Positions 1 to 64,000 of a stretch of DNA of 64,000 bases are shown here, one piece after another. The notes beneath the pieces are model-generated. The model searched no databases. It was not told the DNA's origin and was given only the letters and a program-made list of their open reading frames with translations. The stretch comes from Rhizophagus irregularis. Lineage: Eukaryota; Glomeromycota; Glomeromycetes; Glomerales; Glomeraceae. Where the stretch lies: assembly GCF_026210795.1 (NCBI RefSeq), contig NC_089438.1:4671501-4735500 (forward strand), written 5' to 3'. The first letter of the stretch is position 1; every line of letters starts with the position of its first letter. The translations under genes were made by a program, and so were the position numbers.

Positions 1-1394
1 ATTACAGAAATATTGACTAAATTTTCAGAACTAATTAAATCAAGTTTATTAATTGCTATTTTAAACGTAACCTTTTCATTTATATTACATCCACCACAAT
101 AACAATACTTTGTTAGAATTTTGTTTGATTCATATGTTTTTTTAACAGTTATGGATATTTGTGGTGGGAATTCTGACTGTTTTCTGAGTAATTCAACCAA
201 ATAATAATTGCTAACTTGCCACGACCTCCAATAATAATTGGGTTCTTGATCATCAATAACGCATAAAATTAATTTATCTAATGCATCTTTTCGAGTAATT
301 GTAAATTGAAAATCTTTAGCTTCTTGATAAATTAAATAGCCATTAATATTTTCAACATTAGGTATAAATGAACTATCAATACCCATAAATAATCCTGCTA
401 AGTTTTGATTTTGTTTTCTTTTATCATTTTCAATAACGGGTTGCAATTGATGATCATTCTTGATAGAGGATTGATAATTATCATCATCATCATTATATAC
501 CGATTGGAAATTATAATTATAATCTTCACACTTAATTTCATCATAAACAGGCTCTTTGTCTTTAGCGATAGATAAACAATTTTGCATAACAAGTAATTCA
601 TCATCTTTAAAGATAGATAAATCAATAAAATTATTTTGTGAGAATGGTAAGTCTTGTATAAAATTATTTTTTCTTTTAAAAACTGGTACGAAATGATTTG
701 CTTGGTAAGTCATTTGAAATTGTTTTGCGGAACAGGAACTCCACATAATAATACATTTAGGCAAATCTTTCGTATTTTGTCTTGGTAAAATTATGCGATT
801 ATAAATCTGGTTCATAAATTTATTATTCGTATTTGGAAAAAGAGACTCAATTGGTCTATGTAATACCGATGCTAGTCCAAAAAATGCTATCATAGAATTC
901 CAGGAATTTGGTTTACACATCAATTTTAATTCTGAAATATATTCGCTCTCTTTCTTAAAACCATAATTATTATTTATAATTCTACTATTTCCACTATTCA
1001 ATGCTTCTTCCCGATAAATAATATCCTGTTCAAAAATTTTTTGTTGCAAATAAAATTGGGAGTGTATCATTAATTCAACCATTACAGCTAATCGCAACTG
1101 AATATTAAAATTTTCATTTCCAAATACAATTAAAGAAGCACTATTAAAAAAGCAGTTTCCATCGGGAGTTGATCTTATACAAACACAATCTTTATATTTT
1201 TCTGGGAGCAATTTCATTGCTTCGTAATCTTGCTTATCATCATCCCACTCTTCATTAATATCAAAACTATTGGGTAATATATCAGCGCTATCAAATTGAA
1301 CGCCATAATTAATAACCTCGCTAAGTGTAATATCATTTCTATCAAGAAAATTAAAAATAGTGTGTAAAGTATTTGTAGCAGTAATAGATTCCAT
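1..1394 (-). CDS. OTU-type cysteine protease-like protein, partial (3' end beyond window)
   Basis: One uninterrupted minus-strand frame runs from an ATG at 1394 to the window edge (about 464 codons, no stop seen), so the gene is cut at its C-terminus. Residues 77-85 read TPDGNCFFN, the D-G-N-C nucleophile motif of OTU deubiquitinases, with the candidate catalytic cysteine at residue 81. A candidate catalytic histidine lies at residue 234 in NHFVPV, about 150 residues later, as expected for OTU folds. A poly-Asp stretch follows, and a CYCGGCN cysteine cluster lies close to the edge. Role by family: a ubiquitin-directed or related thiol protease. The motif also resembles vertnin-like proteins, which share the OTU-like core, so the substrate is unknown. 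The short overlapping frames at 398-625 and 1214-1492 are shadows of this gene. Confidence 0.75.
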   Translation of the reverse strand, partial: MESITATNTLHTIFNFLDRNDITLSEVINYGVQFDSADILPNSFDINEEWDDDKQDYEAMKLLPEKYKDCVCIRSTPDGNCFFNSASLIVFGNENFNIQLRLAVMVELMIHSQFYLQQKIFEQDIIYREEALNSGNSRIINNNYGFKKESEYISELKLMCKPNSWNSMIAFFGLASVLHRPIESLFPNTNNKFMNQIYNRIILPRQNTKDLPKCIIMWSSCSAKQFQMTYQANHFVPVFKRKNNFIQDLPFSQNNFIDLSIFKDDELLVMQNCLSIAKDKEPVYDEIKCEDYNYNFQSVYNDDDDNYQSSIKNDHQLQPVIENDKRKQNQNLAGLFMGIDSSFIPNVENINGYLIYQEAKDFQFTITRKDALDKLILCVIDDQEPNYYWRSWQVSNYYLVELLRKQSEFPPQISITVKKTYESNKILTKYCYCGGCNINEKVTFKIAINKLDLISSENLVNISV

Positions 1395-3009
1395 TTTATT
1401 TGGTTTATATAAAAATATTCAGAACGATAGTAAATACAGTAAATTTGTAAAATAAATTTACAAAGTTTTACGAAGTTAAAAATTTTTTGCATTAGAAATT
1501 TATCATATTTATAGTATAGCGCTATAAACTTTAAAAGCAGGTTTTATTTAGGTACAAAAATAAATCTTTAGATTTGTTATTTTAACATATTACGAAATAT
1601 TAAAAAAAAGTAAATTCACATTTTTTTCATTACGTTAAAAAAGTAAATTGACATTTTTTCATTGCGTCATGAAAAGCAAATCAAGATAAATTAGCATGCT
1701 ACAAAGTATTAAAAAAAAGTAATTTCATAGTATTACCTCCTTTTCCTTAGTTATCGTAAAATCTACTTTCTCACGAAAGGAATGTGGTCTGTGTGTATTT
1801 ATTTTAACAATATAATAGATATTTGATAAACATAAACATACAAGCCACAGTTTAAATCCAAAAAGGGTGATTCTCAGGGGTAAAATTATTTACTTTCGGA
1901 TTGCACGGAATTCCGAAAATTTCGGAAATTTTCTTAGGAAAAATACATGATTATTTCTTTGAAAGTTATACTACGCCAATAATTCCCTAATCAATTTTTA
2001 ATGGTCAACAATACAAATTATTGGAATAGCAGTCGTAATTTAGTAGATTTGGGGGATAATTAAATAGTCTAATTTAGAAATATATAAATAAACTTCTTTG
2101 TCCATCTTTGAATAGGTGATTTATCTGAAATTCTTGATTACATAATACATTAAATTTTATTAAGCATTTTTTACGGATAATTTGATTTATTTATTTATTT
2201 CTTCTAGTTTTAATTTTATTTATTTCTTCTTTTTTTTGTATTAAAAAAGTTCATCTAAACACATCTAATATTAACACGTAATGTATTTTTTTATTATTAA
2301 CCCTTCAAAAAAGAAAAAAAAATGGTTTCATAAATGTTTTATACAGATGATAATTAAATATTAAAAAAAATTTTACGAGGCAATTCAATTTGGTTACGTC
2401 ATTACGAAATGTATAAACATCATGTGATTAGTCATCTGATTGGCCCCAGAATCCTGATAATTCTGGCCAAAAATTTTGTGACATTTCATCAATATTAAAT
2501 GATCACTGTGATTTTTTACTAACCACTAAATATTAACGTTTCTTGTGATTTAAAAAATTTAATTCATATAATATATTTGATTTATTTTATATTACGTACT
2601 AATATCAGATTAATATATAATAAATAAAAATATAAATATATTATTTAAATTACGAACTCAGTTTATTAAACCTAAAATATCAATAATAACACAAAACTTT
2701 AACAAAACATACCGTTAACTTTTACCATCTCCATTTCCAGTACATTCATCACATACCTTACTATATTTAATAATGTAAATATCGATACTATTACTAAACG
2801 TACTCATTCTTTAATATTTGTTTTAACTGAATTAGCCAGTGAAGATAAAGTTCTCTTTCAAAAGTGGATTTGATGGATTTTTAACTAAACCTATTAGTTT
2901 AATAGTAGTAATGGCGAAAGTACATAATAACACGTTCGATCGAATTTATTACTTTTCATTCTTTTATATTTTATATTTCATTCATTATATTAAAAAAGGA
3001 TCATTTTAA
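1395..3009. other. AT-rich intergenic DNA with a diverged dispersed repeat
   Basis: No convincing gene. 1590-1720 has short repeated AAAAAAAGTAAATT-like phrases. About 2170-2590 resembles 4610-5130 and, more weakly, 8400-8720. All three contain a T-rich stretch, TTGGATTAAAAAAAAGTT or a variant, and then a GATAATTCTGG or related phrase. This suggests an old dispersed repeat flanking the inverted-repeat element at 3010-4575. Confidence 0.4.
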
Positions 3010-4575
3010 CGCTCACCAGTGGTGAAATTCACCAGGGGTAAATTCACCAGGGGTAAATTCACCAGTGGTGAAATTCACCCAAGGTAAAGTTCACCTATAT
3101 TACATAATTTATTAAAATTTAAATTGTTTTGTTTTGAAAAAAATAATAATTTTATTAATAAAAATATTTATATAAAATATATAGTTTAAATATAATAATA
3201 TATTATACAATAATTTATAATTTAGTATTATTATAAAAAATGGATAAATCCTATAAGTATTAAGTAGATTTTATACTGCTAAACAACTTTCAATTAATAA
3301 AGGAAGTAAATTTCATTGGACTAAAGTGGTGAAATTACACTCTAAAGTTAGTAAATGGAAAAAAGAAAAATTCGAAAGTTAGTACCATGATGAAAAACGT
3401 AGATTTCTCCATATGTATTATACCTATACCCATAAAAATTAATATATAAGTAGTTTCGACCTTGCTGAACAATTTTCAATTAAGTTAGAAAGTCGATTTC
3501 ATTTGACTAAAGTGGTGAAATTATGCGCTGAAGTTAATAAATAGAAAAAAAAAAATTCGAAAGTTAGTACCGTTATGAAAAATGTAGATTTCTCCATATG
3601 TATTATACCTACACCCATGAATATTAATATACAAGTAGTTTCGACCTTGCTGAACAATTTTCAATTAATTTAGTAAGTCGATTTCATTTGACTAAAGTGG
3701 TGAAATTATGCGCGGAAGTTAATAAACAGAAAAATATTTTCAAAAGTTAGTACCGTTATGAAAAATGTAGATTTCTCCATATGTATTATACCTACACCCA
3801 TGAAAATTAATATAAAAGTAGTTTCGACCTTGTTGAACAATTTTCAATTAATTTAGAAAGTCGATTTCATTTGACTAAAGTGGTGAAATTACGCTCTAAA
3901 TTTAGTAAACGGAAAAAAGAAAAATTCGAAAGTTAGTACCATTATGAAAAATGTTGGTTTCTCCATATATATTATACCTACACCCATGAAAATTAATATA
4001 CACGTAGTTTCGACATTTCTGAACAATTTTCAATTAATTTAGAAAGTTAGTTTCATTTGGCTAAAGTAGTAAAATTACGCTCTGAAGTTAATAAATAAAA
4101 AAACAATTTTAAAAGTTAGTACCATTATGAAAAATATGGGTTTCTTTATATGTATTATACCTACACTTATAAAAAATAATATACAAGTAGTTTTGGCTCT
4201 GTTGAACAACTTTAATTAATAAAAAAAATTGATTTCATTTGACTCAAGTAGTGAAATTACACTCTAAAGTTATTAAATAAAAAATATAAAACTTTAGGAG
4301 TTAAACAGTTAGTAGTGTTATAAAAACACAAATTTCTCTATAAATTTCATTTCTAATTTATGAAATTGAGTTGTATGGGTTTAATAGTATGTTTGGAAAA
4401 AAAAGTTACAGTTTAAAAAAATTCATAAAAAAATTTTTATTTACGTGTATGAAATTGTAAAACGTAATACAAACAAAATTAATATAAAACTAAAATTATC
4501 ATATTACTGGTGAATTTCACCAGAGGTAAATTCACCCCTGGTGAATTAATTTTAAATTAACCACTGGTGAATATA
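3010..4575. mobile_element. Non-coding element with inverted ends and an internal satellite
   Basis: The left end (about 3012-3085) has four TTCACC blocks joined by AGTGGTGAAA or AGGGGTAAA. The right end (about 4505-4575) carries the same blocks in reverse complement: GGTGAATTTCACC, then CCCCTGGTGAA, then CCACTGGTGAA. Reading the right end backwards gives TTCACCAGTGG followed by TTCACCAGGGGTGAA, which matches the left end. No long reading frame lies between them. Inverted termini and lack of coding point to a non-autonomous DNA element (MITE-like, about 1.56 kb). A clear target-site duplication was not seen. Confidence 0.6.
3290..4345. repeat. Six tandem copies of a ~184-bp satellite unit
   Basis: The phrase CTAAAGTGGTGAAATT or a close variant starts at 3321, 3507, 3692, 3875, 4061 and 4243, giving spacings of 186, 185, 183, 186 and 182 bp. 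Each unit also carries AAAGTTAGTACC, TTCTCCATATGTATTATACC and TAGTTTCGAC phrases. The first and last units are the most diverged. The array fills most of the inside of the inverted-repeat element. Confidence 0.85.
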
Positions 4576-5342
4576 AAATTAATCCATTAAAAAATTATTT
4601 TAAAAAAAAATTATTAAATTTTTTATTTATTTATTCTATTTTCTAGTTGTAGATACAATATTTTTAATTTCTTCCCATTCTCTTTTTGGATTAAAAAAAA
4701 GTTCATCCAAGCATTATTATTATGATATACATTATCACACGTTGTACTTATTTTTATTCATTAAACCGTTAAAAAATAAGAATAAAAGAGTAATTTTATA
4801 AATTTTACAAGAGGTAGCGAATATTTATTATAAAATAATTATTTGTAAAAAAAATTATATTTAAGTTAGTTATTGTATAAATAATTTAATTTAATTTAAT
4901 TTTAAACTCTTTTACTTTTAAATGTAGAATAAATATATGTTGGTTGGTGAGAACGCTATATTATCGAAAATGCGGGTATAGTAAACATGAGGTTTGAATC
5001 CAGAATTATCAGAATTATGATAATTCTAGTAATTTCGGCCAGTTTGCAACAATTCATTCATATTAACGATCGCCGTTATTCTAATGAATTATTCATTTTT
5101 ATGTGCTATTTATATTTATATATTTATTTGTATTAATCATATTTACCATACATGAAACCATTACAAAATTTAAATTTAATGATATACTTTAAATTTTATT
5201 TAATAAAAACGCGTTAACTGTTAAGTTTACATATGATATTTTAGTAATATAATAATATAAATAATATGAAGATAAAAAAACAAATAAAAATAAAAAAATA
5301 AATTATTCAAATTACAAACTAAGAATCTTGAAGAAAATCTCA
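4576..5342. other. Intergenic AT-rich DNA
   Basis: No gene is seen. 4610-5130 is a diverged copy of the repeat at 2170-2590. Beyond it lies the 3' flank of kinase A. Confidence 0.4.
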
Positions 5343-7701
5343 TCAAGTCATAGTGTTTAAATAATTTACGATAAGAAAAAAATCAGGTGTAATAATTTTA
5401 TCTAATTTATATAATTCTTCTGTACTATCTAAATATCTAAAATAATGAAAAAAAAAATATTACGTTAAATTTGGTAACTTAAAAGGTAAATTTTAAACAT
5501 TTAAAAAAATAATTCTTACTGTCGGGAAGTTCTAATTCATCTTGTTCTTCTGAATGAAGATTTGGATTGTTATGTGCTTCGTCTTCATCTATCAAATGTA
5601 AATTAAAAATTAAAAATCAAAAAATACTATAAAATAATTATTTCAAGAATTTAAATAATTGATTTATCGTACCATTATCATTAATTTGAAGTTTCTTTAT
5701 TCGCTTTCGCATTGATTCAATCTTATAATCATCTAAATAATAAATCATGTTTATTATTAATAAAATTAATAATAAAATCAACATACTTTAAATTATTTTA
5801 CTTGCCATTTTTTGAGCTTCTTTTAAATATATTGGATAACTTTTTGCTGCTAACTAAATAATCATCAATATAAGTTATTCATTCATTTGATTATTTCAAA
5901 ATAAAATATTTAATTACCTTTAAATATGGTACTTATTTTTGAAGTACTATTTTTCTTACTACTTGATTTATTAAAATCATCAACTAAAAAAAGCAAAATA
6001 AATCTATAAATAATGGCTCGTTACATAATATTTAAATGTAATTGCACTTACTATTATTAGGAATATGAAAATCATATGATTTGTTACTATGAAATGCTAT
6101 AAAAAAAAATTAACCATATCATCATTAGTTTTTATAGATTAAAATTATATATTTTATCTAATTTATACCTTCTTGTTCTTCTATTATTATTTAAATAAAA
6201 AAAATAAATATTGTTAATTAAATATATTAATACACTCTTTAAGCAAGTTAATAAATCAATAAATACCTTTTGTTGCATTTCTTGGTTCAGAAAGATTATC
6301 GAATTGATGAAGTTTACTTCTAAATAGCTTGCCACTGCTGGTATAATTTTCCATTTCAAAATTATTATTTTCTTCTGGTTGAGTTAATGATTCATTTGAT
6401 TTACTTTGATAAAATAAATTAATTTTACTCATTTTTTTCCCAAGTGTAAAAATATCAGGTCTTTTTGATGGATCAGCATCCCAGCATTGTTTCATTAAAT
6501 TTTTATATTTTAAAGGAGTTCCTGGTACAATTTTAGGTCTTATACCATTAACAATATTCATTGCAAGATAGTAATCATGTTCATAATCAATAAATGGTGG
6601 TTGTCCAGATGAAATTTCCCACATAAGCATTGCAATACTATAAATATCAGATTTAAAAGTCTGTTCTCTTCCAATAATAACCTCAGGTGCTATATAAGGA
6701 AGATTTCCATATATACTTTTTAATGATTTATCTGCAGGTCCACAAAATCCAAGATCACTAATATCAAATCTACCCCTTTTAAATAATATATTTCCAGAAT
6801 GCAAATCTCTATGAATTGCAGTTTCACCATGAATACTTTCAAGTGCAGTAGTTATATCAGTAATAATTTGAATTCTTTCTTTCCATGTAAGTTGATTATG
6901 ATTTTGTTGTAAATATTTTCTTAAGTCTATTTCATATTTATTCATTATAAGCATATAATCTCCATTTGATGGATCTTGTGTTAATCCATAACATTGGACA
7001 ATTTGATTCCATTTATTGCTTATATTTAAATGTGATTTAGCCTAATAAATAAACCATTAAAAATTTTAAACAAAAATTTATTTAACTTTTTTAATATTTA
7101 AATTACAAACCTCTTCAATCCAACTTTGGTTTGCATTTTCAACATCTTCTAATCTTTTAAGTATTACATCATGACTTCCAGATCTTTTTAATTGTTGTTC
7201 TTTAGAATCCCATTCTTCATATCTTCCATCAACCCAGCCTGCTGTATAAATTTCTGAAAATCCACCTTTTGTTAGGTATTCAATATTTTGTAGATTACTA
7301 TATAGAATCCATTCTGGTATTAAATATGGGGCAATTGTTTTCATTTGACATTCTTGTATTAAATTATCAATAATATCATTTCCAGATGTCCAATTTGAAA
7401 ATTTTGCTTTTAAATAATTTCGAACACAAATTTCACAATATGTTGTAGCTAAACATTCTCGATTACAATTTTCACAAATTCTTTTTGTTCCTTCATTAAA
7501 AACAAGTTTGGCATAATCATAATATTTAGTTATTATTTTTATTGCTTCAGATTTTTCATTTTCCGTAAGTGATTCATCATCAAGAATTGTTTGTTTTTGG
7601 AATTCATTTCTTTTGTGTATATTATTATGAATATTGTAATCTATTAATGCATATGATCTATTAATTGCATTATTAATTAATTTATTTTTACCCAATGACA
7701 T
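5343..7701 (-). CDS. TKL-type protein kinase, paralogue A (9 exons)
   Basis: Predicted exons, from 5' to 3' on the minus strand: 7701-7111, 7041-6267, 6180-6169, 6096-6052, 5983-5918, 5853-5806, 5732-5673, 5588-5520, 5428-5343. All junctions keep phase and give about 583 residues. The N-terminus has a C-x2-C-x3-C-x5-C-x2-C cluster (residues 76-92), possibly zinc-binding. The kinase domain follows, with glycine loop LTKGGFSEIYTA, beta-3 lysine in VILKRL, catalytic IHRDLHSGNIL, DLG in place of DFG, PYIAPEV and WDADPSKRP, so it looks catalytically complete. The tail is acidic and rich in Ser and Asn, in small exons that include a 12-nt microexon. Junctions were inferred by comparison with paralogues B and C. 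The exon ending at 5806 needs a GC donor (GCAAGT). Family knowledge: Ser/Thr/Tyr signalling kinases hugely expanded in Rhizophagus; the substrate is unknown. Confidence 0.82.
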
Positions 7702-8400
7702 AATGAAATACGTTATAAGGCCTTTAATTCTTTTATAAATATATTTATTAATTTTTTGAATAAAAAAAAAGAAAAGGTTGAAACCGGTATTTTAACTCCG
7801 AAGTTATACATATAAAAATAGTATTGTGTACCCAAATAAATGTTACATAAAGCAAACATCATTGTAATACCTTAATTTATGATATGCACACAAATCAACG
7901 TACATGTTGTACAAAAGAAAAAAAAAGAAGCTATCGTTATGAATTACTAATTTGATAATTTAAAATCTTTTTTTTTAATTTTTCTCTTTAATGAAAATCA
8001 TCAAGAAGCTATGCTAATACCAAACTTCTCAAACTACATAGACGTAAAAGACTAATAATAAAACACTGCTGCATATGCCACATACTAATATAAAATTCCC
8101 AATGCTTTTTGTTTTATAATTTTAAAATATTAGAAGTATTACCATCCTTGTACTGCAGTTACAAATAAAAATTTTCCACTTGACAATAAAATTTAAATTA
8201 TTTTCCCGTTCTTATCATCCTTGATCTAAGGATCTGCAGATGGCATCTCTATTTAATCAATCATCAACACATGGTCATCATGTGAGTATCATCCTTACTT
8301 CGCCACCTGCAGCTATCTTCAAAAGTTGAAAATTTTTCTTCATCAAAAATTTTAAGGTCATCCAACCATCTTCTTTACTCCATAAAAAGTTGAATCGAGC
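7702..8400. other. 5' flank of kinase A, shared with paralogue C
   Basis: This intergenic stretch is recognisably the same, in inverted orientation, as the flank upstream of paralogue C (about 55960-56664). Both have a TAAAAGAATTTAAAG-type phrase, then an AAACCGGT(A/T)TT phrase and CATGCACGT or related motifs, with CTTCTTTACTCC or related phrases further out. It must hold the kinase promoter, but no specific site stands out. Confidence 0.55.
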
Positions 8401-9884
8401 ACTATTGTACTGAGTTGTAGATACAGTATTTTTTAATTTCTTTCCATTCTATTTTTGGATTAAAAAAAAGTTTCCAATCATGATTATTATGGTAAACATT
8501 ATCACGCTAGCTGTGATTTATGTTATTAGGTTTTATTTCAATATGAGTATTTTGTTTATTAGGTACAAATCAAGTAAATATAGATTGATTACACGTGATC
8601 ATCATCTGATTCGGAACACGTTTTATCGATTTATCATGGGTCAAAATATTGAGTTTTTGTCCTTTTTTTCGTTCATAAAGCAGATGCATGAATATTTCAA
8701 TTGAACATTTTCTGAGTGGACTTCCTAGACGCTCACGATCTTCAAGATTTTAGTCAGTACTTTTCAGGACAAATTCCGAATTTTCTTTTTTTATAAGGGA
8801 GAGTTAATTTTTATTATTTTGCTTAAAAAATACATAGGATTGGTGATGTGGTGGAAAATCTATACTCTATAGGGTCCTGTATCATTAAAGTCTATAGGGC
8901 GAGCTACGAAGTTAGTGTTGGGGTGGAGGAAATCTATAAGGTTGTCTTACGTTCAAGACTATAGGTTGACCTGGTGGGATGAGAAATTAGGTTAGAACTA
9001 AAGACATGCATAATTAAGAATATTGTTGATCTTTTGAATCTTTTCTAGGGTGATAAGCCTGATTATTTTTCTGCAAGAAAATGGAGAGATAATCATGAAT
9101 TATCTGATGCAATTCATAGAACTTACATAATCTGACATTCACAAAAACTTTGATAGGAAATTCTAGGAGTATTTCTGGTGAAACTTATTTTAATTTGTTC
9201 GACAATGCATCTAAAAGAAGCCACCAGGAGGTATATACTTGTATTTTTTTTTTTAGCTAAAAGTTGAGAATCAGCGGGAACTAATTATTTTGTACCTTAA
9301 CACTTTAGTACGAGCAGTCTGAGCAAGATTTCCTAGAAAAACAGACAAAATTAGATTAACTATCTACCTTGCATTCCACCACATTAAATCAAATCATCAG
9401 TTGCTTTGAGAACTTTTCCTCTAGAAACTAATGGAGAGGCACGACATCATGTTTTCAATGTATATTCTGCAACAAAACATCATACGCAGTAATTCACTTT
9501 TTCTTCTCAACATCTAGATCCCAGCTCACGATAATGAAAGTGACAATAAGAGTATTATAAGCGATTCACCACTTCACGATGAATTTGTAAGGGAGATAAA
9601 GATGGCTGATGAAACAAAGAATATTACTCTGTTACGGAATCTGTTAATTATGATAATGATGCTACGTTTATAGTTTAGAATCTTCGTCCTGTGATACCGA
9701 TAATGATGATACTGTTATAGATGATAGTATTTTAAGTTGGAGATAAAGATTGAGTTTATTGAATTCAAAAAGACATACTTAAAAATGAATGACTCGGACA
9801 AATGAATTCTTTCTACGGGAAAAATAGAAGTCAAAGAAATGAGACAAAATTTTTTAGTACTATTGTGACTGGACCAGAATATTC
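8400..9884. other. Dispersed repeat and eroded sequence
   Basis: 8400-8720 is a third copy of the repeat also seen near 2170 and 4610 (TAGATACAGTATTTTTAATTT, then TTGGATTAAAAAAAAG). 8820-9880 reads in places like eroded coding DNA on the plus strand (for example GDKPDYFSARKWRDNHELSD near 9050-9110), but stops interrupt every frame. No family was recognised. Confidence 0.3.
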
Positions 9885-10214
9885 ATGAATAGAATTATAG
9901 GTCAGCTAGGAGAGGGGAAGTCGCATGCTAAAGATGCCCTTTATAATCTCAGGTACAATTTGAAGTTAAATAATGAAGAAAAGGAATGCATCGAAAAGTT
10001 AAAGGGCTTATTAAAGAATGTTGACATGATGCTCGATGATTTTAAACTTCTACATGAAGTAAAATCGAAAAGCAATATGATGTTCCATCGCAATAATCAA
10101 GACCTAAAAGCAGCAAAGCTACAACTTAACGACACAGTCCTAGATGGAGTGAAAATATACAAGCCTCCTATAAAGAAGGCGCTGGAAGCAATTGGCAAAT
10201 GGGGACTATTTTGA
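9885..10214 (+). CDS. Small hypothetical protein, possibly the 3' remnant of a larger gene
   Basis: An open frame of 109 codons, rich in Lys, Leu and Glu, predicted to be mostly helical (EEKECIEKLKGLLKNVDMML and later segments). The frame is open a little upstream of the ATG (DWTRIF), which suggests the C-terminal piece of an older, longer protein whose 5' part has eroded. No family was recognised. The flanking 8.8-11.0 kb contains other broken coding traces. Confidence 0.35.
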   Translation: MNRIIGQLGEGKSHAKDALYNLRYNLKLNNEEKECIEKLKGLLKNVDMMLDDFKLLHEVKSKSNMMFHRNNQDLKAAKLQLNDTVLDGVKIYKPPIKKALEAIGKWGLF

Positions 10215-10639
10215 TTTTAAATATTTCTAAAAAAATGTAGAAGGTAAAGCAAATTAACTTAATATATTCAATAAATCCTTAATCTAATTAATTATATAAT
10301 TTGATGTTAGGTCGTGACAAGAAAAGTTAAATTCAGGTGTAACAGAAGAGGATTTATTAAGACAACTCTTTTTGAATAGTAATGAAATAAGTAAATATTA
10401 AGCAACGCTGATCAAATTTTCTTGTGGGAAAAATTTATGTATGAAATGCAATTAGCGATCTTCTATATTTATATAATTATTTATTTTTATGTCATCTGTA
10501 TTATTATGAGATTTACGATAAAATAAAATGCTTTTTCTATATTTGCAATACTTTTCTTATTTGCCAAGAAAAATAGTTGCACATTGTTGTCTGTATAGTG
10601 CAATAAGTGTTGCCCGGAAATATGAGTAAGTGTTGGAAG

Positions 10640-11050
10640 CTTAAAGGATTTGATTATACGCACTTCAGCTTTGATAAATTTATTGGAGAATTAAATATGA
10701 GTTAAATATCAAAAAAGTTTACATTAACTGAAACTCTAAACTTTCTTGCAAATATAATAGACCTATCAGATATGATGAGCCTCGTTTGTCCTATAATGAT
10801 AATGCCCGCTACCTTCTTGAGCATGGTGAACTTGAAGGCTGACCAAGAAGAAGAGGTACGGATATTGAACTAGAGTCCTGAAGTTTACAATATTGGAAAG
10901 TTCGTGTACAAAAAAATCAGCCGGTCCTTTATAAATTACTTGATGGACTAAAGCGTAGATTTGTTAGAGAGGATATTGCTTGTTAATGATGGTGTTGAAC
11001 TACCTCCTGAGAGTGTTCTTCATCAATAATCACTCTTGATTTTAAGGGAC
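10640..11050 (+). pseudogene. Eroded coding remnant of unknown family
   Basis: Plus-strand frames give protein-like text broken by stops: an ATG at about 10623 reads MSKCWKLKGFDYTHFSFDKF, and about 10765-10980 reads PIRYDEPRLSYNDNARYLLE then, past two stops, YKLLDGLKRRFVREDIA. The segments lie in order and are interrupted by single stop codons, the pattern of a dead gene. No function can be given. Confidence 0.4.
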
Positions 11051-11161
11051 GGATATAATTTTCTCATTTATTCTAGTGATTCTGTGAACAATAGATAATT
11101 CAGTAATTACCAATTTTTCTAAACTAGGATATAGAATTGGAATTTTTAATAATATGTTAGA

Positions 11162-11302
11162 TCAGATCTGAATATTTCTAGCTAGTGACTTTAAATTTTT
11201 ATATACTATTAACAACTCCTCAATATCTTTATTATTTACTAAACGATGTCCGCAATTATCAAAGATTAAGTGTTTTAAATTTGGACATGCTTTTAAATAC
11301 AT
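11162..11302 (-). pseudogene. LRR / F-box-type protein fragment
   Basis: A 46-residue minus-strand frame begins MYLKACPNLKHLIFDNCGHR and continues DIEELL..YKNLKSL, which matches leucine-rich-repeat phasing (LxxLxxLxxxNC) of the large F-box/LRR families in Glomeromycotina. It is far too short for such a protein, lacks an F-box, and ends next to the retroelement that starts at 11423. Judged a truncated remnant. Confidence 0.4.
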
Positions 11303-11408
11303 CTAAAATAAAGATGTTTAGATTTATTGCTATTTTTCACTAAATTTTATAGATTTACAATATCACATGACATTGGTCGAACTTTTGCTTTAAAAATTGA
11401 TGTAAATT

Positions 11409-11422
11409 TAATTCCTGTTACA
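11409..11422. repeat. Target-site duplication, left copy, of retroelement R1
   Basis: TAATTCCTGTTACA at 11409-11422 is repeated exactly at 29006-29019. The two copies bracket an element that begins with an A-rich leader and ends in an AAAT-rich tail, as expected for target-primed reverse transcription. Confidence 0.8.
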
Positions 11423-11629
11423 GATATACTAGTGATCCTTAAACGAAAAAATCACAAAAACTCTTTCCCCTTTTTTATTTTTTTGATAGTTTTCTGCAGT
11501 AATTTTGCGCAAGTTTTATTTTTTTAGTTTCTATTTGAAACGCCAAAAGGGAAGAGGCCCAAACAGGCGCCTCTGTCCTATATGAAGTTTTTTTTATTCT
11601 TATTATTACAACCTATATCATAAAGGAAT

Positions 11630-13276
11630 ATGACTTCTACACCTTATATCGAAATAGACTGGTCTTCCACTTCACAACAACCTTAACTTCAACTCGGTGA
11701 CCTAACACCACCTGAAAATGACTCAGATAATATATTACATAATACTGAGCGGCCAACAGTACTTTCTTCTAAGAATATTCTTTCCCTTGATATTGATGAT
11801 ATTTATCCTTTTACGTACTTAACTCTTCATCTCGAATAAGATGAAATGGAAGAAACCTATGACAATGAAGATTACTTTCAGCAGTTACTAAATACTGCAC
11901 TAAACAGTAAAATAGAAGTAGTCAGCTATGGAGGAAATAATATACCCTCAACCTCCTGACGTTCCTTTAACTCCTATCATTAATGATAATACTCCGCCGC
12001 CTTCAAATATTGCGCCTGCTTCAGCAAATTTACCTAAGGATGAAAAAGAAAATACTTTCTTGGTCTCCCTGAAAAAACCTGACGTGACTATGCCAAAACG
12101 ATCAGGTTATAACAAGATTTATGAAATCTGCCATCTAGGACAACCTGATACCATTACGGGCTCATTTCCTGAGAAAAAGAACTATTATTTCGCAGTCTCG
12201 TTTAAAAAATTTCACATGATAAGGATACACAAAACTGGTCACAACAAGATCTACAATTATAGGCGTTCAAAAAGTTTCTTTATTGAGATCACGGATCAAT
12301 CTTCAAACACCAATGATATTCATTTAAAGATACACACAAATGACTATCTCATGTCAACCGCCCCGATTAGTTATAATTCCACGAGTGTCCTACCTAACAC
12401 CAAATATCAAATTAGCAAACAGCTTCAGCATTTTTTTTCCGCACAAAGAGTTATTCCACGCAAAATTCAGAATAAATATTTTAATTTAATACGGAAAAAA
12501 TTATTAGAACGCATCACGTTCATTAAATCACATGAGGACAAAAATGATCATCATAATACATTAACAAAAACTTTCTTCAATTTTTCTTACAAAAAATATC
12601 GGTTCTACTTTGGCATTTATCTTCCTTGCCAACATGTGACAGTACACAAAGGACTTAGTGTAACTTCTTTATGTGATCTTCCATCTCCTATTGTAAAATC
12701 TAATCACTGTCATAGATGTGGCCTTCACTTTCACTTAAAATACCCTACCAAGACCATTGAAGTAAGAAATAATGAAGGAAATATTGTAGATAATGACTAT
12801 ACATGCTGCCCAAATTATTTTGGGATGCCATAATTATAATTTGGGATGCCATAATTCATTCGGTTTATATATAATTTACTATGTAAAGTGCCAAAATAAT
12901 TTGGGATGCCATAATTGAATTTGGGATTTTACTTATAATTATGGCAGTCCAAAATAATTTGGGTGGCATGTATAATAATGACCACTCACAAAATAAAGCT
13001 TTTCACGCTAATTTAATTTTTGAGCGCTGGAGAAATAGAGAAATTAAAACTATTAAGTCTCTTCATACGGGAATTTCTTACAACTCCCGTTACATGGCCC
13101 GTAATCATTTCCGCAATATTACAGCAGGTAGAATTCATATGTACCACAAATTACTGAACGGTTTTCGGTTCTCTCCAAGTCCAAATCCTAAGACAGCGAC
13201 AAAGCAGAAACAACGTTTTGAATGCTCTGTTAGAAGAGTCCTCAAAGATGAAACAATTAAACCAGGTGGTATCACA
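11630..13276 (+). pseudogene. R1 unknown protein, N-terminal half (broken)
   Basis: Homologous to the R2 protein at 22710-24761. Shared stretches include the NKIYNYRRSKSFF region, TKTFFNFSYKKYRFYFGIYL and (L)FxRW followed by a His/Tyr-rich region. In this copy the frame starting at the ATG at 11630 meets TAA stops after 17 codons and again near 11838. A frame change lies near 11928. The frame 11928-12833 is interrupted by a MITE and resumes at about 12957-13276, where D-outer cuts it. Thus it is dead in at least four ways. There is no recognised domain. C/H pairs (HCHRCGLHFH and CCPN near 12705-12815) hint at metal binding, which is inference only. Confidence 0.75.
12818..12954. mobile_element. 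137-bp MITE flanked by TA, inside the R1 gene
   Basis: The inverted ends are TTTTGGGATGCCATAATTAT at the left and ATAATTATGGCAGTCCAAAA at the right, with TA on both sides (12816-12817 and 12955-12956), the Tc1/mariner-type target. The sequence ATTTGGGATGCCATAATT is repeated three times inside. It encodes nothing and interrupts the R1 reading frame. Confidence 0.7.
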
Positions 13277-13479
13277 GGTCGAACAGATGTCATTGTCGCA
13301 AAATTTGCCTGGAATTTTTCTGGCAAATTGAGAATTATTGGGGTAAATTGTGTTACAATTTTGGGATAATGGAGGTCTTACAATTTGGCAAATTTTGTCA
13401 AAATGGCGGAATTCCTACAGAATTCCTAATTCAAATGTTGAGAAATTTTTCAGTAAATTATCATTAAATTGTGGGAAAT

Positions 13480-14000
13480 TTTAGGCAAATCTTTAGTAAT
13501 GATATGCAAACGAAGTGCAAATTGTGGTGAATTTAGTCAAATTTTTAGTAATTTTATGCAAACGTAATGCAAATTGTGGTGAATTTAATTAATACTATGT
13601 AAACGAAGTGCAAATTGTGGTGAATTTTTAGCAATATTAGGCCAATGTTATGTAAATTGTGATGAATTTTTTGTAATGATACGTAAATTGCAAATTTGAA
13701 ATAAAAATTTTCCATTGTTGCACAATTTACCAGGAAAATTCTGGTAAATTGTGCATTTTTTTTGTCAAATTTTGGAAAAATGGACCATTTTACCAAAATT
13801 CAACTTTCAAATGCTAGAAAAATTTTAACAATTTTAGACAATTGAGCGACAATGGTTTGACAATTTTTGGATAATTGAGTGCAAATGCAATATTTTAAGA
13901 CAATTTCTGACGATTAAGTGATAATTAAGCAACAATTTGGCGTAATTTTATGCAAATTTTATAACAATTTATTATGATTTTAATTTTATTAACAATTTAC
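13480..14000. repeat. Left subterminal repeats of D-outer
   Basis: About three copies of an ATGCAAACGNA(G/A)TGCAAATTGTGGTGAATTT-type unit, followed by GACAATT-rich degenerate repeats. The equivalent block in D-inner (18880-19640) has about nine copies. Small reading frames here come from the repeat. Confidence 0.7.
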
Positions 14001-14084
14001 CATTATAATATGTAATTAAGTACAATAATGTTAAAGAAAAACAAACATAAAAAAAACAAAAAGTTTTGAAGGTTAATCTTCGAA

Positions 14085-15745
14085 ACTCACCAAGCAAGGA
14101 GCCAAAGAACTGTTTACTTTTGTTATTTCATTACAATAATCTACAAAAAAAGAAAACTGTTCAGTTAGAACGTTTCTTAAAGAAAAAACAGGAGTTTCAT
14201 AACAAAATATACGAAACTTACCAAGCCATATCCAATACCTGAACGGAAAGTAATGGCTTCTATTCAACAATGGTTTTACGCGATTCATGTTTCCTAAGTT
14301 AGCTTCCCAGATATCCCGAACCTACAAAAAAGAAAAGGAACGTTAGTAAACGGTTCCTAATAAAAAAAATCAAAAAAACTTGTTTCGTGATACTTGTCAC
14401 AAAACTCACCATTTAAATTGAAGTTTCGAAGTTATACTTCGAAACCTAAACGTTATCCAAACCCAAGACTTTTGAAACTGGAGGGAGGGAGCTCCAGATC
14501 AATCAGACTCCCAAAATCGATCTACAAAAAAAGAGAGAAACGTTAGAACGTTTCTTAAAAAAAATTAAAAAAAAAATTAAGTTTCGCAACGTTTATGTTG
14601 CAAAACTTACCAAAGTCAAGTATCCCGCTCAAATCTACAAAAAAAAATAAAAGAGAAACGTTAAAAAACGTTTCTAATAATAAAAAATAAAATAAAACAC
14701 GGTAAGTTTCATTGCGAAACTTACCATTTTCACTTTCCAATGACACCCGACTTGGAGACCTACAAGAAAAGAAAAGTAAAAGAAACGTTAGGACGTTTCT
14801 TAATTAAAAAAAACAAAAAAGATAAGTTTCGTTAAACAAAACTTACATTTTTCTGTTTTGGAATCCTGGAGCACTTGAACCTACAAAAAAAAAGTAAAAG
14901 AAACGTTAGAGCGTTTCTTTATTAAAAAAAAAATAAAAATATAATAAGTTTCGTTAAAACGAAACTTACTTTTTTCCATTTCGGAATCAAGGAGAATCAT
15001 TAATGAATATTCATGCTGAAACTTAGCGTTCTCACAGGTCTTTTAACGTTTCTAAAAAGACCTAATAATCTAGTGTTGATTTATTCCAGGTATAGTCTAA
15101 TGAATTTACGCTCCTGGAACACCGGAACCTACAAAAAAAAGTAAAAGAAACGTTAGAGAATGTTTCTTAATTAAAAATAAAATAAAATATAATAAGTTTC
15201 GTTAAAACAAAACTTACATTTTCCGTTTTGGAATCCTAGAGCACCGGAACCTACAAAAAAAAGTAAAAGAAACGTTAGAGAACGTTTCTTAATTAAAAAA
15301 AATATATAATATAATAAGTTTTGTTAAGACAAAACTTACATTTTCCGTTTCAGAATCCTGGAGCACTGGAACCTACAAAAAAAAGTATAAGAAATGTTAG
15401 AGAACGTTTCTTAATTAAAAAAAAATATAATATAATAAGTTTCGTTAAAACGAAACTTACATTTTCTGTTTCAGAATCCTGGAGCACTGGAACCTACAAA
15501 AAAAGTATAAGAAACGTTAGAGAACGTTTCTTAATTAAAAAAAAAATAATATAATAAGTTTAGTTAAAACGAAACTTACATTTTGCCATTTCGGAATCTT
15601 GGAGTAACGGAACCTACAAAAAAAGGTAAAAGAAACGTTAAAACGTTTCTTAATAAAGAAAAAAAAGTAAAAAAATAATAATTTAAGTTTCGTAAGGTAC
15701 GAAACTTACCCGACTTCTCCAAATGTAACGATGATTGCCATACCA
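14085..15745 (-). repeat. Tandem array of microexon-like units with splice signals and hairpin introns (array 1)
   Basis: On the minus strand nearly every ~120-bp unit has T-rich tract plus GTAG acceptor, a short exon, and a GTAAGTTTCG or GTGAGTTTCG donor. Exon-like segments: to 15710, 15613-15580, 15493-15461, 15372-15340, 15250-15218, (15128-15110), to 14970, 14880-14847, 14759-14725, 14634-14611, 14521-14410, 14321-14222, 14140-14091. Three consecutive exons are exactly 33 nt. Two of them encode VPVLQDSETEN in frame after an ATG at 15741; the third has TAG in place of CAG. Each intron has a hairpin of GTTTCG/CGAAAC type at its 5' end and an AAACGTT/AACGTTT hairpin just before the acceptor tract. 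Seen directly: periodicity, hairpins, splice consensus. Inferred: that it is transcribed and spliced. Confidence 0.75.
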
Positions 15746-15905
15746 ACGGGGAATGGGAATGGTGGTGAGGGGGAAGGTCGAGAGAGAGGGAAGTGGGGAG
15801 AGAGGGGAAGGAGAAACGTGACGGGAAAATGGTGAAAAGAAGGGAAGAGGAATATGGAGCGAAATAAACTAAATTAGTTTTTTTTTAAACTCTAAAAAAA
15901 AACTG
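15744..15905 (-). other. Pyrimidine-rich leader upstream of array 1
   Basis: Purine-rich on the plus strand (GAGGGGGAAGG, GAGAGAGGGAAG and similar). Read on the minus strand it is a CT-rich leader ending near the ATG at 15741. D-inner has a longer equivalent at 22040-22280. The conserved position just 5' of the first donor suggests a leader of the same transcript. Confidence 0.5.
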
Positions 15906-16030
15906 CGGCTGCGGCTGCAATAGTTTATTTTTAGCATTTTTAGGTTAGTTAAAAAATGAACTGCGGCTGTGCAGTTTAACCAAGTTCATGTCACGTGATA
16001 TCGTGACATGTATTTTATATAAATAGGGGC
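15905..16030. promoter_or_regulatory. Putative promoter block: GC hairpins, CACGTG palindrome, TATA
   Basis: CTGCGGCTGCGGCTG lies near 15903, and a perfect 24-bp palindrome centred on TGATAT lies at 15987-16010 and contains CACGTG-like arms. TTTATATAAATAGGGG follows at 16014-16029. The same order occurs in D-inner: GCAGCTGAAGCTGC, ATCACGTGATGCACGTGAT at 24991-25009 and TATATAAATAGGGG at 25019-25032. The TATA can be read on either strand. A divergent promoter serving the minus-strand array and the plus-strand conserved segment is plausible but unproven. Confidence 0.5.
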
Positions 16031-16083
16031 ATTTTTCCCGAAAAAAATTTTTTTTTTATAATTTTTTTTAATTTAATTACGAT

Positions 16084-18284
16084 TTTTTTTTTTTTTTTTT
16101 TGGTAAACGTATTTATTAATTTATTAGTAAATGTAACGCATCACAATACAAAATAATTATAACAATTATACTTGAAATTCAGGATCAAACAATCCTGAAC
16201 TCCTCCATACCAAAGCCAAGGGTTATCTAACCAAGGCGCGGATAAACATAACCAAAGATAGAACTAAAATAAAATATTACAACTGGGTGAAATCTATTCA
16301 AAAAACTATTTTTTAATTCTACTACTCCTACCCTTTTTTACCACTCTACTAAAACCTTCCAGGGGTGTTTTATTTATTTTGTCAGTATTGGGTTTAGTTT
16401 CAGGTTGGAGTTCCATCTTCATTTCAACTTCGCTCGAGCTATCTATGGTTGGATCTTCTTCCGAATCACTACTTCTTGCGCCTTGTTTCTTCTTTATACG
16501 CTTTTTGACATCTTTTAGACATTCATCGTCATCCGAAGACTCTGATAAAGGTGACTTGTCTTTCTTTTCAATTAAGAAAGGGTTATTGTTTGAGAGCGTA
16601 TACGGACGATCACTCTTCTTTTGTAGTCTTTCTGTACAATCAGCGTTGACTTTGGCAAATTCATGTAATTCCACAGGCGTAACGGTTTTACTTATCAGCT
16701 TTGCTTTCGATTTTTGTTCTCGTTCTTTCATTCTTTTATCGTACCTTTTAAACTCTAAAATAAGCTCTTCCTTTCTTCTTTTAATATATTCGTTTTTCTC
16801 CGATAAGTCTGTAGGAATTCCTTCTTGAGTCAGTGCATTTTCATGTTCTGTAAAGACTTCTCCTCTATATTCTTCTATAATCTTAACCACATTCTCCGGT
16901 GAAGTGTATCCTTTAGTCGTAGGCGTTACCGAGGGCTGAATTTGTGTTTCAGGTTCGTCCAGTAAATTCCTCCTGTATTTGTTAACGGTATCGACTACTT
17001 CTTCTGTGGTTGTATGTATGACAGTATTAGGCGTAGCTGATGTTGATCCATGGTTGTTAATGGATATTACTTTGTTGGTTTTTCCCGGGGACGTACTGAT
17101 GAGAGATCTGGCTGTCACCTCTTTTGAGGCTATTTGCACCATACTCTCGTGTCGTCTTCCATGTATTACCCATTTGTTGTCCATACTTTTATCCACGGCA
17201 ATCGCAGCCTCTAGTTGTTCTTTATTTTTGAAATATGCTAAGAAAACTGTCTTATTTCCAAAACATGCTGTTTTTCCAAATTCGAAGGTGAAGTTATTTC
17301 TCGCTATGTCTTGGTAGTAATTCGTTTGAATCACTTTGTAGGCTTTCCACTTGCATTTTTCCTTTATGTCTTTTACTGTCTTGTCTCCATGGAACCAACG
17401 GACATCAATGACTTTTTTATTTTTTTCGTTGCTTCCAATCAGTATCTTTTCTTTCCACGCTCCTCTCGTGAACGAATCTTCGTATTCTTCTAATAATGAA
17501 ATCTCGGCTTTTACTGATTGATATTTATAATGTTTTTTTATAGTAATTCTATGCACCGTTCCTAATTGTTTGATTGCGTTGCATACTTCTGTCTCGCTAT
17601 AGCGTACTGGGATATCATAAAAAAGCATGTCACATGACCGAGTTCCTTGCGCCTCCTGACCTGGGACCTGATCGGCTTTTGTTGGGAGTACAATCTCCTG
17701 AACTATTCTATTTTTCATTTTTTTCACGTTTTTCTTTTTTTTGCTTTTTTCCTTATTCTCGGATGTTTTTGATTGGTGTTTTAACTCGCTATCAATTTCT
17801 GCATTTAGCGTTGTATCATGTGTCAGATTTTTTTGCTGCGCTTGGCGCAGCCATGAGCGAAGGCGAGAATTTTGTTTTCCAATATTTTGAACGTCGTTAT
17901 TTTGTATTCTATATGCAAACCTCATTATACTTCTTGCTATTATTTCAACATTTTCACCCTTTATACCTATTATCTCACTAATTTCGACTAGTAGCCTGTG
18001 GGTTTTAAGCGTCCTGAAAAAAATTTTATCGAAGGTATCGTCCAGCTCCTCTTTTTGTCATAACTGAGCTTCTTTGAAGTTTTTTGTTACAAAAGTCTTG
18101 ACGTCTCTTAAGAGCTGTTCTTCGAACTCCTCTTGTCCCCGGTATGACTCCATTTTATTATAATTTTTTGTAAGAAAAAGCAAAAAAAAAAAAAAAAATT
18201 TTTAAATTTTTATTATTATTTTACTAGTCTTACTGCGGAATTCTAAGAATTTTAGTTCACACGGAAAAGAGTTTTTTTTTCATC
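16084..18284 (-). mobile_element. Retroelement R3 (minus strand) with poly-A and 15-bp TSD
   Basis: TAATTTAATTACGAT occurs at 16069-16083 and again at 18285-18299. Between them lies a 2201-bp insertion ending (minus-strand 3' end) in a long A run (T run at 16084-16102) and beginning with AAAAAAAAACTCTTTTCCG. D-inner lacks this insertion at the matching place. It encodes one ORF1-like protein and no reverse transcriptase. Confidence 0.8.
16306..18153 (-). CDS. ORF1-like RNA-binding protein of retroelement R3, with an in-frame TGA
   Basis: From an ATG at 18153 the frame reads 31 codons (MESYRGQEEFEEQLLRDVKT and on), meets TGA at 18058-18060, then stays open in the same frame to 16306 (615 sense codons in all). 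The first ATG after the TGA is at 17925 (539 residues). A lysine-rich segment is followed by an RRM-like fold (MLFYDIPVRYSETEVCNAIK, then IKKHYKYQSVKAEIS), with further basic and acidic low-complexity segments at the C-terminus. This is typical of ORF1 proteins of non-LTR retrotransposons, which bind element RNA. The TGA may be a nonsense mutation or a readthrough stop. Plus-strand frames across this interval are shadows. Confidence 0.65.
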
Positions 18285-18357
18285 TAATTTAATTACGATA
18301 GATGTGTATATATACTTATATATATACATATATATATATCTATCTAACAACTTTACG

Positions 18358-18462
18358 AAAAGCCCCTCCTCTGTAAACAGGTAGAGGCCATAAAGTACCT
18401 ATAGGGGGAGAGCCATTGCAGCTCCCTCCGCCTGTTTATAGTGACAAAAAGAGGGTCTTCAG
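18358..18462. other. Conserved, probably structured non-coding segment of D-outer
   Basis: AAAGCCCCTCCTCTGTAAAC then AGGTAGAGG, AGTACCTATAGGGGGAGAG and CTCCCTCCGCCTG. Nearly identical to 25139-25244 in D-inner, while sequence on either side is AT-rich and diverges faster. CCTCTGT..ACAG..AGAGG and CCCCTCC..GGGGGAG can pair. A small structured RNA or a transposase/host-factor binding site are both possible. Confidence 0.5.
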
Positions 18463-18879
18463 TAGTAAGATTTAGTACTAAATTAAACATCACAACACAT
18501 CGTGTTGATACATTGTTTGTATTAACAATGTGTTTAATGTTAAATAATGCATTTAGAATATTATAAATTTAATAATGTCCGTAATTTACAAATAAATAAA
18601 AATAAAAATTAACAATTTTAATGTAATTAAGTGTAATGCTAGTGACAGGTCGAACAGATGTCATTGTCGCAAAATTTGCCTGGAATTTTTCTGGCAAATT
18701 GAGAATTATCCCGGTAAATTGAGGTAAATTGTGTTACAATTTTGGGATAATGGAGGACTTACAATTTGGCAAATTTTGTCAAAATGGCGGAATTCCTACA
18801 GAATTCCTAATTCAAATGTTGAGAAATTTTTCAGTAAATTATCATTAAATTGTGGGAAATTTTAGGCAAATTTTTAGTA

Positions 18880-19640
18880 ATGTTATGCAAACGAAGTGTA
18901 AATTGTGGTGAATTTAGTTAAATTTTTAGTAATTTTATGCAAACGTAATGTAAATTGTGGTGAATTTTAGGCAAATTTTTAGTAATTTTATGCAAACGAA
19001 GTGCAAATTGTGGTGAATTTAGTTAAATTTTTAGTAATGTTATGTAAACAAAGTGCAAATTGTGGTGAATTTAGTTAAATTTTTAGTAATTATATGTAAA
19101 CGTAATGTAAATTGTGGTGAATTTAGTTAAATTTTTAGTAATGCTATGCAAACGAAGTGCAAATTGTGGTGAATTTAGTTAAATTTTTAGTAATTATATG
19201 TAAACGTAATGTAAATTGTGGTGAATTTAGTTAAATTTTTAGTAATACTATGCAAACGAAGTGCAAATTGTGGTAAATTTAGTTAAATTTTTAGTAATGT
19301 TATGCAAACGTAATGCAAATAGTGGTAAATTGTAGTGTATTTTTAGTAATATTATGTAAATTGTTGAAAATTTAGGTGAATTTTTCAGCAATGTTGTGCA
19401 AACGTAATACAAATTGTGGAAAATTGTGGTGAATTTTGCATTTTTTTGGTAAATGTTAGCTAGATTTTTGAATAATTTAGTGAAATTTAGGATAATTTCG
19501 GACAATTGAGTTAAAATGTTTTACCGATTTTGGACAATTGAGTGTAAACGATATAAATGCAACATTTTCAAAGATAATTTAGTGAAATTTTGCAATAATT
19601 TCAGATAATTGAGTGAAATTTTCGGACAATTGAGCGAAAT
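18880..19640. repeat. Left subterminal tandem repeats of D-inner
   Basis: About nine copies of a 50-62-bp unit built on TATGCAAACG(A/T)A(G/A)TG, AAATTGTGGTGAATTTAG and TTAAATTTTTAGTAAT. Degenerate GACAATTGAGTGAAATTT repeats follow. Short frames across this block are repeat artefacts. Confidence 0.8.
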
Positions 19641-19889
19641 TTAGTAATAATTTTAAACAATTTAGTGTAAACGCCATGACAATTTAAAACACTGATTTAT
19701 AATCTATTATAATTTTATTTATTAATAAATGCACAATTATTATTATTTAACGATAATCTATATTTATCAGATATCCGATAATCTATGGATAATCCGCACC
19801 AGTGCCAAAATAGAAAACCTAAAAAAGAAAAAAAACGAAACATTAATATACGTTTCGTAAAAAAAAATAAATTAAAGAAACATTTCAAA

Positions 19890-22040
19890 GTTATATACCT
19901 TCGAAATGTTGAATTCCATACGTCCAATAAGCCGTTGAACCTAAAAAAGAAAAAAAACGAAACATTAATTTATGTTTCATGAAAAAAATTAAATTAAAGA
20001 AACATTTCGAAGTTATATACCTTCGAAATGTTGAATTCCATACGTCCAATAAGCCGCTGAACCTAAAAAAGAAAAAAAAACGAAACATTAATTTATGTTT
20101 CGTGAAAAAAATTAAATTAAAGAAACATTTCGAAGTTACATACCTTCGAAATGTTGAATTCCATACGTCCAATGAGCTGCTGAACCTAAAAAAGAAAAAA
20201 AAACGAAACATTAATAACCGTTTCGTTGAAAAAAATAAAAATAAAAAATATTTCGAAGTATACCTTCGAAATATTGAATTCGGTCTGTCCAATGGCCGCC
20301 GAACCTAAAAAAAAAAAAAATGAAGCGTTAATAAACACTTCGTTGTAAAATAAAATAAAAAAATTTCGAAGTATACCTTCGAAATATTCCCTTTCGTTTT
20401 CCCTTTCCCTTTCGTTCTCACCCTTCCCTTTCGTCTTCTCTTTCGTTTTCTCTTTTCCTTTACATTTTTCACCTTCCCCTTTCATTTTTCACATTCCCCT
20501 TTCATTTTTTACCTTTCCCTTTCGTTCTCATCTTTCTCTTTCCTTTCGTTCTCACCTTTCCCTTTCATTCCTTTAACCTATAAAAAAACAAAAAATAAAC
20601 AAAACTTAAATAATGTTTCGTTATATAATAAAAGAACACCCCACCAAATACCCGGAGTTTCCTTTGTCTCCTCCAATTACTTGGATGGGTTCTTCAATTC
20701 ATTCACCTTTGCCAAGCACTTTCTTTTTGAACTTCTTAACCATTTTAGTTCCAATTTGGCAGAAGTGGATGTTAAGGTGATCTATAAAAAAAATTGAAAC
20801 TTTAGTTAACGTTTCGTTAAGAAATAAAGAAAAAAATATAAACAAAAACAAAATTCCCTTTATTACCTTCCACCCAAAGTCCGGTTCGTGAATTCGTTCC
20901 GGCGTTCCTACAAAAAGTAAAGGAAAGAAACATTTAATATCGTTTCTTTAAAAAAAAACAATAAATTAAGTTTCGCAATGATTCGTTGCGAAACTCACTG
21001 GGTCGTTTCATTCAAACGTCTGGAACCTACAAAAAGAAGGAAAGAAACGTTAGTTAACGTTTCTTTTAATAAAAAAATAAAAAATTAAGTATCGCAATGT
21101 AACATTGCGAAACTTACCGGTTCGTTTCCATCATTCTAACGTCCGGAACCTACAAAAAGTAAAAAAGAAATGTTAATATAAACGTTTCTTATAATAAAAA
21201 AAATAAAAATTAAGTTTTGCAATGTAACATTGCGAAACTTACCATCATCCTAACGTCCAGAACCTACAAAAAGTAAAATAAAGAAACATTAGTTAACGTT
21301 TCTTAAAAAGAAATAAATAAAAATAAAGTTTCGCAACACAATGTTGCGAAATTCACTGGTTCGTTTCGAACTCATCATCCAAACGTCCGGCGTTCCTACA
21401 AAAAGAAAAAGGAAACTTAGAAACGTTTCCTTACAAAAAAAAGAAAAAAATTTTTTTCTTAAAAGTTTCGAAGCATACAACAACACGCTTCGAAACTTAC
21501 CGATTCGCTTTCCAAAGTTGAATATCGAAAAATCTCTACAAAAAAAAAAATAGGAAATGTTAGAAACGTTTCCTTACAAAAAATTAAAAAAAAAATAATT
21601 TTTTTTAAAAAGTTTCGAAGCGAAACTCTTCGAAACTTACCCTTTCGGTTCCTTGCTTTCCGAAGTCGAATACTGAAAGACCTACACAAAAAAAGAAAGA
21701 AAGGAAACGTTAGAAAAGTTTCCTAAAGAAATTAAAAATTTTCAAAAAGTTTCGAAGCATATGCTTCGAAACTTACCATTTCGAATCCCAAAGAAGCATG
21801 CCGAAGGACCTACACAAAAAAAAAATAAGAAACGTTAGATACGTTTCCTAAAGAAATTAAAAAAAAAACACTGTTTCGAAGCGAACTCGCTTTGAAACTT
21901 ACCCTTAATTTCCTAAATTTCCGAAATCGAATATCGAGATCTAAAAAAAAGAGAGTATAGGAAGCGTTAGAAACGTTTCCTAAAAGAAATTAAAAAAAAT
22001 ATATTAAAAGTTTCGAAGCGAATGCTTCGAAACTTACCAT
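19890..22040 (-). repeat. Tandem array of microexon-like units with splice signals and hairpin introns (array 2)
   Basis: Same architecture as array 1, read on the minus strand. Exon-like segments between TAG acceptors and GTAAGTTTCG, GTGAGTTTCG or GTATAYTTCG donors: to 22038, 21940-21903, 21809-21777, 21681-21641, 21535-21501, 21395-21357, 21263-21243, 21149-21118, 21026-20999, 20907-20867, 20781-about 20709, 20304-20264, 20185-20144, 20062-20021, 19940-19899. Three of the last four are exactly 42 nt with almost identical sequence (VQRLIGRMEFNISK if in that frame). Each intron starts in a hairpin such as GTTTCGAAGCAT/ATGCTTCGAAAC and has a second AAACGTT-type hairpin before the acceptor. 20390-20575 is a CCCTTTCGTT-rich tract inside the array. 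Confidence 0.75.
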
Positions 22041-22290
22041 TTCGTTGGAATTTTCCGGGAAGGGAAAGGAGAAGGGGAGAGAAAGAGAGGGGAAAAGGGT
22101 GAAGGGAAGGGAAATGAAATGAAAAGGGAGGAAGAGAACGAAAGGGAAAGGGAAAATGGAGGGGAGAAAAGGGGAAATGAAATGAAAAGGGAGGAGGAGA
22201 AAGGGAAAGGGGAAATGGAACGAAAGGGAGGGGGAGAACGAAAGGGAAAGGGAAAGGGAAGAAAGAAAGAGGACGTGAGAAAAAAAAATT
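22040..22290 (-). other. Pyrimidine-rich leader upstream of array 2
   Basis: GGGAAAGGG/GGAGG-type purine repeats on the plus strand (CCCTTTCC on the minus strand), ending at the ATG-GTAAG at the first donor (22038). Directly comparable in position to 15744-15905 in D-outer. Confidence 0.55.
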
Positions 22291-22309
22291 AAGCTTTTGC
22301 TAAAAAAAG
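22291..22309. other. Perfect hairpin beside the R2 insertion site
   Basis: AAGCTTTTGC and its loop partner AAAAAGCTT form a short stem with an A-rich loop immediately before the left R2 target duplication (22310-22328). Confidence 0.5.
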
Positions 22310-22328
22310 CTTAATTTTTTTTTTCGTT

Positions 22329-24935
22329 TTATTTATTTATTTATTTTATGTAAAGTCGGAAGGACTATTCTAAGAGAGCATTAATTACAAGAATTGCGCC
22401 CAACATTTAGTCCATCATCTACCTGTGGGGCAGACCCAAACTAATTATTATATACCATAGACTGCTCCAACAACACAGCCGATGAAGGAGCAGGTATGAA
22501 GAGACAATTAAATGACAAGCACCAATCCGTATTTTTCTTTCAACCCAAAGGGTTGCCACCTGTAAATACTGTAAGAGGTGGAATGGTTTACACTATTTTG
22601 AGTTGTTAAAAGTCTAACGTAAAAAAATGAACTAAAATGCTAATTAGCATATACAAATAGAAGCTAATATATTTATAAATCTATATCTAAAAATTTGACT
22701 AATGAGTACTTAAATAGTACGAGTAGATGAACTATTTTCTAAATCCTTCGATGCGGATAGTATACAAACCTTTTTATCTTTATGATAACCATAGTGAGTA
22801 TCTAAATTGCTATTATCACTGGCACTTCGTTTAAGCGGTCTGTCGTCTATAATGGCACAAGACTGAAATGCCAACCCGATTTCTTTCGTATAGTATTCGA
22901 TGCAAAAAATATTTTCCAAATTGTGAACCCGAGAGTATAACTCTTCTAAGATTTCAGTATCTTCTTGTTTTTTCCGTTCAATTTCTCGTAATAATTGTAA
23001 TCGACGCTTTTCGTGTTTTTTGCGTTCGCTTTGTTTAAGTGGTCCAGATACAGTTGGTAAATCGGGTATTACTTCGGATGAGATTTCAAGTAATTTCATC
23101 TCATAGTTATACTGAGCGTTGGTGAATTCCATTACATGATTGCATAGATCCATCCGGTATTCGCCTTGATCAGGAGTGGTACCCCATTGTATTCCAGCAT
23201 CAATTCTTCCTTGTTCGTATTCAATCATTGATACGTGATCATCATAAATTTCTTTCATATGAGCTAGCCAGCCATCACTGCCAACTGCAAGTGGTTGTAA
23301 TTTCTTTTTCTGGACTTTATTATGAGAAGGTTGATTCAATCGGCCACCTTCATAGATTGCAGACTGAGGAATTAACGGAATATAATGTTCAGGTACATTC
23401 TCCCAATTATCAGTATTAGCTGGGGATATAGGTATGTCATTTGGTTTAGGTGTGACGGAGCTGATGTTACAAATTGTCTCCACTATAACAGGTACAGATA
23501 CAGTCTTAGGTTCAGGAAATGGGATCGGAAAGGTGTAATAACTTTGTGATGGTTCAGCGAATTTATTCTTGTATCTAAGGTGTTTGATAGGAGTGGTGAA
23601 ACTTTGATTTTCTTGAAATAATAATTTGTGACGTCGTGCAGCTCAGAGTTTATCATCCTTTAGCGCATTATCATCCAGCTTGGCGTTATGAAAGGTATGT
23701 CTAACCAAAGCATTAAAACGTGCTTCTTGTCTTTTCTTGACATTTGGAGACGTGCTGGGAGTAAATTGAAGATTCCCATATTTTTTGCCGTAAATAAAAT
23801 CAAGTCCTTTTGTAGCGACGACATTAGTGTTATACACATGGTATGATGTGGTGAAAGAAATTCCTAATCGATTCGAAAAATTCTGATGTTTCTTCTTCTT
23901 AGCCCATCTGTTGAAGAGGCGAGTTGCATGAAAATCTTTGAATGTTTTGCAAAAACTAACGTCAGGAATTTTGTTATCCTTCGAGATAAAATATAGGACT
24001 AGATTCTTGTGGTGAATAATACAGGCATGACGATGATGTGACATTGTGAAAGGAACTGGAATGGAGCAGGTCGCAATAGTATTGGACAATAGACCTGCTG
24101 TATGAGTATGATTACATGGGAGATAAATTCCAAAATAAAATCTATATTTTTTATACGAAAAATTAAAAAAAGTTTTAGTCATGTGATTGTTTTTGTCTTC
24201 TTTTTGGGCACGTGATGTTATGAAATCCAAATGCTCCAATAGTTTTTTACGAATGTATGTAAAAAATTTTTCTTGTAATCTTCGAGGAATAACTTTTTGT
24301 ATTGAAAAAAAATGCGTGAGCTGTTTCGATATTTGAAATTTGAAATTAGGGAGTTGGCTCGTGGAATTGTGATTAATCGGGTTAGAGGACATATGATAAT
24401 CATTGGTGTAAATCTTCAATTGAAGTTGATTGGTGTTTGGTAATTGATCAACCAGCTCAAAAAAGAAACTCTTTGAGCGCCTATAATTGTAAATCTTGTT
24501 ATAACCGGCTCTATGAGGTGGGGTCATGTGGAACTTTTCATATTTTGTAGAAAAAATATAGTGTTTGTTAGGCGAATAAAAGGGCCTAATATCATCAAAG
24601 TTATTATGAAGTGAAGGTATATCCGATAAAGTGTCATCAATAGGAGGTGTTGTTCGTATAATATCGTGGTTGAAAATGAAGTCGTTAGGACTAACGGGTG
24701 TATGGTCGTATCCAGGTGCAGGAGCAAAGTCATCGGCTCTTGGAAAATAAGACATAACCAACCCTTAAATATGGGTATACTGAGAACACTAAAACCTCGT
24801 CTTATGCCCGAGGCACCCTTAAGGGCCTCTTCCCTTTAGGTATTTCAAATAGAAACTAAAAAATAAACTTGCGCAAAATTACTGCGGAAAATTACCGAAA
24901 TGAAAAAAAAGGGGAAAGAGTTTTTTTTTTTTCCT
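22329..24935 (-). mobile_element. Retroelement R2 (minus strand), intact ends, 19-bp TSD
   Basis: CTTAATTTTTTTTTTCGTT is present exactly at 22310-22328 and 24936-24954. The minus-strand element starts with an A run and ACTCTTTCCCC, has TTGCGCAAGTTTATTTTTTA in its leader, one gene, and ends ACATAAAATAAATAAATAAA. The 3' UTR (TAAACCATTCCACCT, ATTTACAGGTGGCA, AGTTTGGGTC) matches R1. No reverse transcriptase. D-outer lacks this insertion at the equivalent point. Confidence 0.82.
22710..24761 (-). CDS. Unknown retroelement protein (R2 copy) with one in-frame TGA
   Basis: ATG at 24761. The frame is open for 372 codons to a TGA at 23643-23645, then open in the same frame for another 310 codons to 22710. 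R1 has a sense codon at the matching place (KLAAARKRK against KL-stop-AARRHK), so the two halves are one ~680-residue protein. The first half has a Lys/Tyr/Phe-rich core (NKIYNYRRSKSFF, TKTFFNFSYKKYRFYFGIYL) and later His/Tyr motifs. The second half has a helical Glu/Lys/Arg segment (about 150 residues from the end) resembling a coiled coil. No known domain was recognised and there is no RT or endonuclease motif. The TGA could be a point mutation or read through. Confidence 0.7.
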
Positions 24936-24990
24936 CTTAATTTTTTTTTTCGTTATACCGCAGCTGAAGCTGCGGTAATTATTAAGTAAT

Positions 24991-25032
24991 ATCACGTGAT
25001 GCACGTGATAGATAATTTTATATAAATAGGGG
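24991..25032. promoter_or_regulatory. CACGTG palindrome plus TATA in D-inner
   Basis: ATCACGTGATGCACGTGAT followed by TATATAAATAGGGG, equivalent to 15987-16029 in D-outer. Retained in both copies despite surrounding divergence. Confidence 0.5.
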
Positions 25033-25138
25033 CTTTCCCCGCCCCGGAATTTTTTTTTTTTTATTTTAATAATTTTAAATAGATGTATATATATGCTTAT
25101 ATATACATATATATATATCTATTAACTAATACTTTACG

Positions 25139-25244
25139 AAAAGCCCCTCCTCTGTAAACAGGTAGAGATCATAAAGTACCTATAGGGGGAGAGCCATTGC
25201 TGCTCCCTCCGCCTGTTTATAGTGACAAAAAGAGGGAGTCTTCA
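25139..25244. other. Conserved structured non-coding segment of D-inner
   Basis: Second copy of the segment at 18358-18462 (AAGCCCCTCCTCTGTAAACA, AGTACCTATAGGGGGAGAG, CTCCGCCTGTTTATAGTGAC). Same position relative to the promoter block and right tail. Confidence 0.5.
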
Positions 25245-25399
25245 GTAGTAAGGTTTAGTATTAAATTACATCACAACACATCGTGTTATATTAACAATGT
25301 GTTTAATGTTAAATAATGCGTTTAAAATATAAATATTATAAATTTAATAATGTACGTAATTAAATAAATAAAAATTATCATCAATTTTTAATGTAATTA

Positions 25400-26540
25400 A
25401 GTGTAATGCTACATTATCCAATGTAATTGTAGTATTTTTTTGTATTTTTTAGTGCAATTCCGCGTTTTTTAGTGCAATTCCGCATTTTCTAGCATAATGT
25501 TACATTTTCCAGTATAACGCGAAATTTTTTAAAAAAAAAATGATAATTGTGGTACTTTTTAGTGTAATGCTACATTGTCTAGTGCAATTGTGGTATTTTT
25601 TAGTGCAATTCTGAATTTTCTAGCATAATGTTACATTTTCCAGCATAACACGAAATTTTCTAAAAAATATGATAATTGTGGTACTTTTTAGTGTAATGCT
25701 ACATTGTCTAGTGTAATTGTGGTATTTTTTAGTGCAATGCCGCATAATCTAGTATAGTGCTACATTTTTTAGTATAATTTAATGTAATGTGGAATTTTCC
25801 AAAAAATGAGATAATTGTGATGCTTTTTAGTGTAATTTGGTGAAATGCTACATTTTCCAGTGTAATGCTATATTACTGAGCATTTTCAAAAAAAAATGTA
25901 AAATCTTAACATTCTGACGAAAATGAAACATTTTGACCAAAAAAACGTAAAATTTGCTGAAAATATGCAACATTTGACAGAAAATATAGAATTTTCATAA
26001 AAAAATACACCATTTGCAAGAAAATCGGAATATTTGACAAAATTTGAATTTAATTGACAATGTTATAACAATTTTATGAAATGTTGTTACAATGATATCA
26101 CATTGAAGATAAAATGTGGCATTTTCATAAAAATGCACCATTTGCAAGAAAATTGGAACATTTGACAAAAAAAAAGCAAAATTTGATTTTAATTGACAAT
26201 GTTATAACAATTTTATTAAATGTTATTACATTTGAGGTAAAATGTGAAATTTTCATAAAAATGCACCATTTGCAAGAAAATTGGAACATTTAACAAAAAA
26301 AAGCAAAATTTGATTTTAATGACAATGTTATAACAATGTTACGAAATGTTACAAAAATGTTACATTTGAGATATAATGTAGCATTTTCCCAAAATTTCAT
26401 AAGATTTGCTAAATCGGACAATGTTGTAACAATGCTATTCCAAAAAATTGCTCAGCGTAATGCAGCATTTTCCACAATTTCCCACCATTTTCTAGGAAAA
26501 TGGGGAATTTGCATTTTTTGAATTTTGGACAATGGCGCCC
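25400..26540. repeat. Right-tail tandem repeats of D-inner
   Basis: 25400-25880: degenerate repeats of AGTGTAATGCTACATT and AGTGCAATTCCGCATTTT. 25980-26540: about three ~115-bp units with AATGCACCATTTGCAAGAAA, AACATTTGACAAAAAAAA, GACAATGTTATAACAATTTT and AAATGTTATTACATTTGAGG. The same two blocks occur in D-outer at 26558-27560. Reading frames here are repeat artefacts. Confidence 0.8.
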
Positions 26541-26557
26541 CTTCAACCTGTGTTAAA

Positions 26558-27560
26558 TGCTACGTTATCCAGTGTAATTGTAGTGTTTTTTTGTGTTTTT
26601 TAGCGCAATTCCGCATTTTTTAGTGCAATTCCGCATTTTATAGCATAATGTTACATTTTCCAGTATAACACGAAATTTTCTAAAAAATATGATAATTGTG
26701 GTACTTTTTTAGTGTAATGCTACATTGTCTAGTGTAATTGTGGTATTTTTTAGTGCAATTCCACATAATTTAGTATAGTGCCACATTTTTCAGTATAATT
26801 TAATGTAATGTGGAATTTTCCAAAAAATGTGATAATTGTGATACTTTTAGTGTAATTTGGTGAAATGCTACATTTTCCAGTGTAATGCTATATTATTGAG
26901 CATTTTCCAAAAAAAAAATTGTAATATTTTAACATTCTGACGAAAATGAAATATTTGACCAAAAAAATGTAAAATTTACTGAAAATATGCAACATTTTGA
27001 CAAAAAAATATAGAATTTTCATAAAAAATGCACCATTTGCCAGAAAATCGGAATATTTGACAAAATTTGATTTTAATTGACAATGTTATAACAATTTTAT
27101 GAAATGTTGTTACAATGACATCACATTGGAGATAAAATGCAGCATTTTCATAAAAATGCACCATTTGCAAGAAAATTGGAACATTTGACAAAAAAAAAAG
27201 CAAAATTTGATTTTAATTGACAATGTTATAACAATTTTATGAAATGTTATTACATTTGAGGTAAAATGTGGAATTTTCATAAAAATGCACCATTTGCAAG
27301 AAAATTGGAACATTTGACAAAAAAAAAGCAAAATTTGATTTCAATGACAATGTTATAACAATGTTACGAAATGTTACGAAATGTTACATTTGAGATATAA
27401 TGTAGCATTTTCCCAAATTTTCATAAAATTTGCTAAATCGGACAATGTTGTAACAATGCTATTCCAAAAAATTGCTCAGCGTAATGCAGCATTTTCCACA
27501 ATTTCCTACCATTTTCCAGGAAAATGTGGAATTTGCATTTTTTGAATTTTGGACAATGGT
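26558..27560. repeat. Right-tail tandem repeats of D-outer
   Basis: Continuation of D-outer after the D-inner insertion, with the same repeat types and order as 25400-26540, ending in the right terminus at about 27576. Confidence 0.8.
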
Positions 27561-27576
27561 GCCCCTTCGACCTGTG

Positions 27577-28378
27577 TACCTCCAGCACTTCAACAAAGCT
27601 AGCTGCAGCAAGGAAACGTAAATTCCTTTTCTTAAATTCTCAGAAACTTACCCCTCGTGTTAACCATTTACATTACAAAAAATCAGGTTCAATCCCAGTT
27701 CAGACAGATTATAATATCAAAATTCCTACTTTTGATAGCGAAAAATCAGAGACAATTAGTTCTTTATTTTCTCCTACTCCGTATTGTCCAATACCAGACA
27801 TGTTCTTTCCTCTGCAGTATCGGAATATTATTCCACCAGATCCTATTTACGATGAGTACAACAACTTTATCATCCCAGGTTCACGGAATTGGTTCACTTA
27901 TATGTATAATCTATCAAAAAGTCATATCGCCAATCAAAAAGCTAAGGCTAGAGATCCCAATGAAGTTGCTGCATATCACGGTACAACGCGTAAACATTTG
28001 ACAAATAGAATGGATGTTGTGAATAGAATTACTACCTATAACAACACTTATGATCGCATTATGACAACGTATAGAAATTCTGCGTTACAAAAATTATCTA
28101 GACGCAAGCTTAAAAATCTTAACACAGAGATGGATTATTTTTTTTCAGCACATCCTTATGCCATACATGATCATCATCGTCATAGTGAGAAACTCCAGCA
28201 TGAAACTGTTACATCAGACGACACTAAAGAAGTTGAGATGCATCCTCTTAAACGAGATATTTATGTCTCTTCGTCCATGGATGGTGCACGCAATATGTCG
28301 AAACGTATCTGCTCAGATTCTACTTTAGCTTCAGATTCCAAGCAAGCGGGTTCACTTCAGAGCACCAATACTAACTAA
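27577..28378 (+). pseudogene. R1 unknown protein, C-terminal half
   Basis: Open for about 265 codons to TAA at 28376-28378. Matches the second half of the R2 protein in layout: KLAAARKRKF, an N-terminal HLxYK, then a GSRNWFTYMYNLSKSH region aligned with GSDGWLAHMKEIYDDH, a helical middle and a Ser/Lys-rich end. It is separated from its N-terminal half (ending at 13276) by the ~14.3-kb D-outer insertion. The frame continues leftward into the element end only by chance, so the start at 27524 is not a real start. Confidence 0.75.
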
Positions 28379-29005
28379 CTTTAGTTTATTTATATATTAG
28401 TTAGTTTAGTTTTTTTTAGTTTCTTTTTATAATTAATTTTATTTTTTTGTATTTATTTTTGGAATCATTTTTACAAATAGATTTATCTATTTTCTTGGTT
28501 GTTTTTTTTTTACATCCTTTTTTACAATTAGAATAGTGTAAACCATTCCACCTATGACAGTATTTACAGGTGGCAGCTTTTGCTGAAAGAAAAATACGGG
28601 TTAATTAGTTCGCTTGTTAATTGTTTCTTTGGTTCCTGTTCTTCTTTCTGTAGTGCCCTGTAAAAAATCTGATCCGTGTTTTATCTTTCCATGTTTTTTC
28701 CGTGAATGTATCATTTTCATGGAATTTATAGCCTTAAATCATGGAAATTTTCATCTCGCTAACACGGATATCCGTGAATGTATCATTTTCACAGAATTTT
28801 TACGGAAGACACAGAGAAATAATGGAAATATTCAGATAAAAATTTTTTAAAGGGGTGGAGGGGGATCAGGCTGGTTCAAACGTCTTTAAAGAAGTTTGGG
28901 TCCGTCCTGGTGATGGATGATAGCTAGAAGTAGGATAACTCACGTTAGGTATATGTCCTGTTGAATAGTCTGTCCAGCTTCACATAAAATAAATAAAAAT
29001 AAATA
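28379..29005 (+). other. 3' UTR and tail of retroelement R1
   Basis: Shares TAAACCATTCCACC, TATTTACAGGTGGCA, AGTTTGGGTC and the CACATAAAATAAATAAA tail with R2. A direct repeat of CCGTGAATGTATCATTTTCA at about 28700 and 28770 is extra to R2. The frame at 28614-28850 is not conserved in R2. Confidence 0.6.
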
Positions 29006-29190
29006 TAATTCCTGTTACACTATTTAATATTTTATATTCCATTTACATTCCACTGTTTATTTATAAATAAAAGTGGATATATCTTCTCATAATAATCTAT
29101 TATTAACGAAATTATTTCATTAGGTAGGACTACTTCTTTTTCTCTTATGTCTCGTTTAACTAGTAAATTAGTAGTAGTTATTTTTCTCTA

Positions 29191-29433
29191 CTATTCCAAC
29201 GAATTTTTTATAATAGCATGACCAATTTTTTCGCATTTTAGTTCTCCCGTATTTGGTCCTACCTGTAAATTGTTATCAATCATATTTGCTAAAATAAAAC
29301 CATCAGTGTGGATACGTTTCACATGATCGCTTATAGGTCTAATTATTTTAGTTATTGTTTTGCAACCAAGAACTAAGATAAAAGGTTTCATACGTCGGGT
29401 AAACCCTCTATATGAACCCGATATACTCCACAT
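29191..29433 (-). pseudogene. Possible B-family DNA polymerase C-terminal fragment
   Basis: 80 codons containing KRIHTDGFILAN followed about 18 residues later by GELKCEKIG. The arrangement [hydrophobic]-x-TD-x-hydrophobic, then G-x-L-K-x-E resembles motif C (DTDS) and the downstream strand of protein-primed or viral type B DNA polymerases, with DTDS changed to HTDG. The preceding MWSISGSYRGFTRRMKPF would match the helix before it. Upstream minus-strand sequence (29434-29950) is protein-like but full of stops, so this is a dead fragment. Another family is possible. Confidence 0.35.
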
Positions 29434-30360
29434 TGCAAATCCCCATTAAGATTATAAAGTGTTTTGAATATACCTGGATTAGTTGGCCATTGTACTACCT
29501 TTTGTAATAAAACTGATGGATACTGCTTGTCTTCATATATCTTCTGACCATATTATTGAACCAGTAGAAGCTTTGAGATCAGATAATCTTCTTGAGATAA
29601 TTTTTTACTAATAATCTGCCCTTTAGTAAAGCGAAATGATTTAGCAGCATATGTACTACCAGACTTGCGCATATCAATACGTCCATTAATTTCAAAAGAA
29701 ATTGTAATAGACACCGTTTGTGAGCTTCTTATAAAGTTTCATTCTTATCAACTTTAATGAAAAACCAATCACGAGATAATTCTGAGGTCTCGTTTTTTAA
29801 CCCTATCCAATAAGTTATCCCTTTGAAAAATTCAACTTCATTACTCTTAGAACGCTCTCTATAACAAAGAAAACCTTTACCTGCAGAATATCATCTAGTA
29901 GAAGAAATAGAGGCAGTATCGTATTCGCTGAAGGAGTCACTGATGTCTTCACTGTCTTTATTATCCCCATTGTGAAGAGTAAACATGTGATATGTTATCA
30001 TATGAGCGGAAAAAATTTGTTTTCAAAATGCCTACTTTTCTATTACTTTAGATATTTAATATTTTGTAAATTATTGTATGGGAATCGACTTTTGAAATGG
30101 TTTCTTAATTGAGTGAAGGAAACTTTATTCTTAAGTTTTAAACTTAATTTTGTATTCAATTTCATACAAATCGAATTATCTTCTAAAACTTGTTTTTTTA
30201 TGAGTAAGGTTATAATTTCCATATGTCAACAAAATTCGATATCTTAGTAAATTTTATTTCAATATTTGTCATATTCGTGGGAATATGTCGAATCGAATAA
30301 TTTATTTTTCATTAGAATATTCCGTTTAATTGATTATGATTTATGAGTCTACCTACATTC
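29434..30360. other. Eroded minus-strand coding remnant, then AT-rich DNA
   Basis: 29440-29950 continues the broken frame of the polymerase-like fragment (phrases such as KASTGSIIWSEDI and DRDWFFIKVDKNE-like text between stops). 30000-30360 shows nothing recognisable. Confidence 0.3.
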
Positions 30361-30370
30361 AGTATGTTTG

Positions 30371-31307
30371 TTAATAACAGGTATGTATTTGTTCCGAATT
30401 TGGGATTTTTAATATAATAATAGTAGCTTCTTTATTATCACACTTAGGTTGTTGGTACCCTATTAGCACGATAAATTGTTTTTTGATTTCTAGGGGGTTG
30501 TATATTAAGCTATATTCTAAATTAGTGTCATAAATCATATCGATTAAAGTAATAAATTTAGTTCTTTCCATAATCGTGATTTCTTCTTTATTCCATTTCT
30601 TAATATCTTATTGAATAGGAGGACCTGAACGAAACTTTATTTGATCAAATTATTCCATATATAAATTTCGCCCAATGATAAATCATCTCAATTTTGAAAG
30701 TAATTCTAATAAAAGTGCTTTTAAATTTATAAACTTAACAGATTTAAAATAGTGTATCTATTTAGAACAAATTTCTTCAAGAAACAATTCTATAAATTTG
30801 TGAAAGTTTCACGTTGGTAAACAGTTTCCAAGAATTTCTAAAGGATTTTGTTGTAAAAACTCGTGCTGATGTTTAACGAAGCCTATTTTTGAATAGAATT
30901 AATAATGTTTGAATTAGAAGTTATCAAAAGTTTTAAGATATTTGATCGCTATAATTTCTCCAAATCGATCCTTCCAACAATAAATAAATCTATATATATC
31001 GTAATTATCGTGGTAGTAATTTATAATAAAATTTTTATTAATAAATATTATTTCAATACTTATTTTTTCATTACTTTAAAAATAATTTTAAAAAAATTGG
31101 GGAGAAATATTAAGAAAATTAAAAACATCCTTCTTCTGAGAATGCCGTACGAAAATATTGAGACCTAATGCGTAATAAAATTGAACGTGCATGAATTTCT
31201 CTTATATTTTCATTTCCATCAGCATAGATAAAAACATTATATTCTTCTTCAGCTTTAAGTAATTTTTCCAAATCATTGATAATTTCTTGAGAATATTCAA
31301 AGGACAT
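30371..31307 (-). pseudogene. BTB-BACK-TLDc pseudogene
   Basis: ATG at 31307 starts 62 codons of BTB domain (LEKLLKAEEEYNVFIYADGN, HARSILLRIRSQYFRTAF). The frame breaks near 31120, although ISPQFFKIIFK is readable just beyond with a 1-nt shift. 30560-30870 keeps BACK-domain text across stops (KHQHEFLQQNPLEILETVYQ, SLGEIYIWNNLIKWSF-like). 30571-30371 gives KKWNKEEITIMERTKF then CDNKEATIIILKIPNSEQI, a TLDc opening. Order and spacing match the intact gene at 61129-62710, so this is one decayed family member, not separate small genes. Confidence 0.7.
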
Positions 31308-32072
31308 GATTTTTTTTACAATATTTTTAAGAAAAAAGAAATTTGTATTACATGATCGATATAATTTAAATCACATGACAAGCTTATGTGGAAATCCTTA
31401 TTTGTTGATTGACACTCACATCAATAACACGTGATTATTTTTGATGCTATTCACTGATTACAATTAGTTAGGTTCGACAATATCTATATTTAAATTTATG
31501 TATGGAGTCATTATGGGTTAAACGGACTAATGATATTTTTTCGAACTTTCTTGCTAAAAGTCTGTTTAAGCTAACGCCACGCCTATCGCTAATATAGAAT
31601 AACATGCATGGTAACTCTACTGGTCAGACTAGATTATAGTTTAGATCCCTCTTAATAGAAGTTATATCTAAAGATTTACTGTCTGCTTTATCCATGACAT
31701 GAAATAAAATTAACCTTTTAAAGAATAGAAAATTTCAGACTAGTTACCGATAGCTTCCTTCAACTTAATCATAAAAGTTAAACCCAAATTAAATCGTTTA
31801 ATCGATTTTTCATTCAAAAATTAATATACTGTATAAGCCCCAAACAAAATTATTTAACATACCACATCTTTTACTGAAGTTTATTATAATAATTCATTTA
31901 AGCAGGAATAAATTTGTATATATACATATATATATTTTTTTATAAAAAATTAGGATTTAGCGAAATTATAAAGATTCAAAAATTTACATTTATATTTATG
32001 TTAAGCATAAAATTATAACTAATAATCCAGATAAATGTAGTGAAAAATAATAATTATATATATATATAACAG
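31308..32072. other. Intergenic DNA between BTB pseudogene and H2A
   Basis: AT-rich, with no gene seen. Both flanking genes are on the minus strand, so 31308-31500 would be the dead BTB promoter and 31900-32072 the H2A 3' flank. Confidence 0.4.
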
Positions 32073-32632
32073 TTAATTATTCTGTTGTTCGACATTTTTC
32101 GCACCTATTATTGTAAAATCAAAACAATTAATTCATCTTTATCATATCAAAGTAAAAATAAAACATTTCAAAAACTTACTTTTCTTGGGTGGTTTTGGTA
32201 GTAAGCTTTGGTGAATATTAGGCAAGACACCACCCTGAGCAATCGTAACGTTTCTAAATAATTTATTCAATTCTTCATCGTTACGAATAGCCAATTGAAG
32301 ATGTCGAGGAGTAATTCTTGCTCTTTTGTTATCTTCAGCAGCATTACCAGCAAGTTCAACTATTTCAGCTATCAAATATTCAACAACTGCTGCAAAATAA
32401 ATAGGTGCACCACTACCAATATGTGGTGCGTAATTTCCTCGTCGAAGAAGACGATGAATACGTCCAACTGGAAATATTAGACCAGACTGAAAAAATAAAT
32501 AGATAATCAATATTTACCAAAATTATTTTTAAAAAAAGAAACTTTAATAACAATTAAAATATTTGTTTTTTGATAATTATAACATACTTTTTCAGATCTC
32601 GAAATTTTTCTTTTATCTGTTAATTGATTCAT
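32073..32632 (-). CDS. Histone H2A, divergent, three exons
   Basis: Exons 32632-32588, 32486-32180 and 32104-32073 join in phase to 127 residues, the normal H2A length. The histone fold is unmistakable: [73 protein letters not shown]. The acidic patch (E of AEIVEL, DEE) is kept. Unusual points: the N-terminal tail ([15 protein letters not shown]) lacks the usual GKGKGG-type lysine-glycine run. Loop 1 reads [14 protein letters not shown]. The C-terminus AKNVEQQNN lacks the SQ(E/D) phosphorylation motif of fungal H2A. It packages DNA in nucleosomes as an H2A-H2B dimer. Divergence and introns suggest a variant rather than the bulk replication histone. No partner H2B is seen beside it. Confidence 0.88.
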
Positions 32633-34010
32633 TTTGTTTTATATTTTATTGTAAGGATTTTTTTTAAAAAATTGTACGTAAGGATTTTTTTCTTTTTTCT
32701 TTTTTGTACGTATTGTATGTGTCTTATTTATATGAAGAAGGAAAAATAAATGTTTATATATTTATTAAAATATATATGATTCTTTTTATATCATATAATA
32801 TCTAAATAATATTTAAATAACATACATCATACTTTATCATGAATGAGATAATATTAGTAATAATAAATCAATTTTGCGGCGCAGATAAAATTCAGATACC
32901 AAACGTTTAAAATACTGTACTGAAATACTGTTACAATATTTGATATATTCTTAATAATTTTGATGTGTAAATATCTTGTCAGAAGAACTGGGAATTCAGA
33001 AAGTATTTTTTTTTTACGTGACGGACCCTCGTGAAAATTTATCACTTTTTTTAAAAGAAAAAAAAAAATATTGTTTACCGAAAATTTTCTAAATTTTCAA
33101 ACTGATCAAAAAAAATCACAAGATTAAAAAGATTTTTTAATTTGAGTCACAAAATTTTAATATTTACTTACGAAACTTCATTTATGAATATTTAAACTTT
33201 TGAAATTTTTGAAAAAATATTACATAAATAATAATTAATTTATTACTAAAAAAAGATAATGTAAGACTTTATTCTCAGATTGGTGTAGAACTTAGACTTG
33301 TGTGTGACTCGAATAAACTCGAGTAAAACTCATACGAATTTTTTGACTCGAGTTGACTCGAGTGCACGTGATCGGTAATGGTCAGAATTGTTGTAACGTT
33401 GACCTGCGTTACCATTAGGGGTAAAATAAAGCCAGAATTAAAATAATATGCTTTGACTCAAGTTGACTCAAGTGTATCTAATTTTGACTCAGGTTACTCT
33501 TAACTACTTGAGATGACTCATCCTGACACAATTCCAAGTTCGGTTAGTTTCAATATTACATTTATGTAGAAGTATTTGCTTTAATCAGTTAATCAGTTCC
33601 ATATTCATTTTTTTTTCATGTAAAAAAAAAAAATCTTTTTTAAATCTTTTTAAAACATCATTTTTTCAAGAAACAAAAGATTTTTTTTTTCTTTTGAAAA
33701 ATTGAATTAACTGATAATCTTCTGCTCGATTTACTTTACGCTAATGATATGTTATAATCAAATTTTATAATTATTCATATGAATTATATTTTTTTTAAAA
33801 AAAAAAATAAATATATAAAATGATTTAAATATAATAATTTATTGACAAGTTAAAATTCGAATTATTTAAATTACAAACTAAGAATTTTGAAAGATATTAT
33901 CATCTTACTACTCTAGTCTTAGTGTTTAAATAATTTTCAATAATAAATAAATAAAAATAATTTCAAATGTAATAAATTTTATTATTTGTACGTATATAAT
34001 TCATCACTAT
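32633..34010. other. Intergenic DNA with ACTCGAGTTGACTCGAG-type repeats
   Basis: Presumed H2A promoter near 32640-32750 (long T runs). 33300-33530 carries repeated TGACTCGAGTTGACTCGAGT and TGACTCAAGTTGACTCAAGT phrases with a CACGTGATCGGTAA motif between them; these may be remnants of a small element. No gene is seen. Confidence 0.4.
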
Positions 34011-36271
34011 TTAAATACCTATAAAAAATAAATAAATAAATATTTAAAATTTAATTAATTTAAAAAGCTAAATAAAAGTCAAATGAAATTTAAACAAAAG
34101 AATGCTCACTATCAGGAAGTTCAAATTCATCTTGCTCTTCTGAATGAAAATTTGGATTATTGTAAATTTCATCCTCATCTATAAAATATATATTTGAATT
34201 AAAAGAAATTTTAAATATAATGTAATATAAGTAATTGTCTTACATACCGTTATCATTAATACTAAGTATCTTTGTTTTCTTTTCTATTGTTTCAATCTTA
34301 TAATCATTTTGAGTATCTAAAAAAAATTAAATTAAATTACGTTAATATTATAAATTTAAGATAATTTTTTTATCAAACATTCTTTAAACTTTTTAAATAT
34401 TTTAAATAATTTTTACTATTAGTTAAATAATTTCTAATTTTATAAGTTAGATTTTCAAAATAAAACAAATAATATGAATAAAATTAACCTTTAAGTATGT
34501 TATATACTTTTGATGTATTATTCTTCTGGCTGTTCGATTTATCAAAATCACTAACTGAAAAATTAAAATAAATTAGTAATTATCTTATTATAATATCATA
34601 TATACAATATTAAATTAACAATAACCTACCATTATCAGGGATATAAAATTTATATGATTTACTGTGAAATGCTTTAAAAAGTTTAAATATATTATTACGA
34701 TTAATCATTTGTGAAATAAATAAATAGGATTTGTATAATTTATATATACCTTCTTGTTCTTCTATTATAATATTTAAATTAAAAAAAAAATAAACATTAT
34801 TAATTAAATATATTAATACACTATTTAAACAATTAACAAAATGCAATAAATACCTTCTGTTGCATTTTTTGGTTCAGGAAGTCCTTCAAATTGATGAAGT
34901 TTGCTTTATTACTTTCTATCTCAAAATTGTTACTTTCTTCCGACTGAGTTAATGATTCATTTGATTCATTCTGATAAAATAAATTAATTTCATGTATTTT
35001 ATTCCAAAGTGTATTACTATAAGGTCTTTTTGATGGATCAGCATCCCAACATTGTTTCATTAAATTTTTATATTCTAAAGGAGTTCCTGGTACAATTTTA
35101 GGTCTCATACCATTAACAATATTCATTGCAAGATCATAATCATGTTCATAATCAATAAATGGTGGTTGTCCTGATGAAACTTCCCACATAAGCATTGCAA
35201 TACTATAAATATCAGATTTAAAAGTCTGTTCTTTTCCAATAATAACCTCAGGTGCTATATAAGGAAGATTCCCATATATACTTTTTAATGGTTTATCTGC
35301 AGGTCCACAAAATCCAAGATCACTAATACGGAATACTTCACCAAAATTATACAGTATGTTTCCAGAATGCAAATCTCTATGAATTGCATTTTCTACATGA
35401 ATTTTTAAAAGTGCATCTATTATATCAACAGCAATTTTAATTCTTTCTGTCCATGTAAGTTGATTATGATTTTGTTGTAAATATTTTCTTAAATCTATAT
35501 CCATTTTATACATTACAAGCATATAATTTCCATTTGATGGATCTTTTGTTAAACCAAAACATGGGACAACTTCATTAAATTTATTGCTTATATTTAAATG
35601 TGATTTAGCCTATCAAAAAAATGCATTTAAATATTAAAATTAAAAATATTAACAATTAACTTGATAAACATTTTTAAATTACAAACCTCTTCAAACCAAC
35701 TTTGACTTGTACTTTCAACACCTTCTAATTTTTTAAATACTACATCATGTTCTCCAAATCTTTTTAATTGTTGCCCTTCAGTATCCCATTCATCATATTT
35801 TCCATCAATCCAGTTTGCTGTATAAATTTCTGAAAATCCACCTTTTGTTAAATAATTAATATTTTGTAAATTAATATATGGAATCCATTCTATTATTCCA
35901 TCTGGTGCACGTGATTTAATTTGACATTCTTGTATTAAATTATCAATTTCATCATTTTTAGATGTCCAATTTGAAAAATTTGCCTTTAAATAATTTCGAA
36001 TACAATGTTCACAATATGTTATAGCTAAACATTCTTGATTACAATTTTTACAAACTTCTTTTGTTCCTTCATTACGATTAATTCTATTTTCATCATAATT
36101 ATGATTTAATAATTTTATTGCTACAGATTTATCATTTTCTGTAAGTGATTTCTCAGCAAGAAGTGTTTGTTTCAAAAATTCATATTGTTTATGGATATCA
36201 TCATAAATATTATAATCTATTAATGATATTGCTCTAATAAGTGCTGCATGAGCTTTATAATTAGAAAACAT
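34011..36271 (-). CDS. TKL-type protein kinase, paralogue B (probable linker frameshift)
   Basis: Exon 1 is 36271-35687 and exon 2 is 35609-34854. Small 3' exons recognised by homology to paralogue A lie at 34761-34750, 34671-34630 and 34554-34489, with acidic tail DEDEIYNNPNFHSEEQDEFE near 34170-34110. The N-terminal Cys cluster (CKNCNQECLAITYCEHC) and the kinase core are intact: YLTKGGFSEIYTA, VVFKKL, IHRDLHSGNIL, SDLGFCG, YIAPEV, WDADPSKRP. After the core a small deletion relative to A puts the end of exon 2 in another frame (FINLKDFLNQKMQQKVF in place of KLHQF...EPxNATE). The exon equivalent to A 5853-5806 has lost its splice site. The core kinase could still function; the conserved tail probably is not made. 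Confidence 0.75.
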
Positions 36272-38020
36272 AATAAATATATAATAAAGGTATCAAACGT
36301 TTTTATTTTTTTGAAAAAAAAGGAAGTTGGTGTCTTTACTTCGAAATTCGTGATACAAAAACTAAGGCGTAAATGTACTTACTACCTAAATATGATGTAC
36401 AAAAACTTAAAATGTTACACATTAATTCTTGGTCGCACAAAGCAATTTCAGCAAAGAGATATGTGTAACTCATATTTAAAATTAATAATAATTTTAATAT
36501 AAATATATATAAATCAAAGGTTCAATAATCTTTAGTTATTAGTTTAGTTACTTTGGAAAATTTATCAATGACTAGATGAAATACTAACGAAATTAAAATA
36601 ATATTATTAACATTGATCATCAAAATCGGCAGCACAAACTTAAAAGTTTACATATTATTTATCTTTATGATATTACTACATTTATTAAATAGTTGATTAT
36701 TTTTCTTTCGTTGAAATTTGATTATAATTTAAGTTAAGTAGTGCTTTGTTTTTATTGGTAATGTAACTTAACAAAAATTATATTTAATAATAATAGTTGC
36801 AAAAAATTTATCTTGCTCATACCATTTGTTAAAATTTTTGAGATTCAAACATTTAATATTCATTCAACAATTTCATTTTCCTACATAAACTCTAAGAATT
36901 TGTTTTTAACTATTAAATTCAATTATTTCTTTGTATGTTCTGTAATAATAAATAGAGAAATAGCAGGTCTTACATCCTTACCAGTACCGAGCTTGAAGAA
37001 TAACTAAAGACTATTATTTCTTTTGACATTGTCTGTATATTAAAAGAAATGAGGAAACAATAATAAGTTCATTTAATAAAAGAAAGTAAATTATAATTAT
37101 ATTATTACAACGCCTTCAAGTGACATAAATATACGTATATATTTTTATAAATTATAATAAGTCTAAATCTACAATTAACTAGTAGGTAATTTTGGAATAT
37201 AATTATGCATCATCTTTCGATAATTGAATAATTTACTATTGCCAATTTTATTATCATTTTTTTCTGACTTTTTGAACTTTTCGGTAAAATAATTCTCATG
37301 ATCATTCTATTTATCAAAGATGATTCTTCTAAAGACGTACTCTTTAAGTTTTGATTTCTAAATATGAGAACGAAAATAGCTCTTAGGGGACTTACTAGGT
37401 CTCTATGAATAATATATATGTATGAAGATAATTCTTACTTTACTTAAATTATAAAGTAACAAAAATTTCCTTTTTGAGGCTAAACTACTAATAAATTTGA
37501 AGTAAATTAATAAATTTAATTTGCTTTAAAATAAGTAGTGTATATTTTTTAAATTAGAAAAAATAATTTGTTTATTAATTATAACTCGGATCATACGAAA
37601 TAATGTATATTTATTAATTAGTTTAATTACACAATTTGGTTAAAAAAATTTAATTGCAGCAATAATATGAAAATTATATAAGACCTTAATAAGACTTTTA
37701 AGTAACTTAATAACAGAATTCATACATTTGTTTTAAGCTACAATAGATATTGTGCTCATTTAATTAATTATGATCATTATTTCTAATAAAATCATGAAAT
37801 TTACTGGATTTTATGTACTGCTTCACAAGGTATTTACTGTTTAGAATACAAAAAATTTATTTCTATCATCTATTTCTCAAACTTGATTTAAATGCATGAA
37901 TCATTCGTACAAATAATCAAAACTTATCAATATTGAAAAAAATAAAAAAAGAAAAATACATTATTTCAACAGATAGAAAAATAATATCTAAGTTACTACA
38001 TAAGTATTTGGAATCAAAAT
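36272..38020. other. Intergenic AT-rich DNA
   Basis: Kinase B promoter flank, then about 1.7 kb with no recognisable gene, repeat array or RNA. Short frames at 36248-36502 and 36813-37007 have no protein-like composition. Confidence 0.45.
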
Positions 38021-40628
38021 TTAACCAACATACTCAGCTTTAATACGTTTTCCTATTTTTGAATATAAAAATGTATAAGTTTTTAAAAAGTGATATAATA
38101 ATAATACATAATTATTATATGTAGATTTACCATCATTTTGAGGTTGAATATTCGATTCTTCAATATTATGTTTTCTTGAGGTCGAAATCGATGTACCTTG
38201 TTGAGTACTATCCTTAGCAAAATCATTATTTTCCAAAGATGATCTAAGAAAAAGAATAAATAAATGTATAACGACAATTAATAAATATTTTCTTTACTGT
38301 TATAAACTATATAGCTGAATTAGTATCATTACATTTGAAAAATATCTTCATTAGATTTCAGTTCTACTGAATTATAATCTACTAACGAATAAATTTGTTA
38401 GAAAATACATAATATTTATAATTATATGCGTATAATAAAAATGGTACCATTATTTTGAGATTCATTATCATTATTAAAATTCAGTTCTTGTGAAGTATAG
38501 CCTAATGAATAAGATTATTAGAAATATTAAGTTACCCTAGAACAATCTATCTTATTCTGATTTATATTAATTTTTTCAAAAGTAATAAATAATGCACACC
38601 TTGTTTTTCATTAAATGCATTTATTGAAAATTCCAATGAATCCTTAGAAATTAAAGCACTTAATAGTCTACTAGTATAAATAGCTCCTGAATGTCGTTTT
38701 TCACTAAAGTCAGGGCCAAGCATCTTCATTTCAATTAATTCTAATCGTCTCTCTTCAGCTTGCTTAAATACCGCAAATTTAGTTGTATAATCATAATTAT
38801 ACCAACTAACAGATTCAAGAATTTCAAATATAAGGGGCCTTTTATTAGGATCAGAATTCCAGCATCTTTTCATTAAATTAGCATAAATTTCCGGAGTATC
38901 TTCTGTAATTAGAGGTCGTTCTCCATCAAGAATTTTATAAACAAGATCAGCATTAAGTTCGACATTAGCAAAAGGTTTACAACCTGTAGTAAGCTCCCAC
39001 ATAATCATACCCATACTATATATATCTGCTCCTTTTGAAAATTGAGAACCCTTAAATATTTCTGGTGCAATATAAGGTATTACTCCATAAATTTCATTAC
39101 TTGTTAAGGTGGAATTAGTATGTTGTGATAAATTGAAATCCCCAATTTTCCATAAATTTCTAGAATCACTATACTTTAATAATATATTTCCACTATGAAA
39201 ATCTCGATGTATAACATTTTTTTTATGAATAGAATGAAGTCTAAATATATAAAAAGAAATCAATAAATTCAAATAAGCAAAATAATGATTAAAATAATGA
39301 TCAATATATGTAAAATTTATACCCTTCTGAAATGTTTTGCAAAATAATTAATTTATCCATCCATGTTATATTTGCAAAATTTTTTTGCAAATACCCGTGT
39401 AAATTTCCACCATTTGCATACTCCATTACTAGCATATTGTCATTAAAATTTGGATCTTGTGTAACACCATATAATTTGATAATAGCGTCGAATCTACTAT
39501 AGAGTTGACTGTAAAGTTTTAACTAAAATTACAAATATGCATGTTAATTGAATTGAAAATAAAACATGCTTAAAAAATATAACTTTAATAATTACATCAT
39601 TAAGAAAGTGTTTACTCCCATCTAGTGAATCTCTATATCTTTTTAAAATAACAGGTCCATAATCAACAACATTTGCAATATAAATAATGCTAAAACCGCC
39701 CTCGGCTATTTCTTTAACATTATTAATTTGAGGATATGAAAACCATTTCGTAATTGGATTATATTTATCACCAAACTTATCTCTAATAAATTCATATATT
39801 TGTAATGAATTAAGTACTTTGTTATCTATATATTTATTAAAACTGGCAAGCATGTGAAATTTATTAGTATCAAGTCCTAGCAAAACATCTATGTCATAAT
39901 TCCCGCTAGTGGTATTAGCAATATCAGCAGTGGTAAATACTATTCTTTTGCATTTTTTACACTGTGATTTATCTGCGATTCCGAAAATAATATTTGTTGT
40001 CAAGCAATATCTACATCCAATATATATTATAAAGCAATTTGAACACAATTTTTGATGATCCGATATGAACTTCAAGTATCTACCACAAGTTATACAATCA
40101 TAAGAAACATCCCACCATGGTAAACAAAGTATTGGGATAGGCTTTTTAGTCAAAGATGAATCTATCCACTCACAAGAAATCAAAAAACAATCTGGACAAA
40201 ATATATAATTAATATAACTTATTGACTGATAAACTATATTCCCGCATAATTTACAACTTTCTTCCACTTTCTCTTCAGTATATTTAGGAGATGAAAGAGG
40301 AGAAACTATTTGCTTAAAATGTGAAATCTTAGAAATATATCGAGTATTATTTTCGCTTATATGTACATCCATGTACGTATTGATATCAGTTATCTGTTGA
40401 ACATATGTATTTAAACAATTGTTGCAGTACTTTTGTTCAGATAAAAGTGTTTTAAAATATTCATTCCCACAATTAATACATTCATTCTCTTCATTGTTAA
40501 AAGCAATAAACAAAATTGGTACGGGGCTAGATTTCAATTTTGGTGTTGGATCTCCATTATTATTTGTATTATTTGTATGTGGAACTAATGATCTACTAGT
40601 AGTAGTAGCATTGATATTGGATGAACGA
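38021..40628 (-). CDS. Cys-rich kinase, module 2 (DFN kinase), probably the 3' half of a fused gene
   Basis: Exons 40628-39596, 39522-39323, 39240-38600, 38501-38448, 38381-38333 and 38243-38021 join in phase to a TAA. The N-terminal ~240 residues carry repeated CxxC pairs (CINCGNEYF, CNNC, CKLCG, CPDC, CITCGRYL, CSNC, CRYC, CKKCKR), likely zinc ribbons. The kinase domain follows: EIAEGGFSIIYIA, VILKRY, MLVMEYANG, VIHRDFHSGNIL, DFN instead of DFG, PYIAPEIF, MKRCWNSDPNKRP. No ATG is available near the start of the Cys-rich part, where the neighbouring module has MEDSQD. The frame runs back to an acceptor at 40629 that is in phase with the tail exon of module 1. Hence a single two-module gene is favoured. 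Confidence 0.75.
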
Positions 40629-40716
40629 CTAAGATATTACATTATAAAAAATGATAATTAATAAATTTTTTATATAACTTATAATATTGCAAATTTGCAA
40701 TGACTAATTTAAATAC

Positions 40717-42998
40717 CTTTGAATATCATCTATATCAAAATCAAGTTCTCTTGTAAAATACCCTAAGAAAAATATTTTTTTTTAATGAATAAATTTTTTT
40801 CTTAAGAAAAATACAAACTTATTAAAATACCTTTAATATTTGATCTTTTTGTTAACGAATTGGGCTTTATATTACCTAAAATAATAAATATGACAACATT
40901 AATTACAAAATTTAAGTAATTTTATATATAGAAAGCTTATAAAATAAATACTTTGTAATAAGTTTATAGTAAAATTAGTATAGATAAGACCAGAATTAGA
41001 ATTTTCAGTAAATTCAGGACCAAGTTTCTTTAATTCTAATAGCTCTAATCGTCTTTTTTCAGCTTCATTAAATTGCTCAATATCTTCGTTTCTAAATAAC
41101 CAGAAGTAAGAAATTTCATAAATTTCATTTGCAGAAGGTCTTTTGGTAGGATTAGAATCCAAACATCTTTTCATTAAATTAGAAAAACATTTAGGAGTAT
41201 CATTCGTAATTTCAGGCCTTTTCCCATCAATTATTTCTAAAATAAGAGTTACATCATTTTTAACATTATCAAAAGGTCTACGACCTGTCGTAAGTTCCCA
41301 CATAATCATACCCATACTATATATATCAGATTCCTTTAAATATTTATTATATTTAAATATTTCTGGTGCAGTATAAGATATTATTCCATACATTTCATTA
41401 TTTGACAAAATATCATTTGCATGTCGTGTTAATCCTAAGTCTCCAATTTGCCAATGTTGATATGAATCAGATTCTGATAAAAATATATTTTTACTATGAA
41501 AATCTCGGTGTATAAAATTTTTTTCATGAATAACGCAAAGTCTAAAATAAGGAATAGTAATGTATTAAAATTAATAAATAAATATAATAAATGTAATATG
41601 TACCATTAATAGTAATAAAAAAATAGTACCCTTCCGAAATCTTCAATAAAAGATTTATTTTATCATGCCATGTAATATTTGTAAAATTTTCTCGAAGATA
41701 ATTATGCAAATTTTTTCCATTTGCATATTCCATTACTAACATATAGTCTTTTGATTCGGTATCTTGTGTAATGCCACAGTATTTAATAATAAAATTTTTG
41801 TCATAACATTGATAAAGTGATTTTAACTAAATTACAAACATATTTTGTTAATAAATATAATATATTAAATAATACAATTTAATTTAATTTTAATAATCAA
41901 GTATAATGTCATTTATCAATAAATAGTTACCTCATTTAAAAATGTTTTGATATTTTGCGAAAAAAATTTCTTTACAGCAACTTCTTTATTTTCTTTCAAC
42001 CAAGTTGCTTTATAAACTATACCAAATCCTCCTCTTGCTATTTCTTTAAAATCTTTAATTTGAGTATATGGAATCAATTCCATTATTGGTTGTATGTTAT
42101 TTACAAGTTCATTTTCAATAAAGTTATAAAACCATACTTGATTTTTATTATAATAATTTATATAATTGGAAATTGCATGATAATTATTAGTATTAAATCT
42201 CGTATAATAAAGAAACTCGTCTACGTCATAATTCCCACTGCCAATATTTGGGATATTAGTATCAATAGTGGTCGTTCTATTACACTTTTTACATTGTGAC
42301 TCTTCCGTAATTCCAAAAATAATATTTGTTGTTAAACAATATCTACATCCAATAAAAGTTGTGTAACAATGTGAACACGATTTTTGACAATTAGATACTA
42401 ATTTTAGGAATCGTTTACAAACTATACATATACCTTTAGCATCCCACCATGGTAAATAAAGAATTGGAATAAGTTTTTTAGTAAGAAATGATTCTACCTG
42501 CCCAAAAGAAATTAGAAAATCAACATAACTAGTTTCTGAATGATAAACTGATTCCCCGCAATCACATTTTATTGTAAGTTTTTCAATCTCCTTCTTATAT
42601 TTAGGAAATGATAAAGGAGAGATTACTTGTTTAAAATATGAAATCTCCGAGCAATGTTTGCACCATTCTTGAATGTTCCCAGTACAAAGATCTGCTTCAT
42701 GTTCAATACATCGAGTTTTATTTTTACTTATATGTACATCCAAATATGTAGCATTGTCACCGATTGTATCTTTAATAAATTTAAATAAACACTTTTTACA
42801 ATATCTTTGGCTAAATAAAAGCGTCTTGGAATATTTATTCCCACAATAATTACATTTATTATCTTTATTATTAAAGGGAATAAACAAAATCGGTATAGGA
42901 CTAGATTTTAATTTTGGTGTCGGATCTTCGTTATTTGTATCTTGACTATCTTCCATGATTGTTTTTATATTATTTGGGAAAGAAAAGCTTTGATACAA
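40717..42998 (-). CDS. Cys-rich kinase, module 1 (5' half of the probable fusion)
   Basis: ATG at 42998, or the more family-like internal ATG (MEDSQDTNNEDPTPKLKSSP) at about 42956. Exons 42998-41931, 41826-41630, 41541-40952, 40875-40831 and 40762-40717. The N-terminal half has the same CxxC ladder as module 2 (CNYCGNKYS, CKKC, CKHC, CIVCKRFL, CSHC, CRYC, CKKC). The kinase domain has EIARGGFGIVYKATW, VAVKKF, MLVMEYANGKNLHNYL, FIHRDFHSKN, GDLGL, SYTAPEIF and MKRCLDSNPTKRP; catalytic residues are present. There is no stop after the last tail exon (GYFTRELDFDIDDIQ): its phase-2 end joins module 2 at 40628. Role: probable signalling kinase of a lineage-expanded family; substrate unknown. Confidence 0.78.
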
Positions 42999-44069
42999 TG
43001 GAAAGATTAAATATGTTTTGACGTATATATAGTCAAGTTATCGAATATTAATAAGTACTAGTTCAAATTAAAAGAAGATTCTTTGAATTCTATAGAATTC
43101 TATAGAATTCTATGCAATATTAAAAAGCGGAAAAAGTTTTTTCTAAACTTCCATGGAAATATAGCCACTAAATATATTTGTACATGTTTTGTAATACTAA
43201 AAATTTGTGTGCGAAATTGCCGCAGCAAATTATCGCAGTTTATAACATTCAACATTAAAAATTACGGAAAATTTTTTTTTTTTATTTAAAGTTCTAGATT
43301 TTCATGGAAAAGTTCTCTTTATTTGAATTATATAGAATTCTATGTAACATTGAAAAGAATTCTTTTACGGAAAAAATTTTTTATTTAAAGTTCTAGACTT
43401 CCATGGAAATGTTCTTTGATGTTCATACCGCTAAAATTAGATAAATTTGGATGATCACCTTTTTCTTGTTTATGTGGTCGCATAAAATTTTGACGAACGA
43501 TTAAATTTCCGATAGTCCTAAATGTGGCTACCGGTCTATGACAAGCTAACCTGGATTGTGAGGTTTGTAATAATATAAAAAATGATCGAGGAGTAAAAGA
43601 TACTGATATTTACGAATAACGTTACACAAGCATTTTGGCACTTTTTAATATAAATAAAATAATTTCAAAAATGTTTGTGTAATTCTTTCCATTAATAGTA
43701 ATTATGTCATAAATTAAAAATAATAAAAATTTGGTTAAGTGTTTGGATTTAAAACGTGATTGCTTATCAGTTATCTTGATTAAACAAGTTTATTCAAGCC
43801 ATTTACCAAATTATAGTTAATACCAAATGACAATCGATTTTTTGATTTACCAATTTTGTCGTCTGTATCATGGCTAATTTCGATATTTTCGGCATTTTTT
43901 TTTTTTTTTTTTTTTTACAAAAACACATTTCCCTATTCATTAATTATTATATTTGTTGACTTTATAAAATCATTGTGTCTTTTTTTATAACGATAAAGTT
44001 GTCCTATTATAAGCACTCATATATTATATTGTATTATTTCCATAATTAACCTTCTACGATACTTATTAT
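42999..44069. other. Intergenic DNA with short direct repeats
   Basis: 43081-43112 has tandem AGAATTCTAT copies. 43115-43165 and 43355-43415 are diverged duplicates (GGAAAAAxTTTTT..CTTCCATGGAAAT). A T23 run lies at 43896-43918. No gene is seen. Confidence 0.45.
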
Positions 44070-44945
44070 ATGGACAGTAAAAGCAAAAAAAATATTGTCC
44101 TTTGTGGTCGCTCTGGAGATGGAAAATCATCTATTGCCAACATGCTAATTCAAGGAGACGTTTATCGAGATAGTGAAAACGATTTTAGAATTGGTAATAG
44201 TGCTAAAGCAGTAACAGAATATTTAACAGCCATATCTAATGAAAAGTTTGTTGTATATGATACAATTGGATTAGGAGATTCAACTGGTAGTGATGAAGCC
44301 ATAAAAGCGATAAGAAATTTTTTTTCTATGGGTAAAATTCCATTAAATTATATATGTTATGTTAAAAGAAGTAGGAGTCTCAAAGACGATGTTCGTTTAT
44401 TCGAAACATATAGAAAGATCTTTGGGGATGGAGAGAAAAATTTCGTCATTATCATCACTCATAGTGGACCAGAGTGGGCCAAGGAAGAGGAAAATGTTAA
44501 ATTAATAAAAGAACAACTTGGTAACTATCCAGTTATATCAGTCGATTTTCCCTGTAACGAAAATGAAAAATACACCTTGGTTGATCGAAAGCAAAGAGCA
44601 GAAAGTCTTGAACATTTATTAAATGAATTTTCAAAATTAGAATATAATGGAATTGAACCAGAGGTTCTAAGTCCATCTCAAAATATTGAGAATAATATGG
44701 CAGGATATTTCAGTTTCGTACCAGTTGTTGGTTCAGTTTATCAACTGACTGCATCAGGTTTTTATTATGTGACAGGAAAGGAAAAAACAGCAAGAAAACG
44801 TCTTCTCGATGGATCTTTAGGACTCGTTTGTGATGCTGCGGGTGTAGTGACTGGAATAGGTAAGCCTGCAGCGTTTATGCTTGTTAAAGATATAAGTTTA
44901 AGAGCTGTAAAAGTGGTAGTTATGGGAATAAATAAACTATTTTAG
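44070..44945 (+). CDS. AIG1/GIMAP-like GTPase with hydrophobic C-terminal domain
   Basis: A single-exon frame of 291 residues. G1/P-loop GRSGDGKSS at residues 13-21, G3 in YDTIGLGD near residue 70, and IIITHSGPEW near residue 130 as the G4-like strand. This is the TRAFAC-class AIG1/IAN/Toc-like fold. Residues ~207-291 form a separate Gly/Ala/Val-rich segment (FSFVPVVGSVYQLTASGFYY, then GLVCDAAGVVTGIGKPAAF), predicted to be helical and membrane-interacting. By family it binds GTP and may act at membranes in stress or immune-type responses; many copies occur in Rhizophagus. The start is the first ATG, 9 nt into an AT-rich flank with a TATTATATGG box just before it. Confidence 0.78.
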   Translation: MDSKSKKNIVLCGRSGDGKSSIANMLIQGDVYRDSENDFRIGNSAKAVTEYLTAISNEKFVVYDTIGLGDSTGSDEAIKAIRNFFSMGKIPLNYICYVKRSRSLKDDVRLFETYRKIFGDGEKNFVIIITHSGPEWAKEEENVKLIKEQLGNYPVISVDFPCNENEKYTLVDRKQRAESLEHLLNEFSKLEYNGIEPEVLSPSQNIENNMAGYFSFVPVVGSVYQLTASGFYYVTGKEKTARKRLLDGSLGLVCDAAGVVTGIGKPAAFMLVKDISLRAVKVVVMGINKLF

Positions 44946-46750
44946 TTTTATTAGTTTTATTTTGATTTTTATATTTTGATTTTTAGATCATCAGATTATG
45001 TTATTTTCCTATTAAAGTTTCTTCTCTATAAATTTTTATTTTTAGGAGGGCTTTTCTGCGAAGTTATGTAAAGAACTTTTTTTTTTCCTTTAAAATTTGA
45101 ATAAAGATACGATACATTATTAGAATTAGAATTATTAATTTCGATCATTGATGGGAGCGTAGTCTGTTCTTGATTTTATCGTTTTTTACGTGAAGTCACA
45201 TTATGGTTTTTTATCTTGATTAAGTTCGTACATTAAAACATATTGTTTGATTAGAGATTAAAAAAAGTGTTGTGTAATATCATTTATATATTTTATTTAT
45301 ATTATTTATAGCATTTTTTTGTAATTAAAAAAAAGTGACTTACTTAACTCATCATCAATTATAATCATCAATTATAATCATCACTTCTAATCATCACCGT
45401 GATCTAGATCAAAATGGACAAAAAGTATTTGTTGCGTTAGTTAGTAATCTAAGTAGGTGTTCATTGAGAAGCATGTAGAATATTAAAAGTACGTGATAAT
45501 CCTTCATACAAAGCGTAAGGTTCTGATCAAATGTCAAAAAAAGGGTCTTTTAGTAGAAAGTATAATTAAAGTAAGTTTACGCAAAAAAAAAAGATTTATT
45601 AGACACAACCGGAGATTTATGAATATTGGCTGGCATTACAAAATTTCGGCTCTGAAAACAATGCGTGCAGTTAATAAAGACTGAAATTTATCCCAATATA
45701 TTGTGAATTTATATATAGACCCCCTTAAATGCTTATATATATATCGGTACAATATATTTCTGAGTTCTATGATATTAAACTTCATTATCAGAAATTTTTT
45801 TTAAATATATAGTAAATAAATAAATATCGAATAAGAATCGCGGAAAAGTATCATGCGGATATATCAACAAAATAGAAACAATATATTAAATTTAAGTTAA
45901 ATCTCGCTTTTATATTTTAGTTAATAATATTTATTTAACTCGGGTTTATTTTTTCGACGCTTTGTTTATACAAAAAAAATACGGTTAATTTAAACAACAT
46001 TTTTAATATTCGTTAAATAATTTTGTTTAAAACTTAAAAGTAATAAAGGTAAAAGAAAAAAACTCTAAAATTTAGGAATCGTTATATATTTCAAATTTTT
46101 ACAAAATTTGTGATTTTATTATCTTGCTATATATGAAAGACATACCAATATATATAAATTACCATTATTAATACTTGATAGTTCTGCAAAGCAGGTTTAA
46201 CTATTTTATTAGTCCATGACAAAAAATTATTTTAATGTAGATAATATTATTTAATTATCAAGAGTACAAGACAAATAAACATTTTCTTTCAAACATTCCA
46301 CATATAGTAAACATATTACGCAATCTGCAACTGTTCGCATGCAATTACATAATTTCTGCAAGTAATCAATTTTTAATTGTTGATTATTTTGAATTATATC
46401 ATACTGCATGACTAAAGAGAATAAATTTGGGTTATTTGGTTTACTGTTTTAGATAAATTAAAAATCCTCAATGACGTACAATGAGTGCGGCTTAAAAGTT
46501 ATTAGTAATATCGACGTATTTAATTCCAAAGTTACATTCGCCGTTAAAATAATACTTATCTATATGGTAAGTTTATTGAAATACTCCATATTAAGTGCCT
46601 GCGAGGCGTAAAGATGCATTATGGTTTATTTGGTATACTGTATTTGTATATGCATGTGACACAATTTATATGTCATCTATCTATAAATATATTTTACAAT
46701 AAAAATTCTATGAATGTTATGGATAAAAAAAAAATTTATCCTATTAATTC
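44946..46750. other. Intergenic AT-rich DNA
   Basis: 3' flank of the GTPase, TCATCAATTATAATCATCA tandem repeats at about 45350-45385, and otherwise no recognisable gene. The 45493-45684 frame is Lys/Arg-rich low complexity and is not accepted. Confidence 0.45.
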
Positions 46751-47389
46751 ATGATGAATAATTATTATTCCTTCAAAGAATCTATTATAAATCAAAAAAA
46801 GCAAAAGAGACCAATCAGGTTCAGGAATGGTTATACTATTAAGAAGAAGAACTATCGAGAAACTCAATTTCTTAGATTTATCATCTGGAATATTACATTC
46901 TTTTCGCTAATTCCATTTGTTTCAGCATCAACAGTCGGACCATTTGTTGATAAAGATTATAAACTCCACGAAGATTACTCGTATAATGATGACGCACTTA
47001 ATACAATTTTACCAATTTTTATTTTTGTAATTTTTCTTAATTTCTCAGGGAATTCTAAGTCCGTTAAAAATGTGATATTACCATTACTAGATGATGTATT
47101 ATACAATATAATCACTTGGATGATTCCATTGATAGTCTCATTTTCCTATGATAATTTGTTGAGTATAAAGATATTTTCAATTGTAAACATGTGTTTACAT
47201 GTAAATTGCTTAATAATTGCAATAATTGATAGAAAAAAAACTGTTGAAAGTAATCATAATTATTATACTTTAATCACTTTTTTCTTATTTTTTCCAATTG
47301 TAGTTTTTCTAATAATCTGGACGAATATTATTCGGGATATCGTTAGTTTCTTTTATATCTCGTATACTATGCCGATTTATTTGATTTAA
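46751..47389 (+). CDS. Hypothetical multi-pass membrane protein
   Basis: 212 codons. A basic N-terminus (KKQKRPIRFRNGYTIKKKNY) is followed by hydrophobic segments at about residues 43-60 (FIIWNITFFSLIPFVSA), 87-99 (ILPIFIFVIFLNF), 118-132, 138-156 and 177-205. This gives four to five predicted membrane spans, with an acidic loop (DKDYKLHEDYSYNDD) after the first. No family was recognised. Codon use and length favour a real gene over a chance frame. Positive charges at the N-terminus suggest it faces the cytosol. Confidence 0.55.
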   Translation: MMNNYYSFKESIINQKKQKRPIRFRNGYTIKKKNYRETQFLRFIIWNITFFSLIPFVSASTVGPFVDKDYKLHEDYSYNDDALNTILPIFIFVIFLNFSGNSKSVKNVILPLLDDVLYNIITWMIPLIVSFSYDNLLSIKIFSIVNMCLHVNCLIIAIIDRKKTVESNHNYYTLITFFLFFPIVVFLIIWTNIIRDIVSFFYISYTMPIYLI

Positions 47390-50300
47390 AAGAAGAAAAT
47401 GATGGAGGATAAGTTGACATAATTTGCAAAATATTTGAAATATGAGACATTATAATACAAGCATTGTATAGTGTACGAAGGATATGTGTTCATATTGATT
47501 CTATTATTATGTCCTTTTAAATTTATAAGGATTTTCTAGCTATTTCAACAACAAAAATCTAATATACTAAACTCATGATTTTACGCAAATATTGATAGAT
47601 AAAGTAAAAAGATTAATAGATGAAATGAAAAAAAATTCATATAAAATATTTGTAGGAAAATAGACATATTATTAAGGAAAAAAATATTCTATTGACTTTT
47701 AAGTATAGAATAAGATATAATGAATCTTTTGTTGCTGTTCAGATATTTAAAAATTCTTCTATTTAATTAAATAAACATTTTTATTATTATTTTTCATATG
47801 ACTTTAATGTGCGTAAAAAGTTTTTAGACCAAATAATATTTTTAAATAATGGTTAATCAATAATCAACTAATAATCAATGTGTGCTTTGTTTGTCCGCCT
47901 ACGAGAATCATAACAAGATTTATACGCAATATAATTTCAATAATTTCTAAATTATAAAAATACGTTGAATATCTAACGTTAATCATATAAAACAATTTAA
48001 AAAGTATATGGGTATTAACATACTAAATTATATTTCCTCGGTACGCGACCATAATCGCCTCCTGTGTCTCTCAGGGACTCACGCTAAACGAAAAAATTTA
48101 CCTTCTGACTGATTTTGCTATTAAAATATGAGGTCCATTGTGCTTTATTGAACTGGTTGTAAAATTCGCTATAATGTATCTTGAGGTACTCCTCCGTAGC
48201 TTCTCGTAATTCATCCTTAGGAGGATATATGTTTATATTAAATGATAGAGACAAAAGTTCTAATATCAAAAAACAAATGGAGTATCAGACAAATATGTTC
48301 CATATGACGAATAATGTTGGTGCTATATGTTGTAGTGTAATCCCAATCAATTGTAACTAAACAATGGTCCTGTCCCATTATCTAATAAACAAAGTTTCTT
48401 TGTACAACTTTTCTAAATTCATACGAACCTTTGGGCGAAAGATGTTCAGAATTCTTGTCTACTCTTACTATATGTGTTATGATATTGGTAATTTCTCCTT
48501 GATTAATCCATCGACTATTTTATCGTGCCAATGCACTGACATGCCTTCTCAAAATTTGGTATACCAAATAGGAAAAGTAGACATAGAAGGGTACTTGATT
48601 TATCTCACATTTTATTGTTTGAAATTTTAAGAATTAAATCAGTTCTTTTAACTTTTTTTGATGTTTAATACCCTAATAGTGAAACTGGAGCTCATTATAC
48701 TGAATGATAAAAGTTCTTGATTTTAATATGTTCTATATCAATCAGCATAGCCAAAAAGCTATTTTTACTTTTTTAATCAGTGATGTAGTCAAACTTTAAA
48801 TAAATGTAATTTTATGACATCTACTAAAATATTCTTTCTATTAAAAACTAATTATACCACTAGTATATAACTTGATTTTTATTTTTAATCTACATGGACA
48901 TAGGATAAGTTATTTGTATCCATATTTCATAATATATCTTAATCTTTTTGGATCCCATCCAAATAATGTTTTGTTTAAGCTTTTTCTCCAATATATATAA
49001 ATTCATTAAATAAATAATAGTTAAATTGTATGGATTTTAATTTTTATTGTCAAGTTCAGGCCAAATAGACCATATGTGAATAATAAGTGAACGTCAAAAA
49101 AAATATAATATCGTATATTAAAAAGTTTATGGATATCTAAATAAATCACAAAACTATAAAAATAGGTACTTTTCTTTTTACGACAGTTCAAAATAATTAT
49201 TTTGTTTTTCTTTTGAATTGTAATCAAATTTTGTTAAGTTTGTTAGATAAAATTCTCTAAAAATGGCTGGATCTCATTAAAATCCTCTAAAATGCAAAAA
49301 AAAACTTCCAAATATAAAGAATTATGAATATATTTGGTTAGTTGGCATTTTTGCTTTTTTATTATTATTGACAAATTTATAATAAATTTTTAAATAATCT
49401 TATTTTTTTAAAAAAAAGTATTGTTTATTGTTTTAGCTTAATATAAATATAAAGGATAAAATATTCCTATTATTTTATATTGAATTAAATTAATTGAAAT
49501 ATAGTATTTTTTTCACTATTATCATATTTTTATAGTCAATTTCTAAAATTAATGATATAATCATTAAAAATTAAAATATAGTTTCTTTTAGATATACTAT
49601 TATTTATCCTATAGTAATATTGAAAAATTGTGAGATAATTTATAAAAAAACAATAAATTTCTTTTTTTTTTATGTGTATATATATTAGAAATTGTATATA
49701 TATTAGAAATATTGATAATTATCAATAATATAAAAAACATTTTTTACTAAAAATTTTGAAAATTATGGATAGTTAATAAACCGATATACTTTTTCAACAG
49801 GTGATATTCACTATCTATGGATTTGCAGGACATCATATTAAATATCCTTTAAATATTTTAAAATATGTGAGTTTAAAATAAAAATCCGAAAAAAAGTTTG
49901 CGTTATTAAAAAATTAATAATATAAAATATTTGTATTTTTATGAGACTTGTAGAAATAAAATAGGATGAAATTTAAAACGAATATTATAAGGATGGTATA
50001 TGGTAATATGGTTTGAGTATGCGTAGGAAAATCCTTTCGGATTTCTTGTTCAAGCAATGATACCCAATTGCTGTTCTTGGTTTGCTCCATTTATTTCGAC
50101 ATTGAGTTCCGTTGATTATACAAAATATATATATATATTTTTAATAAAGTTTGCAATAAGAAAAAAATTTTCTTCATGCATCTTTCTTTTTTCAAAGTAA
50201 AAAGAATCATAAGTATTTGATCATAATTTTTATTTCTCGGAAATTTGACTTCAACTGGTATTTATTATTTTATAATTATATTAATTAAGCTTGTTAAACA

Positions 50301-51167
50301 AAATTGTAATTATATCGCAAACAAATTTTGATTATACATTGTGAAACATATATGTATGTATATAGGCACTATTCATTTATTCGTTAAACTATAATGATAT
50401 AAACTTGGTTAACAATTTTTTATTTCCATTTTAAATTATATAAGTATATATATGTCTTTATATCGTTCTTTTTAAAAAATAAATAAATAAGTATTTTTTA
50501 AAATATAAATATCAAATAATCCATATTTTTCACATGGTAAAACCTTCTATGGGTTACTTGCAAGTAAGGAGATGTTTATTTTTTTCTCCAAAGGGTAAAA
50601 CTGTAAGGGGACATGTAAAATTAATATATAAAACAAATGAGACGACCTAAAAATAAAGATAGAGCCCCATTTTCACGTCACAATATTTAAAATGGTATCA
50701 TATATTAAATTTCGCTCTAATTTCGTATTATTTACCTAATTTCATAATTAACCAGTTGTTTAATAATGTTCTTTCTTTAGTCATAAATAGCATAAAAAAC
50801 TGCATGAGCGTATTTATCTTCAAAAAAATATTCTAAAAATAAAATTGCCTGACTTGTCATATCAGGTATTGCCAGGCGGATCTAACATTCAGATTTCATC
50901 ATCGTCAAAATTATTAAAGACTTTAATAAGATAATAATCAAAATTACATAATTGACTTCTTTATCATGGGAAACACGAGCAAATAATTCTTAAAGTATTT
51001 ACACAATACACAAAAGAAAATATAATAATAAATAATAATATAATATACAGTAATTTATTAAATATCAACCTCCTAAAAAAAGTCAAAAAAAAAAAAAAGA
51101 AAATGATATCAATTTACATAAATTTATAAATATTTGTGTAATCTATTTTAAAATATTTACGAAAATG
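47390..51167. other. Long AT-rich intergenic region
   Basis: 48020-48640 has slightly higher complexity and minus-strand protein-like text (DELREATEEYLKIHYSEFYN at 48150-48220; MSVHWHDKIVDGLIKEKLP at about 48500-48560) broken by stops, so it is an eroded gene of unknown family. 48640-51167 shows poly-A/T runs and TATATA repeats only. Confidence 0.35.
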
Positions 51168-52878
51168 TTAATTTCTTAATTTAATATCAACTAATAATTC
51201 AGTACACGCAGTTACAGTAGCTGATTCAGTTTTTAAGGGAGCTTTCTTATCTATCAAATCAATATCATATTTTCTAAATATTAAAGCTGTTAAACAAATT
51301 AATTCGATCATTGCCAACTTTCTTCCTGGACAAATCCTTAATCCTCCTCCAAACATAATAAATGAATTTTTCTTTGGTTCAAACCCTTCAACCATCCATC
51401 TATCAGGATTAAATTTATTTGCTTCTTCCCAATATTCTTCGTTATGATGAATAGCATCAATATTAATTCTCAACATTGTATCAGCTGGCCATTGATAACC
51501 TCCTATTTCATCAGGTTTTTCAAGACTTCTTGGAAATGAATTTACGACTGAGAAAATTCGAGCTACTTCTTTTACTATTGCTTCACAATATTTTAATTTA
51601 TGAACATCACTTTCGGTAATTGGACGCGTTTTATCGTCTTGAAAGATTCTATCAACTTCATCAAACATTTTCCTTTTAACATCCGGATGATGTGCAAGAT
51701 AATAGACAATGAATGAAATCAAATTTGCAGTCTATTGAAGGTAAGAAATAAAACGTTAAATTAATATTTACGACAATTATATATTAAAGGTATTAAATTT
51801 AACTCACTGTATCAGTTCCGGCGATTATCCCATCGAAAATAATACCGCGAATCTCAAGATCAGTCACAGGTCTCATAGCTTCTTTATCATCGATTTTATT
51901 ATAATTAACATCACGAAGTGTATTTGCAGTGATTATCGATGTCAACATGTCGTTTGGTAAAGGTTTATCTAATGGTGTATTTTCAATTTCTTGTCGACGT
52001 CTTTTAATAATTGTATCCATTCTTTGATTTATAAATTTGATATTTTGAATATAATCATCTGATTTATTCTTAAAATATGGAAAATAATGTCTTAAAAATG
52101 GTGAAACGAATTGAAACATTAATAAACCCAAAATATATTTTCTAATTGCATGAACAAATTTTACTGTCTCATCAACTAATGCAGATGGTCGTTCAGCTTT
52201 TTCATCATCACTAATTTCATTAAAATATCCTGCCATAGTAAAAGATCTTTCACCAGTTAATAATGCTATAATCATATCATTTGTAAATAAATTAAACCAT
52301 GTAGAAATATTATTCTCTTTAATAATAATTGTATTATTCCTTTCTTTAATATTAATATATAATTTATCCCAATAATTTTCTAATTCATTAAATAATTTAT
52401 TTGTCCAATTAATAGCTTCATCAGAAAATTTTGGTGATAAAATAGCTTGAGAAAAAAAATTCCGATTATATCTCCATGATTTATAATCTTGATTTAATAA
52501 TATTCCTTTACCTAATACTCCTAATTCATGAAATCCTTTACAATTATTATCATTCATTTTTTTTATATAAGGATTTTTTGATGATGATAATAAAAGTTTT
52601 TCAATATGTTCTATTTTATTTAATGCTATAAATCTTGTATCAAAATGAAATTCAAATAATTCTCCATATTTTTTATGATTTGTTTCAAAAAATTTTTTAA
52701 GATTTCCATCATTCCAAATATATAAATGAAGTAAATTACCAAAAAATGGTAATGGAAAAGGTCCAGGTAAAGGATTTATACGAGTAAAATATTTATAATA
52801 ATAATATGTTATATAACTTATTAATGTGATACCTATTAATGAAAGGTAATCTAAATTTTCGAATAATTTTAAAATCAT
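51168..52878 (-). CDS. Cytochrome P450 monooxygenase (two exons)
   Basis: Exons 52878-51808 and 51731-51168 with a 76-bp GT-AG intron, both in phase, give 544 residues, a normal length for a fungal P450. An N-terminal membrane anchor (LIGITLISYITYYYY) leads into a proline hinge (PLPGPFPLPFFGN). The I-helix oxygen-binding motif AGTDT is split by the intron. Further motifs are ExxR as EVAR (about residues 412-415), FNPDRW (PERF-like), and the haem loop FGGGLRICPG with the axial cysteine near residue 491. All key residues are present. It should be an ER-anchored haem-thiolate oxygenase needing a P450 reductase. The substrate cannot be told from sequence. It stands alone, with no visible biosynthetic cluster. 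Confidence 0.9.
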
Positions 52879-54430
52879 ATTTTAAAAATAATAATATTTT
52901 TTTATTTTTTTTTGCTTGCCGGTAGGATATATAGTATATAAAAAAAAAAGTTTAAAAAAGTTTAAAAAATTTTTAATTTTCTTGAAAAAGACTTTGAAAA
53001 AGTGATATTTATATCCAAAAATTTTTTTTTTACTAAATAATGGAAAAAAAAAAACAAATTTTCCGTTTCAAGTATAATGGATAGAATTTAACCGATTGTA
53101 CGCTTAATAAGACAATCACGGCCCGTTTAACCTATAGTAGCCAGATTGCTAACTTATAATAGACAACTGAGATTTAAAAACTATAAAATCCAGTATCCAA
53201 TGATCGTCCTCGTTGTACTGCATCGGTTATGTGACAATTTCGCCGAAACGATAACGATGTTTTGCCGAAAAATAGGGTCAAATTTTTGCAGAATTATGAA
53301 TAACTCAGGTCAGAGATTATTTTTCGGCGAAATGTCCTGATACCGTCAAATATTTAGTTAATATCCGTTTTAGAAAAGCATTAAATACATCTTGTAGTGA
53401 TTTGTGTGACATGAATCTATTACCCGTGGTATTAAAAAAGTAGTTTAAATGTATTGAAAATTGGGCGCAACGCATTTGTGGAACCTCGCCTGGATCGGAC
53501 TGGATTTCGGACCGAATCCGGACCGAGCTTTGAACCGGACCCGGACATTTGGACATTTGACGTAATGACGTAATTATGATGCAAACTAGTATATTTAAAG
53601 GTTAATAATAAGTATTAATGGAACCGGTATTATAAAGAACAAAAGGATCGTCAATTACATTCGAACAATAAAATTCTTTAAAAGGAATAATGGTTAATAA
53701 AAACTACTTTTATTTGCAAAACAAAGAATAAAAATTTAATTTACAGCTGATTTCATAATATACGTGATAATCGGGACATCCATCATTTTTAATCATATCA
53801 AGAGAAACTCGGTAAGACTCGGTGTATCTCAGAATAATATAAAAACTACATCACTGTGCTCGGGACCAGTGCTCCGAATCTGACAATATATTTTTACCTT
53901 ATTCTGAACTTTGCCGAGTTTTACCGAATGTACCGAGTTGTCTCTCGGTATGTGACTAAGTGTCACGTATATTATGTAACTTAAAAAAACGTGATTCTGC
54001 TCAACACTGATGATCATACATTTGGCAATTATGACAAATTAAATTGTGTTGTCGGTATTACGATCTTTTGATTCAATAAGTATTTTATACGAATTTAGTT
54101 TCTTAAAAAGGGATACACCTTTTTATTCACAATTTCGTGTTTTGAGTCAAATGCGCAAATATAAGAAGTTTTGAAGATCTTTCGCATGTATTGCATCATT
54201 ATAATAAGCGTATGTCGTATCATATTCAATGTATATTTAAGTATCGAATCGGAAAAAATTAAACCGTTTATTATATTATACTCATATTTTAATAGCTTTT
54301 ATTTAAAATAGAATTATAGGTCAATATCCTAATTATAAAAATTAAATTTGTGAAGGAATGAAATTTATGAACCCTGTTTTGATTACAACCAAAGTATTTT
54401 TTTTTAAAAAAAAAAAATTGTTATAATTCA
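52879..54430. other. Intergenic DNA with repeat traces
   Basis: 53490-53555 is rich in CGGACCGAATCCGGACC-like short repeats. 53800-53830 (AAACTCGGTAAGACTCGG) is inverted against 53915-53945 (CCGAGTTTTACCGAATG, CCGAGTTG), which may mark a small decayed element. No gene is seen; 52880-53060 would contain the P450 promoter. Confidence 0.4.
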
Positions 54431-54640
54431 TTATTTCAATTTCTTAGTAATATTGATATGTATCAAAATCCCATCATTGTTGTTTATAATGTTCTTCATA
54501 AAATAAGTAGAATAATAATTTAAAATGATCATGTAAGTACAGAATATTTTTACGTTAAGGGTCATATCAGTGATATCACCAACTTCAATTATAAAATCAT
54601 TATTTTTCGATAAATGATAAAAATGTATGGTATCTAATTG
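54425..54640 (-). pseudogene. BTB-domain fragment
   Basis: The minus-strand frame reads LSKNNDFIIEVGD...VKIFCTYMIILNYYSTYFMKNI then NNNDGILIHINITKKL. It lines up with LSQNLLEIL..TIEVGNDPYVKIFHAHMVILYYRSPYLRRIL and NDGILTHIKLP of the intact BTB-BACK-TLDc protein at 62.7 kb. There is no normal N-terminus: the frame runs on upstream into a Phe/Lys-rich repeat tract. The BACK and TLDc parts are absent, so it is a truncated remnant. Confidence 0.6.
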
Positions 54641-54659
54641 AACCGAACCGGTTAATTGT

Positions 54660-55145
54660 TTTGACAAAAAATCAAACTGAAAGAAGAAAAGGGAAAAAAA
54701 TTTTTTCAATTTGGAATAAAACCAAACCAAAAAAAAGAAAAGGGAAAAGAAATTTTTCGGTTTGAAAAGAGAAAAAGGAATAAAGGTTTGAAAAACTGAA
54801 ATTTTTTTTAAAAAACTGAAATATTTACAGAAAAAGATCTGTTCAAAAGAAAAAGGTAAAATTTTGAAAATAAAGAAAAATTCAGATCGGTTCAATAGAA
54901 AAAATGAAAGTAAAAAAAATGGAAACTGAAAAAATTCAGATCGGTTTAAAAAGAAATAAAAATGATACTCTGTAAAAAAAAGAGAACCAAAAAAATTCAG
55001 ATCAATTCAAGAAAAAAAAAATAAATTTTTTTAAATAAAGGAACGTTTGAAATAAAAAAAAGGAAACCTAAAAAATTCAGATCAGTTCGAAAAAAAAGAA
55101 AATATTTAAAATCGGGTTTTAAAGAATGGAGCAAAAAAAAAAAAA
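54660..55145. repeat. Purine-rich degenerate minisatellite
   Basis: Repeats of AAAAAATTCAGATC(G/A)GTTCAA followed by a run of A/G occur at about 54880, 54935, 54990, 55073 and, more degenerately, 54835, with spacing roughly 55-80 bp. The Phe-rich reading frame on the minus strand is produced by this tract. Confidence 0.65.
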
Positions 55146-56664
55146 ACTTTTCCAATTAATTAGTTGATTAGAATGTGCATATGACTCGAATAGGTTTTGA
55201 CCATAAATAGATCAGTGAAAATAACACCATAGGTGTGTTCGTGAGCGGTAGGTTACTTTTTTTTTTTAAAAAAAAAAATATTATTTCAATAATACTTTTT
55301 TAACTAGCTTGTACTTTTTTTAAATTAATGACTTTTTTATTTAGTAATTATTTTATTAACTTTCTTATATATTCATAGCAACAGAAAAAAATGGCAGTTG
55401 ATGAACTTCAAGCTAATCCTAGTTATTCTAGCTAAGAAATGGCGGCAGATGTAGCTAAGGCTCATTTCAAAATGAATTCAAAATGAAATTATAAGGAAAT
55501 CCACTAAAAAAAAATACTGGGTTCAATTAAATATAAAAAACAATTAAAGTGTACATGTTGCCTGTCACACAGTCTAGGATAGCCGAATTAATTATAGATA
55601 CGGTAAATAGAAAGAATGAATATTACTTTTTTAATACAAATCCAGTTACTACAAGCATAATAAAGATTTTAAATTATAAAAAACTCTTTCCTATCGACCA
55701 CTTGAAAAATTTTATGGTCAAAAAAATGATAAAATGTCATATGAAAATATTACAAATTTTATTATTTTGAGTCTCTCTTTATTAAAACCAAATATTATCA
55801 CTTTTTTTATTATAGGTTACGTATATATTTTATATATTTTGAATATCTTTTTTTTTTTTTTTTTTGGAAACTAAAGAAAAAACGTTTTACACAAATAGTT
55901 GAAATATTTTGAAAAATGATAAAAAGCTTAAGCTTTTTTTTTTGATAAAAGTTCAACAAGTGTTTCTATTCAACATTTTAAGGAGCAAAGAAGATGGTTA
56001 TATGACAAAGTTTTTGATTGAAGAAGATGACTGCGGGTGGCGAAGTAACTTACATGTGAACATAAATGGATGATTGATTAAATAGATAGTGGAGAAATAG
56101 CAGATGTTGTGCACTTCACCTTGCAGATCCTTAGATCATGATAAGAATGGAAAAATAATTTAATATTCCAAAAAAATTCTATTGTCAAGTGGGAAGATTT
56201 TTATTCATAACTGCGGGACCTTTTCTGGAAGGGTGATAATACTTGTAGTTTTTTAAAATTATAGTTAAACAAAGACATCGGGAATTTTATATTAGTATGT
56301 GGTGAATATAATGCTTAATTTGTCTTTTTACGTCCACGCCATTGAGAAGTGTAACATTTGCATAGATTCTTGATGATTTTCATAAAGAAATTGAAAAAAA
56401 AGATTTTAAACTATTAAATTAGTAATTTATATAACGACAACTTTTTTTCTTTCTTTTGTACAATGTACGTTAATTTGCATGCATACCATAAATTTAGGTA
56501 GTACAATGTTGCTTTATGTAACATTCATTTTGGTTACACATTACTATTTTAATATGTATTAACTTGAGTTAAAAATACCGGTTTCATCCTTTTCTTTTTT
56601 TTTTATTCAAAAAAATAATTATTATATTTATAAAAGAATTTAAAGCCTTATAACATATTTCATT
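55146..56664. other. Intergenic DNA; 5' flank shared with kinase A from about 55960
   Basis: 55146-55950 shows no gene (the 55549-55770 frame lacks homology to anything recognised). 55960-56664 is a diverged inverted copy of the kinase A upstream region. Confidence 0.5.
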
Positions 56665-58946
56665 ATGTCATATTCTAAAAATAAATTAATTAATAATGCA
56701 ATTAATAGATCATATGCATTAGTGGATTACAATATTCATGATTAGGGATGGCAATGGTCACGGTCATTAACCGGTTATGACCGGTCATGACCGTGACCGA
56801 TATCGGTCGGTCAAAGACCTCTGACCGACCGTTTGACCGACCGGTCTGACCGACCGGTTAACCGACCGTTTGACCGACCGTTTAACCGATCCTGAAAACG
56901 TTTGCGAAACGTAATTTAATAAAAAAAATGTTTCACAAACGTTTTTTTAATTATTTTAATAGCGAAAACGTTTTTTATTAAGTATTTCAATTAAATTAAG
57001 TTTCGCAAACGTTTTCAGGATCGGTTAACCAGTCGGTCAAACGGTCGGTCGGTCGGTCAAAGGTTCTTGACCGGTTATGACTGACCGATGACCGACCATG
57101 ACCGACCGTTGCCATCCCTATTCATGATAATACACATAAAAGACATGAATTTAGAAAACAAATACTTCTTAATGATGAATCACTTACGGAAAATGAAAAA
57201 TCTGAAGCAATAAGAATAATAACTGAAACTTATGATCTTGATAAACTTATTTTTAATAAAGGAACAAAAAGAATTTGTGAAAATTGTAACCAAGAATGTT
57301 TAGCTACGACATATTGTGAATGTTGTATTCGAAATTATTTAAAAGCAAAATTTTCAAATTGGACATCTGGAAATGTTATTATTAATAATTTAATACAAGA
57401 ATGTCAAATGAAGACAATTTACCCAAAACTAATACCAGAATGGATTCCATATAATAAACTACAAAATATTAAATATCTAACAAAAGGTGGATTTTCAGAA
57501 ATTTATACAGCAGTTTGGATTGATGGAAATTTTATTGAATGGGATTCTGAAAGGCAACAATTAAAAAGATTTGGAAAACATATAGTGGTACTTAAAAAAT
57601 TAGAAAATGTTGAAAATGCAAACCAAAGTTGGATTGAAGAGGTTTGTAATCTAAGTATTAAAATAGTTGACAAATTAATTTTTTGTTGAAAATTTTATAA
57701 TGGTTTATTTTATAGGCTAAATCACACGTAAATATAAGCAATAAATGGGGTGATATTGTCCAATGTTTTGGATTAACACAAGATCCATCAAATGGAAATT
57801 ATATGCTTGTAATGCAATATATGAATATAGATTTAAGAAAATATTTACAACAAAATCATAATCAACTTACATGGAAAGAAAGAATTCAAATTATTACTGA
57901 TATAACTTTTGCACTTCGAAGAATTCATGATGAAAATGCAATTCATAGAGATTTGCATTCCGGCAATATATTATTTAAAAGGGGTAGATTTGATATAAGT
58001 GATCTTGGCTTTTGTGGACCTGCAGATAAGCCATTAAAAAGTATATATGGAAATCTTCCTTATATAGCACCTGAGGTTATTATTGGAAAAGAACAGACTT
58101 TTAAATCTGATATTTATAGTATTGCAATGCTTATGTGGGAAGTTTCATCTGGACAACCACCATTTATTGATTGTGAACATGATTATGATCTTGCTATGAA
58201 TATTGTTAATGGTATAAGACCTAAGATTGTACCAGGAACTCCTTTAGAATATAAAAATTTAATGAAACAATGTTGGGATGCCGATCCATCAAAAAGACCT
58301 GATATTAATACACTTGAGAAAAAAATGAGAGAAATTAATTTATTTTATCAAAGTAAATCAAATGAATTAACTCAACCAGAAGAAAATAATAATTTTGAAA
58401 TGGAAAATTATACTAACAGTAGCAAACTTTTTACAAGTAAACTTCATCAATTTGATAATCTTCCTGAACCAAGAAATGCAACAGAAGGTATTTATTGCTT
58501 TTTGTTAATCGCTTAAATAGTGTATTAATATATTTAATTAGTAATGTTTATTTAAATATTATAATAGAAGAACAAGAAGGTATAAATTAAACAAATTCTC
58601 ATATATAATTTTAATTTATAAAAATTAATGATAACATGGTTAATTTTTTTATAGCATTTCATAGTAATAAATCATATGATTTTCAAATTCCTAATAATAG
58701 TAAGTGCGATTACATTTATGTTAAATATTATATAATGAAGCGTTATTTATTGACTTATTTTGCTTTTTTTAGTTGATGATTTTAACAAATTAAGTAGTAA
58801 GAAAAATAGTATTTCAAAAACAAGTAGCATATTTAAAGGTAATTAAATAATATATTTTATTTTGAAATGAACAAATAACTTATTTTTGAGATTATTTAGT
58901 TAGCAGCAAAAAGTATCCAATATATTTAAAAAAAGCTTAAAAAATG
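56665..58946 (+). pseudogene. TKL-type protein kinase, paralogue C, interrupted by a MITE
   Basis: ATG at 56665 gives 26 codons homologous to paralogue A, then a TAG at 56743 that is the first codon of an inserted MITE. Paralogue A homology resumes at 57121. Exon 1 ends at 57641, exon 2 is 57716-58487, and small exons follow at 58568-58579, 58655-58699, 58773-58838 and 58900-58946. The Cys cluster (CENCNQECLATTYCECC) and the kinase core (YLTKGGFSEIYTA, VVLKKL, IHRDLHSGNIL, SDLGFCG, APEV, WDADPSKRP) are intact. The last exon has a 1-nt deletion relative to A that creates a TAA. An internal ATG at 57408 lies just before the glycine loop, so a shortened active kinase could still be made. Confidence 0.75.
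56743..57120. mobile_element. 378-bp hAT-type foldback MITE with 8-bp TSD
   Basis: The ends are TAGGGATGGCAATGG and its complement TTGCCATCCCTA, the usual hAT-family terminal sequence. TTCATGAT is duplicated at 56735-56742 and 57121-57128, an 8-bp TSD fitting the nTnnnnAn preference. The element is almost a full palindrome: GACCGACCG-rich arms and inner CTGAAAACGTTTGCGAAAC arms face each other. It encodes no protein. It introduces a stop and a frame change into kinase paralogue C. Confidence 0.9.
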
Positions 58947-59240
58947 GCAAATAAAGTAATTAAAATTATTATTATAATATTTTAATATTAAATATTATTT
59001 ATTTTTTTATAGATACTCAAAATGATTATAAGATTGAAGCAATGCAACAGCAAAAAATGAATCATCATATTAAAGATAATGGTGCGTAAACAATTCATAT
59101 TGTTATTATTTTTTTCATTGATTTTTTAATTTTAATACATTATATATTTGATAGACAAAGATGAAGCACATAACAATCCAAATCTTCATTCAGAAGAACA
59201 AGATGAATTGGAACTTCCTGAAGGTAGGAATTTGTATTTA
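58947..59240 (+). other. Decayed 3' exons of kinase paralogue C
   Basis: 59015-59080 (TQNDYKIEAMQQQKMNHHIK) and 59155-59224 (KDEAHNNPNLHSEEQDELEL) are clear counterparts of the last exons of paralogue A, still flanked by AG and GT. They follow the frameshifted exon ending at 58946, so they are probably not translated in this frame. Confidence 0.6.
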
Positions 59241-61128
59241 AATGTTAAATTTTATTAATAAATTACAAAATTTAACAATATTTTTTTTTTATCATAGATA
59301 TTTAGATACACACATTATATAAAATAAACAACATTATTAGTATGTCTTGATTATTTTCTTATCATAAATTACTTTAAACACTATAACTTGATTAGTTACT
59401 TTTTCAAGATTCTTGGTTGTAATTTGTATAATTTATTTATTTATTTTTTTTATATTATTATATTATATGGTATTAAATATGTAGTATGAACGCGTTATAT
59501 AAATAAATTTATCATATTTTTAACATTTAAATTTTTATAAACATCTTATGCACGGCAATAGATATTAGAATTTCGAAGAGAAAGTTCAAAAGTTTGAAAA
59601 AGTTTATTAAATTATTATACTTTGTATATATGATTTACTGAAAAGAAAACTATAATCATTAGTATTCCGTTCGGTTGAAAATTTAATTACTAATCTGTAT
59701 ATGAACGATAGACCAACCGTTTTTGCTTAATATAATCTAAAAATAAACACTTTGTATTATATTCAGAAGATGTAATTTATGTGCGACGCAGTATATTTTA
59801 ATGTTTCAAATTTGATTTTTACGAAGTTATTATCTTGAAATATTGAAAAAATCGGAAAATTCCAAAAAAAAAAAAACAGAAAAATTGGAAGATTTGCGTA
59901 AGTTTTTACTGTTTATGACGTTATTAAATAAGAAATTTTCTACATTATTTTTTAATTAATTTTTTTTAAAGTAGATATCTAAAAGTATATATATATATGT
60001 ATAGAAATTTAAAATGAACGAGAATACTGGAAAATCCGAGGAAAATACGAATGAGGTGCAACTTTTAATAAATTGCAGTCAATGAACTTTTGATTTATTC
60101 TAGACAAATTCATTTTTTTTTGTAATAATATTTCTTTTATTGATATTATATATTTCTGGACTATTTCTGGGGACTTTCCAAGTGGAAATACGTTTAATTT
60201 ACCGTTACTTTTATTTCTTACTTTTTTTTTGTGTTAAGCATATTTATTATCTTATGATCTTGTGCTTTATTATACTTAATAATATTATGTATGCTTGAAT
60301 ACAAAACACATTAAAAATAAGCCCGTCGATCACTCAACAAAATTTTGGAATACTTTATTCAGATACAAGCTTATATACAAACTCTTACAAACAACATATA
60401 GAAAAATACAAAATGGAGTCCATTCTTAACAAGAAAGGGTTTAAGTTTTCAAGCAAATAAACTTTTTTACTCTGGATAAATTTTAGCAAAAAGGCTGGCT
60501 TCATTTTAAAGAAAAAACAAACGGCTTTTTCAATAAAGAAACTACAGAAAGTTATAGTAAAACCCTATAAAAAGTTTTATCCGTTATTTGACAAATTCCG
60601 TGATATAAGGTTATTGTTAATTCTGGAATATGAGCCTTTTACGGAAAAAAGATGGAATATAAAAAACGGATCGACTTTTTTTACAGGAATTAATATTTAT
60701 AAAGAGGAATATTTATTTTTCTAAACAATATCAAACAAATTCTTTACTTTTCATAAATTAATATATGTTATTCAATTTAAATATTGTAAATTCGCTGCTT
60801 AAATAGACAATTTTCTTGCTGTTGTAGTTTGCCGCAGTTGCGATATGTATCTTTTTAATTTTTGAATTTGCGGTATGAAATTTAATGCAAAATAATCCAT
60901 ACAACCCAAAATTTTATTAAAATTTAATCATCATGGCGTCATAATTATAAATAGGAAATAATTTGCAGTATATATAAAATTTTGCCTTAAGTTAATCAAA
61001 TTCAGAAATTAAAGTAGTATATAATAAATACGTCCTCTCACTTCAATATTCTTTCCTCATCTTCAATTTCAATACTGCTTCTTGAATACTGCTCACACGA
61101 AATTAACAACCCAATTCTTCTTGCCGCT
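59241..61128. other. Intergenic AT-rich DNA
   Basis: Homology to kinase A continues weakly to about 59420 (final exon region and 3' flank). Nothing recognisable lies between 59500 and 61128. Confidence 0.45.
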
Positions 61129-62710
61129 TCACTTCAATCCTTTCAATTCTTTTCGCATCTTCAATTCTTTTTTCGCATCGGTTTTACCTGTTTTCATAAT
61201 TTGAAACACTTCATATTCTTCTACAGAAAATTCCTCTTCAGTTTCTCTAATTGGCTTTTCATAACAAGAAGAATTTCTACAATAACTCTCATCATAGTAA
61301 TTGCTTCCAAACAAAATAAGACCATTAAATGATGGACCAAAATTAGAATCATTATATATAGCATATTTTTTAACCGTTACCCGACTTAATATATTATTTG
61401 CAATATCGGTACTATCATTACTCTTAAAAGAAAATATAAAACAATCTTCAATATCTTCAGTAGCACTATAGTAACCGAAAAAAGAATCCCATATAGTCGG
61501 ATTATATCCTCCAAGGATTTCGTCACTGTCTTTCACTTTAATAATTGATATAGTATGAAATTGATTATCACAGATTTCATGAAATTTACTTGATGAAAAT
61601 CCATCACGAGATCCACGAAGAATCAATTTGAATTCATATGAATTTTTTATTTCATCCGTAATTTCTAATCTATCAATCCATTTTGAGATTAATTCAGCAT
61701 GTTGTAACGTAATTATTTTTGAATCAATACTTTTTGAATTATTCAATTTTTTGATTGATTGGTTTTTAGGATTCAAAAAATATTTAAGTAAATCTTCACG
61801 TAATTCTTTAGGTATAATTTTTTTATACGGATATACATTATTCAAAAATTCTTCAGAAGATAAGTTATAAAATTTAATAAAAGGAATACATTGTTTTAAA
61901 GTAATCTTTAAAGTATTAAAATCATCTTTCGAATAATTTGAAGAATTCGAAGGAAGTTCAGGATTTTGAGCAATACCCCATTTAAGTACATGTTCCCAAA
62001 TTTGAATATCATCCAATTGAATATCATCTTGTTTAATAAGAGTAATCAAGCATTTTTCTGAAATTGAATTGAAATCGATTGAATTAAAAATTTTTTCTGG
62101 TTCTTTAGATATTAATTCTATACAAAAGTTTTGTAATTTTAAGAAAGTATCATTATTAAAACTTGTTTGATATATCAAGTTAAAATTTTGGTTTATCCAA
62201 TTTTCTTTATTGATAATCAAAAATGATTGTAAATGAGTGATTAATTCCTGAAGACTAAGTTCATTGGCAGCGACCAAGATTTTAATGATATCTAAAGTAT
62301 CATATTCTTTTAAAGAAAGTCTCCCTCCATAAATATATCTTTTTTTTTAAAAAAAATAATAATAACAAATTAAGTAAAATAAGAAATATATATCACATAT
62401 ATATAACATATTATAATTCGCTACCTTACCTTAAAATTATCTGAAAAACTTCGGGTGAAATATTCGGTAATTTAATGTGTGTTAAAATCCCATCATTTTT
62501 CTTTCTATTGGTTGATAAAATTCTTCGCAAATAAGGAGAACGATAATATAAAATAACCATATGAGCATGAAATATTTTTACGTATGGGTCATTACCAACT
62601 TCAATAGTAGTATCATAGTATTCGTTATCTTCTAAAATTTCAAGTAAATTTTGAGATAATTTTGGTAGAAATGTATTGTCATCCATTTTATAAGAATTTT
62701 TGTGTTTCAA
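61129..62710 (-). CDS. BTB-BACK-TLDc domain protein (two exons)
   Basis: Exon 1 is 62710-62430 and exon 2 is 62338-61129 (91-bp intron). Phases agree, giving 496 residues. The second in-frame methionine (MDDNTFLPKLS, residue 9) is an equally good start. BTB domain about 15-125 (TIEVGNDPYVKIFHAHMVIL, SPYLRRIL, YIYGGRLSLKEYDTLDIIKI), BACK domain about 130-250 (NFNLIYQTSF, WEHVLKWGIAQNPEL), TLDc about 310-470 (LILRGSRDGFSSSKFHEICD, GGYNPTIWDS, FIFSF, GPSFNGLILF). BTB proteins often act as cullin-3 substrate adaptors or dimerise; TLDc is linked to oxidative-stress protection and V-ATPase regulation. The exact role here is unknown. It is the intact counterpart of the pseudogenes at 30.4-31.3 kb and 54.4 kb. 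Confidence 0.85.
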
Positions 62711-64000
62711 AGAAAAAAAAATTGGTATATTGTATGGCTAATCGGTTTTATATGGTAAATCTCGGTTAAATTCGGCCCGAAAAAGTATATGTCATGTGTT
62801 AAACAATTACATTACACCACTTAAAAGGTTTGTTGGCCGCTGATCGGGATCGTATTAAAAATCGAAGATCAAGTTAATTGAAGTCAATATAAGTGTACTT
62901 GTAATTTATAACGCTATCATAAAAGTTTTTTTCAGTGATAATTACGTATCTGGTGGTGGCGCACAATCATCACGCATCGACCTTAATAAAAAATTTTATT
63001 ATTAAAAACGAAAAAAATCATTTTTTTTATTAAAAACGAAAAAAATCATTTTTTTTATTAAAAAAAAAAAATGAAACACACCTAACACACCTGATTTTTT
63101 CATAAAAAATCGTCATTTTCTCTATTAAATGATTTATTAGTTAATAAAAAAAAAAGTCATTTTTTTTATTTTAAAATGGAAAAAAAAATCATTTATTTTT
63201 ATTAAAAATGAAACAACTGATTTCTCATAAAAAAATCGTCCATTTTTATTTTATTTAAAATGAAAAAAATCATTCTTTCTTGTTTTAGATAATTCTTGAT
63301 TTGCAATTATACAATACATATTTTTTTTTGATTTATTAATTATTAGTCAGAAGCTCACCGTTTTGTTAAACGTTTTTTCCCAAATATGTTATTTTTCAAT
63401 GTCAATTTTTTGAATGTTCAAATTCCCGAACTTTGGATCATTTTCTAAAATTCCAATTCCATAATTCTAGCTAAATTTCCTGAAACCCAATTATTTGAAG
63501 GAAAATTTCCCGAATCCCAATTTCCAATATCTAGACTACTTTTTTTTTTAATTTATTGCATAATATATGTATTTACTGTATATATCAATAAATAATAACA
63601 AGGATTAGCGTCAAGAATTTTATTGTCAAGTCATTAATGTACTTATCTGTTAGTCTGTTACTGTATGTACTAGTTAAATTATTACGTAGTAGATCATTCT
63701 TACGTAAAAAAGTTTACGTACATATTGTATTATTATTTTCATTATTATATATTTTTTATATTTAAAAACTTTGATTAATTAATGTTATTTTATTTTAATT
63801 TTGTAATCAAATAATCCTTTGGCTAAAATGGAACGAGTTAAAAAGAATCCTAAATCATAGGAAAATATTTTAGGAATTAATTTTATTTTTCGCCATAGTG
63901 ATTTATTAAATATAAATAAGGTTTTTAAAAAAGAAATTTAGTAAAAAGTTCATACTTCAAGAAAATGGCGCTCGGGAAATCATACTGTAACCGGTCAATT
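62711..64000. other. Intergenic DNA with low-complexity repeats to window end
   Basis: Promoter flank of the BTB gene, the repeat block described separately, then AT-rich DNA. No gene is seen. Confidence 0.45.
62985..63280. repeat. Tandem repeat of a ~29-bp unit
   Basis: ATTAAAAACGAAAAAAATCA followed by a T run is repeated almost exactly at about 62998, 63027 and 63056, then degenerates to longer units (AATGAAACA, ATAAAAAATCGTC) up to 63280. Confidence 0.75.

Follow-up and report, generated by a model that had tools for sequence, protein, structure and literature searches.

Organisation of the locus

In the 64,000-nt stretch analysed here, from the genome of the root-symbiotic fungus Rhizophagus irregularis (hereafter the window; contig NC_089438.1 of GCF_026210795.1), two CACTA-type elements, one nested in the other, carry three arrays of short intron-like units on the minus strand. 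The features discussed below are the following:

13273..18641: outer CACTA-type element, first part, with array A and an insert at about 16090-18270
26556..27576: outer element, second part, including the right terminal inverted repeat
18645..26552: inner CACTA-type element, with arrays C and B, nested in the outer element
13273..13283, plus strand: left terminal inverted repeat, CACAGGTCGAA
27566..27576, plus strand: right terminal inverted repeat, TTCGACCTGTG
13466..13614: left subterminal tandem repeats, 52 bp
18847..19437: left subterminal tandem repeats of the inner element
25444..27387: right subterminal tandem repeats with many periods, 10-129 bp
14141..15709, minus strand: array A, hairpin introns interspersed with short exons
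15709-15614, 15579-15494, 15460-15373, 15339-15251, 15217-15129, 14969-14881, minus strand: introns 1-6 of array A
14846-14760, 14724-14635, 14610-14522, 14409-14322, 14221-14141, minus strand: introns 7-11 of array A
14031..14090, minus strand: twelfth donor of array A (at 14090) and its hairpin, for which the script called no downstream acceptor
15745..15850 (approximate limits), minus strand: C/T-rich leader preceding array A, promoter-like by composition only
19819..20376, minus strand: array B, 5 introns of 72-81 nt
20908..22037, minus strand: array C, 9 hairpin introns of 91-105 nt
22050..22290 (approximate limits), minus strand: C/T-rich leader preceding array C
16306..17925, minus strand: 539-aa ORF of another repeat family, within the insert of the outer element and not part of the array
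22336..24985: second insert, with ORFs at 22710-23483 and 23643-24761

A preliminary description of array A had reported about 13 transposon-borne units on the minus strand, each arranged as intron, microexon and intron. The place, the strand, the transposon setting and the tandem arrangement are all as described, while the count comes to 12 donors and 11 complete introns: the stretch from 15709 to 14141 contains 11 complete intron-like units, each 81-96 nt long, followed by a lone twelfth donor. This donor and the start of its hairpin are kept in 8 of 8 aligned copies, the donor reading AGTGAG in L001. Arrays B and C, both upstream of array A, follow the same design, and the three arrays of the window have 25 complete introns. 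In array B, the hairpin extends across the exon end and has the donor GTAT at its tip.

A typical unit starts with GTRAGTTT running straight into hairpin 1 (GTAAGTTTCG...CGAAACTT), followed by a T-rich stretch, hairpin 2 (AAGAAACGTT...AACGTTTCTT) and a T-tract ending in TAG. The sequence CTAAC is often found at the loop of hairpin 2, and a CTAAC-like branch site usually lies inside this hairpin; 110 of 160 introns have the motif CTRAY in their last 60 nt. Donor, branch site, T-tract and acceptor follow each other in the order of a U2-type intron. Copies of array units with lost acceptors (GTAA) were found in L001, L003, L006 and L007, as expected of dead elements.

The leaders are also shared among copies, with sequence matching 15745-16083 preceding array A in L003-L007 and a match to the leader of array C preceding that array in L012-L017, L019 and L020. 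Outside the elements, the window contains a tandem repeat of 183 bp at 3277-4291 (5.5 copies, 86% matches).

Carrier transposons

The preliminary description treated 13275-27576 as one element. We found two instead: in L001 the counterparts of 18641 and 26556 lie side by side, with a 7-base overlap, which places the inner element (18645-26552) as an insertion nested in the outer one. The first base of the inner element is changed (GACAGG at 18644). The window's own target duplications are not clean, since the triplets flanking the outer element are TAT/TAC and those flanking the inner element do not match. In other copies, we searched for the 11-bp ends CACAGGTCGAA and inverse, which start with CAC, allowing one mismatch. 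Among the 12 array elements with both ends in hand, 11 have a 3-bp target duplication; the exception is L003, with a 4-bp match instead.

The annotated interior of the array elements consists mainly of subterminal tandem repeats, a C/T-rich leader and one or two arrays. Array A has at least 40 matching places in the genome (40 of 452 candidates scored). The inserts vary among copies: L003 lacks 16083-18280, and the second insert (22336-24985) is absent from the annotated array elements compared. The 539-aa ORF in the first insert belongs to an unclassified repeat family with at least 76 genome matches and has no Pfam match at E 0.01.

The locus L021 (235-8625) contains a CACTA element with the same ends as the array elements and no array; its 3-bp target duplication also matches. 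One of its ORFs, a putative transposase gene, has a Transposase_21 (tnp2) domain (PF02992, E 6.9e-10). This family looks young, since 10 further places match the first 2,566-2,590 bases of its interior at 96-98% identity. The presence of an array inside this transposase-bearing element was considered and rejected, as its interior has 0 perfect hairpins of at least 9 bp versus 18 in the array of L012. The array is therefore not needed for transposition.

Given the shared ends, the 3-bp duplications and the tnp2 relative without array in L021, the array elements are best read as non-autonomous CACTA transposons. They resemble CACTA (CMC/EnSpm) elements in their CAC-starting terminal inverted repeats (CACAGG...CCTGTG), 3-bp duplications, subterminal tandem repeats and tnp2-type relative, but differ in the interior, which is a hairpin-intron array here and not a deleted transposase or plain filler.

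Exons and coding potential

Three successive 33-nt segments are indeed present in array A, and their equal length had been proposed to keep the reading frame. It does not, since the third one reads GTT CCG GTG CTC TAG, with an in-frame stop, and further exons of the array have 34, 34, 35, 24, 112 and 100 nt. Exon lengths modulo 3 (0/1/2) are distributed as 39/53/44 in 136 exons and as 44/71/48 in 163 unique short exons. The common 31-nt exons, which several copies carry in tandem, are in most cases interrupted by stops in two frames. When the exons of arrays with at least 4 internal exons were joined and the longest open run was compared with that of shuffled exons, 0 of 16 arrays were more open at p<0.05 (lowest p 0.075, mean z -0.12). 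The open frame across joined exons that marks a protein-coding microexon gene was not found in them.

The many-microexon protein gene suggested in the preliminary description is thus contradicted by exon lengths, stops and the joined-exon comparison. It could still be imagined in a degenerate form, as a gene of the autonomous ancestor now decaying in the non-autonomous copies: some exons have 33 or 42 nt with an open frame, and exon lengths recur by unit type across copies. The same length distribution (39/53/44), the stops in the 31-nt exons and the lack of any array more open than its shuffles at p<0.05 argue against it, as does the tnp2 relative, which has no array. We consider this explanation improbable and largely refuted.

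No processed copy offering proof of splicing was recovered among the matches listed: 0 of 62 joined-exon matches (14 of 14 candidates scored) and 0 of 147 (40 of 52 candidates scored) cross a junction by more than 2 nt. Structured microexons, suspected by eye, were rejected, with a mean z of -0.05 over the 61 exons that are non-redundant at 80% among the 163 unique ones. In Rfam, the region 13200-27700 gave 6 matches with E from 0.19 to 0.85, none reaching the gathering score.

Spliced-leader RNA genes have a similar order of parts and a tandem layout, so each unit could alternatively be seen as such a gene, composed of a short exon, a hairpin donor, a T-rich stretch and a second hairpin. We regard this as extremely unlikely. 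The exons are diverse where a conserved leader would be required, a strong acceptor-like site is located ahead of each exon, and no match in Rfam attains the gathering score in 13200-27700.

Conservation of splice signals

Introns with 25-nt flanks were compared with 21 loci and the element region, considering alignments to other loci with 78-96% identity (4338 alignments, not mutually independent). Mismatch is 1.0% at GT and 1.9% at AG dinucleotides, compared with 11.2% for exons and 11.1% for mid-intron positions. Near the splice sites, they reach 4.0% at acceptor positions -4/-3 and 5.6% at donor positions +3 to +6; values are 8.4-9.4% in stems, 8.6% in the T-tract and 14.5-19.0% in loops. 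The branch motif, with 8.7%, is little below the exons. The rate at GT and AG is thus about 6-11 times lower than in exons or at mid-intron positions. The query introns were chosen intact, which alone can lower the GT/AG mismatch by up to about half; the neutral expectation is therefore about half the background, and the observed values are still well below it.

When each distinct target unit is counted, 237 of 264 retain GT and 233 of 265 retain AG, versus 367 of 670 and 347 of 916, respectively, in an exonic control outside CpG, where losses are probably inflated by misalignment. The suggestion that paired splice signals are kept beyond drift, which had been made from the window, is therefore borne out in other copies; the refuting outcome named with it, splice dinucleotides diverging as much as the spacers, did not occur. 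We suggest, as the best reading of these data, selection on the splice cassette (donor, hairpins, T-tract and acceptor) and not on an exon frame.

Hairpins, covariation and strand coupling

We called 203 unique introns from 19 of the 21 loci and the window. A 5' stem score of at least 6 was found in 98.5% of them, versus 30% when the inner letters were shuffled, and a 3' stem score of at least 6 in 99.5%, versus 51% in shuffled introns, in agreement with the earlier observation that the spacers begin and end in hairpins. Across the genome (146,748,485 bases in 32 contigs), the pattern GTRAGTTTCG N4-24 CGAAACTT has 757 matches, a full palindrome counting once per strand, of which roughly the first hundred were listed; the reversed control pattern has 0. 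Inside the elements of the window, 21 of 27 intron-like sites have a 5' stem score of at least 7. Outside them, this score is reached by 10 of 39 intron-like sites, none with the GTTTCG stem. As a control for ordinary introns, we took eight gaps between tubulin or chaperonin coding matches. Four of them were parsable on the correct strand, all in chaperonin genes, with 5' stem scores of 3-7 and without the GTTTCG stem.

For the covariation analysis, introns of unusual length, those with two donors and three faulty calls were removed from a set of 209, and thinning below 88.5% identity left 43. We specified the two-hairpin structure ourselves and then tested it on a MAFFT alignment made by sequence alone. 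Three measures exceeded all 500 shuffles: standard pairs in the two named helices (90.6% vs 85.2% in shuffles), double-change cells (73 vs 27.5) and covariation score (0.198 vs 0.110), 0 of 500 shuffles being as high in each case; the tool warns that relatedness can raise these three measures. Structures slid along the alignment gave at most 48.7% standard pairs, 18 double-change cells and a covariation score of 0.080. On the other hand, pairs changed on both sides (10 vs 7.7 in shuffles, 5-7 in slid controls) were reached by 61 of 500 shuffles, and further pair types (27 vs 25.0, 17-19 in slid controls) by 83 of 500. Since these two of the five measures are within the shuffle range, we consider the evidence for covariation of the hairpin arms as good, not conclusive.

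RNAalifold did not predict the two local hairpins on the intron alignment; it favoured a weak long-range helix between the donor arm and the 5' arm of hairpin 2. In most of the 43 introns, the donor arm GTTTC (alignment A1, columns 5-9) is complementary to GAAAC of hairpin 2 (columns 75-79), so that an intron might switch from the two local hairpins to a donor-branch pairing and back. Relative to shuffles, G-T pairs show no excess over A-C mismatches in the 5' stem (54:28 vs 43:21 shuffled) or in the 3' stem (23:29 vs 45:16 shuffled). The stems could therefore be constrained as DNA.

The coupling between hairpins and splice signals was evaluated starting from hairpin cores, with no splice signals required. 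Of the 252 donor-type cores, GTRRG is found on a single strand in 162, on both strands in 5 and on no strand in 85, and 65 of the last group have an acceptor-like site on one strand or the other. For the 162 one-strand donor hairpins, such a site was present 25-100 nt downstream on the donor strand in 147 and on the opposite strand in 0. Among the 187 branch-type hairpins, an acceptor lies within 30 nt on a single strand in 171 and is missing from both strands in 16, and CTRAY lies inside the hairpin on the acceptor strand in 119 of those 171, versus 3 on the other strand. This asymmetry of donor, branch and acceptor is partly due to the T-richness of one strand.

A satellite of DNA palindromes and T-tracts could merely resemble introns, its signals being preserved in young duplicates or as protein-binding palindromes. 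CACTA elements often carry protein-binding repeats, and hairpins alone seem to be tandemly repeated in L035 (180-1260), where a run of branch-type hairpins (AATCGGAACGTTGGCTAACGTTCCGATT and relatives) with T-tracts has, by eye, no evident donors or acceptors and sits inside a would-be single long intron. The lack of a G-T excess and the two covariation measures not above shuffles also fit a DNA palindrome. In contrast, a satellite would account poorly for the coupling of donor, branch and acceptor to one strand, even if partly helped by its T-richness, for the slow change of GT and AG and for the same cassette in arrays with different exons, and we consider it unlikely.

Multiplication of the units and other arrays

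To follow how the units were copied, pairs of introns from 231 units were compared together with their flanks, which were taken as unrelated below 55% identity. Unrelated flanks were found in 0 of 202 intron pairs at least 95% identical and in 0 of 550 pairs 90-95% identical, being present in 373 of 4266 pairs at 80-90% identity. An intron alone in unrelated sequence, the mark of an introner and often accompanied by a target duplication, was therefore not observed at 90% identity or more. As 0 of 752 such near-identical pairs are in unrelated flanks, recent copying moved exon and intron together, thus pointing to unit duplication and transposition. The pairs at 80-90% leave room for an older insertion of introns alone.

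Recent introner-style multiplication, one of the options raised previously, is not supported by these comparisons. More generally, the hairpin intron could be an introner-type element inserting itself into pre-existing sequence: one intron design is found at hundreds of places beside different exons, and the more divergent pairs would represent old insertions. This is at odds with the related flanks of all closer pairs, with intron ends that are not mutual inverted repeats and with the four parsable chaperonin-gene introns, which have no such hairpin, and it seems to us very improbable.

The same intron design and cassette, with different exons, occur in other arrays, five clusters of which were examined. 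Of 12 apparently isolated sites taken from those listed, 9 have at least two hairpin introns within about 2.2 kb. For arrays X1-X3 (three of the five clusters), the surrounding sequence, about 11 kb, revealed no ends of CACTA type similar to the 11-bp ones; the design may therefore not be confined to the CACTA family. The X2 array is near a Tc5-type transposase fragment. In L035, a Tc5-type transposase fragment (3403-4095; HTH_Tnp_Tc5, E 1.2e-13) lies downstream of an array without nearby CACTA ends.

A probable splice-dependent cargo

What remains of the three options of the preliminary description is a splice-dependent element RNA. We suggest that the arrays are probably a non-coding, spliceosome-dependent cargo of non-autonomous CACTA transposons. 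This proposal builds on features established at the sequence level, namely the anatomy, the conservation of splice dinucleotides, partial covariation, the lack of a frame and the transposon with its 3-bp duplications, which together suggest that the elements keep splicing itself and not a protein. Each array would be a non-coding transcription unit made of tandem exon-plus-intron units, growing and shrinking through duplication of whole units. Transcription would start from the C/T-rich leader, and the spliceosome would remove each intron, presumably a strong U2-type spliceosomal intron with its donor in hairpin 1 and its branch site usually in hairpin 2. How fast donor and branch site are recognised may depend on the hairpins.

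The advantage for the element is more speculative. A row of strong introns might allow the element RNA to be exported and kept out of splicing-triggered RNA interference; an element shielded in this way could stay in open chromatin and be mobilised by tnp2 relatives. We put forward this chain, from efficient splicing to export, escape from RNA interference, open chromatin and mobilisation, as a tentative possibility. A model for a transposon profiting from efficiently spliced introns comes from another fungus, Cryptococcus, where splicing is reported to favour the export and expression of RNA, and transposon RNA that is spliced poorly can enter RNA interference (PMC5851062).

Comparison with known systems

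Introners, as presented in two reports (PMC9860276, PMC4457414), are likewise spliceosomal introns multiplied in connection with DNA transposons; unlike them, exon and intron are copied together here, in tandem and inside the element. Neither report mentions Rhizophagus or Glomero- in its main text. The SP7-like effector genes of Rhizophagus, from the same fungal group, have tandem protein repeats and a conserved intron before the first repeat, and the accessible portion of the paper (PMC11333574) does not describe an inter-repeat intron. Compared by architecture alone, they were rejected as a counterpart, since their architecture differs and the arrays have no open frame. We found no description of such arrays in the accessible portion of the open literature searched, including that on Rhizophagus repeats and assembly.

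If the proposal is true, a transposon would be keeping splicing without keeping a protein. The arrays offer hundreds of natural variants of one intron design, which could reveal how donor and branch structure governs splicing, and they bear on intron multiplication and on whether splicing shields transposons from silencing. Long-read RNA of Rhizophagus irregularis has been published (PMC10234402), making the central claim testable soon.

Captured host gene fragments

Fragments of host genes were found in at least 2 of 17 other-array loci. As these fragments lie among and inside microexons, the arrays could act as exon traps. A broader view, which we hold only as a conjecture, is that of selfish splicing arrays, a non-coding cargo of more than one DNA transposon family selected for repeated splicing through donor and branch hairpins, whose capture of fragments may provide exon traps for chimeric genes or small RNAs.

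In L025, positions 1169-1645 are identical in 468 of 477 bases to L053 (1495-1971), ordinary intron included. The protein matches Mito_carr (E 4.7e-12), and this mitochondrial-carrier-like fragment is flanked by hairpin introns of the array; the donor after it seems, by eye, to be lost. In L022 (1376-1554, minus strand), a fragment with weak WD40-type matches (best E 0.0004, below the curated cut-offs) is located inside a microexon, with a hairpin donor directly after it. It aligns with L051, on another contig, in 172 of 203 columns (85%) with a 24-base gap. The second places, L053 and L051, would be the parents of the respective fragments.
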